Assembly (NCBI RefSeq): GCF_007753095.1
Contig: NZ_CP036348.1
Coordinates: 806,001-870,000 of the forward strand
Reading direction: 5' to 3'
Length of the DNA: 64,000 nucleotides
Source of the DNA: Rosistilla carotiformis
GTDB taxonomy: Bacteria > Planctomycetota > Planctomycetia > Pirellulales > Pirellulaceae
Shown here: positions 1 to 64,000 of the stretch, one piece after another
Layout of the letters: the number at the start of each line of letters is the position of its first letter
How positions within the stretch are numbered: position 1 is the stretch's first letter
The notes under the pieces: generated by a model
The model's database searches: none
What the model was told of the DNA's origin: nothing
What the model saw: the letters and a program-made list of their open reading frames with translations, nothing else
Position numbers and translations under genes: made by a program

Positions 1-636
1 ATGCGGCCGCGCAGCGAGTATCAAATCCATCAGTTCCCGCTCTCCAGTGAAGCTTTACAAACAGCGGTCGAAGAGGGCGGTTATCTGTTTATCGGGGATG
101 GTAGCGAGGATGAGATCAGCGGTGCGATCGCGGTCCGCTGGCTGCGGCCGAGTCAGATGGATGATTTGCCCGGAGCGATGGAAGCGCCATTGATCGTGCC
201 TTGGTCGACCAACGTTGCCAATGTCTTTGATGAATTGTGTCGCGAGGATCGGGACATTGCCGCGGTGGTCAACGAATACGGCGAAATCATCGGCGTGATC
301 TCGATCGACGACGTTTTGGAATCGATGGTCATGCAGCCCGATCACTCCGTCAACACGGACGATGGGGCGGCCGACAGCGTCGTTGAAATCGCTTTTCCGC
401 TGAGAATCGAAGGTTCGATGAGTGCTCGTGAATTGGCCAACCGTTTGCAGGTCGAACCGCCAACCGGCAGAAACGTCACCGTCGCTGGTTTGATCCAGAC
501 GATCACTCGCCGCTTTCCGCGTTTGGGGGATGTCTGCGAGTGGAATGGCCATTCGTTGTTGGTCGTGGCGGAGTTGGATAAAGGGAAAGTGGAAATCGAA
601 GTCACGCAAGTGAGTAAGGGGGAGCCAAACTCTTGA
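1..636 (+). CDS. CorC/CNNM-type protein, C-terminal part (CBS pair + CorC_HlyC domain)
   Basis: The visible 211 residues match the cytoplasmic half of CorC/HlyC/CNNM proteins: a CBS-type segment around residues 60-110 (the stretch AAVVNEYGEIIGVISIDD is typical of the second CBS motif) and a CorC_HlyC-type domain at about 125-205 (ending with an RFPRLGD segment). The N-terminal DUF21 membrane domain expected in this family is absent. The reading frame is open to the window edge, so the gene most likely begins upstream and the ATG at base 1 is internal. The family is linked to divalent-cation (Mg2+/Co2+) homeostasis at the inner membrane. Its stop codon overlaps the start of the next gene, a paralogue, by four bases, so the two are translationally coupled. 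The family call is firm; the substrate is not established. Confidence 0.85.
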   Translation: MRPRSEYQIHQFPLSSEALQTAVEEGGYLFIGDGSEDEISGAIAVRWLRPSQMDDLPGAMEAPLIVPWSTNVANVFDELCREDRDIAAVVNEYGEIIGVISIDDVLESMVMQPDHSVNTDDGAADSVVEIAFPLRIEGSMSARELANRLQVEPPTGRNVTVAGLIQTITRRFPRLGDVCEWNGHSLLVVAELDKGKVEIEVTQVSKGEPNS

Positions 637-1592
637 TTGCCTTCCTTTTGTTATTTGCGTTTGGAATCAGTCTGAGCGCCTTTTTCAGCGGCAGCGAAAC
701 GGGCTTGTATCGGGTCCCTCGGGTTCGATTGGTCCTCGATGCGATGTCCGGACGGCTCATTTCCAGAGGCTTGTTGTGGTTGGCGAACCATCCGACCGTG
801 TTTGTCGCAACGGTGCTGGTCGGCAATAACATCGCCAACTACTTGACGAGTTTTTCTGTTGTGATGGCGATTTCGCTAGTGATCAGCAATAATCAATCGG
901 CTGCCGAATTGTTGGGGACGGTGATGGTGACCCCCGTTGTTTTTGTGTTTGGGGAGTTGTTGCCGAAGTATCTGTTCTTTAATGCGCCGCATCGTATGTT
1001 GGGCTTCAGCGGTCCCCTGTTGGTGCTGGCGACGATTCTGTTTCTGCCGATCACCGGTTTGTTGGTGTTGGTCAATAATTTGTTGAGCGCGTTCAGTGGG
1101 CCCACGCCTTTTCAGTCGCGATTGAGCATGGCACGCGGCGAGCTGCAGCAGATGTTGCGGCATGGGCATACGATTGGTTTGCTGAAGCCTAGTCAACAAC
1201 GGACGGCTCAAAATATGTGGCAGGTTGGCGAACGGCCCGCCAAAGCCTTTGCCGTTCCTCCCGATCGGTTGGCGCGGATTCCCGGCACCGCCACGCCCGA
1301 GGAAGCGATCACCGCGGCGCGTCGCCAAGGGCATCCATTGATCCTTGTTGAACACCCCAAGACGCGTCGAACGACCGGGTACGTTCGGTATGCCGATCTC
1401 GCCTCAGCCGAACAACCTTTGGTCAGCCGGATCCGGCCGGTGGTTCGTGTGAAGCAGGATGCCAACAATCTGCAGGTTCTGTTTGAGCTTTACGACAAGC
1501 AATCGGACATCGCCGAATTGATCGATGGGTCGGGCAAAGTGGTCGCCCTGGTCACGCTCCGCCAGCTCCAAGAGCCCTTGCTGAGGCACTGA
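633..1592 (+). CDS. DUF21/CNNM transmembrane domain protein with CBS region
   Basis: This 319-residue membrane protein begins with a DUF21-type domain: hydrophobic segments at about 1-22, 55-85, 90-115 and 125-150. It carries the family signature FFSGSETGLY near residues 17-26 and a GELLPKYLF segment near 107. A CBS-like stretch follows at about 195-315 (ILVEHPKTRRTTGYVRYADL). The CorC_HlyC domain of the preceding paralogue is missing. The start is a TTG inside the overlap TTGA with the upstream stop, behind a TAAGGGGGAG ribosome site. The tandem pair suggests two subunits or two related cation-transport-associated proteins made from one message; the pairing is inference. Confidence 0.8.
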   Translation: MIAFLLLFAFGISLSAFFSGSETGLYRVPRVRLVLDAMSGRLISRGLLWLANHPTVFVATVLVGNNIANYLTSFSVVMAISLVISNNQSAAELLGTVMVTPVVFVFGELLPKYLFFNAPHRMLGFSGPLLVLATILFLPITGLLVLVNNLLSAFSGPTPFQSRLSMARGELQQMLRHGHTIGLLKPSQQRTAQNMWQVGERPAKAFAVPPDRLARIPGTATPEEAITAARRQGHPLILVEHPKTRRTTGYVRYADLASAEQPLVSRIRPVVRVKQDANNLQVLFELYDKQSDIAELIDGSGKVVALVTLRQLQEPLLRH

Positions 1593-1748
1593 TTTGCACG
1601 TTTCTCGCTGTGGCTCAGCGAGCACGTCGTGCCGGTTTGAAGGGAGGGAGGCCAACGATGGTTCCGCCCTACCCTGTCGCCTGCAATCCGGTTCGGTAAA
1701 AATGTTGGACGAACCCGCAGCTGCCTCTTGAAGACTTTGAGTGACGCC

Positions 1749-2642
1749 ATGGATGAGATCGTTTATTTTGACCGCTACCGGAAGGAAACGGAGGTGGAGA
1801 AGGTTTACGGTGACAAGGCGTTGCGATGGACTTACGGGACCCGATCCGGAAGGCTCTCGCTGCATCTTGCCGTGAAGCGGGCGATGTTTTCACGTTGGTA
1901 TGGATGGAGGATGGATCGCCCCGGCACGCGGCGGAAAATCGCTCCTTTCATTGAAGAGTTTGAGCTGGATGCGTCGGAGTTCGTTCGTGAAGTCGACGAC
2001 TTTGCCAACTTCAATGAGTTCTTTTTTCGTGAGTTGAAGCCCGGCGCCCGCCCGATCGATCCCGATCCTTCAAGCGTCGTTTTTCCTGCCGATGGCCGGC
2101 ATCTGTGTGTGCCGGATCTATCGCAGTGCGATGGCCTGTTCGTTAAAGGTGAGATGTTCGATTTGGCCACGCTTTTGGGCGATCGCGATCTGGCGGATCA
2201 ATACGCGACAGGGAGTCTCTTGTTATCGCGATTGTGCCCCGTCGACTACCATCGCTTTCACTTTCCCGCCGCCGGAGTGCCAGGTCCCGCGCGCCTGATC
2301 AATGGCCCGTTGTATTCCGTCAATCCGATCGCGCTTTGCCAAAATATTCACATCCTGGCAACGAACAAGCGTTGCTTGACGGTGTTGGAAACCGCGACGT
2401 TTGGTCGAGTCCTGTTAATGGAAATCGGAGCGACCTGCGTGGGGAGTATCTGTCAGACATTCGCGTCGGGAGCGGCTGTCGCGAAGGGAGACGAGAAAGG
2501 TTATTTTCGTTTTGGCGGCTCGTCGACGATCATGATCTTTCCGCCCGGTCGCATCCTGTTCGATCAAGATCTCGTGGAAAACTCGCTGCGGCATCGCGAA
2601 CTATATGCCCGCGTCGGCGATCGGATGGGAGTCGCCGTTTGA
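1749..2642 (+). CDS. psd: Phosphatidylserine decarboxylase
   Basis: Converts phosphatidylserine to phosphatidylethanolamine at the membrane. The protein has the PSD family layout: an N-terminal region with VYGDKALRWTYGT, then NEFFFRELKPGARPID, the PADGR segment, DYHRFHFP near residue 172, and near the C-terminus a GGSST motif (about residue 261). Cleavage at that Gly-Ser would create the pyruvoyl prosthetic group (the family LGST/GSS site). The length of about 297 residues is usual. A TTG at 1728 would add seven residues, but the ATG here directly precedes the conserved YFDRY start. No PS synthase lies next to it. Confident. Confidence 0.93.
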   Translation: MDEIVYFDRYRKETEVEKVYGDKALRWTYGTRSGRLSLHLAVKRAMFSRWYGWRMDRPGTRRKIAPFIEEFELDASEFVREVDDFANFNEFFFRELKPGARPIDPDPSSVVFPADGRHLCVPDLSQCDGLFVKGEMFDLATLLGDRDLADQYATGSLLLSRLCPVDYHRFHFPAAGVPGPARLINGPLYSVNPIALCQNIHILATNKRCLTVLETATFGRVLLMEIGATCVGSICQTFASGAAVAKGDEKGYFRFGGSSTIMIFPPGRILFDQDLVENSLRHRELYARVGDRMGVAV

Positions 2643-2754
2643 GGGTGTGTGTCGTTGGGGCGGCGTGATGGGATGCTGCCGATTGGGATGCATCGCTGAG
2701 AGCCGTGGGCAACTCGATTGAACCGAGTTGCCACGGCCATTGGTTGTCGATGGC

Positions 2755-4530
2755 TTAGACCGCGAATTCGGTCAGCAGTTGATTGAACTCGCCGCCAACG
2801 CGTTGGATTTCTCCGCCAGCTTGTTTGGTCGCGTTCACCTCACGGCTCGTTTCCGACGCGATCGTGCTCACTTCGGCGATCTTCGCAGCGACTTCTTGTG
2901 CCGCCGAAACGCTTTGTTCCACGCCAACGGAAACGGCTTGGGTATTGTTAGCGATTTCGCTCAATTGGCCCACAACCGTTTGGATTGCCTGCTCCTGTTC
3001 GGCCGCCGACATCGAGATCTCACCCGCTTTGTTGGTGACCAATTGCGATACTTCTTCGATCGATTTGATCGATGCAACGACGCGATCGGCGATCCGTTGG
3101 ATCGCTTCGATCTCGTCGCGGATGCCGGTCGTGGCATCGGAGGTGCGGCGAGCCAGTTGTTGGACCTCGGTCGCGACGACAGCAAATCCACGCCCCGCTT
3201 CTCCAGCTCGGCTCGATTCGATCGTCGCGTTGAGAGCCAGCAGGTTCGTCTGGCCAGCGATATCTTCGATCAGGTCGACGATCTTGCCAACGCCCGCGGT
3301 GGCGATGCCCAGTTCGCGAATCCGTTCGCCACCATCGGCAGCAAGCGCGGAAGCCTGTTTCGTGATCTCCACCGCTTCGCTCGAATTTTTGGCAACGCTT
3401 TCGGCGTTGGCGCTGATTCGCGATGTGGCTGTGGTCACGTTTTGTACGCTGGTGCCGACCTGTTGCAATGACTGTCCCATGCTTTGCATCGCGACGTTCA
3501 TCTGTTCGGCGGCAGCCGCGACGGTGTTGCTGCGTAAACTGGTGTTCGAAGCGGCTCCTTCGACGCGGACCGCGGTTTCGCTGAGTCCACCGGAAACCTG
3601 GTTCAGTTCTTGGGATGTGTGCTGCATTTTGAGGATCATGCCGCGCATTCGATCGGTCAGTGCATTGACTCCCGCTTGCAAGCGGCCGACTTCGTCTTCG
3701 CTGGTCACGTCGAGCTTGGTTCGCAGGTCGCCCGAAACCAGGCGCGCAAAGGCCTCGCTGCATTTCAGCAGCGGCTTGATCAGCGAGAAGTTCAACAGCC
3801 ACGCAAGGATCACGCAGCTGACTGCCAACGCGCCCGCGATGACCAACGCGCCGTTAAAGACGGCGGCTTTGGCGGCGGCGTTGGAGGCGTCCAGCGACTG
3901 GGTTACTTCGTAGGCGCCGTGGAGATCGCCGACGGCGAGATTCTCCATGTGGTAACCGGTCGGGTCGAGCCCGTCGTCGTTGTTCCACAGCTCTTTACTC
4001 GTTTTGGGATCGCCGTGGCAGAGCATGCATTCGCTGGTCAGGCGGATCGGGCGAAAGTAGCGGACCGCATTTTTCTCTTTATCGACGACCGAATACGATT
4101 TTCGGTCGGGCTCCGCCGCAAACAGCTTCAGGGCTTCGCTTTCGACGGCATCGGGTTCGTTGACGGGGTTTCGCGGATCGAACTTGGGAGTCTTGAATTC
4201 ATAGCCCCCTTCGTTCGCGCGTCGCATCACTGCGGTCCAGGCGGTGACGATCGGAACGGTGGCGAGCACCTTTTCGGTTTCTCCTTTTCCAGCAAACTCT
4301 GCAAGCATCTCCTGGGAGAAAACCCCTGACTTCCATTTGTCTTCCATTCCCAAGCGGACCGATTCCGCCGTGTCGACGATACGACTCGCTTGGCTCAGCA
4401 TCTCGTTGTGTGCGGTCGACTTGACGCGGGAATTAAAGATCCACAAAAAGACCGCCCCGAGTCCTAGTAACATCACTGCTACGATACCCAATAGTTTTGA
4501 TCGTATTCCGATGCGTTGAAACCATTTCAT
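2755..4530 (-). CDS. Methyl-accepting chemotaxis protein with Tll0287-like heme sensor domain
   Basis: A 591-residue chemoreceptor. One membrane helix (about 11-31) is followed by a periplasmic domain (about 35-220) that contains C168-M-L-C171-H172, a c-type heme attachment motif, in a context typical of Tll0287-like/DUF3365 domains ([10 protein letters not shown]). A second helix (about 225-248), a HAMP linker and a long signalling coiled coil follow. The hairpin tip [20 protein letters not shown] lies near residue 430. It should report on CheA/CheW and flagella. A heme ligand suggests sensing of redox state, oxygen, NO or CO; that is inference. No methylation pentapeptide at the C-terminus. 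It stands alone, with no che genes nearby, although flagellar genes lie 16 kb away. Confidence 0.9.
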
Positions 4531-4578
4531 CGTCGTGCCCCTTTATTTCCTGCGATTGGATTCTGTTGTGAATGTCTT

Positions 4579-4606
4579 ACGCCAACGCAGCAAAATTGCG
4601 TGGCGT
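4579..4606. repeat. Imperfect inverted repeat upstream of the chemoreceptor gene
   Basis: ACGCCAACGCA and TGCGTGGCGT pair across a seven-base spacer, with one bulged base. The repeat lies about 50-75 bases upstream of the chemoreceptor start, inside its promoter or leader. It could be an operator or a leader hairpin; nothing else in the sequence decides between them. Confidence 0.45.
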
Positions 4607-4934
4607 TAGTCAGGCTAGATGAAACATAGGACGCCAAGGGAAGCTTGGCGTGCAGGTGCCGGGTTCGGCATCCTTGGTAGGCACTTTTCCCTCGGGACGC
4701 CTATCGCAATCGCTACAACTCGCATAGAGCGACCATTTGTTGTGGCGGCAGGCTTCGGTGTTAGGAAAACTCACCGTGTCGACTATTGGGACGGGCAATC
4801 GCGCAGACCCGACCCCAAGAGCAAAGAGGAAAACGCGCGTTCGCGAATCTGCAAGTGGGGGCAAACCGCAGCTGTTGGGAAAGGGCCAGCGAGGCGTCGT
4901 CATTTAATGACAAGAAGATCGGGTGGAAATAGAA

Positions 4935-4968
4935 AACGCCTTGGCAAATGACCAAGGCGTTCGGTTTT
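4935..4968. terminator. Bidirectional Rho-independent terminator
   Basis: A perfect 10-bp stem (AACGCCTTGG/CCAAGGCGTT) with a seven-base loop is followed by GGTTTTT on the plus strand and TTTTCTATTT on the minus strand. It lies about 60 bases downstream of the argG stop, so its main role is probably to end the argG transcript. Confidence 0.8.
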
Positions 4969-5027
4969 TCATCGCGCTGCGGCGGCACGGCCCGCGCGTG
5001 CGGGCCGTGAAGAATTTGCCAAGCGGT

Positions 5028-6242
5028 CTAGTATGCGCGTGGCGAGACGCGGCCTTGCACTCGGCTGGGCAGGCCGTGGATTCGCAGGAAGCCTTCGGCG
5101 TCGTCTTGGTTGTACGAACCGCCACCTTCCATGGTTGCGATCTCTTCGTCGTACAAGCTGTTCGGGCTCTGGCGGCTGCTGACGATGATGTTCCCTTTGT
5201 ACAACTGCAGCGTGACGCTTCCGGTGACCGGCTTGCGCGCTTCGTTGATGAAGGCCAACAGGGCATCGAACTTTGGCGTGTACCAGAATCCGTAGTAGAC
5301 CATTTCGGAGACTTCGACGGCCAGCTTGTCACGCAAGCGAACCAGGTCGCGATCGAGGGTCAATTGTTCGATGTTTAGCAACGCGTCGTACAGGACAGTC
5401 ATTCCGGGAGCTTCGTAGACGCCGCGGCTCTTCATCCCGACAAATCGGTTTTCGATCATGTCGATCCGGCCGACGCCGTTGCGGCCGCCGATCTCGTTCA
5501 ACGATTCAACCATCTCCAGGGCGCTGACGGTCTTGCCGTTCAGAGCGACCGGGACGCCGGCTTCAAAGTCGATCGTGACCTCTTCGGGCTTGTCGGGGGC
5601 CGCTTGCGGGCTGACGGTCATGCCGAAGTCGACGAGTTCGACGCCGTTGACAGTCAGGTCTTCCAGTTGGCCCGCTTCGTAGCTGATGTGCAGAACGTTT
5701 TCGTCGCTGCTGTACGGCTTCGACGACGACGCTTTAACCGGGATCCCCTTCTCTTCGCAGTAGGCGATCAATTCGGTGCGGCCTGGGAACAGGTCGCGGA
5801 ACGCTTTAATCCGCCACGGTGCGATCATCTCGATCGAAGGGTCCAAAGCTTCGGCAGCCAATTGGAAGCGGCACTGGTCGTTCCCCTTGCCGGTGGCGCC
5901 GTGAGCGTAAGCGGTCGCGCCAACTTCGCGAGCGACTTCCAGCATGACTTTGCTGATCAGCGGCCGTGCGATCGAGGTGCCCAGCAGATAGATACTCTCG
6001 TATTTAGCTTGCCACGAGAGGACGGGGAAAGCGAAGTCGCGGCACAATTCTTCGCGAACGTCGACGATCCGAGCCGATTTGGCTCCCGCATCTTGAGCCT
6101 TCTTCAGCGTCGCCGCGCGGTCTTCGCAAGGTTGCCCCAGGTCGACGTAGACCGCGTGAACTTCGTATCCCTGATCTTGCAGCCAGCCTAAGATGACCGA
6201 TGTATCGAGACCGCCGGAGTATGCCAATACACAGCTTTTCAT
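5028..6242 (-). CDS. argG: Argininosuccinate synthase
   Basis: Condenses citrulline and aspartate with ATP to argininosuccinate in arginine biosynthesis. The 404-residue length is normal. The N-terminus carries the PP-loop ATP site AYSGGLDTS (residues 8-16). Further family blocks are AHGATGKGNDQ (about 115) and GRNGVGRIDMIENR (about 255). It starts at the ATG just inside the 227-bp divergent gap to larB and ends before a strong hairpin terminator. No other arg genes are adjacent. Confidence 0.97.
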   Translation of the reverse strand: MKSCVLAYSGGLDTSVILGWLQDQGYEVHAVYVDLGQPCEDRAATLKKAQDAGAKSARIVDVREELCRDFAFPVLSWQAKYESIYLLGTSIARPLISKVMLEVAREVGATAYAHGATGKGNDQCRFQLAAEALDPSIEMIAPWRIKAFRDLFPGRTELIAYCEEKGIPVKASSSKPYSSDENVLHISYEAGQLEDLTVNGVELVDFGMTVSPQAAPDKPEEVTIDFEAGVPVALNGKTVSALEMVESLNEIGGRNGVGRIDMIENRFVGMKSRGVYEAPGMTVLYDALLNIEQLTLDRDLVRLRDKLAVEVSEMVYYGFWYTPKFDALLAFINEARKPVTGSVTLQLYKGNIIVSSRQSPNSLYDEEIATMEGGGSYNQDDAEGFLRIHGLPSRVQGRVSPRAY

Positions 6243-6468
6243 GATTCGTTATGCTTTCTAAGAGGCGTCAGATGTTGGCGGACCAAAAAAAACGCGAGCC
6301 GGGTCCGCAGCGATCGATCGCGATTTTAATTGTTCTTCGTGCCAGCGTCGGGACCACCTTGGTTTCGGTTTGCCCGGCCACTGCCACGATTGATTGCGAT
6401 TTACGGCGTTTATCCAGCACATTGTGCTTCCCATTGCCCTGCCCTGACAAGCGGACCTTATTCAAAAC

Positions 6469-7263
6469 ATGAAGCCAATTTCCGAATTACTGCGATCCCT
6501 GGCTGCCGGCGAGATCTCCATCGAGCAGGCCGAGCAATCGTTGGCGTCGCGAGAGATCGAAGCGATCGACGGAGCGACGGTCGATCGCGGTCGCAAGGCC
6601 CGCTGCGGGTTCGGCGAAGTCATCTATGGCGAGGGGAAGCCGGCTGATTTGATCGTCCGCGTCGCCGAAAAGCTGCTCGAACTGAGCCCCTCGGTGCTGG
6701 TCACCCGCTTGGCCGCCGACGTTTTTGCTCAGATCCAGGTTCCCCACTGGCAGATGCATTACTCCCCCCAGGCCCGGACGCTGCGGATCGCTCGGACGGC
6801 CGAGGCGTTGGCGGTTGTCGACGAATCGTCGACGGCGCTTCGCCCGATCGCTGTCGTCACCGCCGGCAGCACCGATGCGGCGGTCGCCGAAGAGGTGGCC
6901 GAGACGTTGACCTGGATGCGCGTTCCTTTTCGCGTGCTGACCGACATCGGCGTCGCCGGGCCGCAGCGGTTGTTGGCCAGCCTGCCGGCGCTGGAAGGTT
7001 GCGCCGCGGCGGTTGTGGTCGCGGGGATGGAAGGGGCGTTGCCGAGCGTTGTCGCCGGGCACGTTCCGTATCCCGTGATCGCGGTCCCGACCAGCGTTGG
7101 GTATGGTGCGTCGCTGGGCGGTATCACCGCGTTGTTGTCTATGTTAACAAGTTGTGCGTCGAACGTTTCGGTGGTGAACATCGATGCCGGCTTCAAAGGT
7201 GGCTACGTCGCCGGGCTGATCGCCTGCGGTCAACAAGCCCCTCCGCAATCCGATGGTGAATGA
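6469..7263 (+). CDS. larB: LarB, pyridinium-3,5-biscarboxylate mononucleotide synthase
   Basis: LarB carboxylates and hydrolyses nicotinic acid adenine dinucleotide, the first step to the nickel-pincer nucleotide cofactor of lactate racemase-type enzymes. The 264-residue protein has the LarB C-terminal PurE-like domain: VTAGSTDAAVAEE near residue 125, VAGMEGALPSVVAG near 183 and PVIAVPTSVGYGASLGG near 203. LarC, LarE and LarA are not in the window, so the cofactor pathway must be completed elsewhere or LarB works alone. It overlaps the next gene by 11 bases, which indicates coupled translation. Confidence 0.92.
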   Translation: MKPISELLRSLAAGEISIEQAEQSLASREIEAIDGATVDRGRKARCGFGEVIYGEGKPADLIVRVAEKLLELSPSVLVTRLAADVFAQIQVPHWQMHYSPQARTLRIARTAEALAVVDESSTALRPIAVVTAGSTDAAVAEEVAETLTWMRVPFRVLTDIGVAGPQRLLASLPALEGCAAAVVVAGMEGALPSVVAGHVPYPVIAVPTSVGYGASLGGITALLSMLTSCASNVSVVNIDAGFKGGYVAGLIACGQQAPPQSDGE

Positions 7264-8128
7264 AATGACAACCCGATCCCCTGCCCTGCCCCAACTGGCA
7301 CCTCGCGACGCCGACAGCCATAAAGGCGACTACGGCAGGGTCTTGTTGATCGGCGGTTCTCCCGGAATGGCCGGTTCGATTTCGCTGTCGGCGAGCGCGT
7401 CGATTCGATCGGGAGCCGGGCTGGTGACGGTGGCGGTTCCGCGCCGCTGCCTGGAAACCGTCGCCGGATATGACCGCTGTTATATGACGGTCGCGCTGCC
7501 CGATGACCTCAAGGGTTTTTATGAGCTAGCCGCGTCGCGAGTCGCCCAGCTTTCCGAATCGGCGACCGTTTTGGGCTGCGGTCCCGGGATGCGGACGGGC
7601 GTTGGGGCCGAGGGGATCGTGAAGACGCTGTGTTCGCAGGAGAGCGACAAGCCGCTGGTCTTCGATGCCGATGCCCTGAATTGTTTGTCGCAGTGCGACG
7701 ACTGGAAATCGATGCTTGCCCCGCGGATGATCCTGACGCCTCATCCGGGCGAATGGGAGCGGTTGAGTGGCGTGGCGGCCAGCGATCGGAAGGCTCAGGA
7801 GGCCGCAGCGGTCGAGACGGGCAAGGCGACCGGTGCGACGATCGTCTTGAAGGGATCGAAGACGTTTGTCACCGATGGCAAGAAATCGGTTCACAATTCG
7901 ACGGGCAATCCGGGGATGGCCAGCGGCGGTAGCGGCGACGTGCTGACGGGCGTCTTGTGCGGCCTGTTGGCTCAAGGCCTGGCGGTTTTCGAAGCCGCTC
8001 ATTTGGGAGTCTTCGTCCACGGCCGGGCGGGCGATTTGGCGGCTGAATCGGTGGGGCAGATCAGTCTGTCGGCCAGCGATCTGTTGCAGCATCTGCCAGC
8101 GGCGTTCATGTCGCTGTCGGATCAATAA
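7253..8128 (+). CDS. nnrD: ADP/ATP-dependent NAD(P)H-hydrate dehydratase
   Basis: Repairs damaged NAD(P)H hydrates by dehydration. The ribokinase-like fold is recognisable: GDYGRVLLIGGSPGMAG near residue 25, LTPHPGEWERL near 163, VLKGSKTFV near 200, and the nucleotide/catalytic stretch NPGMASGGSGDVLTG near 219. It is the dehydratase domain only (291 residues); the NAD(P)H-hydrate epimerase domain often fused to it is absent. The ATG chosen overlaps larB; another in-frame ATG four codons later (7265) is equally possible. Confidence 0.93.
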   Translation: MVNEMTTRSPALPQLAPRDADSHKGDYGRVLLIGGSPGMAGSISLSASASIRSGAGLVTVAVPRRCLETVAGYDRCYMTVALPDDLKGFYELAASRVAQLSESATVLGCGPGMRTGVGAEGIVKTLCSQESDKPLVFDADALNCLSQCDDWKSMLAPRMILTPHPGEWERLSGVAASDRKAQEAAAVETGKATGATIVLKGSKTFVTDGKKSVHNSTGNPGMASGGSGDVLTGVLCGLLAQGLAVFEAAHLGVFVHGRAGDLAAESVGQISLSASDLLQHLPAAFMSLSDQ

Positions 8129-8253
8129 GGCCGCAATTTCCGCGATCAAACGGTGGGCGGTGGGCATCAGCGGCTTCGCAGTGCATAATCGACCGACGTT
8201 TTGAACCGCCCTCCCCTCCCCTGTTCTGGCCTCCGACGGACGTTGATAAATCT

Positions 8254-9177
8254 GTGACATTGATTCGTGATCTCGATCAGGCATCGCAAGTTGCTCGAGG
8301 AGGTGCCATCAGCATCGGCAATTTCGATGGCGTTCACCGTGGACATGCGGTTCTGCTGAAACAATTGCGTCAGTTGGCCGATGAAGTGGGCGGGCCGGCG
8401 GTGGTGCTGACCTTCGATCCGCATCCCGCTTCGCTGCTGCGACCCGACCAGGCGCCGGTCCCGCTGACCTGGATCGAGCGGCGTGCGGAGCTGTTGTATC
8501 GGCTGGGAGTCGATCGCGTGATCGCATGCCGTCCGACCGCCGAACTGCTGGGGCTTTCGGCTACCGACTTTTTTCAGCAGGTGATCCGCGAGCGGTTGGA
8601 TTGCCAGGCGATGGCCGAAGGGCCGAACTTCTATTTCGGCAAAGATCGCCAAGGGGACGTCGAGATGCTGGGCCATTTGTGCCAGCGTGCTGCGATCCCG
8701 CTGCGGATCGTCGAACCCTTGGATAATCAAGGGCAGATGGTTTCCAGCACGATGGTTCGGGCAGCGATCGCCGATGGACAGATCGAAGCGGCCAACGCGA
8801 TGCTGACCGCACCTTATCGAATCTCGGGTCTGGTCGCTGTGGGTTCACAGCGTGGGGCGGGACTCGGTTTTCCAACGGCGAATCTCTCCGATTTGAAGGT
8901 CCTTGCGCCAGCCGCGGGGGTCTATGCGGGGCAGACTTGGGTGGGCGGAACCGCCTATCGCGCGGCGATTCACATCGGGCCAAACTTGACATTTGACGAG
9001 GGCCAATGCAAAGTCGAGGTCCATCTGTTAGATTTCACGGGTGATTTGTACGGCGAAAGACTGGAAGTCCAATTCAACCGGCGAGTCCGTGGCATCGTCA
9101 AGTTCGCCTCTGTCGATGACCTTCGCAATCAACTCGGGCGCGATATCGCGACGGTTCGGAACGAACCGCTCTCGTGA
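8254..9177 (+). CDS. ribF: Bifunctional riboflavin kinase/FAD synthetase
   Basis: Makes FMN and FAD from riboflavin. The N-terminal nucleotidyltransferase domain shows IGNFDGVHRGH at about residues 20-30 and VSSTMVRAAI near 163. The C-terminal riboflavin-kinase domain has GAGLGFPTANL near 204 and AAIHIGPNLTF near 240. The length of 307 residues is normal. The start is GTG. It follows nnrD by 125 bases in the same direction and may share its transcript. Confidence 0.95.
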   Translation: MTLIRDLDQASQVARGGAISIGNFDGVHRGHAVLLKQLRQLADEVGGPAVVLTFDPHPASLLRPDQAPVPLTWIERRAELLYRLGVDRVIACRPTAELLGLSATDFFQQVIRERLDCQAMAEGPNFYFGKDRQGDVEMLGHLCQRAAIPLRIVEPLDNQGQMVSSTMVRAAIADGQIEAANAMLTAPYRISGLVAVGSQRGAGLGFPTANLSDLKVLAPAAGVYAGQTWVGGTAYRAAIHIGPNLTFDEGQCKVEVHLLDFTGDLYGERLEVQFNRRVRGIVKFASVDDLRNQLGRDIATVRNEPLS

Positions 9178-9237
9178 TTCCCTCGCTGCCCTGTTATCCA
9201 TTTCCATCTCAATCTAAGTACACGATCGGACCCTCGC

Positions 9238-10218
9238 ATGCCCGTCAACTGGAAAAAGTTCAAAGACACCATCGCCCACTACGAGAACTTTGTTTTAACC
9301 AGCCACATCCGCCCCGATTGCGATGCGCTGGGGAGCGAGTTGGGAATGGCGGAGGTGCTGCGAGCGGTCGGCAAGAAGGTGCGGATCATCAACGCCCACG
9401 ATACGCCTCCCGGTCTGCAGTTCTTGGATCCGGCGGGGAACATCGAAGTCCTGCGTCGACATGTCGAAGCCGAAGACATTCAGACCGACTGCATCATGGT
9501 CTTGGACACCAGCGCCTGGGCTCAATTGGGTGCGATGGCTCAAGTTGTCGAAGAGACCCGCGCCGACAAATTGATCGTCGATCATCACTTGGGTGAAGAC
9601 GATATGGGAGCGTTGTTGTTCAAGGACACCAGCGCCGAAGCGACCGGTCATTTGGTCGTTCAAGCTGCCGACGCCTTGGGCGTGCCGTTGACCAAGAAGA
9701 TGGCGATGCCGTTGTACGCAGCGATCGCAACCGATACCGGATGGTTCCGCTTCAGTTCGACCAGCGCCGACACCTACCGCTGCATCGCCCGCTTGGTCGA
9801 CGCGGGCGCATCGCCGACGGAGATCTACGGCGATCTGTACGAACGCGACACGTTGGGCCGAGTGAAATTGCGCGGCCGAATTTTGTCGCGGACCACAGCG
9901 GAACTCGGCGGCCGATTGGTCTACACCTGGGTCTTGGCCGAAGACTTTGAAAAGACCGGCGCGTTGCCCAGCGACACCGAAGATGCGATCAATCTAACGC
10001 TTGCGATCGCCGGCACCGACGCCGCCGTGATCATGATCGAACAGCTGAAGGGAGGCTTCAAGTTGAGCTTCCGCAGTCGCTGTGAAATGAACTGCAACGA
10101 CGTCGCCCGCGTCTTCGGCGGCGGCGGCCACAAAGCCGCAGCCGGCGCATTCATCGAAGGCAACATCGAATCGGTCAAAGAAAAAGTCCTGCCCGTCGTG
10201 ATGGAAATGATGAAGTAA
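9238..10218 (+). CDS. DHH/DHHA1 phosphoesterase, NrnA-like
   Basis: A 326-residue DHH-family phosphoesterase of the NrnA type, which degrades short oligoribonucleotides and/or 3'-phosphoadenosine 5'-phosphate. Metal-binding motifs are visible: the SHIRPDCDALGS block (about 21-32), a D at LDTSAW (about 88), the DHH triad in IVDHHLGED (about 115-123) and DTGW (about 165). The DHHA1 RNA-binding signature GGGGHKAAAGAF is near residue 297. It starts 60 bases after ribF. The family is certain; oligonucleotide versus pAp specificity cannot be read from the sequence. Confidence 0.9.
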   Translation: MPVNWKKFKDTIAHYENFVLTSHIRPDCDALGSELGMAEVLRAVGKKVRIINAHDTPPGLQFLDPAGNIEVLRRHVEAEDIQTDCIMVLDTSAWAQLGAMAQVVEETRADKLIVDHHLGEDDMGALLFKDTSAEATGHLVVQAADALGVPLTKKMAMPLYAAIATDTGWFRFSSTSADTYRCIARLVDAGASPTEIYGDLYERDTLGRVKLRGRILSRTTAELGGRLVYTWVLAEDFEKTGALPSDTEDAINLTLAIAGTDAAVIMIEQLKGGFKLSFRSRCEMNCNDVARVFGGGGHKAAAGAFIEGNIESVKEKVLPVVMEMMK

Positions 10219-10261
10219 TTCATCGCGGCGAAAGATCCGCTTTGCCCACGGCGTGGTGGCT

Positions 10262-10310
10262 TGGCAGAATAAAAGGATTCGATGGCGATATCGGATTCTT
10301 GATTCTGCCA
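10262..10310. repeat. GGCAGAAT palindrome upstream of the GxxExxY gene
   Basis: TGGCAGAAT and ATTCTGCCA form perfect 9-bp terminal inverted repeats of a 49-bp element ending 13 bases before the GxxExxY start. The same motif builds the array and both MITE-like elements downstream of the gene, so the gene is bracketed by one repeat family. The transcript could fold it as a hairpin in the leader. Confidence 0.75.
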
Positions 10311-10323
10311 GAGGTGAAGAGCC

Positions 10324-11127
10324 ATGCCGATCTATGTGGATGCGGAGATCCAGGTATTCCCGGAGCCTGAGTTTCATTCGCTGGCCGAACGGGTTGTTGG
10401 TATCGCGTTTGACGTCCATCAATCTTTTGGACGTTTGCTGGACGAAGAGATCTACAAGAATGTGATCTCTGGCCGTTGTCACGCTGCGGAAATTGTTCCG
10501 GCACGGCGTGAAGTGGAAATCGTCGTCCAGCACGACGATTTTCGAAAATCGTATTTCATGGACAGCTTGCTCGCCAACGGCCTGATGGTCGAGGCGAAGG
10601 TGGTCGAGGAGCTTGCGGATGTTCATCGGGCCCAGGCGATCCACTATCTATTGCTGACCGGCATGCATCATGGACTGCTGCTTAATTTTCGGCCGGGGAA
10701 AGTGGAGAAGTGGTTCGTTTCGACGTCGCTTGATTTGAACGAGCGGCGGCGGTTTGAGGTCGACGATTCCGACTGGCAGCCACGCACCGTTGCAAGTCGA
10801 AAGCTTCAGCGACTTGTCGAAGATCTGCTGCTCGACTGGGGAGCCTTTCTGCAGACTTCACTCTATCGACAAGCGATCACTCACTTTTTTGGTGGCCCAG
10901 AGATCGCGTTGCGTCGCGTTCCTGTTTACGACGCCGGGCGGCAGGTGGGCACTCATGAAGTTTGCATGCTGGCGGAAGGTACTGCAGTTGCAGTTACCGG
11001 TTTGAGTTCCGGTCAACCTGCAATGGCCGATCATCTTCGTCGGTTTCTCTGTCACACCGATCTGACAACCATGGATTGGGTTAACCTCGACAAACACCAG
11101 ATCACCTTCCGGACAATAACACGTTAA
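10324..11127 (+). CDS. GxxExxY-family protein (PD-(D/E)XK nuclease-like) with C-terminal extension
   Basis: Residues 15-130 match the GxxExxY family, small PD-(D/E)XK-like proteins frequent in planctomycetes. Visible landmarks: the signature region GRLLDEEIY (36-44), in which the family Glu (E41) and Tyr (Y44) are present but the Gly position holds Leu; the core MVEAKVVEEL with E-x-K (about 89); HRAQAIHYLLLTG (about 101); and GLLLNF (about 117). The usual protein is about 125 residues; this one has 267, with an unrecognised C-terminal half. A GAGGTGAAGAG ribosome site precedes the ATG. The function is unproven; nuclease activity is inferred from the fold. The palindromes around it suggest a link to that repeat family. 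Confidence 0.75.
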   Translation: MPIYVDAEIQVFPEPEFHSLAERVVGIAFDVHQSFGRLLDEEIYKNVISGRCHAAEIVPARREVEIVVQHDDFRKSYFMDSLLANGLMVEAKVVEELADVHRAQAIHYLLLTGMHHGLLLNFRPGKVEKWFVSTSLDLNERRRFEVDDSDWQPRTVASRKLQRLVEDLLLDWGAFLQTSLYRQAITHFFGGPEIALRRVPVYDAGRQVGTHEVCMLAEGTAVAVTGLSSGQPAMADHLRRFLCHTDLTTMDWVNLDKHQITFRTITR

Positions 11128-11164
11128 CGCGGTCTCTTGAAAAGGAGAGGAAGAATGATGTTAG

Positions 11165-11511
11165 CAGGATGATGTTGGCAGGATGATGTTGGCAGGATGA
11201 TGTTGGCAGGATGATGTTGGCAGGATGATGTTGGCAGGATGATGTTGGCAGGATGATGTTGGCAGGATGATGTTGGCAGGATGATGTTGGCAGGATGATG
11301 GGGGCAGGATGATGGGGGCAGGATGATGGGGGCAGGATGATGGGGGCAGGATGATGGGGGCAGGATGATGGGGCAGGATGATGGGGGCAGGAGATGGGGG
11401 CAGATGATGGGGGCAGAATGATGGGGGCAGAATGATGGGGGCAGAATGATGGGGGCAGAATGATGGGGGCAGAATGATGGGGGCAGAATGATGGGGGCAG
11501 AATGAGTCGGC
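11165..11511. repeat. 14-bp tandem array, 25 units in three homogeneous blocks
   Basis: Twenty-five head-to-tail units of 14 bp (three of them 13 bp). The first nine read CAGGATGATGTTGG, the next eight or nine are CAGGATGATGGGGG or indel variants of it, and the last seven start CAGAATGATGGGGG. The final unit runs into a MITE-like element whose end carries the same GGCAGAATGA. Fourteen is not a multiple of three, so the long minus-strand open frames across it are a by-product of the repeat and not genes. Confidence 0.95.
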
Positions 11512-11642
11512 GGTGGATTTTTAGGGTGAATGAATTGGCAGACTGCACCAATACTCTGTCGCCCAAATTGCAATAGAAGCAATCTTTGTAGCTGTCTACT
11601 TAGAGAATTGCTTTCTTATTATTCTGCCCCCATCATTCTGCC
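11496..11642. mobile_element. MITE-like element A with GGCAGAATGA terminal inverted repeats
   Basis: A 147-bp unit bounded by GGCAGAATGA and TCATTCTGCC. It shares with the next element the left end (GGCGGTRGAYTTTTTAGG-type stretch followed by TGAATG) and the right end (TTTCTTATTATTCTGCC and a second CATTCTGCC), while the middle is diverged. The sequence just outside the right end (ACTTG) is also shared. It carries no coding capacity. Confidence 0.7.
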
Positions 11643-11686
11643 ACTTGTTATTGCCTGATTCGCTCGGCATGAGTGCTTTGTGGGTT

Positions 11687-11828
11687 GGCAGAATGATTTG
11701 GCGGTAGACTTTTTTAGGATGAATGGGCTGGCCGTATCAGAGCTCATCCGTCTACATCGCGACAAAGCCATTCTTCGTAGACATCTACTTGGAACCGTTT
11801 CTTATTATTCTGCCTCCGTCATTCTGCC
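11687..11828. mobile_element. MITE-like element B with GGCAGAATGA terminal inverted repeats
   Basis: A 142-bp second copy in the same orientation as element A, 44 bases downstream. Its left end GGCAGAATGATTTGGCGGTA and right end TCATTCTGCC match element A; the central 60-70 bp do not. Conserved ends around a variable centre suggest that the ends are what is recognised. It lies 45 bp beyond the stop of the ABC permease gene. Confidence 0.7.
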
Positions 11829-11872
11829 ACTTGCGATTCCCCGATTCCTCATTTGCTTCAGTATCGGTCGGT

Positions 11873-12733
11873 TTAGCCGCCGAAGCCGCTGTAGCGGCGG
11901 ACGCCGCGGGCGTACATTACGCGGCAGACGATGATTAGGACGACGACCCAGCCGGCTTCGATCAGTAATTCCTGCCCGAGTTCATCGGGGGGGATCTTGC
12001 CTAAGAAGACCGCGGCGGGGAAGTAGGCGAGGTATTTCAGCGGCAGTAGTTGGACGAACCATTCGATTTCGTCGGGCAGCAGCGTGATCGGGAACATGTG
12101 TCCCGACAAGAAGAAGCTGAACAGCATGTAGATGAACAGCAGCGAGCTGACTTCGAGGAACCAGAACCCGATCAATCCGATCGCCGCTTCTAAGAAGAAC
12201 CCGATCAAGAAGCCCATCACGAGCGTGGCGGCAAAGGCGGCGATGATCGTCGGATCGGGCCAGCCGTCGACAAAATAGCTACGGCACAAAAAGAAGACAA
12301 ACGCAAACGGCAGCGTGGCGACTGAATAGTACGCGACTTTGTGCGCGACGCGCCCCAGCAGCAAGAAGCCCAGCAGATCGATCGGCTGGATCATGAACTT
12401 CTTGATCTCGCCGTCGCGGATCTGCCTCGCGATCCCGCTCGATAAGCCCGGCATGCTGCTGAACGCCCGAGCGACCATGGTGATCAGATAATAAGCGACC
12501 ATGTCGTGGAAGCGGAAACCGCCAAACGTCGTCTCTTCTCCCGGTCGTTCCATCGATGCAAAGACCGCCGACCACAAGAAGATCTGCGTGATGATCGGCA
12601 GGAATCGCATCAGCGTACCGAGTGCAAAATCGCCTCGGTAGACCAGTCGTTCCTCCAGCGAGATCCGCACGATCATCCACCAGGTCTTCAGGCGTTGGGT
12701 GAGCGGTGAGGAGGATTGTGTTGCGGTGGACAT
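11873..12733 (-). CDS. ABC-2 family exporter permease (COG4587-like)
   Basis: A 286-residue integral membrane protein with about six hydrophobic segments (roughly 35-55, 75-95, 130-150, 155-180, 185-215 and 250-275), typical of the ABC-2 permeases that pair with COG4586-type ATPases. The segment SGHMFPITLLPDEI lies near residue 212. The ATG was chosen because translation upstream of it is Arg-rich and shadows the neighbouring ATPase gene. It follows the ATPase by 62 bases on the same strand. Related systems usually have a second permease; none is present here. The substrate is unknown. Confidence 0.85.
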   Translation of the reverse strand: MSTATQSSSPLTQRLKTWWMIVRISLEERLVYRGDFALGTLMRFLPIITQIFLWSAVFASMERPGEETTFGGFRFHDMVAYYLITMVARAFSSMPGLSSGIARQIRDGEIKKFMIQPIDLLGFLLLGRVAHKVAYYSVATLPFAFVFFLCRSYFVDGWPDPTIIAAFAATLVMGFLIGFFLEAAIGLIGFWFLEVSSLLFIYMLFSFFLSGHMFPITLLPDEIEWFVQLLPLKYLAYFPAAVFLGKIPPDELGQELLIEAGWVVVLIIVCRVMYARGVRRYSGFGG

Positions 12734-12795
12734 GCTTGCGGTTCTTTGGCGGGGTGGCGAGCGGTGCGATCGGGTTCGAGAGGGGTTGCTGCGGA

Positions 12796-13818
12796 CTAAT
12801 TCGAATCGGCGGCGGTCGCTGCCATCGCTTGCTTTTCTTCGTCGCGAACACGATTGAACATGTCGGCGATCGCATCCTCCAACGGCGGGTCTTCGACGAC
12901 GACATCGTCGATCGGATGCTCGTTGAGCGCCGCCGCCAGTCGCTTGGGAATGTCGGTCCGCGCGATCTTGATCTTCGCTTTGGGTAGGTCGATCGACAGG
13001 ACTTCGCCGATGTTTGTTAGGTCGCCCGGTTGATGCCCTTCGGCAAACTGCAGCGTGACCACCTTGGAACCACTGAACGCATCGACGATCCCGGTCAGCG
13101 AGCCGTCGTATTTGATCTGCCCCGAAGCGATGATCACCACGCGTTGGCACAACGCGATGATGTCCTTCATGTAGTGACTGGTCAACAGCACCGTCGTCCG
13201 CTTCTCCTGCTGATAGTGCCGCAGGAATTGTTGGATGTTGTGTTGAGCGACGACGTCCAGCCCGATCGTTGGTTCGTCCAGGAACAGCACGTCGGGGTTG
13301 TGCAGCAGCGCCGCGATCAATTCCATCTTCATCCGCTCGCCCAGCGACAATTCGCGGACCGGTTGCCCCAGCAAGCGTCGGACGTCCAACAGGTCGGTCA
13401 ATTCATCCAACGTTCGCTGAAACGCGTTTTGATCGATGCGATAGATCTGTTGATGCAGGCGGTAGGATTCTTGGGCGGGGAGGTCCCACCACAATTGGTT
13501 CTTCTGCCCCATGACCAGAGCGAAGCGGCGGCGGTAGCCATTTTCTCGTTGCCAGGGCGTGTAGCCCATCACGCGAGCCGTCCCCGAGGTTGGGTTGATC
13601 ACGCCCGAGAGCAGCTTCAGCGTCGTCGTTTTGCCGGCACCGTTGGGGCCCAGGAACGCGACAAATTCCCCCTCGTCAACGGTCAGGTCGATCGATCGAA
13701 CCGCCTCCACCTCGCGGTACTCGCGATGAAACAGGCCGCGCACGCTGGCCATCAGCCCTTCCTGTTTCTTGTAAACACGGTAAGACTTGGTAAGCTGCTC
13801 GATCTCGATGATAGGCAT
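12796..13818 (-). CDS. ABC transporter ATP-binding protein (COG4586-like)
   Basis: The 340-residue nucleotide-binding subunit for the adjacent ABC-2 permease. Walker [10 protein letters not shown] (about 58-66), Q-loop near MGQKNQLWW, a signature stretch LSLGERMK (a variant of LSGGQ), Walker [13 protein letters not shown] and an H-loop LLTSHYM are all visible. The [13 protein letters not shown] segment is characteristic of the COG4586 subfamily. The C-terminal 90 residues form a small accessory domain. The start is the ATG preceding [11 protein letters not shown], which gives the normal N-terminus; it faces ispF across a 167-bp divergent gap that should hold both promoters. Confidence 0.9.
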
Positions 13819-13985
13819 TGGGCGTCGTCGATTGTCTGATGATGTGATTCGTGTGACAGGTGGGTTGCGGTATTCTAAACCGAAGTCCAATCCGCCGCGA
13901 TTGGCGGTCGGCGGAGCGATCGCCGCTCGGTGTGCTGTCCGATCGAATTGCCGGTTGTTGTTCCTTGTCATTTTGCCAGTAACTC

Positions 13986-14483
13986 ATGAATCAAGCTTCC
14001 CCCCCTGCCCTGCGGATCGGTCTGGGATACGACACCCACCGGATTGGCCCCGCGCGGCCGTTTCTTCTGGGAGGCGTTGAGATTCCCTGGGACCGCGGTC
14101 TGATCGGTCACAGCGACGCCGACGTGTTGCTGCATGCGATCACCGACGCGCTGTTGGGAGCTGCGTCGCTGGGCGATATCGGCCGGATGTATCCCGATAC
14201 CGATCCGGAGAACAAGGATCGCGACAGCGGGGAAATGCTAGCGGAGGCGATGCGTCGGGTTCGCGCCGCCGGTTGGGAGATCGTCAATCTCGACTGTGTC
14301 GTCCGAGCTCAGCAGCCCAAGATCTCGCCACACGCCGCGGCGATCTGCGCTCGGATTGCGGAAATCCTTGCAATTTCGGTCGACTGCGTCGGCATTAAGG
14401 GGAAGACGGGCGAATACGTCGGCCCGGTTGGACGCCAGGAAGCGATCGAAGCCCGCTGCGTGGCGCTACTGTACCGCAGCTAG
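13986..14483 (+). CDS. ispF: 2-C-methyl-D-erythritol 2,4-cyclodiphosphate synthase
   Basis: Makes the cyclodiphosphate intermediate of the MEP isoprenoid pathway. The 165-residue protein contains the zinc-binding D-x-H (GYDTHRI, near residue 15), HSDADVLLHAITDALLGAA (about 42-60), the DIGRMYPDTDP block and the C-terminal KGKTGEYVGPVGRQEAIEA stretch. Length and all motifs are standard. Other isoprenoid genes are not adjacent. Confidence 0.97.
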   Translation: MNQASPPALRIGLGYDTHRIGPARPFLLGGVEIPWDRGLIGHSDADVLLHAITDALLGAASLGDIGRMYPDTDPENKDRDSGEMLAEAMRRVRAAGWEIVNLDCVVRAQQPKISPHAAAICARIAEILAISVDCVGIKGKTGEYVGPVGRQEAIEARCVALLYRS

Positions 14484-14561
14484 AGAATCCGCCGCGGCGG
14501 CTCGCGACCGCATCGATGGGGGCTGGCGAAAGTCCGGGCTGCCCAATCGGGGGCGATTCTC

Positions 14562-14567
14562 TATAAT
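14562..14567 (+). promoter_or_regulatory. Possible -10 element for cysS
   Basis: A perfect TATAAT stands 90 bases upstream of the cysS start, in the short gap after ispF. No good -35 hexamer is seen at 16-18 bases, so this is a weak call. Confidence 0.35.
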
Positions 14568-14656
14568 CGCCGCATCATTGATGTTTTCACTCGATCGCGG
14601 TTTCCGTTTGATCGACTGTTTGGCCTTCCCGCTCCCACTCGGGCTCCGACACTACC

Positions 14657-16285
14657 ATGGCTGAGATTCGCGTTTACAACACTCTGTCGAAAACCAAAGA
14701 ACCCTTTGCGCCGGTTCACCCTCCCAAGGTCGGGATGTATTTGTGCGGGCCGACTGTCTACAAGGAAGCTCACATCGGCCATATGGTCGGCCCGGTGATC
14801 TTCGATACGATCAAACGCTATCTCGCCTACAGCGGTTTTGACGTCACGTGGGTCGTGAACATCACCGACGTCGACGACAAATTGATCGCCGAATCGCGTC
14901 GACGCGAGGTGCCGATGAGCCAGATCGCCGTCGAGATGACCGCCGATTACATGGCGAACTTGAAAGAGCTGGGCGTTAATCAGATCGATTACCTGCCTCG
15001 CGCGACCGACCATATGGATGACATCATCGGCTTCATCCAGTCGCTGGAGTCGAAGGGCTTCGCGTATGCCAGCGATGGCGATGTCTTCTTCGACGTGGCT
15101 CGCGACAGCGGTTACGGCCAGCTGTCGAATCGATCGCCCGACGATCAACAGGGAGCCGGCGGCGAAGCGGCGGCCAAGAAGCGTTCCGCAGCGGACTTTG
15201 CGCTCTGGAAGTCGGCTCGCGAAGGCGAACCCTCTTGGGACAGTCCTTGGGGAAAAGGCCGGCCGGGCTGGCACATCGAATGCTCGGCGATGAGTCACTA
15301 TTATCTGGGCGAAACATTCGACATCCACGGCGGCGGTCTGGATCTGATGTTCCCGCATCACGAAAACGAACGGGCACAAAGCAGCTGTTGCCACGGTTCG
15401 CCGATGGTTAAATATTGGATGCACAACGGGCTGATGCGAGCTGGCGGCGACGCGGGCAAGCTGGGCGGACGCAGCGAACGCGAGAAAGAAGCAGCCGGCG
15501 AAGCCGCTGAATCGATCGAAGAGCAAGCTGCCGGGAAGATCTCACGCAGCAAAGGTGCCGGCGGTTTGGCCGATCAGATCCGACGCCACACCGGTGAACG
15601 GATCCGGTTCTTCCTGTTGCGATCGCACTACCGGTCGACGATCATCTTCGGCGAAGAGGGATTGCAGGAAGCGGGGACGGCGTTGGAAGGCTTTTATCGC
15701 TTCTTTGACCGCTTTGAGAAGGGAACCGGAATCGCGTTCTACGATCTTCCCGTCGCGCGATCGCGAACCCAAGGCGATCTGATCGCGGGGGACGACGCCG
15801 ATCTGAAAGCTGTCTTGGCCTGCCGCGACAAATACCGCGAAGCGATGGACGACGACTTCAACACCGGAGCGGCGTCGAGCCAGTTGTTCGATATCGTGCG
15901 GGCATTGAACAAGCAAGCCACCGCGATCAAGTTGCCCGAGCAAGCGGCGGCGCAGCAGGTTCCCGAGGATGCGACAGTCGAAGAGTTTTTGGCGTGGCTC
16001 GATTCGGCCAAGATCGCCAACCCCGACTTCATCAAGAGCGTCTTGGTGCTGCGTGAGTTGACCGGGTTGTTGGGGTTGTTTGGCAAGCGGCCACCGAAGG
16101 CGGCTGGCGACGACGACGACAACGGCTTGGCCGACCAATTGGTTGGCGTGTTGATCGAACTCCGCAAGGAAGCCCGCAGCAACAAAGACTTCGCCACCTC
16201 CGATGCGATCCGCGACCGATTGGCTGCGATTGGCGTGGCGTTGCTGGATGGCAAGGAAGGGACATCGTGGGAAATGCAAAAGTAA
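14657..16285 (+). CDS. cysS: Cysteinyl-tRNA synthetase with an insertion before the KMSKS loop
   Basis: Charges tRNA-Cys. The class I HIGH motif is at residues 39-42, zinc ligands include Cys30, the Cys of WHIECSAMS (about 213) and the HHENE stretch, and KYWMHNGLM precedes the active-site loop. The KMSKS signature reads KISRS (294-298). Between WMHNG and this motif lie about 30 extra residues rich in Gly, Glu and Ala where other enzymes have about six. The total of 542 residues is longer than the usual 460-500. The C-terminal tRNA-binding part ([20 protein letters not shown]) is intact, so the enzyme should be functional. The last 19 bases overlap ruvC. Confidence 0.95.
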
Positions 16286-16806
16286 AGGGAAAGGTCGCTG
16301 CCGGCGGGGCGACTGGCGGCACGATTTTGGGAGTCGATCCCGGATTGAACATCACCGGCTACGGCGTGATCCGCTCGGTCGCCGGTGGGATCGAACTGCT
16401 GGAAGCGGGGATCATCCGCACCAAAGCCAAGGCGTCGTTGGAACGGCGTCTGTTGGATCTGCACGAAGGTTTGGGCGAAGTCATCGCCGCCCATAACCCG
16501 AGCGTGCTTGCGCTGGAACAGCTCTATTCGCACTACAAGCGTCCGCAGACAGCGATCTTGATGGGGCATGCTCGCGGCGTGATCTGTCTGCTGGCGGCGC
16601 AAGCGGGGATCGCGATCGAGAGCTTCGAAGCGACCAGGGTCAAGCGGATGATGACCGGCAACGGGCACGCTCCCAAAGATCAGATGCAGATGGCGGTAAA
16701 GCTTCAGTTGAATCTGGCGACCGTTCCCGAACCGCCCGACGTCGCCGACGCGCTTGCGATCGCGCTGTGCCAGCAGCAGATGAGCAGCATGCAGGTGCAG
16801 CTTTAG
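16267..16806 (+). CDS. ruvC: Holliday junction resolvase RuvC
   Basis: Endonuclease that resolves Holliday junctions together with RuvAB. The 179-residue protein carries [16 protein letters not shown] (first catalytic Asp at about 22), ALEQLY (catalytic Glu at about 81) and the C-terminal [11 protein letters not shown] (catalytic Asp residues). The GTG start lies within the end of cysS, and the first 17 residues (Gly/Ala/Lys-rich) precede the conserved domain, so a slightly later start is conceivable. ruvA and ruvB are not in the window. Confidence 0.93.
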
Positions 16807-17034
16807 CGCCACCCTGGTATTTTCGTTTTGCAAATGCCGCTGTGTGGTGTCGCCTTGTGACGTTGCTTGTCGCGTCGCGGCGACTCGATAGGCAATGGGA
16901 CGCTCCCTCTGCCGCCAACCGTTCTATGGGATGGGATGTCGTTTCGTGATTCCATTGGCTGGGCGGAGCGGCTAATCTGAGATGTTGCTGGAAGGGAAGT
17001 CTCCCGATTCATCTACGCCAACGCGAGTCAATTG

Positions 17035-18522
17035 ATGAGATTCTTGTCGATGCCATTACGTCGTTTTCCGTTGCTGATCGTTGTGGCCATGACGCTTGCG
17101 ATGGCTTGTCCGTCGATGTCGCACGCAGACCGCCCCAACGTTTTGTGGATCTATGTCGATGACATGAGCGATTGGCTGGGATGTTATGGCGACCCCTTGG
17201 CCGAGACACCTCACATCGACCGTTTGGCGGAAGAGGGAGTCCTGTTCGAGAACGCCTACATGCCGGCACCTGTCTGTTCGACGACACGGTCGGCGTTGAT
17301 CACCGGCACGATGCAGACAACCCATGGTTTGCATCAACATCGCACGATGATCAAGAAGCCGCTGCCCGAAGGCCTGACGACGGTCCCCGAACTGTTTCGC
17401 CAAGCCGGCTACCTGACATTCAACGAAGCCAAAGACGACTACAATTTCCAGCGAGATCGCGATGCGATGTATTCGCCAGAATTCAAACGTCCAACCCGGC
17501 GGCAGGTGAATTCGCATTTGATCGGCCGCGATCTCAGCTGGTTGCAACCGCTGCAGGGTAAGCGGTTTTTCGGGCAGATTCAGTTGAAGGGGGGCAAATT
17601 CCAGGGAGAAACGGGCTCCAAATACCCCGCGACCAGTCGTGTGAAGGAGGAGCAAGTGACGGTTCCACCGCAGTATCCCGACCATCCCGTGTTTCGCAAC
17701 GCGATCGCCCGCCACTACGAACAGATTGCGGAGACCGATGCTCAGGTGGGAGCGATCGTCGCGGCACTGAAGGAATACGGATTGTGGGACAACACGGTGG
17801 TCTTGTTCTTCACCGATCATGGCTGTCCGCTGCCGCGGGCAAAGCAGTTTCTTTACGAGGATGGATTGAAAGTTCCGTTGATCGTCCACTGGCCAAAAGG
17901 CACCGCAGCTGTCAAGCAACGCGGAGGATCGAGATCGGATCTTGTCAGTGGAATCGACATCTCGGCCAGTTCATTAGGGTTTGCTGGAATTGAGATTCCC
18001 GCGTTCATGGAAGGTCGTGACCTATTTGCCAATGACTATGAGCCGCGGAAGTATGTGATCTCCGCCCGCGACCGTATGGGCAACGCCATCGATCGCATCC
18101 GGACTGTCCGGTCCGGCGCGTTCCGATATCTGAAGAACTACAAAACCGATAGGGCGTTGTTTCAGCCGCAGTACCGCGACGGCTATGCGACGTTCGTGAC
18201 CTTTCGAAAGTTGTTGTCAAAGAGCAAGCTCAGCCCGCTACAAGCTTCGTACTTCGATGCTGCCAATCGCCCAGCCGAAGAGCTTTATGATCTGCGGAGC
18301 GATCCTCACCAGACGGTCAACTTGGCGAACGATTCTGAGTATGCCTCGGTGCTGGAAACCCATCGTGGGGAGCTGGTGAAGTGGGAGGAGGCGACGAACG
18401 ATCAGGGACGCATTCCCGAAAGTCAAGAATCGCTGCGACGCGTTTATGCATCGTCGGCTGGGAAATGCGTATCCCCAGAGTATGACTTCCTAAAGGAGGA
18501 AGCGGCTCCCGCGGAGCGTTGA
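17035..18522 (+). CDS. Secreted type I sulfatase, CSTTR active-site variant
   Basis: An exported sulfatase of about 495 residues. A signal peptide (hydrophobic stretch about 10-27) ends at a SHA site and is followed by DRPNVLWIYVDDMSDWLGCYGD, which supplies the metal-binding Asp pair. The formylglycine site reads C81-S-T-T-R85. Cys for modification by formylglycine-generating enzyme is present, but the third position is Thr instead of the usual Pro/Ala. TDHG near 262 provides further metal ligands. Such enzymes desulfate polysaccharides in planctomycetes; the exact substrate is unknown. ATG was preferred over a TTG one codon earlier. Confidence 0.88.
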   Translation: MRFLSMPLRRFPLLIVVAMTLAMACPSMSHADRPNVLWIYVDDMSDWLGCYGDPLAETPHIDRLAEEGVLFENAYMPAPVCSTTRSALITGTMQTTHGLHQHRTMIKKPLPEGLTTVPELFRQAGYLTFNEAKDDYNFQRDRDAMYSPEFKRPTRRQVNSHLIGRDLSWLQPLQGKRFFGQIQLKGGKFQGETGSKYPATSRVKEEQVTVPPQYPDHPVFRNAIARHYEQIAETDAQVGAIVAALKEYGLWDNTVVLFFTDHGCPLPRAKQFLYEDGLKVPLIVHWPKGTAAVKQRGGSRSDLVSGIDISASSLGFAGIEIPAFMEGRDLFANDYEPRKYVISARDRMGNAIDRIRTVRSGAFRYLKNYKTDRALFQPQYRDGYATFVTFRKLLSKSKLSPLQASYFDAANRPAEELYDLRSDPHQTVNLANDSEYASVLETHRGELVKWEEATNDQGRIPESQESLRRVYASSAGKCVSPEYDFLKEEAAPAER

Positions 18523-18831
18523 TTTAAGCTGGGGCCATACGTCCCCTCAGCGTTTCGCAGCGATGGATGTTCGCTCCGCAAAGCTCGGTCGAATCGTATC
18601 GGCCGCCGTAGCATGGCGTTGCCGACGGTCCCTCCGGCCAGGCTTTGCGCATGTCGATCAAAGTCTGCGCGGCGGGAACACATAAACGTGCCGGTATGGG
18701 CTCTTTTGGTGAGCGTTTGGCATTGGCACTCATTTTGCGATGTCGAGAGTGTGTTTGGTGAATCCCCTTTGCAGGTCGCGTACGGGCGGGCGGTCCGACG
18801 TCACGGTTTGCTTCAACTCTTGGATTTGAAA
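18523..18831. other. Intergenic region with a sigma-54 promoter
   Basis: About 310 bases between the sulfatase stop and the small secreted protein. The sigma-54 promoter at 18724 lies in its last third. I see no convincing gene in the remainder. Confidence 0.5.
18724..18738 (+). promoter_or_regulatory. Sigma-54 (RpoN) -24/-12 promoter
   Basis: TGGCACTCATTTTGC matches the -24/-12 consensus (TGGCACG-N4-TTGC) at every fixed position except the seventh base, with exact GG-N10-GC spacing. It points at the small secreted protein gene; transcription should start near 18750, leaving a leader of about 80 bases. An enhancer-binding activator site was not identified. Confidence 0.75.
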
Positions 18832-19182
18832 ATGAAAACTTCCTTTGCCACACTCGTTTTGCTCTATGCCTTCACCTGTGTCGCCGCATCCACGGCTTCC
18901 GCTGCGGGTTATGGTCATGGCATGTTCTATCATTCCGAAGCTGGAATTCGTGGTGCCGCGGGACACTACAATTACGGTGACTACTCCAGCAACTACCGAC
19001 ACGCACACGGTCATTCGGGAGTCCAAAGCCCTCGCGTGTTTACTTCCCAATACGGATACCAAGGCAATGCGTCGCGAGTCGCGGTACCGAACGCAATGTC
19101 GGTACGTGCCCGTCGTTCCGGCGAACTGTGCCCCGGCATGGTTTTACCCGACGGTGCGGTGGTTGTGAGCGTTGGCCAATAA
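18832..19182 (+). CDS. Small secreted planctomycete protein, CPGMVLPDG C-terminus
   Basis: A 116-residue protein with a signal peptide (hydrophobic about 5-20, cleavage near ASAAG). A Gly/Tyr/His/Ser-rich middle (YNYGDYSSNYRHAHGHSG) follows, and a C-terminus SGELCPGMVLPDGAVVVSVG, which I recognise as a recurring ending of small exported planctomycete proteins. Function unknown. The ATG was chosen because it starts the signal peptide; the frame is open further upstream but has no coding character there. A sigma-54 promoter lies upstream, so expression probably depends on RpoN and an activator. Confidence 0.7.
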   Translation: MKTSFATLVLLYAFTCVAASTASAAGYGHGMFYHSEAGIRGAAGHYNYGDYSSNYRHAHGHSGVQSPRVFTSQYGYQGNASRVAVPNAMSVRARRSGELCPGMVLPDGAVVVSVGQ

Positions 19183-19371
19183 TTTGTGACACGTTGGACG
19201 AGAGAGAACTCGAGATTCGCGATGGTGTTGATGGCAGATGCCGCGGAGGAATTTCCCGCGGCTGCGTCGAGCAATGCCATGGCGAACGCCCGGCGGGCAG
19301 CCAGCGATGGGCTGGAGTACAATGGCGGATCGTGAATGCGATCCGTTTTCTTTTTCGAGGTGACTGCTTCG

Positions 19372-20781
19372 ATGCGTTGGATACTTCTGTTTGTTTGTCT
19401 CGGGATGGTACCTGCGGCCGTTTCGGCTGCCGAGCGTCCCAATGTGTTATTGATCTGCGTCGATGATCTACGACCCGAATTGAATTGCTTTGGAAAGTCG
19501 TACATTCATTCGCCGAACATCGACGCTTTGGCGGCTCGCGGTCGGATCTTCGACCGACATTATGTTCAAGCCCCGACGTGTGGCGCGTCGCGTTTTGCGA
19601 TGCTGACCGGACGGTACGGCCCCAGCGACAACGGGGCGATCTTTAAGCGGGCGGCTCAGATCGCCAAAGATCCCGATTCGGTCTCCGCCAGCATGCCTGC
19701 ATGGTTTCGGCAAAACGGCTATACGACGGTTTCGGTCGGAAAGGTCTCCCATCATCCCGGTGGAAGGGGCGGAGCCGACTGGGATCAAGAGTCTCAACTG
19801 GAGATGCCGCATTCGTGGGACCGTCATCTATTGCCGGCCGGACCGTGGCAGCACCCTCGCGGCGCAATGCATGGCTTGGCTCATGGCGAGATCCGTCACG
19901 ACCCTTCCAAGATGGATCTGTTTCAATCGCGCGAAGGGCCCGATTCGATCTATCCCGATGGTTTGATCACCGACGAAGCTCTGCGTCAGTTGGAACAGTT
20001 AAGCGATGGTGCCGCGGAGCAGCCCTTTTTCCTGGCTGTTGGCATCATCCGGCCCCACCTCCCCTTCGGTGCTCCGGCGAAGTACATGTTGCCCTATGAA
20101 GGGATCACGTTGCCACCGATCCCGCATCCGACAAAGCCCAGTGGAAAGACCACGTGGCATAAATCGGGTGAATTCATGCGATATAACAACTGGGGCAAAG
20201 ATCCCAATCACGACGCCGAATTTGCGACCGCCGTGCGGAAGCACTATGCCGCGTGTGTCTCGTACGCCGATGCTCAGGTTGGCAAGCTGCTGACGCGATT
20301 GGATCAGCTGGGGAAACGGGACAACACGATCATCGTGTTATGGGGCGACCACGGCTGGCATTTGGGAGAGCACGCGATCTGGGGCAAGCACGCGTTGTTT
20401 GAAGAATCGTTGCGATCACCGTTGGTGATCTGCCATCCCGGACTACCCGATCCGGGCGTGACGACGCGGTCGATCGTCGAAAGCATCGACATCTTTCCGA
20501 CTTTGTGCAGCCTAAGCGGTCTGCCGCAGCCCGATTTTGTCGACGGCGTTTCCTTGGCACCGATTGTCCGGTCGGCGGATGCCGCGGGGCATCCGGCCGT
20601 CTCGTATGCCAAGGCTCAAACGATTCGCACCGACACACACCGCTTGATCGTTCATCGCGACGGCTACGTCGAACTGTACGACCATCGCGGCGACGATGGG
20701 GAGACGACCAACATCGCCGAAGAGAATCCTGAGCTGGTCGAAGCGATGCGGATGCAGTTGCGTCAGCGGGTCAAAGGTTAG
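19372..20781 (+). CDS. Secreted type I sulfatase (iduronate-2-sulfatase-like)
   Basis: A 469-residue exported sulfatase. A signal peptide (about 1-20) is followed by [21 protein letters not shown], with metal-binding Asp residues. The formylglycine site is C70-G-A-S-R74, followed by AMLTGRYG. Later blocks typical of the iduronate-2-sulfatase-like group are [13 protein letters not shown] (about 225), [11 protein letters not shown] (about 325) and a C-terminal YELYDH-like segment. The ATG beginning the signal peptide was preferred over one 12 codons upstream; a CGAGG ribosome site precedes it. Its stop codon overlaps the convergent flagellar hook gene by four bases. The substrate is probably a sulfated glycan. 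Confidence 0.9.
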
Positions 20782-23213
20782 CGTGCTAGGTTCAGCAATT
20801 CGTCCAACAGTTCTTGGGTCGAAGTGATGACCCGGGTGTTACCACGGTACTGTGTTCCGGCGAGCACGAGGTCGACGAGATCGGCACCCATGTCGGTGTT
20901 GGATAGTTCCAACGCACCGGCGCGGATCGCTCCGATACCGTTTTCGCCCGGGCCACCTTGAACGGGTAGGCCGGTGTTGATGCCCTGGGCGTAGAGGTTT
21001 TGGCCCCGTTCGTCCAAGCCGGCGGGGTTGGCGAAACGAGCCAATTGAATCTGACCCAGGTCGCGCGTCACGCCGTTGCTGAACACACCGCGGACGATGC
21101 CGTCTTCGCCGATGACATAACTGGTCAACACGCCCGGTGCCGAACCGTCTTGGCGCGTCGCGGCCAGCGAAGCGGTTTCGGTTGCAAGGCCCGAAACCGA
21201 ACTGAAGTCGAGATCGAATTGCAATGGCGACACACTTGGTGAACCGCTTCGGTTGATGTTCACCTGGGTGTTCGACGCCGAGATGAAGTTGCCGTTACCG
21301 TCGAAGCGGATCAGACCGGTGCCGACCGAGATTCCATCCGTGGTGGTCGATTGGTTTTCCGAGCTGTCCGCATACCAGCGATAGACCGTCTGTTCGTCGC
21401 TCCGTTCTTCCAACGTGGTTGTGATCCGCAGGTCCAGCGGGTTACCTAGCGAGTCGTAGACGACGAGGTCCGCGACCGCACTGGTTCCTTCCGCTTCTTG
21501 GATCGTGCCAAAGGCGAGGTTCGGGACGGTCACGTTGCCAAGATCGTCTTCGATCCGGAACGATGTCAGGTCGATATCTAATGCATTGAGTTCGCCGGTA
21601 TTGCTGACAAACCGGATGGTCCCGTCTTGGATGTACCCGCCAGGAATCAACGTTCCTGTTTCGCCTGGGATGTTGTTTTCCGAGGCGGGGATCGGATTTT
21701 GCGAATCGATTTGCAAGATCTGAATTCCCGACGCCGATTCGACAAAATCGATTAGGTCTTGAACCGTTGAAGTCGCCGTGATCTCCAGTTCTTTGGTTCC
21801 CAGCAAACGATTCCCTTTTTCACCCTGATAGGACATCGTTCCCACGGTGAAGACTGGCGAATAATTGAGTCCGTCCCGTTTGAGGACGTTGGTCAACAGC
21901 GTGTTGCTGTTGATCGTGGGGCCGTTGAGATCCAACAGCTTGTTTCCCGTGATGTCCAGATCGGAGATCTCTGCATCGGACTTACTGTCGGTGTACGTGT
22001 CGTACGGCGTGACCGTATCGACGAGATAAAAGTTGTTTTGATCGTTGGCAAGGTTCCGGTAGATGCGGATTTCATCATATTCCGGGAAACCGCCACCGGT
22101 GGGCGGAGTCGGCGGGATTGGGAAGCCGTCGAGTGTGATACGCCCATCGACGACGTTCTGTGGTCCGATCAGAACGCTAGGAATACTCTCGGTCGAACCC
22201 GATTTGTGGTACGTCACCATGTAGGTGTAGTTGCCGCTGAGGGTGTCGGTGTCCAGGGCGGTGGTCGATAGGGCGGTGGAGCCGTCGTCGATATACGTTC
22301 CGCCGGTGGTCGCGGTATCGAGCTGGAAGAACTCGGTGCCCCCAGCGGCCGTCCGGTAGATGTTCACCGAGGTGTATTCCGGTGAAGGCGACGCTGGCAG
22401 ATTGCCCAGCGTGATCTGTTGCCCGGTCGCCGCGTTGACCGAAACTGCCGCGCTGGGGACCGTTTCGCGACCTGCGTTGTCGACATAGGTGAAGCGATAT
22501 TGATAATTGCCCGCAGCGAGGGCGCCACCTCCCGCAACCGCGGTTGAGACGCCGGTCGACGAGGGAACCGGCGATGTGCCAATGTCGATGTCGCTGCCAT
22601 CGGGACGTGGGACCGCGGCATCCCCAAGGATAGCGCTTTGAATGACCTGGGAGACGTCGGCGACTTCCCCTTGGGGCGTCAACGTGCCTTCAAAGGTCAC
22701 TTCGGTCGTCGATTTCGCGACGCTTTCACTGCCCAACGGAATCGTGATCGGCTTCAATTGCGTCTCTTCGATCCGGAACGAATCGTCGGCACCAAATCCA
22801 AGCAACCGCTGCCCTGTGGCGGTGGTCAGTTGATTTTCGCTGTTGAGCTTAAAAATGCCGTTTCGTGTGTAGAGGTTCTCGCCCTGAGAACTTTCCACGA
22901 TGAAGAATCCTTCCCCCTGAATCGCCAGGTGCGATGGGGTGGAACTGATTTCGATCGTTCCTTGGGTGAAGTCGGAGGTGATTTCGGCGACCTGCACCCC
23001 CAAGCCGATCTGGCGTGGGTTGGTGCCGCCGTTTTCCGCCGTCGGGGCGGCACCTAACGACTGGGTCTGCAAGAACTGCGTTGCAAAGACAGCGGTTGAA
23101 GCTTTAAACCCAACCGTCTGTGCATTGGCCAAGTTGTTGCCGATTACATCGATCTGGGTTTCAGCGGCGCTGAGGCCCGTCAATGCCGTGCTGAGTGCAG
23201 ATGCCAGTCCCAT
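20778..23213 (-). CDS. flgE: Flagellar hook protein FlgE, with two internal Ig/FN3-like repeats
   Basis: The hook subunit. The N-terminus ([20 protein letters not shown]) and the segment [17 protein letters not shown] are the FlgE/FlgG rod-hook signature. The C-terminus ([23 protein letters not shown]) completes the D0 coiled-coil pair. At about 810 residues it is roughly twice the classical length. The surplus lies in the middle, where residues about 237-320 and 328-420 form two related repeats ([20 protein letters not shown] and [20 protein letters not shown]), each ending in an IYR...YxD pattern like Ig/FN3 domains; these should be displayed on the hook surface. The second ATG was chosen on the basis of the ribosome site. 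It is last in the operon. Confidence 0.9.
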
Positions 23214-23219
23214 GCTCAT

Positions 23220-23224
23220 TCCCT
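23220..23224 (-). promoter_or_regulatory. Ribosome site that fixes the flgE start
   Basis: AGGGA sits directly against an upstream in-frame ATG (zero spacing) but six bases before the ATG at 23213. The downstream ATG therefore has the workable spacing. Confidence 0.55.
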
Positions 23225-23263
23225 AATTGCGATCATTACGTCGCGGGAGAGGATGCTAGCTGG

Positions 23264-23701
23264 CTAGCCTTCGACAATCTCCCGGATGTTCCCAACTTGT
23301 ATCGTCTTTTCACCAATGTGAACTTTGACATTCCGGGAATCTCCGCCGTCACTATCGGTCTCAACCGAAACCCGATCGATCTTTCCCGTGATTTCTTCGG
23401 CGTCGTCGCTGAGGCCGGAGACCTCGCGGCCGATCAGATTGCTAGCGGTCGTCAACTGTTGGCTGACCGAGAGATTCCCAAGAGTTTCGGTCAATTCGTT
23501 CGTCGCACCAATCTCGCGAATCTGCCCAACCTGTGCCAGCATGTCGGCATTTTCCATCGGATTCAGCGGATCCTGGTTCTGCATTTCGGTGATCAGCAAC
23601 GTCAAAAAATCGTCGAGATTCAGGTCGTTCAGCCCACTCTCGGAAGCATTCGCCGAAGTGCTAGCGGATGCGGTGGAACCTGTTGCAGAAATTTGAGACA
23701 T
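23264..23701 (-). CDS. flgD: Flagellar hook-capping protein FlgD
   Basis: The scaffold that caps the growing hook and permits FlgE assembly. This 145-residue form has the conserved N-terminal block LNDLNLDDFLTLLITEMQ, NQDPLNPMENADMLAQ (about 42-57) and the segment ASNLIGREVSGL. It lacks the full-length C-terminal FN3/tudor domains of enterobacterial FlgD (about 230 residues), as in other short FlgD proteins. It precedes flgE by 50 bases in the same operon. Confidence 0.92.
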   Translation of the reverse strand: MSQISATGSTASASTSANASESGLNDLNLDDFLTLLITEMQNQDPLNPMENADMLAQVGQIREIGATNELTETLGNLSVSQQLTTASNLIGREVSGLSDDAEEITGKIDRVSVETDSDGGDSRNVKVHIGEKTIQVGNIREIVEG

Positions 23702-23881
23702 CCGACATTCCTGTAAGCGACAATTTGGACGATTAAAAATTTAGTTTCGGCGCGTAGGATACGCTTCCCAATCGTCTCGCCACCATCGCAGTTTTTCCCG
23801 GCTCAGCCATGGGGGACGATGCTTGCAATCGAAACGTTGCCGGCAGAGAATCGCTAGCTGCCAACGAACGGTGTCGTGAGG

Positions 23882-25516
23882 TTACGCCACGAGATCCAAT
23901 TGAGAGGTCGACGAGCCCGAATGCCTATTGATATCGGGTACCGGTTCGCTTTTCGCAACCGAATCGGGCAACGAACGCGTTGGGCCGGCGAAACGCTGGA
24001 ATGATTCGTGCGTTTCTTGTTGACTTCCCTGGTGGGCGCTGGCTTCGCTGTCGGTGGAGATCTCGATCGATTCGATCTCAAATCCCTGTTCGGCCAGCCG
24101 GTTCTTGAGGTCGTGCAAGTTTTCCCGCAGCGCCTGCGAAGCCGCTTCCGATTCGGTCACGATCCGCGCATTGATCTTTCGCCCCGAAACGTTGACATCG
24201 ATTCCCATCGATCCCAGACGCGGTGGGTGCAGACGAATCTTTAAGCTGCCACCGTCGGTTCCCAGTTGCTGGAAGGCGCGGGAGACGCGCTGCAGCAAAC
24301 GCGCTCGATCGGCTTGGTCCAACCTACCCGCTTCGGTCGTCTTGGCCTTCTCCGCCGTTGGATTCACCGTCGCATCCGACTTGGTGCTTCCGACCGATGG
24401 GCCCGCGTCGGGCAATTGGGTGGTTGCTGTCTGCGAGACCGATTCCGATTGCCGCGCGGCGGCCGCAGGAACCGCGGCGGCATTCAGGTGAACGGTTGCT
24501 TTGGGTTCGGTAGCGTGAAGCTCCTGTGGAACCGCGTCGACGGTAGGTTCCAAATCGAAGGAGGCCGCATCGGTCGCGGGAAGTTCGTCTTGAAAGTCGG
24601 GGGCCGCCGATTCACCACCACCACTGTCGCTGGATGTTTGCTCCGACGCGACGACGGCTGTTGTTTGACCGACGATCCGTGGGCTGGTTGCATCGTCTGT
24701 CGATTCGTTGTCGTTGGCACCACGTTCAGTCTGCCCACCGGTTTCCGCCAGTTCCGGTTCGGTTTCCACGCGTTCGATGGCTGGACCTTGCTGTTCCTGC
24801 GTCGCTTCGTCGGTTTCGGATGCCTGCGTGAATGAATTCAGTTCCGTTTCCACCACAGGCTCTTCGGTTGCCGTGGCTGTGGGGAGATCGGCAGTCTCCT
24901 TGGAAGACGCTGCTGCCGCCGCCGCGACATCCGCCACGTCATCGATCGATTCATCGACGACGTCAGCCACCGTGGTCGTGTCCGAAGGGAGCTCTTGCGA
25001 CCCTGCTTCCGCGACAGTCCAATCGGCTTCGTTGGAAAACGCAGCGTCCGCCTCCGTTGCGGTCTCGGTATCGCCGGCACCCTCCAACGTGACCGCAGCG
25101 TCTTCGGAAACCAATCCCTCTGCCGAGAGCGCTTCGTCGCCGGGCGTTGGCGTGCTCGACGGCGTTTCCGCCTGAGCAACGGTGATCTCGGCCGGGATCG
25201 GTTCGTCTACGGCACTCTCCAACGGATCGGAAGCTTGCACCCGTGGCGTGGTCGCTGCTTGGGCGATTCCGGTCGGTTCCGGTTGTTCGTCGTCATCGCG
25301 ATTGTTGGCCGCGGCCTTTGCCGATTCCGAAGGGCTTTTGGAGTCGTCGGTTTTGGGCTGGGGACGCTCGCGCGGCACGGGGGGCGTTGCCGGAGCGGCT
25401 TCAAAGATTTGAGCAAAGCCGTTCGACAAATCGATGGAGTCCAACTTCAATCGCGACGCGCTGCTTTGGTCGCGGCGAATTGCGTTGAGCGAATTGAGCG
25501 AAAATTTGTCGCCCAT
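23882..25516 (-). CDS. fliK: Flagellar hook-length control protein FliK
   Basis: A secreted molecular ruler that switches export from hook to filament. About 380 residues of low-complexity Ala/Thr/Glu/Val-rich sequence are followed by the conserved Flg_hook domain: LKIRLHPPRLGSMGIDV, ARIVTESEAASQALRENLHDL and EQGFEIESIEI (about 415-490). The long disordered N-terminus matches its measuring role. The ATG has a strong GGGAGG site six bases upstream. It ends 180 bases before flgD; that gap holds nothing I recognise. Confidence 0.9.
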   Translation of the reverse strand: MGDKFSLNSLNAIRRDQSSASRLKLDSIDLSNGFAQIFEAAPATPPVPRERPQPKTDDSKSPSESAKAAANNRDDDEQPEPTGIAQAATTPRVQASDPLESAVDEPIPAEITVAQAETPSSTPTPGDEALSAEGLVSEDAAVTLEGAGDTETATEADAAFSNEADWTVAEAGSQELPSDTTTVADVVDESIDDVADVAAAAAASSKETADLPTATATEEPVVETELNSFTQASETDEATQEQQGPAIERVETEPELAETGGQTERGANDNESTDDATSPRIVGQTTAVVASEQTSSDSGGGESAAPDFQDELPATDAASFDLEPTVDAVPQELHATEPKATVHLNAAAVPAAAARQSESVSQTATTQLPDAGPSVGSTKSDATVNPTAEKAKTTEAGRLDQADRARLLQRVSRAFQQLGTDGGSLKIRLHPPRLGSMGIDVNVSGRKINARIVTESEAASQALRENLHDLKNRLAEQGFEIESIEISTDSEASAHQGSQQETHESFQRFAGPTRSLPDSVAKSEPVPDINRHSGSSTSQLDLVA

Positions 25517-25581
25517 CGGTGACCTCCCCTGTCGCGCCCGAGTCGACTGGGGCGGACTCGCGAAGTCCGGCCGGCAGATCG

Positions 25582-26226
25582 CTACTCGTCACGCGCCTTG
25601 TCGATAACTGTTTTTTCAGGTTCGCCTGCACCGATTTGGTTCAGGATCTGTTGCAGCTTGTCCGCTTCGTCGGGCGAAACAAACTCCTTCAAGATCTTCT
25701 TTCGTTTATCTGGTTGCATGGCTTTAACGATTGCAACGACGTCGTTAAGGTCACCCCCGTCTAACATTCGGATTAATTGATCCTTGCTGGTCGCGGGCGG
25801 CAGCGATTCGAGCGTCGTCTGCAGCGATTTCATCGCTTCGTCTTGAGTGCCTTGAGAAAGTTCGGCCAATTTGCGGTAGAACGCATCTTTTCGCGTGTCG
25901 AAACGCGACTCTTTCGATCGCAATCGCTCCTGAACCACCTGCAATTGGTTGTAATAGTTCTCCTGAGCGCGACGGCGCAGATCCATCTCCAACCCGTCGC
26001 GAGCGCGCTGGGCCAGGACCTCTTCAAAGCTAGGAATCGGTTCGGTTTTCGCCGCGCGAATGCTATCGGCGACCCGATCCCCCGAGATGTCGATGCCATT
26101 CATCAACCCCACGATCTTGGTGGTGCTAGCGGCATTTAGATTCCCGCGGACCGCAAGAACTCCCACGACCAACAGCTGAGTCAGTACCGTGGCGACGCAA
26201 AATCCAGCGATTCCTTTAGTTAACAT
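25582..26226 (-). CDS. MotE-like flagellar protein between fliJ and fliK
   Basis: A 214-residue protein with one N-terminal membrane helix (about 7-27), a long charged coiled coil (about 70-135) and a C-terminal MgtE_N/FliG-like helical repeat (LIRMLDGGDLNDVVAIVKAM and KILKEFVSPDEADKLQQIL). This layout and position are those of MotE/FlbB-like proteins that help assemble or chaperone stators at the flagellar motor. It starts three bases after fliJ, so it is translationally coupled. The assignment rests on architecture and synteny, not on a diagnostic motif. Confidence 0.7.
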   Translation of the reverse strand: MLTKGIAGFCVATVLTQLLVVGVLAVRGNLNAASTTKIVGLMNGIDISGDRVADSIRAAKTEPIPSFEEVLAQRARDGLEMDLRRRAQENYYNQLQVVQERLRSKESRFDTRKDAFYRKLAELSQGTQDEAMKSLQTTLESLPPATSKDQLIRMLDGGDLNDVVAIVKAMQPDKRKKILKEFVSPDEADKLQQILNQIGAGEPEKTVIDKARDE

Positions 26227-26229
26227 CGA

Positions 26230-26691
26230 TTAAGTGCCCCGTAGGGTGTTTTCTGCTGATTGATGAAGCACCGCGGCAACTTCGTCCATTTCGGCCTGCA
26301 TCCGCGTTTGTTCTTCACTTCGATAGGCATCCAACGCCCGATCGCGCAGCTTTTCGATTCGTTTGACTTCTTGATCGGCTGTCTGCAGGATACTTTCCCG
26401 TTTTTGCAGTTCGACCTGGATCTGGCCGACCTGCTGCTGAAGTGTAGCTTTTTCTTGCTCGACAAGAATTTCGTGGCGTCCCTGGGACAACAACCGGTCG
26501 ACACTGATCGCCCCTTTTAAATAGGTACCGCGTTCCGACTTAAGTTCGGCCAAATTACGGTCTTTCTCGGCAATCCGGTTCTCAAGGATGCCCAACGCCT
26601 GGTTCGCATCGGCCAAACCGCGTCGCGCTGCGTCGCGTTCGTTTTGACGCAGGCTCAGCAGTGATGCCAGCCGAAATTTGAATCCTCGCAT
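26230..26691 (-). CDS. fliJ: Flagellar export chaperone FliJ
   Basis: A 153-residue, almost wholly coiled-coil protein starting FKFRLASLLSLRQNERDAARR, a typical FliJ N-terminus. FliJ couples the FliI ATPase to the export gate FlhA and escorts unused chaperones. The ATG follows an AAAGGAG ribosome site. It lies between fliI and the MotE-like gene in the conserved order. Confidence 0.88.
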   Translation of the reverse strand: MRGFKFRLASLLSLRQNERDAARRGLADANQALGILENRIAEKDRNLAELKSERGTYLKGAISVDRLLSQGRHEILVEQEKATLQQQVGQIQVELQKRESILQTADQEVKRIEKLRDRALDAYRSEEQTRMQAEMDEVAAVLHQSAENTLRGT

Positions 26692-26778
26692 CCTCCATCT
26701 CCTTTGTCGTCGTGGCGGCTGGTGCGATTCGGACTCAGCCGGCCGATGGTTATTGGTTGGGGCATCCCGTTGAGTTCA

Positions 26779-28107
26779 TCATCCGGCAAGCGTTTGCATC
26801 GCCTTCATCGTGATCCCTAGCGGGGAGACTTCGTTCGACTTTTGCACAAGAAACTGCCGCACCATCGGTTGCATCTCGATCGTTTTATCGAGGTCGGGAT
26901 TGGTGCCGGCGCGATAGGCGCCAATGTTGATCAGGTCTTCGTTAGTGCGGTAATTGGCTAACCATTTGCGCAGCTGTGTCGCGGCGGCAAGCGATTTGGC
27001 GGGGATCAGTTTGGTCTGCAATCGGCTGAGGCTTTCCAGCACATCGATCGCTGGCCAGTGGCCTTCGGATCCCAATTTGCGGCTGAGGATAAAGTGGCCG
27101 TCCAACAGGCCGCGCAGGTTGTCGCTGATCGGTTCGTTGTTGTCGTCGCCATCGACAAGGACGGCGTAGAACGCGGTGATCGATCCTCGTTCGGTGCGGC
27201 CCGATTGTTCAACCAACTTGGGCAGCGTCGAAAAGACCGACGGCGGATAACCGCGCGTTGTGGGAGGTTCACCGACCGCCAGACCGATCTCGCGTTGAGC
27301 GGTCGCAAAGCGGGTGATCGAATCCATCAACAGGACCACGTTTTTGCCTTGATCGCGAAGCGCCGTGGCGATCGCCGTGGCGGTCCACGCGGCTTGGATC
27401 CGCATCGTTGCCGGTTGATCGTTTGTCGAAACAACAAGCGTGCTGCGGGCCATCCCTTCTTTGCCTAGCGTGTGTTCGATGAACTCGCGGACCTCGCGGC
27501 CCCGCTCGCCAATCAACCCGATCACGACGGCATCGGCTTTGGAGTTCTTGGCCAGCATGCCCATCAGGGTACTCTTGCCGCCACCGGCTCCGGCAAAGAT
27601 GCCCAGCCGTTGTCCGAGCCCACAGGTCAGCAGGCCATCGATCGAACGGATCCCCGTCTCGAAGACGGTCTCGATCGGTGGGCGATCCAACGAGGCGGGC
27701 GGTTCCATGTTGATCGAGGTCGTAGTCAGCGAGGCGGGCAGCGGGCGTCCGTCCAATGGGCGGCCCAAAGCGTCGACGACCCGGCCGATCAGCCCTTCAC
27801 CCAATCGCAGGTTCACGCTGTGGCTCTGCAGTTCGACTGGATCGCCCGACGAAAGAGCCGACAATTCGTCCATTACCGCCAGGATCGGCGAATCGTCGCG
27901 GAAGCCGATCACCTTGGCAGCGCCCTTCTGCCCGCTGCGGGTGTGGATCGTGCAGATCGAACCGACAGGCACGCTCAGCCCACGGACCTCGACCCGGTTG
28001 CCGACGATCGCATGGACCGACCCGACGACGCGTCCGTTGATCGCGTTGCGGATCGTCTGGCGGTAATCTTCGGCTTTCACCAGTTCGGGGAAGGGAGCGT
28101 TCTTCAT
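26779..28107 (-). CDS. fliI: Flagellum-specific ATPase FliI
   Basis: The 442-residue ATPase of the flagellar type III export apparatus. Walker A GAGGGKSTLMGM (about 166-177), IGLIGERGREVREF, a Walker B-type LLMDSITRFA and TRGYPPSVFSTLPKLVEQSGR are all present, and the C-terminus NKTIEMQ-like ends normally. The ATG was chosen because the frame upstream is Arg/Gly-rich and shadows fliH. It should act as a hexamer with FliH and FliJ, its operon neighbours. Confidence 0.95.
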   Translation of the reverse strand: MKNAPFPELVKAEDYRQTIRNAINGRVVGSVHAIVGNRVEVRGLSVPVGSICTIHTRSGQKGAAKVIGFRDDSPILAVMDELSALSSGDPVELQSHSVNLRLGEGLIGRVVDALGRPLDGRPLPASLTTTSINMEPPASLDRPPIETVFETGIRSIDGLLTCGLGQRLGIFAGAGGGKSTLMGMLAKNSKADAVVIGLIGERGREVREFIEHTLGKEGMARSTLVVSTNDQPATMRIQAAWTATAIATALRDQGKNVVLLMDSITRFATAQREIGLAVGEPPTTRGYPPSVFSTLPKLVEQSGRTERGSITAFYAVLVDGDDNNEPISDNLRGLLDGHFILSRKLGSEGHWPAIDVLESLSRLQTKLIPAKSLAAATQLRKWLANYRTNEDLINIGAYRAGTNPDLDKTIEMQPMVRQFLVQKSNEVSPLGITMKAMQTLAG

Positions 28108-28160
28108 GCGTTTTCCGTTTGCGGCGGTCGTGATTCGATAGGACGCCCATGCAGGGAGGG

Positions 28161-28853
28161 CTATTGGTCGTCGCTTTTCAGCCCCAGGTGTTGGGCGAGT
28201 GTTTCCATCTGTGTCGATAGTTGTAAATCGATGTGTCCGCCCTCTTGGCGGACCACGACGCCCATCGGTTCGACCGTTTCGTCCGGTTCGATGTGCGTTT
28301 CCTGAGGCAATCCGGGGCGTCGGACGATGCGATCCAATTGCTGGCCCAAGACGCTTAGCGTTTCCGGGTGAACGGCCAAGGTGATCTTCCGTGCTCCGCG
28401 GACGGCGTCGAGCGCTTCGTTGGCCCACGCGATCAGGATATCATCGTTGTTCTGAATCGCATGGCGTGTCAACTTCTGAGCGATCTCGAATGCGATCTCC
28501 AACGTGTTGCGTTGCCATTGTTGCAACCATTCCTGTTCGGTCTGCCACAGTTCATCGATCGTCGATTCGAGGGTTGCCAAACGGCTGTGCACAGCCGTAT
28601 CGACAGCAACCTTCACTCGTTGATCGATCACTTCGTTGGCATCTTTTAGTCCTTCTTCGCGACCGGCTTCGCGGGCTTGCTTTTGGATCGCTTCTGCATC
28701 GGCGTGCGCTTGTTTGATGATCGCTGCGGCCGATTGTTGCGCTTGGTCGAGTTCTTGAGAGGCACGGTTTGCCAGATCGTCCAAGTTAAAACCAGCCACG
28801 CCCGAGAAGCCAGGATCCCGTTTGTTGGATTTGGATTTCAGAATGATCGACAC
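28161..28853 (-). CDS. fliH: Flagellar assembly protein FliH
   Basis: Regulator and peripheral stalk for FliI. The 230-residue protein has a long charged helix (about 30-100) with the AXXXA/Gly-spaced pattern of FliH, and a C-terminal domain with LTRHAIQNNDDILIAWANEAL and LAVHPETLSVLG, matching the FliH/type III HrpE family. The start is GTG in GTGTCGATC. It follows fliG by 44 bases. Confidence 0.87.
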   Translation of the reverse strand: MSIILKSKSNKRDPGFSGVAGFNLDDLANRASQELDQAQQSAAAIIKQAHADAEAIQKQAREAGREEGLKDANEVIDQRVKVAVDTAVHSRLATLESTIDELWQTEQEWLQQWQRNTLEIAFEIAQKLTRHAIQNNDDILIAWANEALDAVRGARKITLAVHPETLSVLGQQLDRIVRRPGLPQETHIEPDETVEPMGVVVRQEGGHIDLQLSTQMETLAQHLGLKSDDQ

Positions 28854-28897
28854 GATCGGTTACTCGGTGGATGCGGGGAAAGGGGCAGTCGCGTCGC

Positions 28898-30028
28898 TTA
28901 CGCTGCGAAGCTCATTTGGGATGGGGACGACGTCGGGGTATGCAATTCGGGCAGCTTGCCCGCGTCATGTAATTGCATCGCTGCGTCGTAGAGTTCGCGT
29001 TGGCTGGCATCGATCTGTCGCAGTTCGACGTTGTCGATTTGCCGCATCAATCCCTGAACTTCGCGACGTTGATTGCGTGGCAGGATCGCTAACAATCGCT
29101 GAACAACGCGTGGATCCATCCCGCACAACGCGAGGATGGCCGTGTCGACCTCGACCTCCAACAGCACGCGGCGGAGCGCATCGGCGGGCAGGCGTTCGAT
29201 CGGCGCAAAATCGATCGGCGTCGGTTCGCTGTCGAGATCCAGGTGCAATTCGTCGACAACCTCCAATGGATCGATCGCCATCGAATCGGTCTCGTCCAGT
29301 TGCGGCGGCGGTTCGGGAGTTGCGATTTCCTCGTCGACGAGGGGCCGCGGTGGCAGCGAAGCCACGAGTTCGGGATGGTCGGTCGCGAGGTCGGTCAGGA
29401 TTTGCTCGCGTTGCGTAAGGTCCAAGTGAGTTAGGATCGAGGCCAACGATCGGCTGCCCGCCTGAGGTTCGGCCGGCATCACCTTCTTCATCAGCCCTTG
29501 CAAGTGCTCGCTGATCTCTTGAATCGCTTGACTGGGGATTTCCGTGATCGCAGCCAGCCGTTGGATCGCGGATTTGCAAACCGCTGTCGGAAGGTCGCCG
29601 AGAAGTTTGGCGGCGACCGCCGGTTGCATCGATGCCAATACGATCGCAACGGTTTGCGGGTGTTCATCCGACAGGGCACTGACGAGCGCACGGATCGGCA
29701 TCTCGTTCAGAAAATGCAGCGGATCGTGTGATTCCGCTTCTTCGTCGGCGGAGTGTTCCGCGGGGGAAGCGGTTGTGGTGTGAGCCGCCGCCACGACGGG
29801 TTCCGAGTGGACGGGGGGCGTTCTTGGAGTGGTGACGCTTTGCGACTTCTGCATGAAGTCGGCGATCGCCATCTTCCGTTCCAGCGGATCGATTCCGGAG
29901 AGCTGCGAGATTGCGTACCGAACCTGCGCCGCTCGCGATGGAGGCATCTTGGCCAGCAACTGGGTCGCCGTGACCTGATCGAGACTGTCCAGCAAGACAG
30001 CGACGCGACGAAGCGAACCCTGATCCAC
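28898..30028 (-). CDS. fliG: Flagellar motor switch protein FliG, divergent
   Basis: The rotor protein contacted by stators. The N-terminal domain (DQGSLRRVAVLLDSLDQ) is followed by a Pro/His/Glu-rich linker (about 70-105), a middle domain with the diagnostic EHPQTVAIVLASM (about 118-130), a second acidic/proline linker, and a C-terminal domain (LCGMDPRVVQRLLAILPRNQRREVQ). The torque-helix charges seen in typical FliG are partly changed here: the acidic positions of the usual KEDME block are replaced by QGLMRQ. The GTG start was chosen by its ribosome site. It is the first gene of the operon; fliF, which usually precedes fliG, is not upstream. Confidence 0.85.
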   Translation of the reverse strand: MDQGSLRRVAVLLDSLDQVTATQLLAKMPPSRAAQVRYAISQLSGIDPLERKMAIADFMQKSQSVTTPRTPPVHSEPVVAAAHTTTASPAEHSADEEAESHDPLHFLNEMPIRALVSALSDEHPQTVAIVLASMQPAVAAKLLGDLPTAVCKSAIQRLAAITEIPSQAIQEISEHLQGLMKKVMPAEPQAGSRSLASILTHLDLTQREQILTDLATDHPELVASLPPRPLVDEEIATPEPPPQLDETDSMAIDPLEVVDELHLDLDSEPTPIDFAPIERLPADALRRVLLEVEVDTAILALCGMDPRVVQRLLAILPRNQRREVQGLMRQIDNVELRQIDASQRELYDAAMQLHDAGKLPELHTPTSSPSQMSFAA

Positions 30029-30034
30029 AACCAA

Positions 30035-30041
30035 TCCCTCC
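30035..30041 (-). promoter_or_regulatory. Ribosome site that fixes the fliG start
   Basis: GGAGGGA lies six bases before a GTG at 30028. A TTG immediately next to it and another TTG ten codons upstream lack proper spacing, so the GTG is the better start. Confidence 0.6.
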
Positions 30042-30643
30042 GATGAATAGACAAGCAAACACAGAAAAGCTTATAGCGAGCCGAGCTCGATGGCGGAAGA
30101 GAAGTTGCGGGGAGGTTTTGAGCGTTGGGGAGTTTGGGGATGGTTCGGCGGGTGGGCAGTTCCCGGAGCTCCCCTGGCGAGGAGTCGGGGCGCGAGCGAT
30201 CGAGAACTCTTTGTCAGTCCCCTTCCCTTGCGATCGAAGGCGATCGGTCAGGCCCCACCCAACGGACTCGCGGCGAGCTACCGAATCAAAAAAAATGCGA
30301 AAGTTTTTGCTAGCATAACAATTGGTATCGTCTGGCCTGACAGCAGCCGCATGCTAGCAAATGTGCTAGAGAAATCCAGCTCCGCGATGCGCTGAATACG
30401 TTGCAAGGTGGGGGGAGACAGAAGGGCCCCAATTGAGTCAAAACCTATATAAAACGGGGGAGGCACCAATCTGCTCACTTGACATTTGCACATGCTCGGG
30501 AATAACTTACAAGGACAGCCATTGATCCCCATCGTTGCTTGGGAATGGTCCCGCTGAAACCCCATGTTATGCATCGAGATTTGCAGCACGACGTTGCCCT
30601 TTCGCGTCCTTTTTATCTATGCATCCCACGATAAGGATATCAA
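30042..30643. other. Divergent intergenic region, fliG / BON protein
   Basis: About 600 bases that should hold the flagellar operon promoter (minus strand) and the BON-gene promoter (plus strand). A TATAAG on the minus strand near 30071-30076 and a TTGACA at 30479-30484 on the plus strand are possible elements, but neither has a convincing partner. No gene recognised. Confidence 0.4.
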
Positions 30644-30862
30644 ATGATTGACACGCTCGAACCTCAATCCTCGATGCAAGCGAGGAATCGTCTGCACGAA
30701 AGCCCCATCACCGAGCTCCGCGATCTGGAAATCGTCGAAGATGGTGAATGCTTGTGCATCAGCGGCCGCGTTCGCTCGTTCTATCACAAGCAGCTCGCTC
30801 AAGAGACCGTTCGCCAAACCGCTCCCGGTTGGACTGTCGTCAATCGCGTCGCCGTCGACTAG
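30644..30862 (+). CDS. Short BON-domain protein
   Basis: A 72-residue protein that is essentially one BON domain: LRDLEIVEDGECLCISGRV, then SFYHKQLAQETVR and a final GWTVVNRVAV. No signal peptide is visible, so a cytoplasmic or surface-associated role is open. Single-domain BON proteins of this size are common in planctomycetes; their function is not known. An AAGGATATCAA ribosome site precedes the ATG. The gene stands alone. Confidence 0.75.
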   Translation: MIDTLEPQSSMQARNRLHESPITELRDLEIVEDGECLCISGRVRSFYHKQLAQETVRQTAPGWTVVNRVAVD

Positions 30863-31012
30863 GTTCTTGGGGCTCGCCATCTGCCGTCGCTGCGGTCGTC
30901 GAAACGATCGACAGCGAATTCGGATCAATGCCACGCTTCGATCGTCTCTACGTCGTGGTTCCGACGAACTGCAAAGAGTCGCAGTTCTTCTGACAGATCG
31001 CTCTCTTGCGGT

Positions 31013-32689
31013 CTACTCACCCTGCCACGTTCGCGTATTCAGTTTGCCCGCTTTCAGTTCGGCCTGGCGGCGCTGAAGGTATTGGTGGGAGATCTTCCTC
31101 GCCTTGGCGCGATCGGCTTCGTCGTAGTCCCAGAACTCCTGCACGATCGCCTCGCACTTCGGATGATGGCTGCCGTCGTCTCCCACGCTTTGACGCAGCC
31201 GAGCCAGTTGAGCTTTCAGCTCAGTCACCCGTTCCGCTTGGTTGGGATCGTCGTAGAGGTTCCTCGTCTCCTGCGGATCGTTCACCAAATCGTAAAGCTC
31301 CCAGCCCGCCGGCGTTTGATATCCGCCGTCGTAATTGCAGCCGTAGAAGTAGATCAGCTTGTGCGTCTTGGTTCGAATGCCTAAATGCCCCGGATTGTCG
31401 TGGTGAGCCATGTGCATCCAATAGCGATAATAAGCGGCTTGCTTCCAGTCGGCCGGTTCGTTGCCGGTCTCCAGCAGCGACTTAAACGAACGCCCCTGTA
31501 CCGAAGCGGGGATCTCGGCGCCCGCCAACGCGAGCATCGTCGGGGCGTAGTCGACGTTTTCGATGATCGTGTCGTACCGCTTCCCCGCCGGAACGCTTTT
31601 GGGATAGCGGACCAGAAACGGCATCCGCTGCGATTCTTCGAACATCCAACGCTTGTCCTGGTAGTCGTGCTCGCCCAGCATAAAACCCTGGTCGCCGGTG
31701 TAGATGATGATCGTGTTGTCGATCTGCCCCGTTTGTTCCAGGTGTTGGAATAACCGGCCCAGGTTGTCGTCGATCCCTTTGACGCAGCGGAGGTACTTCT
31801 TTAAGTAGGCCTGGTAGGCGAGCCGTGTGTTTTCTTCGTCGCTGTATTTGGCGGCATCAAAGTCCTTGGGGAACTCGTTAGGATAGAGTGACGGTAGATC
31901 ACCAAGGTAGGAACGCCGCAGATTGCGTCCGCCGATCGACGTGCCGATATGAGGCAGCAGTTCGTCGTTGGCGCCTCGCGTGGCCAGCGATCCAAACTTG
32001 GGATCGCGATGCCACAGCGTATCGGGCTCGGGGATCTGGACGTCGGCCAGGTACGACTCGTAGCGCTCGGCGTTTTCGAAGTAATCGTGAGGCGCTTTAT
32101 AATGATGCATCAAGAAGAATGGCTGCTCTTGATTCCAGCCATCTTTCAACCAATCGAGCGTCAGGTCGGTGATCGCATCGCTGGAATGTTTGCCCGGAAA
32201 CTGTAGCTTGTTTTTCCCCCACGGCTTGTCGCCACGAACCAAAAACTCCGGGTCGTGGTATTTCCCTTGGCCGGGGAGCACACAGTAATAATCGAAGTCC
32301 GCCGGTTCATGGTGCAGGTGCCACTTGCCGATCATCGCGGTTTGGTAACCCGCCTTGCCCATCTGAATCGCCAGCATCTGTTCGCCGGGAGCCACGCGGC
32401 CGCTGAGATCAAACGCGCCGTTGGTGTGGTTGTATTGGCCCGTCATCACGCACGCCCGCGATGGCGAACAGATCGAATTGGTGCAGAAGGCGTTGGTGAA
32501 CAACGCACCCTCTTTCGCCAATCGATCGATGTGAGGCGTCGGGGCAACGTTGGCTAGGCGGCTGCCGTAAGCGGAGATCGCCGGCGCGGCGTGATCGTCC
32601 GACATGATGTAAAGAATGTTGGGGCGATCGGCGGTCATCGCGATCGTTGGTACAGAGACGAGCAAAAACAGCAGCAACGTCCGCATCAT
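31013..32689 (-). CDS. Secreted type I sulfatase, CSPSR active site
   Basis: A 558-residue exported sulfatase. A signal peptide (about 3-19) is followed by DRPNILYIMSDDHAAPAISAYG. The formylglycine motif C74-S-P-S-R78 is canonical and is followed by ACVMTGQYNHTNG. GKWHLHH (about 120) and YTGDQGFMLGEHDYQDKRW (about 330) supply further catalytic and metal residues. DxHxxxx-type C-terminal segments and an Arg/Lys-rich tail complete it. The first of two adjacent ATGs is preferred: a GGAG sits eight bases upstream. The substrate is unknown, probably a sulfated polysaccharide. Confidence 0.93.
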   Translation of the reverse strand: MMRTLLLFLLVSVPTIAMTADRPNILYIMSDDHAAPAISAYGSRLANVAPTPHIDRLAKEGALFTNAFCTNSICSPSRACVMTGQYNHTNGAFDLSGRVAPGEQMLAIQMGKAGYQTAMIGKWHLHHEPADFDYYCVLPGQGKYHDPEFLVRGDKPWGKNKLQFPGKHSSDAITDLTLDWLKDGWNQEQPFFLMHHYKAPHDYFENAERYESYLADVQIPEPDTLWHRDPKFGSLATRGANDELLPHIGTSIGGRNLRRSYLGDLPSLYPNEFPKDFDAAKYSDEENTRLAYQAYLKKYLRCVKGIDDNLGRLFQHLEQTGQIDNTIIIYTGDQGFMLGEHDYQDKRWMFEESQRMPFLVRYPKSVPAGKRYDTIIENVDYAPTMLALAGAEIPASVQGRSFKSLLETGNEPADWKQAAYYRYWMHMAHHDNPGHLGIRTKTHKLIYFYGCNYDGGYQTPAGWELYDLVNDPQETRNLYDDPNQAERVTELKAQLARLRQSVGDDGSHHPKCEAIVQEFWDYDEADRAKARKISHQYLQRRQAELKAGKLNTRTWQGE

Positions 32690-33050
32690 AAAATCGACTC
32701 CTGTTGAGGGCAGTTCAAAGTCAGCGCTAACCGACCAAGCGAGTCTAATCGTTCGACGGCGCGATGAATCAACCTAGTGGCTTCTGGCGGGGAAATAAAG
32801 CAACCGTGCGCGTTGCGGAGTCCGCAATCGCTCGGATTCGAACGTCCGCGATGCGCGTTCTGATCGCTTTCGCTCTGCGGCGATATCGTTTTCCGTTGGG
32901 AGCGCGGCAGATTCTGCGGCGGCAGCCCGGCGGGCGACATCGCATGCATTGGCTCGACAACGTAGTTCGGCGCTCGGCGGCGCGATACAATCGCAGAGGA
33001 GTGTGGTGGGCGTTTGACGTGGTGACACGCAGGAATGGAGGGATCGCGAT
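32690..33050. other. Divergent intergenic region, sulfatase / envelope operon
   Basis: About 360 bases between the divergent sulfatase and the large DUF4175-like gene. Several short open frames are present on both strands, none with recognisable features. It must contain both promoters; I could not single out hexamers. Confidence 0.4.
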
Positions 33051-36000
33051 TTGGATGCTCGACTCAAAGATCTACTGGAATCGGTTGCCAGTCGCTTGCG
33101 CCGTCAGCGGTTGCTGTGGCTATTAGCAGCGGTCTGGCTGGCGACAGCTTTCGTTGCCCTCTCGTTGCTGTGGCAGGTCCGCAGCGGAGAGCTTTCCGCG
33201 AACGTTGCCCTTGGCGTTGCGGCAGCCACGCTGGGCGGGCTGTTGGTCGCAGCCTGCGCTTTGAGTCTCTGTTCGTTCCGCGATTCCAAAGCTGTTGCCG
33301 CACGGATCGAAGCCCACTTTCCCACGCTGCGACAACGCTTGTTGACCGCTGTCGATCAACGCCCCGCCGACATCAACACGCCGATGAACTATCTGCAGAC
33401 GGCGGTGATCGATGAGACGCTGCACCATGGCACGACGCATCGGTGGACATTGGCTGTCAACCAATTGGCGACACGATTCGCCTGGGCGGTCAACGCGCTG
33501 GCGCTCGGCTTGCTGGTATTGGTTGGGATCGGGTTGAATTCTCAGCTGGCAAACGCCAAGCACCGCGGCACCGATCCGGCCTCGCTCGCGGAACTGCAGC
33601 CATCGGCGGAGATTACCGTCGAGCCAGGGGATGTCGAGATCGAACGGGGCAGCAACCTCGTCGTCACCGCTCGGTTCGGAGCTAACGATCTAGGGCTGTT
33701 ACCCAGCGAGGTTCAATTGATCGCTCGCCGTGGCGACCAGCAGACGCAGTCCGCGATGACGCGGAACCTGAGCGATCCCGTCTTTGGTGGCTATCTGAAC
33801 GAAGTGGTCGAGTCGACGAATTACGAAGTGCAATACGACGGCCAGGTGTCGCCGACATATAAGGTCACCGTCTTCGATTACCCTCAGCTGCAGCGATCCG
33901 ACGCGCGGCTGGTCTTTCCGCAGTACACGGGACTCGAGGAAAAGCAAGTCGACGACACGCGGCGCGTCAGCGCGGTCGAGGGGACTCAGCTGACCTGGAT
34001 CTGCCAGCTGAACAAGCCGGTCGCCAGTTGCACGTTGGTCGACGATGAGGGCAAGGTCTTGCCGCTGTCGGCCGACGCGGAAAACCCGTTGCACTATCGG
34101 GCCACGGTCACGCTGCAGCAATCGACCCGTTGGACGTTGAAGTTGGTCGACGCCGAGGGACGCGAGAACAAATATCCGCCCGAACTGGTAGCTCGCGTTC
34201 AGCCCAATCAACCGCCGGTAATGAAATTGGTCGCCGCCCGAGACGTTCGCGTCTCGCCGTTGGAAGAGCTGCAAGTTGGGGCTCGGTTTCGCGACGACTT
34301 CGGTCTGTTGCGATATGGGCTCGCCTATGCGATGGCGGGGGGGGAGCCGCACGAGATCGTGCTCGGAGAAACGACGCAGCGGAAAGAGGAGCGTGAAGCG
34401 TCGCCGATGATCGACTTCGAAGCGCTCGCTGCCGAACCCGATCAATTGTTGTCGTATCATTTTTGGGCCGAAGATTTTGATGCCCAAGGTCAGCCGCGGC
34501 GATCCGAGAGCGACATGTTCTTCGCCGAAGTCCGGCACTTCGAAGAGATCTTTCGCGAAGGGGAACCGCCCGCTGGCGGCGAGCCACCTCCTTCGAGCCC
34601 CAACGCGCAACAAGCCGACGAACTGGCGGAATTGCAAAAGCAGATCATCACCGGAACTTGGAACCTGATTCGCCGCGAAACCGCCGCGGAACCATCGGCT
34701 GCTTTTGCGGACGACGTCGCGTTGCTGCACGAATCGCAACAGGCGGCGATCGAGCAACTGCAGGAGCTGGCGGCGGAGCTGACCGATCCGCAGTCCAAAG
34801 AATATGTGCAGGCGGCTGACGCGTTCATGCAGAAAGCTGTCACGCAATTGGCGGCTGTCGCCGATGCAAACTCCCCTCCCCTGCTCTCCCCCGCGTTGGC
34901 ATCGGAGCAAGCGGCTTATCAAGGGCTGCTGAAATTGAGGGCTCGCGAATTCGAAGTCTCTCGACAGCAGCAATCGCAATCGAAATCGAGCAGTTCATCG
35001 CAACAGCAACGCCAACAACAGTTGGATCAACTGGAACTGAAGAACGACGAAAACCGATACGAGACCGAACAGCAGGCCCGTTCCGAAGAGGAGCAACAGG
35101 CGACCGAGATGCGGCAGGTGTTGAACCGGTTGCGTGAACTCGCTCAGCGGCAAGAGGACCTCAACAAACAATTGAAGCAGCTGCAGTCGGCGCTCGAAGC
35201 TGCTCAGACCGAACAGGAGCGAGAAGAGATCCAACGGCAATTAAAACGGCTTCGCGAAGAGCAGCAGGAACTGTTGCGCGACACCGACGAATTGGCCGAT
35301 CGGATGAATGCCTCGCAGGATCAACCGGCGACGGCAGACCAACAGGAACAGCTGGCTGAGACCCGCGAGAACGTACGCCAGTCGAGCGAAGCGTTGGAGC
35401 AGCAGGATGTCTCGCAGGCGTTGTCGGCGGGCACGCGAGCCGAACGCGAGTTCAAGCAGATGCGGGATGAAGTGCGGCAGCAGGCGGCGGGCGATTTCGC
35501 CGAATCGATGCAGCAGATGCAACAACAGGCTCAACAGTTGCAAGAGCAACAGGAAGCGATCGGCCAGGAGATCGAACAGCTGGAGGAGACAAATCCCGGA
35601 TCGCTGCGAAGCCCGCAGGATCGCGATCAGATTCGCGATCGGATCGGTCAGCAACGGCAGCAGCTTGCCGATTTGCTCGATCGCATGGAGCGAACGGTCA
35701 GCGATGCGGAGACCTCTGAACCTCTGTTGGCGGAAAAACTGTACGACTCGTTCCGCAAGACACAGCAACGCCGCGTCGATCAGCAGTTGGATATGACCAA
35801 CCAGTTGCTCGAACGGGGACTCGATCCCGACGCGAGTCAGGCGACCGCGGCAGCCGAAGCGGGGATCGGTCAGTTGCGGGAAGAGATCGACGAAGCCGCT
35901 CAAAGCGTCCTCGGCGATCCAACTGAAAGCTTGCGGCGGGCGCTCGGCGAACTGGAGCAGGTCTCGGATCAGTTGAGCGACGAGATTCGGGAGAACGATC

Positions 36001-37010
36001 CGCGTGGCGAAGGGCAACCCGGCGAAGGGCAACCCGGCGAAGGACAACCTGGCGAAGGGCAACCTGGTGAAGGGCAACCTGGCGAAGGGCAACCTGGTGA
36101 AGGGCAACCTGGCGAAGGGCAACCTGGCGAAGGGCAACCTGGCGAAGGGCAACCTGGCGAAGGGCAACCTGGCGAAGGGCAACCTGGCGAAGGGCAACCT
36201 GGCGAAGGACAACCTGGCGAAGGGCAACCTGGAGAAGGACAACCCGGTCAGTCGCAGCCTGGTCAGTCACAACCTGGTCAGTCACAACCTGGTCAGTCAC
36301 AACCTGGTCAGTCACAACCTGGTCAGTCACAACCTGGTCAGTCACAACCTGGTCAGTCACAACCTGGTCAGTCACAACCTGGTCAGTCACAGCCTGGTCA
36401 ATCGCAACCTGGTCAATCGCAACCTGGTCAATCGCAACCTGGTCAATCGCAACCTGGTCAATCGCAACCTGGTCAATCGCAACCTGGGCAGTCACAGCCT
36501 GGTCAGTCACAGCCTGGTCAGTCACAGCCTGGTCAGTCGCAGCCGGGACAGTCGCAACCGGGACAGTCGCAACCGGGACAGTCGCAACCGGGACAGTCGC
36601 AACCGGGGCGTGGGGGAAGTGGTGGTGGAATCGAAGGGTTTGCCGAGGCGGTGGAGGGACGTGGTGCGGCACCGCTGACCGGTGAAGGTTTCCGTGAGTG
36701 GAGCGATCGATTGCGGGAGATTGAAGAGCTGGTCGAAGATCCCGAGTTGCGATCGCAAGTCGCTCAGGTTCGCGAAGCGGCACGCGAGGTCCGGATCAAT
36801 TTGAAGCGGCACAGCGAGTCGCCGCAATGGAATTTGGTTCGCGAAATGATCGCTCGTCCGCTGGAAGAACTCAAGCAACGCGTGGCCGAAGAACTGCTGC
36901 GGCGGTCGGCCGATCGCAACGCCTTGGTGCCGATCGATCGCGATCCGGTCCCCGTCGAATTCGCCGATCAGGTCGAGAAGTATTACGAGAAGCTAGGCAG
37001 CGGTAAGTAG
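33051..37010 (+). CDS. Large DUF4175-like membrane protein with coiled coil and pentapeptide repeats
   Basis: A 1319-residue protein. Three membrane helices (about 23-41, 47-68, 142-161) precede a large periplasmic-type region (to about 530) with beta-rich repeats (PGDVEIERGSNLVVTARFG). A long Gln/Glu-rich coiled coil follows (about 630-980), then residues 986-1185 with 16 GEGQP-type and 24 GQSQP-type pentapeptides, and a C-terminal helical domain. This matches DUF4175-like proteins found next to VWA proteins in planctomycetes and other bacteria. The start is TTG behind GGAGG. It heads a three-gene cluster, so an envelope complex is likely; the function is unknown. Confidence 0.75.
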   Translation: MDARLKDLLESVASRLRRQRLLWLLAAVWLATAFVALSLLWQVRSGELSANVALGVAAATLGGLLVAACALSLCSFRDSKAVAARIEAHFPTLRQRLLTAVDQRPADINTPMNYLQTAVIDETLHHGTTHRWTLAVNQLATRFAWAVNALALGLLVLVGIGLNSQLANAKHRGTDPASLAELQPSAEITVEPGDVEIERGSNLVVTARFGANDLGLLPSEVQLIARRGDQQTQSAMTRNLSDPVFGGYLNEVVESTNYEVQYDGQVSPTYKVTVFDYPQLQRSDARLVFPQYTGLEEKQVDDTRRVSAVEGTQLTWICQLNKPVASCTLVDDEGKVLPLSADAENPLHYRATVTLQQSTRWTLKLVDAEGRENKYPPELVARVQPNQPPVMKLVAARDVRVSPLEELQVGARFRDDFGLLRYGLAYAMAGGEPHEIVLGETTQRKEEREASPMIDFEALAAEPDQLLSYHFWAEDFDAQGQPRRSESDMFFAEVRHFEEIFREGEPPAGGEPPPSSPNAQQADELAELQKQIITGTWNLIRRETAAEPSAAFADDVALLHESQQAAIEQLQELAAELTDPQSKEYVQAADAFMQKAVTQLAAVADANSPPLLSPALASEQAAYQGLLKLRAREFEVSRQQQSQSKSSSSSQQQRQQQLDQLELKNDENRYETEQQARSEEEQQATEMRQVLNRLRELAQRQEDLNKQLKQLQSALEAAQTEQEREEIQRQLKRLREEQQELLRDTDELADRMNASQDQPATADQQEQLAETRENVRQSSEALEQQDVSQALSAGTRAEREFKQMRDEVRQQAAGDFAESMQQMQQQAQQLQEQQEAIGQEIEQLEETNPGSLRSPQDRDQIRDRIGQQRQQLADLLDRMERTVSDAETSEPLLAEKLYDSFRKTQQRRVDQQLDMTNQLLERGLDPDASQATAAAEAGIGQLREEIDEAAQSVLGDPTESLRRALGELEQVSDQLSDEIRENDPRGEGQPGEGQPGEGQPGEGQPGEGQPGEGQPGEGQPGEGQPGEGQPGEGQPGEGQPGEGQPGEGQPGEGQPGEGQPGEGQPGQSQPGQSQPGQSQPGQSQPGQSQPGQSQPGQSQPGQSQPGQSQPGQSQPGQSQPGQSQPGQSQPGQSQPGQSQPGQSQPGQSQPGQSQPGQSQPGQSQPGQSQPGQSQPGQSQPGQSQPGRGGSGGGIEGFAEAVEGRGAAPLTGEGFREWSDRLREIEELVEDPELRSQVAQVREAAREVRINLKRHSESPQWNLVREMIARPLEELKQRVAEELLRRSADRNALVPIDRDPVPVEFADQVEKYYEKLGSGK
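36006..36605 (+). repeat. 15-bp coding tandem repeats, 16 + 24 units
   Basis: Sixteen units of GGCGAAGGGCAACCT type (peptide GEGQP) are followed without a break by 24 units of GGTCAGTCACAACCT type (peptide GQSQP). Sub-blocks are near-identical and differ at single third positions, which points to recent expansion by slippage or unequal exchange. The two halves differ in two of five residues: acidic becomes polar. Confidence 0.97.
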
Positions 37011-37088
37011 TTTTAATTTATTCAATCCTGGTTGCTGCGTTCATCGGTCCGTGGTCGCGAGAAGTGTCCCAGCAAGTGTAAGTAGTTT

Positions 37089-39443
37089 ATGTTTGATTCG
37101 ATCCTGATCGCCGCTCCGCAATGGACCGCTGCCGCCGTGGCAATCTGCCTGTTGTCGCTGTTTGTCGTGGCCTGGGCGTATTGGCGACGTGGGCGATCGT
37201 CGCGGCGCGGGCCACTGATTTTTGCGGGCCTACTGAAATGGATCGCGATCGCCGCTTTGGCGTTGTGCCTGTTGCAACCGATGTTGGAAAGTCAGCGTCC
37301 GCGACCGCATGCGAATCTGATCGGCGTGGTCGTCGATAACAGTCGCAGCATGCAGATCCGCACCCCCGGTCAATCGCAGCCGCGCAGCGAGCGATTGGCC
37401 GCGGTCTTAAAACAGGATGCGGATTGGCAGGTTCGGCTATCGCAAGACTTTGATGTGCGACGCTATGCCTTCGATCGCAGCTTGCAAAACGTCGACGATC
37501 TATCGGCACTCGAATTTGACGGCGCATCGTCTTCGTTGACCGCGACGCTAACGACCTTGGCCGCTCGTTTTCGCGATCGTCCCGTCGCCGGCCTGATGTT
37601 GTTCACCGATGGGAACGCAACCGACCTGGCCGACACCGGATTCGATTGGTCCTCGCTTGGATTTCCTCTTTATCTGGTCACCGATTCGGTCGATCAAGCG
37701 ATCGCGGACCTCAAGATCGATCAGGTCAGCACCGCCCAAACCAACTTTGAAGCCTCTCCCGTGACGGTCACTGCGAAGCTATCGGCCACCGGTTTAAAAG
37801 AATCGACGGCTGTCGTCCGCTTGCTCGATGCAGAGGGCGTTGCGGTGGAGGAGCAGGAGTTGGAATTGACGCAGGCGAAGCCGGCCGCCGACGTCGAGTT
37901 CCGCTTTCGCCCGAAGAAATCGGGGCTGCAATTCTATTCGATCGATACGTTTCCTAAATCGCAACGGACTGCCTATTTGGAAGGCGAAACGAAGGTCGAA
38001 GCAACGCTTGCGAACAATTTTCGCCTGTTGACGATCGATCGCGATCAAGGTCCCTATCGCGTGCTGTATGTTGCGGGGCGGCCGAACTGGGAATTCAAAT
38101 TCCTGCGGCGGGCGTTGCAGGAGGATGATGAAATCCGCTTGGTGGGACTGTTGCGAATCGCTCGCAAAGAGCCCAAGTTCAGCTTCCGCGATCGCGGCGT
38201 CAATTCTTCCAATCCGTTGTTTTCGGGGTTTGATGAAAACGAAGAGGAGAGTGCCGAACAATACGATGAACCGGTGCTGTTGCGATTGGGCGTCGATGAA
38301 GCGGAGCAGCTGAGTAAAGGTTTTCCACGCCAAGCCGAGGAGTTGTTCGGATACCACGCGATCATCTTGGACGACGTCGATGCCGATTTTTTTACTCAGG
38401 ATCAGATGCTGATGTTGCGTCAATTCGTCAGCACTCGCGGTGGCGGCCTGCTGATGCTCGGCGGCCAGGAGTCCTTCGCCGGTGGCGATTATGAACACAC
38501 GCCGTTGGCCGATCTGATGCCGGTCTATCTCCCTCGCGGCAACGCGCGTTCGGGCGGAACGGTCGCCCGGATGGAGCTGTCACGCGAGGGATGGCTGCAA
38601 CCGTGGTTGAGGTTGCGAGAGACGGAAGCGGCAGAAAAGAAACGCTTTGCCGAGATGCCCGAGTTCGGGACACTCAATCGCGTCGGCGATGTGAAGCCTG
38701 GGGCGTCGATGTTGGCAGCCGCCGATACGGGGGATCGCCAGCAGCCGGCACTTGTCGTCCAACGCTATGGCAAGGGAAGGTCGGGAGCGCTGTTGATCGG
38801 CGATTTGTGGCGATGGGGCATGCGGCGAAAGCCTGGCGAAAACGAAGACCTGCAGCAGGTCTGGCGACAGACGATTCGATGGATGATCGCCGACGTGCCG
38901 CGCGGCGTCGAGATCGATCTCGAGGAATCCAAAGACAGCAGCAAGCCGATCGAGATCGCCGTGACGGTTCGCAATCCGGAGTTCCTGCCGTTGGATAACG
39001 CCTCGGTCGCCCTGACGGTGGTGCAGCCCGACGGCGAAGAGATGCAGTTGCCGACGCAGCCCAGCGACCAAGTCGCCGGCGTCTATACCGCCAGCTACTG
39101 GCCCAGCAAAGATGGAGCGTATCGCGTAAAGGTCGTCGCGACGGGGCCCGATGGCAGCGACGTCGGCAGCCAGCAGGCAGGTTGGACTACCGAGACGGCG
39201 ACCGCTGAATTCCAGCGGCTTGCCGTTAACAAGGACTTGCTGCAACAGATCGCCGATCAAACCGGGGGCGAAGTGATTTCGCAGGACGACCTCGATTCGT
39301 TTGTTGCGAATTTGCACAACAAGAAGATTCCACTGACTCAGCGTCACCTCGCTCCGCTGTGGCATGGTCCGTGGGTTTTGATCTTCGCTCTGGCCTGTTT
39401 GTGTGGCGAATGGGGCGTTCGCCGTTTTCATGGGATGCCCTAA
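37089..39443 (+). CDS. Membrane VWA/GATase-like protein
   Basis: A 784-residue protein. Two N-terminal helices (about 13-31, 44-63) are followed by a VWA-like domain with a MIDAS motif D83-N-S-R-S87 and TDGN near 173. A class I glutamine-amidotransferase-like domain follows (YRVLYVAGRPNWEFKF near 320; FVSTRGGGLLMLGGQESFAGG near 450), and a last helix near 760. This combination is typical of BatA-like proteins in MoxR/VWA clusters, thought to act in envelope maintenance or chaperoning. It starts 79 bases after the large repeat protein and precedes the caspase-like protein. The GATase-like part probably does not transfer ammonia; no catalytic Cys triad was seen. Confidence 0.85.
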   Translation: MFDSILIAAPQWTAAAVAICLLSLFVVAWAYWRRGRSSRRGPLIFAGLLKWIAIAALALCLLQPMLESQRPRPHANLIGVVVDNSRSMQIRTPGQSQPRSERLAAVLKQDADWQVRLSQDFDVRRYAFDRSLQNVDDLSALEFDGASSSLTATLTTLAARFRDRPVAGLMLFTDGNATDLADTGFDWSSLGFPLYLVTDSVDQAIADLKIDQVSTAQTNFEASPVTVTAKLSATGLKESTAVVRLLDAEGVAVEEQELELTQAKPAADVEFRFRPKKSGLQFYSIDTFPKSQRTAYLEGETKVEATLANNFRLLTIDRDQGPYRVLYVAGRPNWEFKFLRRALQEDDEIRLVGLLRIARKEPKFSFRDRGVNSSNPLFSGFDENEEESAEQYDEPVLLRLGVDEAEQLSKGFPRQAEELFGYHAIILDDVDADFFTQDQMLMLRQFVSTRGGGLLMLGGQESFAGGDYEHTPLADLMPVYLPRGNARSGGTVARMELSREGWLQPWLRLRETEAAEKKRFAEMPEFGTLNRVGDVKPGASMLAAADTGDRQQPALVVQRYGKGRSGALLIGDLWRWGMRRKPGENEDLQQVWRQTIRWMIADVPRGVEIDLEESKDSSKPIEIAVTVRNPEFLPLDNASVALTVVQPDGEEMQLPTQPSDQVAGVYTASYWPSKDGAYRVKVVATGPDGSDVGSQQAGWTTETATAEFQRLAVNKDLLQQIADQTGGEVISQDDLDSFVANLHNKKIPLTQRHLAPLWHGPWVLIFALACLCGEWGVRRFHGMP

Positions 39444-39503
39444 AGCAAGACGCATTGGATGCATGGTCCGCAAATCCCGAAACTCGACAAGACTGAGACA
39501 CCT

Positions 39504-40538
39504 ATGATTCGTCGTATCCCATCGCTGGCTTGCCTGATTGCGGTGTTGATGTTCGTTCGCGTCGCCCGCAGCGACGATGCCCCCCCTGCCCCGTCGCAGG
39601 TGTTGGTCGTCGTGGGAGCCGGCGGCAGCGAAGAATATCAGACAGCGTTTGCGACTTGGGCCGATCGCTGGAAATCGGCGGCTGGTTTGCTCGACGGGGC
39701 GAGTTATCACGAGATTGGCCGTGAAGAGGGGCAGAGTGATTCGAGCGACAAGGATCGCTTGAACGAGCGACTGGCGGAGCTGAGTGATTTAAAAGCCGAA
39801 GCGGTTTGGGTCGTGTTGATCGGCCACGGTACGTTCGACGGCAAGTCGGCGAAGTTGAATCTCCGCGGCCCCGATGTTTCGGCGGAGGAGTTGAGCGGCT
39901 GGATCGAGCCGATGCGGAGTCCTTTGATTGTGGTGAATTGCGCGTCGGCGAGCGGTCCGTTTATCAATCGGTTGTCGGCCGCGGGACGGACGATCGTAAC
40001 GGCGACCAAAAGTGGACAGGAGCAGAACTACGCTCGCTTCGGCGACTATCTGTCGCAAGCGATTTCGGACATCGCCGCCGATCTAGACCACGACGATGAA
40101 GTCTCGCTATTGGAGGCCTTCCTGAGTGCGTCGGATCAGGTTGCCAAGTTCTATGAATCGGAGAACCGAATCGCCACCGAACATGCGTTGATCGACGACA
40201 GTGGTGATCGCTTGGGAACTCCGGCGACGATGTTTCAAGGGACCTCGGCCGTTGCGGTCCCCCAGCCCAAGGCGGCTCGCGACGGCGGTGTGGCCGCGCG
40301 GCGGGTGATCTTTCAATCGCCGCAGGCGGTTGTGATGAGCCCGGCCCAGCGGGAATCGCGGGCCGCGATCGAAACGGAGATCGATCGACTGAAGCTGCGG
40401 AAATCGGAACTCGGCACGGATCCGTACTTCGCGCAACTGGAGCCTTTGATGCTTCAGCTGGCGGAATTGTACGCCGCCGCCGAAGCGGAAACGTCGGGCG
40501 ATTCGCAGGGCGATCGGTCGGGGACTGACAAACGCTAG
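39504..40538 (+). CDS. Secreted caspase-fold (clan CD) peptidase-like protein
   Basis: A 344-residue protein with a signal peptide (about 5-22). The domain that follows has the clan CD layout: a beta strand ending in I-G-H108-G109, and after about 36 residues a second strand ending in V-V-N-C146-A-S-A-S-G, the His/Cys dyad arrangement of caspases, legumain and gingipain. The C-terminal 100 residues are helical and charged. It is third in the cluster with the DUF4175-like and VWA proteins. Proteolytic activity is inferred from the motif pair only. The ATG at the signal peptide was preferred over one 15 codons upstream. Confidence 0.7.
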   Translation: MIRRIPSLACLIAVLMFVRVARSDDAPPAPSQVLVVVGAGGSEEYQTAFATWADRWKSAAGLLDGASYHEIGREEGQSDSSDKDRLNERLAELSDLKAEAVWVVLIGHGTFDGKSAKLNLRGPDVSAEELSGWIEPMRSPLIVVNCASASGPFINRLSAAGRTIVTATKSGQEQNYARFGDYLSQAISDIAADLDHDDEVSLLEAFLSASDQVAKFYESENRIATEHALIDDSGDRLGTPATMFQGTSAVAVPQPKAARDGGVAARRVIFQSPQAVVMSPAQRESRAAIETEIDRLKLRKSELGTDPYFAQLEPLMLQLAELYAAAEAETSGDSQGDRSGTDKR

Positions 40539-40765
40539 TGGGCTGCGGGTGCAGGCAGTCGATTCCACGCCGCTGATGGATCGATTGGCGCAAGTTGTGC
40601 TTTCAGTAACAGACGCAGCGAATAGGCGTTCTTTTCAGGCGGAACGTTGGGCGGTGCCCAATATCCATGCAGGGTTTGCCTGCAATTCGGACAGCCCTTC
40701 GCGCTGCCCGCTGTTTTTTGGGCACCTCGGGTGATTCCATTTCATCGTCGAATCGAGTGAAAGCG

Positions 40766-41176
40766 ATGGGCCAATCTTCTTATCTGTTTGAATCGATATT
40801 TGTCGGCGTCTTAGGAGTCGCGGTTGCGACTAGCGAATTTGCGGTGAAGGTTCCCTCGCCCGATGGCGTCGCGGAGTCGCCCGCCACGGCTGAAGAGGGC
40901 GTTCAGCTGACGGCGACACCGCGACCGGCAATTGCCGAGGGGGAAGTGGCGATTCCACAGTTCGAGGCCATGGCGGTACCGGTAGCGAAATCGGAGCCAC
41001 GGCGTTTACCTCCGATCGGGTCGGCGGTTGTCGAGCTGCCTGAAAGAGTGCGAGTGGAGAAGCCAGTCGTCGCGCCCCCGCACTATCCGACAGTGATCGA
41101 TGAAAATGGAATCGAGTGGAAGATTATCGATTCACGTCCCTGCGATCCAGCATTATGTCGGGGGCACGTTCAGTAG
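40766..41176 (+). CDS. Hypothetical protein, Pro/Ala/Val-rich
   Basis: A 136-residue protein of unknown family. A short hydrophobic N-terminus (about 8-24) could be a signal or anchor, and the rest is Pro/Ala/Glu-rich (VAKSEPRRLPPIGSAVVELP) with two Cys near the end (RPCDPALC). The ATG shows no strong ribosome site. It ends just before the next gene and may be co-transcribed with it. Moderately confident that it is real. Confidence 0.5.
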   Translation: MGQSSYLFESIFVGVLGVAVATSEFAVKVPSPDGVAESPATAEEGVQLTATPRPAIAEGEVAIPQFEAMAVPVAKSEPRRLPPIGSAVVELPERVRVEKPVVAPPHYPTVIDENGIEWKIIDSRPCDPALCRGHVQ

Positions 41177-41272
41177 CCCGTGGGTATTTTTTCAGTAGAC
41201 CCTTTTCGGCCGCCTGCCGTCACTTCGGCGGACCGGTTGTTTCTCAATTTCGATTTCAACAAGGATTCGCGG

Positions 41273-41596
41273 ATGACGTCAGATTTGGTTCAGGGACTTG
41301 TGGAAAACAAGGTGTTCATCAATGGTGTCGTCGCCGTAGGGTGTTTTCTTGTGATCGCACGGTTCTTCGCGTTTGTCAAAACGCAGTGGCGAGACGGCTT
41401 GAACCCTCATTTGGTCCCCTGCAGCCAGTGCGGCAAACGTTTGTCCGAATGGGCTTGTTTCTGCCCGGGCTGTGGTGTGCTGATCCAGGCAATCCCGACG
41501 GAAGAATCGAGCTCCTCGTTGGCGAAGACGCCGCTGCGTTTGGGGGCTGGGCCGTCGTTTCGTTCATCGCGGCCGCGACGTTCTCGTCAGCGATAG
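41273..41596 (+). CDS. Small membrane protein with zinc ribbon
   Basis: About 107 residues: one membrane helix (about 15-35), then a four-Cys zinc ribbon (CSQC...CPGC) and a Ser/Arg-rich tail. The ATG was chosen because the helix starts soon after it; a GTG 31 codons upstream (41180) would add a polar stretch. The family is unknown; zinc-ribbon membrane proteins are frequent in planctomycetes. Confidence 0.55.
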   Translation: MTSDLVQGLVENKVFINGVVAVGCFLVIARFFAFVKTQWRDGLNPHLVPCSQCGKRLSEWACFCPGCGVLIQAIPTEESSSSLAKTPLRLGAGPSFRSSRPRRSRQR

Positions 41597-41734
41597 CCCT
41601 AGGGCGGTGGCTCGTGCGGATCTGATCGTATTGGATGGAAGTTCGCAGAGCGTTCCCGGCAGGTGCGGCTGCCGGAAAGATCTCAACCGAGCTCCCCGTG
41701 GCTGCCAGGGGCGGCATCCCGCCTCGAGAGGGCT

Positions 41735-42076
41735 TTAGGAGGCCGCGCCGTTGAGTTGGGGTTCGGCCCATGGAGCGGCAAATTCCCCATCCGGGTTTTC
41801 CAGGAACAGCTTGCCATCGACAATCACGCGGGTGTTGGAGGCTGCGAAGATCGCGTGGGCGGCGCGGCGGACGTGGGCGTCGACAACAGAAATGTCGAGC
41901 TTCCACTTAGGGACAAACAAGAAGCTCCCCGCCAGATCAAACCCAACCGGTTGCATTCGCTTGCGAATGAAGCCGCGGACCTCGGTGACGAGGATTCGGT
42001 GGACACCGATCACTTGCAGGGCGGCATTCACCTTCTCGAAGTGTTCGGCGTCGATGATTGCTTCTATTCGTTTCAT
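41735..42076 (-). CDS. Divergent PII-family (GlnB/GlnK-like) protein
   Basis: A 113-residue protein starting MKRIEAIIDAEHFEKVNAAL, then IGVHRILVTEVRGF and an end block VIVDGKLFLENPDGEF, which align with the PII fold (N-terminal strand, GIxGxTVxEVxG, and the GxGKIFV block). PII proteins sense 2-oxoglutarate and ATP/ADP and gate nitrogen assimilation. The T-loop is altered: the uridylylated Tyr and the K-GHTE-like segment are missing, replaced by RKRMQPVGFDLAGSFLF. The ATG was chosen at the MKRIEAI start, behind TAGGAAAAGA. A perfect sigma-54 promoter lies 64 bases upstream, which supports a nitrogen-control role. Confidence 0.72.
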   Translation of the reverse strand: MKRIEAIIDAEHFEKVNAALQVIGVHRILVTEVRGFIRKRMQPVGFDLAGSFLFVPKWKLDISVVDAHVRRAAHAIFAASNTRVIVDGKLFLENPDGEFAAPWAEPQLNGAAS

Positions 42077-42139
42077 TCTTTTCCTATTCACAGTTGGGCC
42101 GACCGGTTGTCGGACTGACTCAGTTGCTTCTCGCATTAA

Positions 42140-42154
42140 GCAAGTTGCGTGCCA
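42140..42154 (-). promoter_or_regulatory. Sigma-54 (RpoN) -24/-12 promoter of the PII-like gene
   Basis: On the minus strand TGGCACGCAACTTGC matches TGGCACG-N4-TTGC at every fixed position, followed by T. Transcription should begin near 42128, giving a leader of about 50 bases. Sigma-54 control is typical of glnK-type PII genes in other bacteria. Confidence 0.85.
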
Positions 42155-42207
42155 AGTGGTGGCAATGTTTGTTTTTTGTCCCGTTTCGATAAAGAACGCA
42201 GGGTTCT

Positions 42208-43587
42208 TTAGAGTGGTACGGACGAGCGGCTTTCGGTCTGTTTCATGTGGAGCTCAATTTCTGCCATCACGGCAGCCCAATTTTTCATCTCGGGCTGTCG
42301 GAATAGCCGCATGGAGGGGTACCAGGGGCTCGTCTCCCCCTGCAACAACCACCGCCAGTCGGGGACTTTGGGCAGTCCGACCCAGACCGGTACTCCCAGA
42401 GCTCCGGCGAGATGAGCGACGGAGGTGTCGCTGGTGACGACCAGATCCAAGCCTTTCATGATCGCTGCGGTATCCATAAAGGCACCGCTGGACTGGTCGA
42501 GGTTCGCTGGCAAACGGACGATTTGGTTTGCGAAGCCGACCTGATCGAGCTGTTGGATGCCAAATCCGTGCTGCAGGCAGACCAATTGCACATCGGGGAT
42601 CGACGCCAGTGGTTCAAAGGCTTGCAACGGAATCGAGCGGAAGATGTCGGCTTGGTGTTGCGGATTCCCCTGCCAACAGATCCCTACTTTTTTCTTGCCT
42701 GGGAGCTGTGCGAGCCAGTTCGCCCAGTAGCCTTGCAGGTTTTCGGGGGGCCCGAGGTAGGGGCCGACGTCGGGAATCGATTCCGCATCGATCCCCAGCC
42801 GATCGGCTGCGTCGATGAAGGAGCAGTGGAAATCGAAACGTGCCGGCAGCATCCCCTCGGGGATCAATTGGTCGATGCCACGACATGTGCTTAACAGCGG
42901 GATCAGCTTGGGGGCCGCTTGGACGATCGTCCGCGCGCCGCGCTCTTTTAAGGTAATCGCCATCCGAACGAAATGGATCGCGTCCCCCAGCCCCTGTTCC
43001 GAATAGAGCAGGAACGTTTTGCCTTGCGGGTCGCTGCCGTCCCAAACCGGTTGGGTGACGTTGGGACGCACGAAGCCGGGCATCTGCCAACGCCAGCGGT
43101 ATTCGTCCCAGCCGCGATGAAAGTCCCCTTTCAGTAAGTGGATCACCCCCAGGTTTCGGTGCAGTTCCGCGTCGTGGGGAGCTACCTTAAGAGCCGATTC
43201 GAAGGCGGCCAGCCCGCGATCGATCTGGCCGGTCCAAACCCATAGCGTTCCGCGGTTCTTCAGCGGGCTCAAGTAATTTGGGTCCTGCTGCAAGGCGCTT
43301 TCAAACGCCTGGTCGGCCCCTTCAACCTGCCCGAGCATCCGCAGTGTGTTGCCTAGGTTGTTCCAGGCAATCGGGAAGTGGTTTTGCAACGCAATCGCCT
43401 TCCGGTAGGACGCTTCGGATTCTTCGAAGCGGCGTTGGTCGTACAACGCAATTCCCAGGTAGCACCAGCCGGCGGCCGAACCGGGCGCTTGTTGCAGGAC
43501 GTGCCGGTAGACTTTTTCGGCGGCGGCGTAGTTCCCCTGCTGCTGGATTGTCCAGCCTTGGTTGAGAACCTCTTGGACGGTCGGCAT
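42208..43587 (-). CDS. TPR protein with GT9-like glycosyltransferase domain
   Basis: A 459-residue protein. About five tetratricopeptide repeats (residues 5-185, such as GWCYLGIALYDQRRFEESEASYRKAI) are followed by a domain with FLLYSEQGLGDAIHFVRM, PGKKKVGICWQGNP and LDLVVTSDTSVAHLAGALGVPVWV. The latter is the nucleotide-sugar-binding end of glycosyltransferase family 9. Such proteins may transfer sugars to proteins or lipids; the acceptor is unknown. The ATG starting the first TPR was preferred over one 12 codons upstream. Confidence 0.82.
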   Translation of the reverse strand: MPTVQEVLNQGWTIQQQGNYAAAEKVYRHVLQQAPGSAAGWCYLGIALYDQRRFEESEASYRKAIALQNHFPIAWNNLGNTLRMLGQVEGADQAFESALQQDPNYLSPLKNRGTLWVWTGQIDRGLAAFESALKVAPHDAELHRNLGVIHLLKGDFHRGWDEYRWRWQMPGFVRPNVTQPVWDGSDPQGKTFLLYSEQGLGDAIHFVRMAITLKERGARTIVQAAPKLIPLLSTCRGIDQLIPEGMLPARFDFHCSFIDAADRLGIDAESIPDVGPYLGPPENLQGYWANWLAQLPGKKKVGICWQGNPQHQADIFRSIPLQAFEPLASIPDVQLVCLQHGFGIQQLDQVGFANQIVRLPANLDQSSGAFMDTAAIMKGLDLVVTSDTSVAHLAGALGVPVWVGLPKVPDWRWLLQGETSPWYPSMRLFRQPEMKNWAAVMAEIELHMKQTESRSSVPL

Positions 43588-43640
43588 GGCCCCAATCTTC
43601 CCCGTGGTCGCTTGCAGTTCCAAAAGACGAAAGGCAACAA

Positions 43641-43672
43641 AAAACCCTCGGTGGATGAGACCGAGGGCTTTT
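43641..43672 (-). terminator. Terminator downstream of the sigma factor
   Basis: CCCTCGG and CCGAGGG pair across nine bases. On the minus strand the hairpin is followed by GTTTTTTG. It lies about 60 bases after the stop of the rpoD-like gene and should end its transcript. Confidence 0.75.
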
Positions 43673-43730
43673 CGAAATGGTTGTCGCCGGTTGCCTGCTT
43701 ACGCATTCTGGCGACCGGCGATTCAACATG

Positions 43731-45287
43731 CTAGTCGAGGAAGCCGACGAGATCTTGGCTGCGGCTAGGTTGCTGCAGCTTGCGAACCGCTTTGGCTTCG
43801 ATCTGACGAATCCGCTCTCGCGTCACCTTGAAGATGTGCCCCACTTCTTCAAGCGTGTAACTGTAGCCGTCGCCAAGGCCGTAACGCAGTTTGATGATCT
43901 CGCGTTCGCGATAGCTGAGACTCTTCAGGACCGAATTGATTCGGCCGCGAAGCATCTCTTGAGCTGCACCGATCGCAGGGCTTTCGGCCGTGCCGTCGGG
44001 CAACAGATCGCCAAACTGACTGTCTTCGCTGTTGCCAACCGGACGATCCAAGCTGATCGGATAGCGGCTCATCGCCAACACCCGACGCGCTTCTTCAACG
44101 GTTGTCTCGGCGCGACGCGCGGTCTCTTCGATCGTCGGTTCGCGGCCGAGTTCCTGCAGCAATTGACGAGCGACATTCCGCACGCGGCTCATCGTTTCGA
44201 CCATGTGCACAGGAATTCGGATCGTACGGCTTTGATCGGCGACCGCCCGAGTGATCGCTTGGCGAATCCACCACGTGGCGTAGGTGCAGAACTTAAAACC
44301 GCGACGATATTCAAACTTGTCGACAGCACGCATCAAACCTGCATTTCCCTCTTGGATCAGATCCAGGAAGGAGAGGCCACGGTTGCGATACTTCTTGGCG
44401 ATCGAAACGACCAATCGCAAGTTACCTTCGCTGAGTTCACGCTTGGCCTGCTGGTATTCCGAATAAACGGTCTTCAGCATGTTGACTCGTTCACGCAAGC
44501 TCTTGGGCGTCTCTTGGGTGGCGACCATGATCGTACGGAACTCTTGCAACAAGCGATCCTTCAGTTCTCGGTCCTCTTTCTTGCGACCAAGCTTAGAGAT
44601 CTCCGCTTTGAGATCGTCCAATCGTTGGCTGAATTTCTCCAGCGTGCCGATCATCGTTTCGATCCGCTGAGTCCGCAGGCCAAGCTCTTCGACCAGACGG
44701 ACGGCACGTCGCCGGCGACGGGCGAGCGAACGCCAAGCGTCGGTGCGACGTTCCTTGGATTCCGACTTGCTGAGCGCGGTGCGGTAATCGCGTTGGTTCC
44801 GCTTCAGCAGAACTTCCAGCGTTTTCAGGTTGTGAGGCATCCGGCCGAGGATCTGATCTTTTTCCAATCGATCGGTTACCGAGACTTGCACGGTTCGGTC
44901 GAAGGGAAGCTCGCCATTGTTCACGCGGCGCAGCGTCTTAAACGCATTGCGAATCACGTAATCGCATTCGAGCAATTTAGTACGGAAGCGGCGGCGAGTC
45001 TCTTCGATTCGTTTGGCGAGCAGGATTTCTTCGCGGCGCGTCAGCAGAGGGATCTCGCCCATCTGCGTGAGGTACATGCGAACAGGATCGTCGGACCACG
45101 AATCACTCTCGACTTCGGCCAGCAATTCGTCCGGGCTTTCCAGTTGGACGTCGCCTTCGGCAACTTGTTCGGTATCTAAAGCAGTATCATCATCGGTATC
45201 ATCATCGATAGGAATTTTACGAAACCCCTCCACGGCATCGTCGCGTGGGGAATCATCTTCAAAATCGTCCAACAGCGAATCGTACAA
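43731..45287 (-). CDS. rpoD: RNA polymerase sigma factor, RpoD/SigA type
   Basis: The 518-residue primary-type sigma-70 factor. Region 1.2 ([21 protein letters not shown], about 67-87), regions 2.1-2.4 ([26 protein letters not shown] and [17 protein letters not shown]), region 3 ([12 protein letters not shown]) and region 4 ([28 protein letters not shown]) are complete. An acidic N-terminal stretch (about 1-65) resembles region 1.1. An extra charged, Arg-rich stretch lies between 1.2 and 2. The start is TTG, seven bases after AGGAG. It is monocistronic with a terminator behind it. Whether it is the only such sigma cannot be told. Confidence 0.93.
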
Positions 45288-45959
45288 GTCCTTACTCCTG
45301 TGGGCTAATTATCTGGCTGTGGCACGTATCAGGCGGGGCAGCATCGCCTCCATAAAGCTGCCTCCACGTCACTCATTCATATCAGTGACATGTAACTTTA
45401 CCACCCTTACGCGCGTCTTCGGCTCCCCGAAACCATTTGTTAAAACTTTGTAATTGCACAAACCTTCCGGCTTGATGTGGCAGCGCAATCTGTGCCAACG
45501 CGAACAGAAACACTCAAGTCTAGGTTCTCAATTGTGCTGCGGATGTGTCCCAATTTTTCCTGGACTCTAAGCCGGTAATCCCATGATCCCGAACCGTCGA
45601 TCACGCAGTCACAAAGCGAATCACTCGCGAGCGGCTGATGCATGTCGCAGCGTCAATCGGCAAACTTCGATGAAGTCTTTCGATTCCCCGAAAACACACA
45701 GAACCCCCTAACGTCCACTGTCGTAGCACCTATACTCGCGAATCCCAGACGAGCGTGTACGGACGATCGAGCCCGTTGATAGAAGCGTCGGGAGGTAGGA
45801 TGCAACCCGATTCACTCTGATTTGTTGAGCACGACAGCGGTTACTCGAATTCTAGTCACAAACACCCTACAGTCTAGTGTTAACGTTTTCAGGTTCGACT
45901 CGATTCGCTTGATAAATTTTGATGCCAAAGATTGATAATTAGCAGGAAAATTCGGACTT
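45288..45959. other. Long intergenic region upstream of the sigma factor gene
   Basis: About 670 bases between the divergent rpoD and a membrane protein gene. Short open frames on both strands show no recognisable features or ribosome sites. It should contain the rpoD promoter(s). Confidence 0.4.
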
Positions 45960-46484
45960 ATGCACTTATTCACCTGCCCTTGCGGCGAAAGCTTTCCGAT
46001 TTCCGCGGCGCAAGCGGGGCAGTCGATCGTGTGCCCCCACTGCAATCAATCGATACAGCTGCCGAAGCTGCGGGACTTGAAGCAATTGCCTTCCGCTCAA
46101 GTCGCTGAAGAGGCGTCTCCGGCCAGGGGGTGGTCGGGTGGCCAAGGGCTACTCTTCTCGGTTATCTTTGCTTGTTTGCTAGCATCGCTAGGTATGTCGG
46201 CGTGGTCGAGTTACCGCTGGTTGCAGATCGAAAAACCGCCGACGCGCGCGATGATGATTGCCACGGGTGAGAAGGAGATCGATACCTATGAGGCGCCGCA
46301 GTTGCTTGAGTTCTGGATGAACTACGGGCAGCCCGGAATGGGCGTCCGGCGGATGCCAGGATATGCGCAAGTCCAAGTCTATCGGGACAGTTGGAAACGC
46401 TGGGCATTCGTTTCGTATGCCGTCGCGACGGTCTGCTTGATCGGCTTGATCACCGTCAGCCGCAAGAAAGCGCCCGCTTCATAA
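45960..46484 (+). CDS. Zinc-ribbon membrane protein
   Basis: A 174-residue protein. An N-terminal CPC...CPHC ribbon (about 6-27) is followed by a linker, a membrane helix (about 64-84), a polar extracytoplasmic loop and a second helix (about 148-165). This arrangement recurs in planctomycete proteins of unknown role. It starts at the first ATG and is convergent with the next gene, with 17 bases between stops. Confidence 0.6.
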   Translation: MHLFTCPCGESFPISAAQAGQSIVCPHCNQSIQLPKLRDLKQLPSAQVAEEASPARGWSGGQGLLFSVIFACLLASLGMSAWSSYRWLQIEKPPTRAMMIATGEKEIDTYEAPQLLEFWMNYGQPGMGVRRMPGYAQVQVYRDSWKRWAFVSYAVATVCLIGLITVSRKKAPAS

Positions 46485-46501
46485 TCCGGTCTCTGGTGGG
46501 T

Positions 46502-47719
46502 TCAGTCTTCGAACTGCCAGGTCTTCGAAAAACGCGTTCGCGACCCGGTCCGAAGGATCTGCATTCCGGGGCGACTGACCAAGACAAGTGTTTCGGATAA
46601 CCAACGACGGCCGACGAGTAGCGCCAGTTCGTCGGATGCCCATCCTTTCCACCGCGCCAGCTTTTTGAATTCGGGGTGCGCTGCGGTGAATTCACAAACG
46701 ACGGTTTCCAATGCATCGGTTGCCGTTGCTTCGGAGCATTGCTGGCAACGCTGTTGATCGATCGCTAGCGGCGAAACGAGCCGCTGACACCACTCACATT
46801 TTTTTGCCAGATCGGCCAAGAATCGCTCATGTGTGATCGGACACGTGGTCAACAGGTCTGGCAGCACGGTCTTTCCAGTAACCGCGCATCGCTCCAGTTC
46901 GGCTTGCAAAGCTTCTTTGCCGGAAAGTTCGCAGTGCCCCAACGCTTCGCGCGCCGTGATCGTTCCCTCGTCGGTGCAAACGATGTTGTAGGATTCGATT
47001 CCAGTGATCGGGCATCGAAACAAAGGCGGATGCAGTCCCCCTCTTTCCCACTCGATTCCCCAACCTTCGAACGCGAGCGAAGTTTGTTCGCCCTGGTCGA
47101 ATTGGATCCGCACTTTGCCAGCGACCCAGGGGGACCAAGCGACCGCGACGCCAATGGTTTGTCGGTTCGTCAGGCTGCCCATGGCGGCATCGATCCAAGC
47201 GGTCACGGTCGAACGGTCGCTCGCTTTTAACCGTGGTGCAACGGCGACCAAACGGTCGAGTTCCAGTCGGGCAGCGAGTTCGGCGGCTACCACGTTGCCA
47301 TCGCGGTCGAACCAATGATGTTCGATTTCGGTTGCCAAGGTGCTGATCCGCAGGAACGGTCGCGGTTCCAGCGTGCAGCCCGCCAGTTGAACGCGCCCTT
47401 GGCGAATCTGGTAGGGCTTAAGGACGACCGTGGCGATTCCCGCAACGTGACTCGATTCGCCCGCCGCTTGAGCTTCGATCGCGCCCCCTGCGAACTGCCG
47501 CTGCAGATCCCACAGTTTGGCGCAATCGAGCGTCGATTCAATCGTGATTGCGGCAGCGGTTGGACGTTCGGTATCGGATGCTGGCGCGATGGGCAACAAT
47601 TCGAGATTGCCGAGCGGATCGGCTTGCACGCGTAGCGACAATGCATCGGCAACCCACGCAATGTAATCACGTGCCGCAGCGTCGATACCCGTTTCGTTGA
47701 GAACTGTCGGATCCGCCAT
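46502..47719 (-). CDS. Hypothetical protein with repeated Cys-x-x-[ST] metal-binding motifs
   Basis: A 405-residue protein of no recognised family. The N-terminal 240 residues have no motif. Then comes a Cys-rich stretch (about 243-330) with four related units: CPITGIESY, CELSGKE, CAVTGKTVL and CPITHERF. They are followed by a CEWCQ...CQQC zinc ribbon (about 315-345) and a compact C-terminal domain. No signal peptide or membrane helix is seen. The repeated Cys units suggest a metal-binding scaffold; this is inference. Confidence 0.6.
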   Translation of the reverse strand: MADPTVLNETGIDAAARDYIAWVADALSLRVQADPLGNLELLPIAPASDTERPTAAAITIESTLDCAKLWDLQRQFAGGAIEAQAAGESSHVAGIATVVLKPYQIRQGRVQLAGCTLEPRPFLRISTLATEIEHHWFDRDGNVVAAELAARLELDRLVAVAPRLKASDRSTVTAWIDAAMGSLTNRQTIGVAVAWSPWVAGKVRIQFDQGEQTSLAFEGWGIEWERGGLHPPLFRCPITGIESYNIVCTDEGTITAREALGHCELSGKEALQAELERCAVTGKTVLPDLLTTCPITHERFLADLAKKCEWCQRLVSPLAIDQQRCQQCSEATATDALETVVCEFTAAHPEFKKLARWKGWASDELALLVGRRWLSETLVLVSRPGMQILRTGSRTRFSKTWQFED

Positions 47720-47853
47720 CTATCCAAGCTATGTCGCGCGTGATGTTGATGAAATCCCAGACTTCCAGTCTACCATCGCTATCTTTCGGTGGATACTAAA
47801 TAAATGGGGCACCGGATAGCCCGATTGCTGGCAGCGATCGAGCTGCTGGGTGA

Positions 47854-48636
47854 TCAGTCGCGCTTTCGCAGCACGTAGACGACATCTTCGCAGCTGGCGT
47901 CGACAGTGATCGGCTCCGAAACGTCGTAGCCGAAGTCGTAGGTGCCGACGATATCCCAGCTCCCCTCGGTATCGATAAGCGACTGGAATTGCTTGGGCGT
48001 ATACGATCGCAGCCTCAGTTCGTCGGCGATCCGCTTCTGCCCCTTGGGAGTGAAGATATCAAATCGGATCCCAAAGCGTTCCATCCGCTTTCGCGGGGCG
48101 CGTTCGATGGTCCACATCTGTGTCACGATCGACAGATGTCCGCGCCGCGCCGCCCACGACTCCTCTTCGCTGGGGGCCGCCGCGGTGGGCGTCAGATGGA
48201 TCCCGACCAGATAGATGCCTCCCTTTTTGGTCCCCGCCGCCATGCAACGCATGTGATCGTGAGCGGTCTGGGCAGTCGTCAGGTGGCGAAAGCTGTTGAT
48301 CGTATTAAAGGCGAGGTCCCATTTTCGCTTCGGCTTGAAATCGCTCATGTCAGCGACCCAGGCCGTCGGTTTCATGCCTTTGCGTTCGAAACGCTTGTTG
48401 CAGAACTCGACAGCTTTGGGATTCAGGTCGATCCCGGAGACTTCGAAGTCGTGTTTGGCAAGACCGTACAACAATCGCCCGGTGCCGCAAGCTGGTTCAA
48501 ATAGCCGCCGCGCCTTGCCGCCCAGATAGACGTCGTTGATGTCGCGGATGAAGCCCATCTCGGCGGCGCAGTCGGCGCCAAAGACCAGGTCGTAATACTT
48601 CGGGTGGTCGTAGATACTTTCGTTGACAACATCCAC
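47854..48636 (-). CDS. SAM-dependent methyltransferase
   Basis: A 260-residue class I methyltransferase: motif I LFEPACGTGRLLYGLA (about 46-61), motif II VSGIDLNPKAVEF and a motif-IV-like DLAFNTINSFRHL (about 107-119). The start is GTG (GTGGATGTTGTC). It begins 22 bases after the DinB-like gene and is probably co-transcribed with it. The substrate is unknown. Confidence 0.82.
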   Translation of the reverse strand: MDVVNESIYDHPKYYDLVFGADCAAEMGFIRDINDVYLGGKARRLFEPACGTGRLLYGLAKHDFEVSGIDLNPKAVEFCNKRFERKGMKPTAWVADMSDFKPKRKWDLAFNTINSFRHLTTAQTAHDHMRCMAAGTKKGGIYLVGIHLTPTAAAPSEEESWAARRGHLSIVTQMWTIERAPRKRMERFGIRFDIFTPKGQKRIADELRLRSYTPKQFQSLIDTEGSWDIVGTYDFGYDVSEPITVDASCEDVVYVLRKRD

Positions 48637-48658
48637 TGTGCTTGCTTCTTTCGCTTCG

Positions 48659-49189
48659 TTATCGGACGGGATTCAGGCCGAGCATCCGCCGCAGCAGACC
48701 GATCTGGCCGGCATGGATATGTTCGTGCAGCGGGCAAAACAGAATCGCCCCCAGTTTGTTCGGATAGACCGCGTAGGGCATGTCGATCGGTTCGAGCAGT
48801 CGCTGCGGCGAGCTTTCGGTCACGACCTCGATCGATCGTTGATGGATCGTGCTGAGTCGTTGCAGCAGTTCATCGGGCGTCGGCTGGCCGGCCGGATCGG
48901 CCTGGGGCGTCGTCCCGCGGCCGTACTTCTTGCGGAACGTGCCGGGGACCAATTCAAGGTCCTCGGGCTCGCGGCCGCGCTGCCGGAAGACCAGCAGGCC
49001 GTACTGCGAATAGGCGAGGTGGCCAACTTGCCAAGCGACGTGAGTCGGCAAGCCGGCGGGCATTTGAAACCACAATTCTTGCGGCGTGTTGTCGAGCAGT
49101 TCGAGCGTGTACTGGCGAGCAAATTCGATTTGCCCCACGGCCACCGCTCGGCTCTTCTCGACGGTTTCGATATCTAGCTGAACGCTCAT
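48659..49189 (-). CDS. DinB-like four-helix metalloprotein
   Basis: A 176-residue protein of the DinB/YfiT-like four-helix bundle family. Histidines that fit the metal triad are in THVAWQVGHLAYS (about 50-62) and CPLHEHIHAGQIGLLRR (about 152-168). Family members act as thiol-dependent transferases or are of unknown function. The ATG starting SVQLDIETVEK was chosen over one 22 codons upstream. It is followed by the methyltransferase gene. Confidence 0.72.
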   Translation of the reverse strand: MSVQLDIETVEKSRAVAVGQIEFARQYTLELLDNTPQELWFQMPAGLPTHVAWQVGHLAYSQYGLLVFRQRGREPEDLELVPGTFRKKYGRGTTPQADPAGQPTPDELLQRLSTIHQRSIEVVTESSPQRLLEPIDMPYAVYPNKLGAILFCPLHEHIHAGQIGLLRRMLGLNPVR

Positions 49190-49276
49190 GCGATAAAATT
49201 CCTTATTCACGCAACGCAAACTAACCGCGACGCGAAGCAGAATCCTAACTGGCAATCTCTGCTAGTGATAGCACCG

Positions 49277-51055
49277 TCAGTACTTCGGCAGGTCGATCAC
49301 GCCGTTCCAGTCCGACGGCGCGACGCGGCCGTGTTGAGCGATATAGACGGTTAGAAAGTCTTTGGCGCGGTCCGCCGCCGGGACCGCGTGCAAGCGTTCA
49401 AAGGCATCTCCCCAACGCTTGTCCAACAGCGCGTCGAGCGCCTCTTCATAGGTAGCGATGTCGGCATCGGAGAGCCCACACAGCGGACCCTCGGGAGGCA
49501 GGATCTGGCTGACGACCAGCGGCGTTGCGATTCCGGCCGGTCGGACCCGCGCCAGCCGCCGGATCCGGCATGTCGTTGGCGGGACAAAGTCGCGGATGTA
49601 TTGAGCGCTGATTTCGTCGACCAAGATCTCCGCCGACAACTGCTTTGTCATCCCTTCCAAGCGGCTGGCGAGGTTCACGACCGGGCCAAACGCTGTCACC
49701 TTCACCTGATCGACAGTCCCGATCCGCCCGGCGACAGCGCGTCCGCTGGAGATCCCAATGCCGCAGCGGAAATCGGCCAGTCGGCCATCGCTGCCGGCCG
49801 ATGTGAACTCTTCGAGAATCGCCAGTGCGGCGGCGCAAGCGCGGCCGGGCGCATCGACTTGAGCAATCGGCCAGCCCCAAAAACCCATCGCCGCGTCGCC
49901 GTGGAAGTCGCCGATCACGCCGCCCGAATCGAGGATGTGCCGCGTCATCACGCCGAGCGCTTCGCTGACCCGTTCCAACAATTCCAACAGCCGACCTTGC
50001 GCCTTTTCGCTCTGCCGCGAGAACCCGCGGAGATCGCAGAACAGGGCCGACAGTTCGGTCTCACGCGGCGCTAACGCGTCTTCGGTCTCTTTGTTCCCCA
50101 AGGCGTTCATCACCACCGGCGCGAAGAACTGCTGCAAGCCGGCCTGGCGTCGCTGCAGGGCTCGCATGTCGCGGAGATTGCCAATCGTGGTCGCGACCAA
50201 TTCGGAGAACTTTAAATCGTCCTGCAAGACGTCGGCAGCTTGCGACGCAGCGTTTCCAGCGGGGCCGTTGAACAGTCCCGCCATCGCTCCGGCGACATAC
50301 AGACCGAGCCCGTCGGTCCCCGAGATCACGGGGACGCAGAAGGCCCAGTCGATTCCGTCGAGCTGCGTGAACTGCGACTCCCGGCCGCCGTTCCACAAAT
50401 GCAAAATGCTCTCCCCCGATTCAAGCGACTTGCGGACCAAGCTGGCGCTGGGGGCGCGTTCCTGCGACGTCGGCACGCGGCTATCAAAATGCTGGACGCT
50501 GATTTCCGGAGTGTCGCTGCGATTGAGCCCGACGACGGCGACCGCCGATGCGCTGGGGATCCCTTGCAGCAGCACCGTCGCCACGCGAACCCATAGCTCT
50601 TGATCGCTGTTGCTGCCGGAGATCAGTTCGGGCAGCCGCCGCAGGACCTCGATCCGTTGGCCAGCATCGCGAAACGGATTGCGACGCAATTGTTGAGCGT
50701 CGAAGGCGTGTTGAGTTAGCTCGCCCTCGGGATCGGGCGAATCGAGCTGCGGGCGATCGACCAGGGTGAACGTTGTCGCGCCGACGACAAAATGTTCGCC
50801 GACCGAAATCAGAAACTCTTCGCTCTGCTGGCCCTTAAAAAAGATCGGGTTCCGGGCCGCGGCGATCCTGCGAATCCGCAGCTGTTTCCCCTCGCGCGTC
50901 ATGCGCACATGTTGCCGCGAGATCCGATCGTCCCAGGGAATCGACCACGTCCCCGCGTCGCGACCCAACACGATCGGGTGGCTGGCATCGAGGTCGGAGA
51001 CCGGTCGACGCCAACGGTCTTCGTTTCGCGAACCTTGGACAACCAGATCCAACAT
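49277..51055 (-). CDS. FHA-GAF-class III nucleotide cyclase
   Basis: A 592-residue signalling protein. An FHA domain (about 20-105; GRDAG 31-35, SRQHV 46-50) would bind phosphothreonine, and a GAF-like domain covers about 140-300. The class III cyclase domain (about 335-545) keeps both metal Asp residues (D341, D387), the substrate Lys (K452), and the transition-state N461 and R465. The position before VVN that usually helps select adenine is Pro instead of Asp, so nucleotide preference is uncertain. A C-terminal helix-rich tail follows. It lies seven bases after the BaiN-like gene. The ATG follows GGAGG. Confidence 0.82.
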   Translation of the reverse strand: MLDLVVQGSRNEDRWRRPVSDLDASHPIVLGRDAGTWSIPWDDRISRQHVRMTREGKQLRIRRIAAARNPIFFKGQQSEEFLISVGEHFVVGATTFTLVDRPQLDSPDPEGELTQHAFDAQQLRRNPFRDAGQRIEVLRRLPELISGSNSDQELWVRVATVLLQGIPSASAVAVVGLNRSDTPEISVQHFDSRVPTSQERAPSASLVRKSLESGESILHLWNGGRESQFTQLDGIDWAFCVPVISGTDGLGLYVAGAMAGLFNGPAGNAASQAADVLQDDLKFSELVATTIGNLRDMRALQRRQAGLQQFFAPVVMNALGNKETEDALAPRETELSALFCDLRGFSRQSEKAQGRLLELLERVSEALGVMTRHILDSGGVIGDFHGDAAMGFWGWPIAQVDAPGRACAAALAILEEFTSAGSDGRLADFRCGIGISSGRAVAGRIGTVDQVKVTAFGPVVNLASRLEGMTKQLSAEILVDEISAQYIRDFVPPTTCRIRRLARVRPAGIATPLVVSQILPPEGPLCGLSDADIATYEEALDALLDKRWGDAFERLHAVPAADRAKDFLTVYIAQHGRVAPSDWNGVIDLPKY

Positions 51056-51062
51056 CGATTTG

Positions 51063-52340
51063 CTAACCTCCCGCGTCGGCGTCGTGAAGCGACTCGGCGG
51101 CGCTGCGACCGGCAACCGTTCCCGTGCTAAACGCCGACTGGAAATTATATCCGCCGATCCAACCGTCGAGGTCCAGGATTTCTCCGGCAATGTACAATCC
51201 GTCGACGATTCGGCTGTGCATCGTCCGCGGATCGACTTCTTTTAACGAGACACCTCCGGCGGTCACCTCCGCCTTTTTAAAGCCCCGCGTCCCTTGGATC
51301 GGCATCCGATTTCGCAGCATCCCCTCGACCAGCAGCCGCCGGTTGGCTCCGCTTAATTCGGCTAGCGGTTTCTCTCCCGCGACTTGAGCTTGCTCGATCA
51401 GCGCGCTCGCCAGCCGTCGCGGCAGGATTTCGCAGAGTGCTTTGTCCAGCTGGCGGCTCGGTTCGCTCGCACGTTTGGCATCGAACCAGCTGTTCAGCCG
51501 ATCGTCGTTCCAGCCGGGCAACGCGTTGATCCGCAGCTCAATCGTCGACAGATCTTCGACGGCGGTGATCGCCCGGCTGACATCCATCGCCGTCGGGCCG
51601 GAGAATCCAAAGTGAGTGAACAGCAGCCCGCCGGTTCGCTGAGCCAGTTCACCCTTTTTCTTCGCAACGCCCGGTTTGCCTACGGTCACTTGGGCCTCGG
51701 GAAGCGTCAGCCCTTGCAGCTCCCACGTCCAAGCGCTGCCACCGACGATCGGGACCAGCGAAGGACGGGGCGTGAGGATCGTGTGCCCAAGTTGTTGCAG
51801 CCAGTTGTAGCCATCGCCGACGGTGCCGCAGCCTGGATACGACATTCCCCCCACGGTCACGATCACCGATCGGCAGTGCAGCGATTGGCCGTCGAGATCG
51901 ACTCGGAATCCGGTCTCGGTGCGAGTCAGGTTTTGGACCGCCGCTCCCAATCGCAGCGTCGCGCCACTTTCGGTCATCCGGCGCTGCAACGCTTGGCAGA
52001 CATCCAACGCCCTGTCGCTTTCGGGAAAGATCTTGCCGCCCGGTTCGACTTTGGTCGGGACGCCTAAGTCGCGGAACATTTGAACGACGTCGGTGGGAGA
52101 GAGTTCGGCGAGCGCTTGCCGCAGGAAGCGACCGTTCTTGCCGAAGGCTTCCATGATCCCGGCCGCATCGCAATCGTGAGTCACGTTGCAACGGGTACCG
52201 CCGGACATCAAGATCTTGACCCCCGCCTTGTTCGCTTTCTCCAAGACGCAGACGCTGCGGCCTCGGCGAGCTGCCTCGGCGGCGGCCATCATCCCGGCCG
52301 CACCGGCCCCAATTACTACGATGTCAAAGTCATTCTGCAT
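51063..52340 (-). CDS. BaiN/HI0933-like FAD flavoprotein
   Basis: A 425-residue NAD(P)/FAD-dependent oxidoreductase of the BaiN/HI0933 family. FAD-binding GAGAAGMMAAAEAARRG (about 12-28), GGTRCNVTHDC (about 47-57) and a C-terminal GEILDLDGWIGGYNFQ (about 385-400) are typical. Cytosolic; the physiological substrate is unclear in most bacteria. It starts at the ATG before the dinucleotide fold and is coupled to the cyclase gene. Confidence 0.87.
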   Translation of the reverse strand: MQNDFDIVVIGAGAAGMMAAAEAARRGRSVCVLEKANKAGVKILMSGGTRCNVTHDCDAAGIMEAFGKNGRFLRQALAELSPTDVVQMFRDLGVPTKVEPGGKIFPESDRALDVCQALQRRMTESGATLRLGAAVQNLTRTETGFRVDLDGQSLHCRSVIVTVGGMSYPGCGTVGDGYNWLQQLGHTILTPRPSLVPIVGGSAWTWELQGLTLPEAQVTVGKPGVAKKKGELAQRTGGLLFTHFGFSGPTAMDVSRAITAVEDLSTIELRINALPGWNDDRLNSWFDAKRASEPSRQLDKALCEILPRRLASALIEQAQVAGEKPLAELSGANRRLLVEGMLRNRMPIQGTRGFKKAEVTAGGVSLKEVDPRTMHSRIVDGLYIAGEILDLDGWIGGYNFQSAFSTGTVAGRSAAESLHDADAGG

Positions 52341-52429
52341 TCGGGGCGTCACATTCCATCGTGCTCGGTCGTCGTGCGGACGTTCCCGATGCAGGTTTTT
52401 TTATTTTTGTTGTCGATGCGTGGCGAACT

Positions 52430-52666
52430 CTACTGCTCACCAAGAGGTGGCGATTTATGGTCCGCTGGCGAAAGCTTCCCGCCGCCGCTCTGCTGCATCG
52501 CCTGGCAATCCGTCGCGACTCTTTCGCCGCGTAGGTCGATCACGACCCGTCCGGATGCCTTCTCTCTTCGCTGCAGGTCGGCATAGATCCGATCGAGGTC
52601 GTTGTCGAAATCGGCAGCAAGCCGATGGCGTAGTTCGCGAATTTGATCGGTTATTGGGTTAGTCAT
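52430..52666 (-). CDS. Probable antitoxin of a VapC-type pair
   Basis: A 78-residue protein rich in charged residues (ELRHRLAADFDNDLDRIYADLQ) with an acidic/hydrophilic C-terminus and no clear DNA-binding motif. It overlaps the PIN-domain gene by eight bases (ATGACTAA), so it is translationally coupled. By this association it is the likely antitoxin, but the order, toxin first, is the reverse of the usual vapBC layout. Confidence 0.55.
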   Translation of the reverse strand: MTNPITDQIRELRHRLAADFDNDLDRIYADLQRREKASGRVVIDLRGERVATDCQAMQQSGGGKLSPADHKSPPLGEQ

Positions 52667-53141
52667 CGGTTTCGTCCATCGGAAGTTCTTGCGGCGTACA
52701 GATCACAGGTGGCTCGAATCCCGCCTCGCGAATCACGAATTCGATCTGGTGCCGTAGCACGGCATTGGCGATATGCTTGAAGTTCCATGTCAACAAGTAG
52801 TCTACACCGTGAACCGAAGCAATTGCGATATGCAGGGCGTCACGGGGCTCTGAAGCGGGGACGGCCTTTGCTGAGATCAGGTTCGCTGCCAGTTCTCGGC
52901 ATTCAGGAGTAATTGCAAGTAATCTGTGGTTGCTGATCGCCTCCAGGCGTTCTCGTGCCGCTGTTGGATCACCGGCACCGCATTCGTCCACTACGAGTTG
53001 TGAAACAACAAGCTCGAGACGAGTCGGTGCCATTGCCCACCAGGCACGAGTCAGTCGCTGTTGGGCCGCAGCAGCAGGATCCTTCAGGATTCTCCCAGCA
53101 ACGTTCCCGACAATGGTGGTTTCAACGTACGCAAATGCCAT
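52659..53141 (-). CDS. PIN-domain (VapC-type) toxin
   Basis: A 160-residue PIN-domain RNase-like protein. Acidic residues expected in the active site are present at YVETTIVGN (about 5-13), DECGAGD (about 51-57) and a DALHIAIASVHGVDYLLTWNFKHIAN block (about 100-125). Such toxins cleave tRNA or mRNA. It is the first gene of the pair. The family call is fairly firm; toxicity is not shown. Confidence 0.72.
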   Translation of the reverse strand: MAFAYVETTIVGNVAGRILKDPAAAAQQRLTRAWWAMAPTRLELVVSQLVVDECGAGDPTAARERLEAISNHRLLAITPECRELAANLISAKAVPASEPRDALHIAIASVHGVDYLLTWNFKHIANAVLRHQIEFVIREAGFEPPVICTPQELPMDETDD

Positions 53142-53199
53142 TCATCTATTGTATCGGCGCTCAGCGACGAACGCACTGGAAGGGCATTGCCGTCACAGG

Positions 53200-54267
53200 C
53201 TACTTTTTCAGCGGCTCGAGTTTTTTCAGCAGTCCGAAAAACTCGCTGTCGGTCGTCAGGATCAAGCTGCTGTCCTTGGTGATCGCCTTTTCGTAAGCCT
53301 CCAGCGTGCGGACGAACGTATAAAATTCGCCCACTTCGTTCATCGCTTCAGCATAACTCTTGATCACGTCGGCGTCGGCCTGCCCTTTGGTTTCGCTAGC
53401 CTTCTGTTGTCCCTTGCCCTCGATACTCTGCACCTCGGCATTGGTTTCGTTGATGATCGCTGCTTTCAAACGTTCCCCTTCGTTGACGTTCCGCGCCGAG
53501 ATCGATTCCCGCTCGGCGATCCAACGGTCGAACGTTTTGATGCGGACGCTGTCGACAAACGCGATCTGCGAGATCCCGATATCGATCAAGCGGATGCCGC
53601 GGCCGATCCCTTCTTGATCATCCTTGCTGGCCAGTCGACGTTGGGCTTCGATTTTGATCTGGTCGAGGATCTTGCTCCGACCGGCGAGGATCTCTTTCGA
53701 ATTTGATTCGCTCTTCTCTTCCAGTTCGACCAGCATCTGTTCGGCTTGGCTCTCGCCGACTTCGGCAAGTTCGTCGTCCAGCAATTGTTGATCGCCCGAA
53801 AGGGTTAGGGTGCGGTTGGTGCTGCGGACGAGTTCGGCCAGATCGTATTGCGTGATCACGTCGCGGATCGCACTGCGGCAGATCTGTGCCACCCGTTCCT
53901 CGGCGTTTTCGATCGTCCGCAATCGCTGCACAAACGTGGTCGGCCCAGTCTCGGCATCGTCGATCTGCCACATCGCCCAAGGGATCAATTCGATCTTCTT
54001 GTCATCGCGCGTCGGCAGGTCGGGCAGCAGGAATCGCCGGCTGTCTCCCCAGAACTGACGCGTCTTGGGCAGTCGCCGAACCGTTTCGACGAACGGCAAT
54101 TTGTAATAGACGCCCGGTTCGACTTTTTCGCGAGCCGGTTTGCCGAACCGCATCACAACTCCCATCTCGCGTTCATCGATCACGAAACAGAAGAAGGGGG
54201 CGAGGACGAGCAGGATTGCTAGGACGGCGAGTCCACGTAGTAGGTTGATCACAGTTTCAGGTTTCAT
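53200..54267 (-). CDS. hflC: HflC-like SPFH protein
   Basis: A 355-residue SPFH/stomatin protein. A membrane anchor (about 8-28) precedes the SPFH domain with EREMGVVMRFGK and EPGVYYKLPFVETV, followed by the HflC-type block RGIRLIDIGISQIAFVDSV (about 225-243) and a coiled coil (about 255-310). With HflK it forms the complex that controls FtsH proteolysis. It lies 57 bases downstream of hflK. Confidence 0.88.
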   Translation of the reverse strand: MKPETVINLLRGLAVLAILLVLAPFFCFVIDEREMGVVMRFGKPAREKVEPGVYYKLPFVETVRRLPKTRQFWGDSRRFLLPDLPTRDDKKIELIPWAMWQIDDAETGPTTFVQRLRTIENAEERVAQICRSAIRDVITQYDLAELVRSTNRTLTLSGDQQLLDDELAEVGESQAEQMLVELEEKSESNSKEILAGRSKILDQIKIEAQRRLASKDDQEGIGRGIRLIDIGISQIAFVDSVRIKTFDRWIAERESISARNVNEGERLKAAIINETNAEVQSIEGKGQQKASETKGQADADVIKSYAEAMNEVGEFYTFVRTLEAYEKAITKDSSLILTTDSEFFGLLKKLEPLKK

Positions 54268-54324
54268 CGTGGGTAGCTGCTTTATGTAGGAGAACTTTTG
54301 AACCGGTCGAACACGCGCGGCGGG

Positions 54325-55365
54325 TTACGGGGCGGTGGCCGTGGGGTTCAAGTTCAGCATGGGCAGCAGACCTTTTAAGTCGCTGTCGAGGATCGTCTTA
54401 GGGCCGCTTGTCGAAAGCACCCGTTCCATCGATTCCAGATACATCCGTTGTCGGGTCACTTCAGGAGCTTCTTTATAGCTCTCGTATTTCGACAGCAACG
54501 CGGCAATCTCACCAGCCGCTTCGGCGCGGCGGCGGGCAGCGTAACCCTCCGCTTCGCGAATCAATTTATCGCTGTTGGCCATCGCCGTCGGAATCATCTT
54601 GTTCCGTTCGCGCCGCGCCTCGTTGACCAATTGGTCGCGCTGTTGAATCGACGCGTTGACATCGTCGAAGGCGGGGCGGACGCGTTCGGGAGGCGTCACG
54701 CGTTGCAGCTGAAGGTCGACAACCGAAACGCCACATTGATAGACGGCCAATTGTGCGGTCATCTCCTCTAACGCAGCCGCAGCGATCTCGTTCCGCTTGC
54801 CGGTCAGGATCTCGTCGGCTGAGTAATCGCCGACGACGCGGTGCATCGTGCTGCGAGCGACCGCCAGGATCGTATCTTCGACCTGCCGCTCGTTGATGCT
54901 GAAGACATACTCTTGCGGGTCGGTGACTCGCCAAATGACGGTCCATTCGACCACCGCGGCAAACAGGTCACCGGTCAGGATCAAGGATTGCTCCTCTTCC
55001 ATCTTATTGATTTTCATCTGCTGGCCGCGCGTGCTGGTATCTTGCGTGCCGGAGGGAAGCCGCAGACTTCGCTCGCTGGTGTCGATCAGGACGCGGCGGT
55101 CGATCCAGGGCAATTTGAAGTGCAGCCCGGGGCCGACTTCGCTGTGATACCGGCCGAATCGCAACACGACAGCGCGTTCGTATTCGCGAACCGTATAGAC
55201 GCCGCTCCAGACGACGTAGATCACCAGCATCGCCGCCATCGCGATGATGCCGGTAGAGAGGACTTGGCGGGTGGCTTGGCGGATTTCATCGGGATCAAAA
55301 TTCTGAGGCACAACTTGTTCCAGCAGTTTGCAAATGTGTGAAGCATCGCTCGCGTGAAGATTCAT
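54325..55365 (-). CDS. hflK: HflK-like SPFH protein
   Basis: A 346-residue SPFH protein. A membrane anchor (about 38-58), VREYERAVVLRFGRYHSEVGPGLHFKLPW (about 57-85), the block SVVDLQLQRVTPPERVRPAFDDVN (about 210-233) and the helix RREAAGE-type segment follow the HflK pattern. Membrane-bound partner of HflC and FtsH. A short membrane protein gene precedes it. Confidence 0.88.
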   Translation of the reverse strand: MNLHASDASHICKLLEQVVPQNFDPDEIRQATRQVLSTGIIAMAAMLVIYVVWSGVYTVREYERAVVLRFGRYHSEVGPGLHFKLPWIDRRVLIDTSERSLRLPSGTQDTSTRGQQMKINKMEEEQSLILTGDLFAAVVEWTVIWRVTDPQEYVFSINERQVEDTILAVARSTMHRVVGDYSADEILTGKRNEIAAAALEEMTAQLAVYQCGVSVVDLQLQRVTPPERVRPAFDDVNASIQQRDQLVNEARRERNKMIPTAMANSDKLIREAEGYAARRRAEAAGEIAALLSKYESYKEAPEVTRQRMYLESMERVLSTSGPKTILDSDLKGLLPMLNLNPTATAP

Positions 55366-55428
55366 GCGAGCTATCGATCTTAGGCTTCAACGCGAACGAT
55401 TCGGGGCGCAAAAAATTTGCCCGCCGGA

Positions 55429-55599
55429 CTAGCGTTTTAGTGTCGAAGTCCGTAGCAACAAAAATCCAGCGACCACAAACAGCGAAGCGATGATGCCCCA
55501 CTGAGTGGTATCCATTTTGTTGTAGTAGTCGGCGAGTTCGCGTGAGGCGCCACGCCACCAATCGTTGAAGCTAAATCCGAGCAGTAGTTTACCGAGCAT
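55429..55599 (-). CDS. Small membrane protein preceding hflK
   Basis: A 56-residue protein: an amphipathic start (GKLLLGFSFNDWWRGASREL) and a single membrane helix (about 35-52). The ATG follows a GAAGGA site; a longer frame upstream lacks coding character. It stands just before hflK on the same strand and may be co-transcribed. Family unknown. Confidence 0.5.
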   Translation of the reverse strand: MLGKLLLGFSFNDWWRGASRELADYYNKMDTTQWGIIASLFVVAGFLLLRTSTLKR

Positions 55600-55937
55600 A
55601 GCAGTTCCTTCACGGTTCGACAGGGATTGCAAGGGAAGTTAATTCTCCGTTGCGGCAACCACGCGATCTGCCATGTAGCGTTCCGCGGAAGTCGAATTCG
55701 GCGGCGACACCGTCAGCAAATGCAAGGTTTTTTGAGGCGAAAACGCTTCCGCCAGGTTCGGACCGGTGGCGATCAACGCAGCGGTCCAGTGAACCATAGC
55801 TCGCGCCAACTTGAGAAGTTGGTCGAGATGCAAAAAAATCGTTGAACCCACTATTTTCGATATTCGAAACGCAAGCTATACTTCGTCCGTCCAAGTGACG
55901 ATGAGTTAAATCATCGCAAGGACCAAATGCCATCCAA
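55600..55937. other. Divergent region between the hfl genes and tRNA-Asp
   Basis: About 340 bases. It contains a tRNA promoter-like element at 55855-55882 and, on the minus strand, a stretch faintly like a DUF1559 C-terminus, judged too weak to call. Confidence 0.4.
55855..55882 (+). promoter_or_regulatory. Putative tRNA-Asp promoter with a palindrome at -35
   Basis: TATACT at 55877-55882 is a fair -10 hexamer 55 bases before the tRNA. At the expected -35 position sits a perfect palindrome TTTCGA-TAT-TCGAAA (55855-55869) in place of TTGACA, so a bound factor may act there. Confidence 0.4.
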
Positions 55938-56011
55938 GGCGCGGTAGCTCAATTGGTTAGAGCCCCGGACTGTCGATCCGGAGGTTGCGGGTTCGAGTCC
56001 CGTCCGCGTCG
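55938..56011 (+). tRNA. tRNA-Asp (anticodon GTC)
   Basis: A complete cloverleaf: acceptor GGCGCGG/CCGCGTC (one G-U pair), D-arm GCTC...GAGC, anticodon stem CCGGA/TCCGG with GTC at 55972-55974, T-arm GCGGG-TTCGAGT-CCCGT, and discriminator G. The CCA end is not encoded. 74 bases. Confidence 0.95.
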
Positions 56012-56402
56012 CTTCTTTCGACCCCACTGAATCCGCTTTTAACGTAGATTCCAAATTTTGTGGGCGAGTCGCGATTTTCCTGCTTTCTCGGACAACCCCT
56101 CTGTTTGTTCGAGAGTCTTTGTTGTCGGACACGCTGCGTTTTTGCTGTGCCCGTCTCGCTGTTCGCCTCGATTCGGTTTGGCTTCTTTGTCCCAAGCTTG
56201 CTGCGAGTGCTTGCTCAGGAACCGTTGAGAATGCCAAGTGATCGTCGTGGCCGCTGGCTTGAGCATTGCTACGGTGCTTCGCGCCAGCCGATCGTCGTAT
56301 CAAGATAGCTGGTGGGATCATGATGGGAATGTCGTGAGCGGCGAGCCGAGTGCTGCAGGCACTTCCCAAGCATCAGCATCTGAAGAAAAATTGGTTTCAA
56401 AC
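56012..56402. other. Leader region between tRNA-Asp and prfC
   Basis: About 390 bases. The prfC frame stays open upstream to a GTG at 56238 but without conserved sequence. I see no other gene, hairpin or terminator. Confidence 0.45.
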
Positions 56403-58064
56403 ATGAGCACCAGTCCTACCCGTCCGGCCGCAGCCGCCAAGTCGTCTCATGGCGGTAGCGACGTTGAATCGCAGCGGATGCGTCGGCGAACGTTCGCCAT
56501 TATTTCGCACCCCGATGCCGGTAAGACCACGCTGACCGAAAAATTGTTGCTGTTCGGCAATTCGATCGAGACGGCCGGTGCGGTTCGGGGCCGCAAATCG
56601 GAACGCGGGGCGACATCGGATTGGATGGATCTGGAAAAGCAGCGTGGGATTTCGGTCAGCTCCACCGCGTTGACGTTTGAATTTGCTGGATTCCAAGTCA
56701 ATTTGCTGGATACTCCCGGTCACCATGACTTCAGCGAAGACACCTATCGAACGTTGATGGCAGCCGATGCAGCGGTGATGGTCATCGACCTCGCCAAGGG
56801 GATCGAGTCGCAGACCGAAAAACTGTTTCGCGTTTGTGCGTTGCGAAAAATTCCTGTCCTCACCTTCGTCAATAAAGTCGATCGTCGCGGTCGTTCGCCG
56901 TTGGAGATTCTGGACGAGATTGAACGCAAGTTCTCGATCGAGCCGGTTCCACAGAACTGGCCGCTCGGCAGCGGTGAAGATTTTCGCGGTTTTGTCGATC
57001 TGCAAGATGATTCCGTGCATTTGTTTGATGAACGCAATTCAAGTCGCCGGATTTCACCTAAGGTTGTCCAATGGTCCGACTTGGAATCGATCGAGCCGTC
57101 GATTGCCTCGGATCTGATCGAAGCGACCGGTGAGGAAGTGGATTTGGTGCGGATGGCGGGCGCGACGTTGGAGAGGGAGCGTTTTCTCGATGGTTCGCAA
57201 ACGCCAGTCTTCTTTGGTAGTGCGTTGACGAACTTTGGTATCGAGCATTTTCTGCATGGGTTCCTTAAGCTGTGCCCGCCTCCGGGAACGCGACAGCAGG
57301 TCGAAGGGAGTCTGCCCGAAGCGTCCTCGAGTTTTTCGGGTTTTATTTTTAAGATCCAAGCCAATCTCGATCCTCGGCATCGCGATCGAGTCGCCTTTTT
57401 GCGCGTCTGCAGCGGGATGTTTCAACGCGACATGGAAGTCACCATCGCGCGATCGATGAAGAAGATTCGGTTGGCGCGCGCGTTTCGCATCTTCGGCCAG
57501 GATCGTCAAACGTTGGACGAAGCCTATCCGGGGGACATCATTGGTTTGGTCTGTCCAGGTGAATTCCGGCTCGGCGATACGCTGTGTCAGGACGAAATCA
57601 TTCACCACGAAGGCCTGCCGCAGTTTTCACCGGAGTTCTTCGCAGTGCTGGGGTGCGCCGATACGTCGCGCCGTAAACAATTCGATCGCGGTTTGACGCA
57701 GTTGGTGGAAGAGGGCGCGATTCAGGTCTTTCATGATGCTCACGCCAAGCAACGCGAAATGATGCTCGCTGCGGTGGGGGAGTTGCAGTTTGATGTCGTC
57801 CGTTATCGGTTGGAGTCGGAGTACAATGCACCGACGACGTTAAGTTGGCGGCCCTACAAAATGGTTCGCTGGTTCAATGCCACCGCCGAACAAAAAGCGA
57901 AGCTTCGACTTCCTTTCTCGTCCAAGTTGGCGTTGGATCAGTTTGGGCAGGACGCCATTCTGTTGCAGTCCAAGTGGGATGAGAGTGTCCTGCATCGCGA
58001 GAATCCCGACATCCGATTTGAAGAGATGCGAGTCGCAAGCCACGAGCGGGCCAGTGGCAATTAG
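56403..58064 (+). CDS. prfC: Peptide chain release factor 3
   Basis: A translational GTPase that recycles class I release factors. G1 SHPDAGKTTLTE (about 36-47), G3 DTPGHHDF and G4 NKVDR are standard. The C-terminal block FSPEFFAVLGCADTSRRKQF and SWRPYKMVRWF match RF3. The length of 553 residues is slightly over the usual 530, mostly through a Ser/Ala-rich N-terminus. The ATG was preferred because conserved sequence starts 28 residues later. Confidence 0.95.
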   Translation: MSTSPTRPAAAAKSSHGGSDVESQRMRRRTFAIISHPDAGKTTLTEKLLLFGNSIETAGAVRGRKSERGATSDWMDLEKQRGISVSSTALTFEFAGFQVNLLDTPGHHDFSEDTYRTLMAADAAVMVIDLAKGIESQTEKLFRVCALRKIPVLTFVNKVDRRGRSPLEILDEIERKFSIEPVPQNWPLGSGEDFRGFVDLQDDSVHLFDERNSSRRISPKVVQWSDLESIEPSIASDLIEATGEEVDLVRMAGATLERERFLDGSQTPVFFGSALTNFGIEHFLHGFLKLCPPPGTRQQVEGSLPEASSSFSGFIFKIQANLDPRHRDRVAFLRVCSGMFQRDMEVTIARSMKKIRLARAFRIFGQDRQTLDEAYPGDIIGLVCPGEFRLGDTLCQDEIIHHEGLPQFSPEFFAVLGCADTSRRKQFDRGLTQLVEEGAIQVFHDAHAKQREMMLAAVGELQFDVVRYRLESEYNAPTTLSWRPYKMVRWFNATAEQKAKLRLPFSSKLALDQFGQDAILLQSKWDESVLHRENPDIRFEEMRVASHERASGN

Positions 58065-58407
58065 CACGCAAGCACGCTCCATGCGCCGGTCATTGCTGGC
58101 CCTTGTTTCCTGATCGGACCCGGTGAAACAAATCGCTAGGAATGGGGGTGGGCCAAACGGTGCGAGAGCACTGTTGGCGCAAGTCCAGGCCGGCACGACC
58201 TGTCGCGTGAAGAATGCACCGCAAGGTTTGCGGGCAGTCGTGCAAGAAAAAATAGCCGGAGCGGGACTCGAACTACCCAGCAATTTGCGGGGTCAAACGG
58301 CGCAGACGGCGAAGTTACCACTGATCTTACACCGATTTTCAGCATAACTGATCCGGTGGAAGCCGAATTGCTCTGTCGCTTCCGATCGCTGCCCCCTGCT
58401 GGCCGCG
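58065..58407. other. Region after prfC
   Basis: About 340 bases holding the tRNA-like fragment. No gene or clear terminator of prfC recognised. Confidence 0.35.
58252..58283 (-). other. tRNA 3'-end-like fragment (possible attachment-site remnant)
   Basis: On the minus strand TTCGAGTCCCGCTCCGGCTA reads as a T-loop, the 3' half of a T-stem (CCCGC) and an acceptor end. The 5' partners are replaced by unrelated sequence (GGTAG where GCGGG would pair), so no tRNA can fold. Such fragments are left where integrases recombine inside tRNA genes. A T-run follows. Confidence 0.4.
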
Positions 58408-58857
58408 CTAAACTGCTGAGCGTCGCGAGCGACCTGGGAGCCGCGCAAGACGAAGGTGCCGTCGTGACCGGAGGAAGAGTCGATGCGATTGGGAAGCAAG
58501 CCAAGACGCCGGGATGATCATCGAGAACCGGAAAGTATCGCCAACCTTGCCGGAAACGCCGAACGCCTTACCGGCGGCACCGCGGGCTTTTTGTGAAACC
58601 GGTGGCAAATTTTCCACCGGTTTATCCTTTGATGGGCGACCGCTGTTTTGTTCGTGTCGCTCCTTCGCCCTCGCGTCGTAGATCTCGCGAGCCTTCGCCG
58701 CGCACATGGCACGCTGCGATGGCGTCATGTGTCGACGGTGAAGGTTGTGCGACAGGACGAGCTTGACAGGGTCGTCGTGGTTAATATCTTCCTCGCGAAA
58801 GTGATACGTTGTGTCATTTGCGACGCAGGTTGCAAAACACCCAGTATCCGATACCAA
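58408..58857 (-). pseudogene. ParB-like (HTH part) gene fragment
   Basis: The stretch DDPVKLVLSHNLHRRHMTPS, with AAKAREIYDARAKERHEQ, then AFGVSGKVGD, matches the central helix-turn-helix part of ParB/KorB-type proteins of phages and plasmids (NLHRRH is characteristic). The ParB catalytic N-terminus and the C-terminal part are missing, and the remaining 60 residues look unrelated. A second, similar fragment lies 4.3 kb away (62757-63188), so this is a decayed element gene. Confidence 0.55.
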
Positions 58858-59171
58858 GCATGGCAGTAAGTATCGTTCCCAGGAAAGCGAACGTCAGTAC
58901 GGCAGTGATACCAACATGTACGATCGCTTCACCACGTTCCATTGACGTCTCGGCAAGCTCATTGAACCATATGCCCTGGATGTAGACATTTCGCATTCGA
59001 AATAACGCCCAGCTTTGTGTGTAGGAATAAGCAGCCAAGCAGCGTCGCAGATCCGGCAAAGAATGGCCAGTCTCGCGATACCGCGGCCTTCACTTGCGAC
59101 GTCGTGGGGCGGGAATCGGGCTTGCGAATACTTGGTGGAACGGAAGCACAAAGGGATTCGACATCGCTCAC
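58814..59171 (-). pseudogene. Frameshifted small membrane protein
   Basis: Two frames join into one plausible protein. Residues in one frame (59171-58959) carry a helix DWPFFAGSATLLGCLFL, and in the next frame (to 58814) follow the polar segment IQGIWFNELAETSMERG and a second helix. Each frame alone has one helix and a broken end; a frameshift near 58990-59010 would reconcile them. This is a weak inference. Confidence 0.3.
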
Positions 59172-59767
59172 TTGCTGCCAGTCGCCAAGTGATTCGTGCC
59201 AAACGCGATCCGTTGGTGGCAGTCGACTTGCGACCGAGGCGTCTCGCAGCTTTTGCAGTGAAAAAGGCCCCTGTTGTTTTCCGTCACGCGCGAAATACTA
59301 ATTGATGGCCAAAGGATCGACAAACGGTGGCGGTGCGATTGGTGGAGGCTGTGACATGCGATTTAATCCTGTTTGGTTTTGCCCGCACTGTCGCGCGGTT
59401 CACCACGTCGCGTGCTGGGTGCACCACAAAGTGGCAGGATACGTTCGCTACTTTAACTAATGCGTCGAACCGCCAAAAGTGCGACAAGTATTCTCATGAG
59501 TTTATCGATCTTTTGCAGATGGGGGCGGTGACACCCGATTTAATGAACGTTTGCTTACCTGTGCAACTGAGACGCTGAGCTAGCTCCAAAACGTTACTTC
59601 TCCAGCGCTCAATCACGCTATTGGCAAGAGTTTTCATCACCGAAATTTACATTGCTTGACGACATCAGTTTGCAAACCGGCAAAGGCGCTCAATAATTGA
59701 TCTAAACAGCGGCTACGCAAAGCGCCTTGAGGCGTAGAATACTCGTTTTTTGGGAGCTATTGAAGCT
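59172..59767. other. Accessory intergenic region
   Basis: About 600 bases, AT-richer by eye than the core genes. Several overlapping short frames, none recognised. Confidence 0.35.
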
Positions 59768-61339
59768 ATGTCGATCGACCGAGATTTCTGCATCATCGGG
59801 GCAGGCCCCGCTGGCCTCCAACTCGCGTATTACCTTGAAAAAGCACAACGGTCGTATATCGTGCTGGAAAAAGGTGATTCGCCAGGTACGTTTTTCAAAA
59901 CGTTCCCACGACATCGCAAGTTGATCAGCATCAACAAGGTTCACACCGGACATTGCGACCCTGAAATCAATTATCGCTGGGATTGGAATGGGCTATTGTG
60001 CGATGACGATCGGTTTATGTTCCGCAACTACAGCCAAAAGTATTTCCCTCACGCGGATGACTTGGTCCGGTACTTAAAGGACTTTGCTTCGCTACAGAAT
60101 TTGAGTGTCCAGTGCAACGTTGACATCCAACTCGTACAGCGCGACGCCGGTGGTTTCCGGATTCGCGATACCCAAGGCAACGAGTTTTCATGCCGCAACC
60201 TCGTGATTGCCACTGGTCTGTCGAAGGCGTACGTTCCCGAGATCCCCGGAATCGAATTGGTTGAACAGTACGACCAAGTGACGATGGATGCTGCTGATTT
60301 CGCGAACCAGCGAGTATTGATCATTGGAAAGGGTAATTCTGGATTCGAGACTGCCGACCATTTGGTCGAAACTACCGCGTTAATTCATGTAGCCAGCCCA
60401 CACCCTGTCAAGTTTGCATGGCAGTCGCACTTCGTGGGTAACCTACGTGCAATTAACAACAATTTACTAGACACGTATTTACTAAAGTGCCAGAACGCCA
60501 CGCTGGAAGTCGAAATCGGAAAAATTGAAAAGAACGGAAGCAAGTTTCTTGCAACGGTGAACTACCAACGTGCGATGGGGAGTAGCGAGGTAATCGAGTA
60601 CGATCGGATCATCTGTTGCACCGGTTTTCGCATGGACCGCAGCATCTACTCCGAGGACTGCAAACCGGAAATGACCATTCACGATCGCTTCCCAAGCCTC
60701 GACAGCAGTTGGCAATCAGTAAATATTCCAGGCTTGTACTTCGCTGGTGCTTTAACTCAGTCACGCGATTTCAAGAAGACGGCGAGCGCATTCATACACG
60801 GGTTTCGCTACAATGTCCGCGCCCTGGCCAGCATTTTGCTAAATCGCCAATACGAGGAACCGATTCCCAGCCGGCCGGTAGCTCCATCGCCATTCGCAAT
60901 GACCGAAGCCGTTATTCAGCGAGTCAATCGCAGTTCAGCACTGTGGCAACAGTTCAGCTTTCTTTGCGACGTCTTGATGGTCTCTCACGACGGCGAGTGC
61001 GTTGACTATTACGAAGCGCTGCCGTTCGACTTCGTTCACGATTCGTTGGCTGGTCAATATGAGAGATATTACACCGTCAGCTTAGAGTACGGATTTGGAC
61101 CTGATGACGACCCGTTCAGAAGTAGCCGCGTTGCCCACACCGATGCGGAGGCGGCAGAGAATAGCACTTTCCTGCATCCGGTTATCCGTCGCTTTAGCAA
61201 CGGAACACTGCTGGACGAACAGCATATCGTCGAAAATTTGGAAGCGAACTGGACCGACGAAGCACTCCATGTAACGCCGCTGCGCAATTATTTCGAGCGC
61301 ACCTTGCCTCCCCGCACCGCGCCCGCAGCGATGAAGTGA
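59768..61339 (+). CDS. FAD-dependent monooxygenase/oxidoreductase (FOXRED2-like)
   Basis: A 523-residue flavoprotein. FAD-binding IIGAGPAGLQLAYYLEKA (about 9-26), a NAD(P)-binding IIGKGNSGFETADHLVE (about 185-201) and CCTGFRMDRSI (about 283-293) give the flavin monooxygenase/pyridine nucleotide-disulfide layout; NKVHTGHCDPEINYRWDWN is reminiscent of FOXRED2-like proteins. Its codons are visibly AT-richer than those of the housekeeping genes (runs such as ATTTACTAGACACG). With the mobile-element debris around it, this suggests horizontal acquisition. Substrate unknown. Confidence 0.78.
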   Translation: MSIDRDFCIIGAGPAGLQLAYYLEKAQRSYIVLEKGDSPGTFFKTFPRHRKLISINKVHTGHCDPEINYRWDWNGLLCDDDRFMFRNYSQKYFPHADDLVRYLKDFASLQNLSVQCNVDIQLVQRDAGGFRIRDTQGNEFSCRNLVIATGLSKAYVPEIPGIELVEQYDQVTMDAADFANQRVLIIGKGNSGFETADHLVETTALIHVASPHPVKFAWQSHFVGNLRAINNNLLDTYLLKCQNATLEVEIGKIEKNGSKFLATVNYQRAMGSSEVIEYDRIICCTGFRMDRSIYSEDCKPEMTIHDRFPSLDSSWQSVNIPGLYFAGALTQSRDFKKTASAFIHGFRYNVRALASILLNRQYEEPIPSRPVAPSPFAMTEAVIQRVNRSSALWQQFSFLCDVLMVSHDGECVDYYEALPFDFVHDSLAGQYERYYTVSLEYGFGPDDDPFRSSRVAHTDAEAAENSTFLHPVIRRFSNGTLLDEQHIVENLEANWTDEALHVTPLRNYFERTLPPRTAPAAMK

Positions 61340-61887
61340 GCGTGAGGCCCTTCCTAGGCCCAAGGCGTCAGCCGCAAACTTGAATGCGTCTGCTTAAAGG
61401 GGCTTATTTAACGTTGGCTGGTCGATGATAAAGTCGTTGTCATCAAGCACCTGTCAAATCGGGCGAGGTTTGGCTTGATCAATCGCTATGGACGCCATTT
61501 GGATCAGGTTTTCACTCTCATTGGATGTTGCGGTATTGCCCCGATTAAAATTCCCCAGTGCAACCGGCAGCAATAAGATACCGGCCACGAAGCTCGCGGG
61601 GAGCTAACCAGCCGACAACCACAGGGCATGCCGTCGTACATTTCTGCTGCTGCCCCGCCCCGGCATCCCAAGCAACTTCGGCATCGTGCAATGTGCCAAC
61701 GTAAGGAGCAATGTCTGCGCCGTGATCCGCCAGTTTGGCGCATGTCGCTCAACCCGACAGGAATTAAAGGGAAGCGATTGTCAATGCATATTGAGTGGGC
61801 ATCTTGTCGCTGAAGTCTTAGGAGTAGTGGAAAAACGAATCGTCGTTGTGAAATGAATGGCTGCGCGACAAGCTTGAACGTTTGTGA
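61340..61887. other. Accessory intergenic region
   Basis: About 550 bases between the flavoprotein and the convergent phosphatase-like gene. Only short, unconvincing frames; nothing recognised. Confidence 0.4.
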
Positions 61888-62676
61888 TTACTTACCTGCA
61901 GGAACGAGTTCTCCATTGCCCAAATCACCTTTCGGCGGTGCAGGTGTGGCGCATTGCTTTGAATCCCCATTGCAGCCGTTCAAACGCTTCGACACTTCCA
62001 ACATCACATAAAACATCTCTTGAGCAATTTGGAAGCTACGATCATCGTAACGCCTCGCCTCTTCGGGCGTGCCGTCTGCGAGCTTGGGATCTTCGTACTG
62101 CAGCGAAAACCTTCCGTCGGCACCACTCACCACAGGACACTGCTTATCAGCCTGCGAACAACACAGTATCGCCGCAAATCCAGATGTTGGATTGCAACGT
62201 GCTGAGAAGATCTTCGAAAAAGCTCGGATTGGCGGATGCAGGTCGGAATATTGCACCAGATAGGTTGGATTATCACCTTGCGAAGAGGCGACCGCGGAAA
62301 GGCCTGCACGCCGGAGGGCGTGTATCGTTCGGATGTTGCAAGCTGTTGCTTCCGTGCCTCCGGAATACGTTTCTACACCCGGCACGCTGTAGTGCGCTGC
62401 TGCCGTCTGGCACCAGATCTGAGCGAGATGGCTGCGGCGAGAGTTGTGCGTGCAGATGAAGACCAGCTTCGTGTGGGTTCCTCCTTTTGCTCGCGTCAGT
62501 ACGTAGTCGACAACACCGTTGAGCAATTGTTTTCGGTCGTCTGTCAATGACGTGACCGATTCTTCAACCCCGCCAACAAATGAGCGAACGGGATCAATCA
62601 ATTGTGCATTCGCTGGAGACCCAAACGCGGAAACAATGGTCGCTGCTAGAATCGAAATAGAGAGTTTCGGATTCAT
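61888..62676 (-). CDS. Secreted low-molecular-weight phosphatase/arsenate-reductase-like protein
   Basis: A 262-residue protein with a signal peptide (about 6-24, ANA site). The fold matches low-molecular-weight tyrosine phosphatases and thioredoxin-type arsenate reductases: VFICTHNSRRSHLAQIW has the C-x5-R-S P-loop (C74, R80 by my count), and the C-terminal part has YDDRS, where the family has its catalytic Asp. These enzymes are normally cytoplasmic; an exported version is unusual. No arsenic genes are adjacent. Confidence 0.7.
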   Translation of the reverse strand: MNPKLSISILAATIVSAFGSPANAQLIDPVRSFVGGVEESVTSLTDDRKQLLNGVVDYVLTRAKGGTHTKLVFICTHNSRRSHLAQIWCQTAAAHYSVPGVETYSGGTEATACNIRTIHALRRAGLSAVASSQGDNPTYLVQYSDLHPPIRAFSKIFSARCNPTSGFAAILCCSQADKQCPVVSGADGRFSLQYEDPKLADGTPEEARRYDDRSFQIAQEMFYVMLEVSKRLNGCNGDSKQCATPAPPKGDLGNGELVPAGK

Positions 62677-62756
62677 TGACGGTTACTGCCTTCACGGGGC
62701 TCGTGCGGAACGATTAAGAGCCGCGGCTGGCACCGCTGGCAACAAGTCTAGTTGGT

Positions 62757-63188
62757 TTATTTTCGCTGGTTGTGTGCCCTCCTGCAACACCCAGCTGTGA
62801 TCATTGCAGCCACGTCCCACGTGCAAGTCTTTTCCGGGCGTCTGAGAACTTCTTTACGAAGCTGATCGCGCATGCCCAAAGTCGCTTCGAGAATGTATCC
62901 CAAGTGATCGACCAAACGGCCGGAGACGCCGAACACCTTGCCGACTTCGTCGCGGGCCCTGGCATTCACTTGTGGAAGATCTTCCTCAAGTGTTTTCTTT
63001 CCTGGTGCTGTGCCAGCGTGATCCCGCTGCCGCTCCTTCGCCCGCTGGTCGTAAAGATCGCGAGCCCGAAGAGCGCACGCTGCCTTTTCCGTCGGGCGCA
63101 TGTGGCGACGGTGAAGGTTCTCAGACATGACAAAGGCGATTGGATCGTCGGGGTTCACTTCGATGGTGACCGGTTCACTCCCTGCCAT
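62757..63188 (-). pseudogene. Second ParB-like (HTH part) gene fragment
   Basis: DDPIAFVMSENLHRRHMRPT, then ALRARDLYDQRAKERQRD and VFGVSGRLVDHL, align closely with the fragment at 58408-58857. The ParB catalytic N-terminus is again absent. The first ATG of the fragment (before AGSEP) is only the first Met, not a likely native start. Confidence 0.55.
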
Positions 63189-63518
63189 CACCAGACGCGA
63201 ACTTGTGCGGCGACTGTCGAACAAGGCAAGTATCCACTTGCCGAGTGTCGCAATCCATCGTCGTTGTGTGCGATTCAAATATTTTGGTATTTTGCAAGCT
63301 GCAGCTATTGTCACATAGCAGCGTAGCGTTAATATTGAAACGGCAGCAGAGTGTGAACGGAAACCCCGACGCAGCTGCCGAACGAACACAGGCATTGTTG
63401 CCAACTATCAGCTACCGAGAACCGGAGCCCGATCATCATCCTAATGGGATGTTGAGGTGCTGCGGTTTTTTTCGTTGGCATCGCTCTGGTCGGGCTCCAC
63501 TACACTGGAGCACTCTCT

Positions 63519-63743
63519 ATGACCAGCAGCTCTCATTACCTCCCCCTGCACTCTGCCGTCGAGCAGGTGATCAACGCTCCCGTCAATCGTGTAACAGCCT
63601 GGCGCTGGGCAACGCGTCCCAATCGATACGGTGTCCAGCTGCAGAGTTGGATAATCGGTGGAAAGCGTCGCACTACAGTCGCAGCCGCCGAAAGGTACAT
63701 CGCCGAGTCGACCGCCGCCGCCAACGCAGCACCGCGGAGCTAG
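63519..63743 (+). CDS. DUF1580-like small DNA-binding protein
   Basis: A 74-residue protein with the DUF1580 pattern LHSAVEQVI...VNRVTAWRWATRPNRYGVQLQSWIIGG; the WRW...GxxL segment resembles a winged helix like those of excisionases. Such proteins are common in planctomycete mobile elements. A GGAG site lies eight bases upstream of the ATG. It may act as excisionase or regulator of the element. Confidence 0.65.
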   Translation: MTSSSHYLPLHSAVEQVINAPVNRVTAWRWATRPNRYGVQLQSWIIGGKRRTTVAAAERYIAESTAAANAAPRS

Positions 63744-63747
63744 GTCG

Positions 63748-63969
63748 ATGCATTGCGTCACCATACCCAACCACCATCGCGCATGCCTGCGCGAATCCCT
63801 CGCGACAGTTGCCCGTCGATGTGGGTTCACGCACTTGCCGCCGAATGACCAGCACCGCGCAATCGGCCAGCTGACCGAGCAACGCCGCGCAGAGGTGATG
63901 CGGCGTCTGGAAGCGATCCCAATGCAAATTCGGAAGCCGGTAACCGAAACCAGGGAGGCTAACGAGTGA
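63748..63969 (+). CDS. Small hypothetical protein after the DUF1580 gene
   Basis: A 73-residue charged protein (IGQLTEQRRAEVMRRLEAI) of unknown family. It starts four bases after the DUF1580 stop and overlaps the next start by four bases, so all three are probably one operon. Confidence 0.5.
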   Translation: MHCVTIPNHHRACLRESLATVARRCGFTHLPPNDQHRAIGQLTEQRRAEVMRRLEAIPMQIRKPVTETREANE

Positions 63970-64000
63970 TTGGAAATTACTTCGTTGTCAGCCGCTCGAT
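63966..64000 (+). CDS. Start of a gene cut by the window edge
   Basis: A GTG overlapping the previous stop (GTGA) opens a frame reading MIGNYFVVSRS to the edge. Coupled starts of this kind usually mark the next operon gene. Too short to identify. Confidence 0.35.
   Translation, partial: MIGNYFVVSRS

Follow-up and report, generated by a model that had tools for sequence, protein, structure and literature searches.

We show by computational analysis that the product of a gene in a 64,000-nucleotide stretch of the Rosistilla carotiformis genome (contig NZ_CP036348.1, positions 806,001 to 870,000; hereafter the window) has a caspase/haemoglobinase fold, lacks the cysteine on which catalysis depends in that fold, and is genetically linked to a membrane VWA/GATase-like protein and a coiled-coil protein. 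The reading that best fits its sequence and model is that of a secreted pseudopeptidase, which we call pseudolegumain. Our preferred account, which we regard as probable but well short of secure, is that this legumain relative (clan CD, C13-like) has no catalytic activity, resides in the periplasm and serves a membrane complex of the MoxR/VWA (Bat-type) kind as a dedicated subunit without enzymatic function, where it would most likely bind or hold envelope proteins without cutting them. The features of the gene are the following.

39504..40538, + strand: pseudolegumain gene, 344 aa, caspase fold without the catalytic Cys (from the translation, the AlphaFold2 model, PDB matches and orthologue counts)
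39504..39572, + strand: signal-peptide-like N-terminus, residues 1-23, MIRRIPSLACLIAVLMFVRVARS (from the sequence; cleavage site placed by eye)
39825..39827, + strand: codon of His108, the clan CD catalytic His position (90/90 orthologues; directly after model strand 101-106)
39939..39941, + strand: codon of Cys146, at -2 from the nucleophile column (Cys in 55/90 orthologues; otherwise Thr, Gly, Ala, Asn, Ser or Leu)
39945..39947, + strand: codon of Ser148, in the nucleophile column, where clan CD enzymes have their catalytic Cys (aligned with the Cys of the distant relatives L107, L108, L113, L117 and L119)
40080..40115, + strand: EF-hand-like acidic loop D193-x-D195-x-D197-...-S201-..-E204, a predicted Ca2+ site (sequence pattern and model)
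40176..40217, + strand: TEHA-DD(N/S)GD-G motif, residues 225-238 (common to orthologues and Cys-bearing relatives)
40341..40508, + strand: C-terminal helical hairpin, residues 280-335 (model and conservation; present in orthologues, gapped in paralogues)

The open reading frame, the His108-Gly109 pair and Cys146 all lie where the original prediction, made from the sequence by eye, had placed them. A second in-frame ATG is found upstream at 39459, and we favour the start at 39504 because translation from it gives a protein that opens like a typical signal peptide, with a hydrophobic core at this place in most orthologues. The signal peptide proposed earlier is likewise confirmed in its main features, positive charges at the N-terminus and a hydrophobic stretch after them, and 68 of the 78 ORFs examined from orthologues have a hydrophobic N-terminal core by a simple hydropathy test, used in place of a dedicated signal-peptide predictor; pseudolegumain is probably secreted. 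Lipoprotein anchoring was considered and rejected, since only 4 of these 78 ORFs contain a lipobox-like motif. The gene is single-copy in its own 7.44-Mb genome and has orthologues in 98 of 149 genomes of the same family, and within the genus an identity of 92-93% and a dN/dS of about 0.12-0.19 (two methods) point to purifying selection. Pseudolegumain has no NCBIfam match, and a sequence search of the PDB with the protein or its profile returned none. Elsewhere in the window, a 637-aa ORF on the minus strand (49277-51190) is by eye a putative FHA, GAF-like, adenylate/guanylate cyclase protein.

Structure prediction bears out the caspase fold that had been proposed. The AlphaFold2 model, computed from 61 aligned family sequences, has a mean pLDDT of 92.4 and a pTM of 0.88, and comparison with the PDB by Foldseek and VIA-align delimits the caspase/haemoglobinase fold to residues 28-276. 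The best match is legumain 4nol (Z 18.6, 197 residues aligned, rmsd 2.9); plant metacaspase-4 6w8r reaches Z 18.2, and 402 of 1000 chains align to the model at a Z of at least 8, the highest being 18.6. The model thereby assigns pseudolegumain to the clan CD fold with confidence. At the level of sequence profiles, the Pfam family Peptidase_C13 (PF01650) gives pseudolegumain 13.2 bits, below the cut-off of 22.8, and matches 2 of the 61 family members at E<=0.01, while PF00656 (Peptidase C14) does not match pseudolegumain at E<=1 and gives the distant relatives L107 and L112 21.5 and 21.1 bits, respectively, with a cut-off of 21.4. Pseudolegumain thus shares with legumain (C13) and plant metacaspases the clan CD fold and the catalytic His, but differs from them in lacking the catalytic Cys, in an identity of 11-13%, in falling short of the Pfam C13 cut-off, and in its additional C-terminal helical hairpin.

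The catalytic Cys of clan CD peptidases is usually followed by x-Ser-Gly, and the corresponding stretch of pseudolegumain reads VVN-C146-A-S148-A-S150-G. The original prediction took Cys146 as the catalytic partner of His108, and this assignment was mistaken: HMM alignment, BLASTP of L107 and hhalign all place Ser148 in the nucleophile column. In the HMM alignment, that column holds the Cys of five distant relatives (L107, ACGSD; L108, ACCSD; L113, PCHSG; L117, SCYSG; L119, ACYSG), three of which score above the 22.8-bit cut-off of Pfam Peptidase_C13 (L107 with 28.2 bits, L117 with 24.1 and L119 with 34.9), and Cys146 therefore falls at -2. In clan CD enzymes the catalytic His lies at the end of strand 3 and the Cys at the end of strand 4, and in caspase-7 the residue at -2 from the catalytic Cys186, Gln184, is part of the S1 pocket (PMC4357240). 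Judged by alignment, Cys146 is an S1-pocket position and not the nucleophile. Across 90 distinct orthologues (77 from Planctomycetota; the other 13 come from genomes sampled around records whose titles name Verrucomicrobia), residue 148 is Ser in 81, Ala in eight and Pro in one; none has Cys. The original prediction was to count as refuted if close homologues lacked either residue of the dyad; Cys146 is missing from 35 of the 90, and every one retains the His.

Outside the nucleophile column, conservation is high. Ser150 is kept in 89 of 90 orthologues, and in the acidic loop D193, S201 and E204 occur in 90/90 and D195 and D197 in 89/90 each, with one Asn at either position. Nearly all 90 orthologues thereby show the D/D/D/S/E ligand pattern of EF-hand-like loops (positions 1, 3, 5, 9 and 12), and the model has a strand at 199-201 followed by a helix at 202-219, as such loops do. 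From this pattern and the model, we predict that residues 193-204 bind Ca2+.

Upstream of pseudolegumain lie the two genes with which it is associated.

33051..37010, + strand: coiled-coil protein (DUF4175-like), 1319 aa, with N-terminal hydrophobic segments, beta domain, coiled coil and repeats
36005..36604, + strand: two tandem arrays of a 15-nt unit (16 and 24 copies) that abut within the coiled-coil gene and encode GEGQP-type and then GQSQP-type repeats
37089..39443, + strand: membrane VWA/GATase-like protein, 784 aa (Pfam, alignment and model)
37335..37349, + strand: VWA MIDAS motif D83-x-S85-x-S87 (37 orthologues all have D83 and S85, and nearly all have S87)
38304..38885, + strand: GATase1-like domain, residues 406-599 (PF07090; conserved GGG-LMLGGQESF segment without Cys, by alignment)

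Both neighbours had been anticipated, and both descriptions held up, the VWA/GATase-like protein matching PF07090 with 35.6 bits (cut-off 27 bits) and the coiled-coil protein carrying its 15-nt-unit repeats. The DUF4175 label given to the latter is weak: PF13779, with a cut-off of 27.3 bits, does not match the window protein at E<=1, gives an orthologue 17.9 bits and is just passed by a paralogue at 28.5. The VWA/GATase-like protein consists of predicted transmembrane helices at 10-33 and 40-61, a VWA domain, a beta domain, the GATase1-like domain, an Ig-like domain and a C-terminal transmembrane helix at 761-780. Its model has a pLDDT of 85.8, and its domain assignments rest on Pfam and the motif because Foldseek returned only multi-domain beta-sandwich matches with a TM of about 0.1. 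The Arg-rich loop between the first two transmembrane helices and an invariant RR after the last one read as cytoplasmic by the positive-inside rule, which would place the bulk of the protein in the periplasm. Since the GGQESF segment of the GATase1-like domain is without Cys, as is the nucleophile column of pseudolegumain, the cluster seems to hold two enzyme folds that lack their usual nucleophile.

The partnership of these three genes is stronger than was first guessed. The usual order in relatives is DUF58, BatA, coiled-coil/DUF4175-like, VWA/GATase-like and pseudolegumain, and this five-gene order is common to Planctomycetota and Verrucomicrobiota. Contamination was rejected as the source of the Verrucomicrobia matches, which number 26 in 288 drawn genomes (group name taken from record titles), several of them deep inside large contigs. 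Both VWA and coil neighbours are present at 52 of 56 orthologue loci of at least 12 kb, and at 40 of 74 distinct junctions the four bases ATGA contain both the pseudolegumain start and the VWA stop codon; in the Rosistilla window the two genes are separated by 60 bases, without the overlap. Among the 149 family genomes, 96 have orthologues of both pseudolegumain and the VWA protein, two only the former, one only the latter and 50 neither, an agreement in 146 of 149 that is partly inherited among related genomes, whose relatedness the Fisher test leaves out of account and would inflate any p value. In some genomes the two genes are unlinked, lying about 0.5 Mb apart in the single contig of G011, and the persistence of co-occurrence there speaks for a shared function. 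The absence of both genes from a third of the family genomes means that this role is not universal. Within 32600-41300, no sigma-70-like promoter was found and terminator-like sites occurred at the level of shuffled sequence, both measures being uninformative in Planctomycetota.

BatA and/or DUF58 adjoin the cluster at most orthologue loci, and MoxR linkage was checked in the window's genome. There, the MoxR-DUF58-BatA genes (locus L160) occupy about 7.3-11.7 kb of contig 1, about 0.83 Mb from the window cluster. The cluster is a Bat-type MoxR/VWA operon whose upstream half has been split off in its own genome. It shares DUF58 and BatA, in most relatives, with Bat-type operons (MoxR, DUF58, BatA) and NorQ/NorD-like MoxR/VWA pairs, but it adds the coiled-coil/DUF4175-like, VWA-GATase-like and pseudolegumain genes. 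The same genome contains two more DUF58-BatA-VWA-coil-like clusters (L161 and L162), without pseudolegumain. The earlier suggestion of an envelope proteolysis or quality-control module can be kept in part: topology and operon content support an envelope location, whereas proteolysis by pseudolegumain is unsupported and a part in quality control is no more than a guess.

These data bear on several other ways of reading the protein. An active cysteine peptidase with a His108/Cys146 dyad would agree with the caspase fold, with the invariant His108 and with the Cys146 of 55 orthologues; yet the 35 orthologues without it include all 13 from Verrucomicrobia, at least 15 Cys/non-Cys changes are counted at position 146 on a tree computed without columns 145-149 (a rough count, given many weak branches), the Cys of the relatives lies two residues downstream, and the caspase-7 residue in the equivalent place lines the S1 pocket beside a catalytic Cys186 (PMC4357240), all of which makes the dyad extremely improbable. 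A serine-type hydrolase or transferase on the same fold, with Ser148 as nucleophile beside His108, could draw on Ser148 in 81 and His108 in all 90 orthologues. However, the same rough tree has at least six Ser/Ala changes at position 148, paralogues mostly have Pro there, and the four Ala148 genomes inspected (L049, L130, L140 and L141) all keep the coil-VWA-pseudolegumain cluster, so that replacement of Ser148 by Ala or Pro makes a serine nucleophile improbable; we know of no Ser-type clan CD peptidase. Moreover, the YS and HS variants of the caspase fold, the pseudo-orthocaspases, have Ser at the Cys position and are treated as inactive (PMC6426788). Pseudolegumain resembles them in this respect, but they are C14-type p20 domains, whereas it retains the His in 90/90 orthologues and is tied to a VWA operon; the text describing them makes no mention of planctomycetes (PMC6426788).

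Inactive caspase domains are also found in the MoxR-vWA ternary conflict systems (VMAP), where about 70% of the caspase domains that take the effector place in vWA components are reported to be inactive (PMC7159879), and the shared combination of MoxR and VWA partners with mostly inactive caspase domains raises the idea that pseudolegumain is a dominant-negative or peptide-binding effector of such an anti-phage system. We consider this very unlikely, given that pseudolegumain starts with a signal-peptide-like segment, is not fused to a vWA domain, is conserved, mostly single-copy and fixed in gene order over two phyla, and, like the VWA protein, has no match among the PADLOC profiles. Alternatively, the fold might be a structural remnant, kept only for the stability of the VWA partner and without any function of the groove, as the repeated decay of the active site and the translational coupling to the VWA gene would allow. 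This is unlikely rather than far-fetched: across both phyla there is hardly any variation in the acidic loop, in the TEHA-DDNGD motif or at His108 and Ser150, a degree of conservation seemingly beyond the needs of a scaffold. Pseudo-orthocaspases (PMC6426788) and the inactive caspase domains of conflict systems (PMC7159879) are already known. Among the open-access papers searched, we found none that describes the pseudolegumain family or reports a signal-peptide-bearing, His-retaining pseudolegumain in a conserved Bat-type operon of Planctomycetota and Verrucomicrobiota.

Relatives outside the window's class, elsewhere in Planctomycetota, offer clues to the origin of pseudolegumain. L107 (7315-8391) and L108 (7338-8546) combine His and Cys beside VWA and coil genes and are possibly active peptidases, judging from these residues; other distant cluster members have Ser, Pro or Gly at the nucleophile column. 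Either these proteins descend from an active peptidase, with several losses of the Cys, or the Cys was regained, the tree being too weak to choose between the two. Paralogous clusters (L055-L065, L124 and L125) comprise coil and VWA genes, a 127-aa BlaI-like repressor (PF03965), a BlaR1-like M56 membrane peptidase, which has WD40-like repeats in two examined, and a pseudolegumain paralogue with Thr146 (once Ala) and mostly Pro148. The paralogue lies beside the BlaI-like and BlaR1-like M56 genes at most of 11 family loci, and these neighbours hint that the paralogous version is controlled by an envelope signal. Caspase-like stretches also occur in larger proteins: five verrucomicrobial proteins of about 790-880 aa (L189-L193), four of them encoded beside DUF58-BatA, carry a degenerate caspase-like region at the N-terminus, and proteins of about 960-2010 aa from other families of Planctomycetota (L118-L123) have an internal caspase-like stretch, mostly without Cys at the nucleophile column, L119 having both the Cys and a clear Pfam C13 match.

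How might a dead legumain relative serve as a subunit of a Bat-type complex? We infer that pseudolegumain would be exported and sit beside the VWA/GATase-like and coiled-coil proteins, most of whose mass would be periplasmic on a positive-inside reading of their termini, the three forming a periplasmic head. Its groove could hold a peptide or the tail of a partner, uncut, with the His loop and the predicted Ca2+-binding loop keeping the groove in shape, and the C-terminal helical hairpin, restricted to orthologues, might dock onto a partner. MoxR ATPases and their VWA partners remodel target proteins, and in NorQ/NorD the action of the ATPase twists a linker of the VWA protein (PMC13036017); MoxR, with DUF58/BatA, may power remodelling from the cytoplasm in a similar way. 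Some observations count against this proposal: the invariant His108 could have retained a chemical role, the Ser148 of most orthologues is a possible weak nucleophile, and the His-Cys dyad kept in L107 and L108 may mean that catalysis matters in some lineages.

Automatic annotation, or a reading by eye, would give a secreted caspase-like peptidase, and an assay designed around Cys146 would mislead. As a pseudopeptidase that occupies one operon over two phyla and has Cys-bearing cousins in the same operon, pseudolegumain is a good natural case for what becomes of a protease fold after cutting stops. We tentatively raise the possibility that Planctomycetota and Verrucomicrobiota share a class of envelope machine whose MoxR/VWA motor would work with a Ca2+-binding dead legumain, the latter reading peptides or protein tails in the periplasm. 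This legumain would descend from an active peptidase of the same operon through a series from His-Cys (L107 and L108) to His-Ser and then His-Ala/Pro. Pseudolegumain also adds a tangible new part to the Bat-type MoxR/VWA systems, which are poorly understood.
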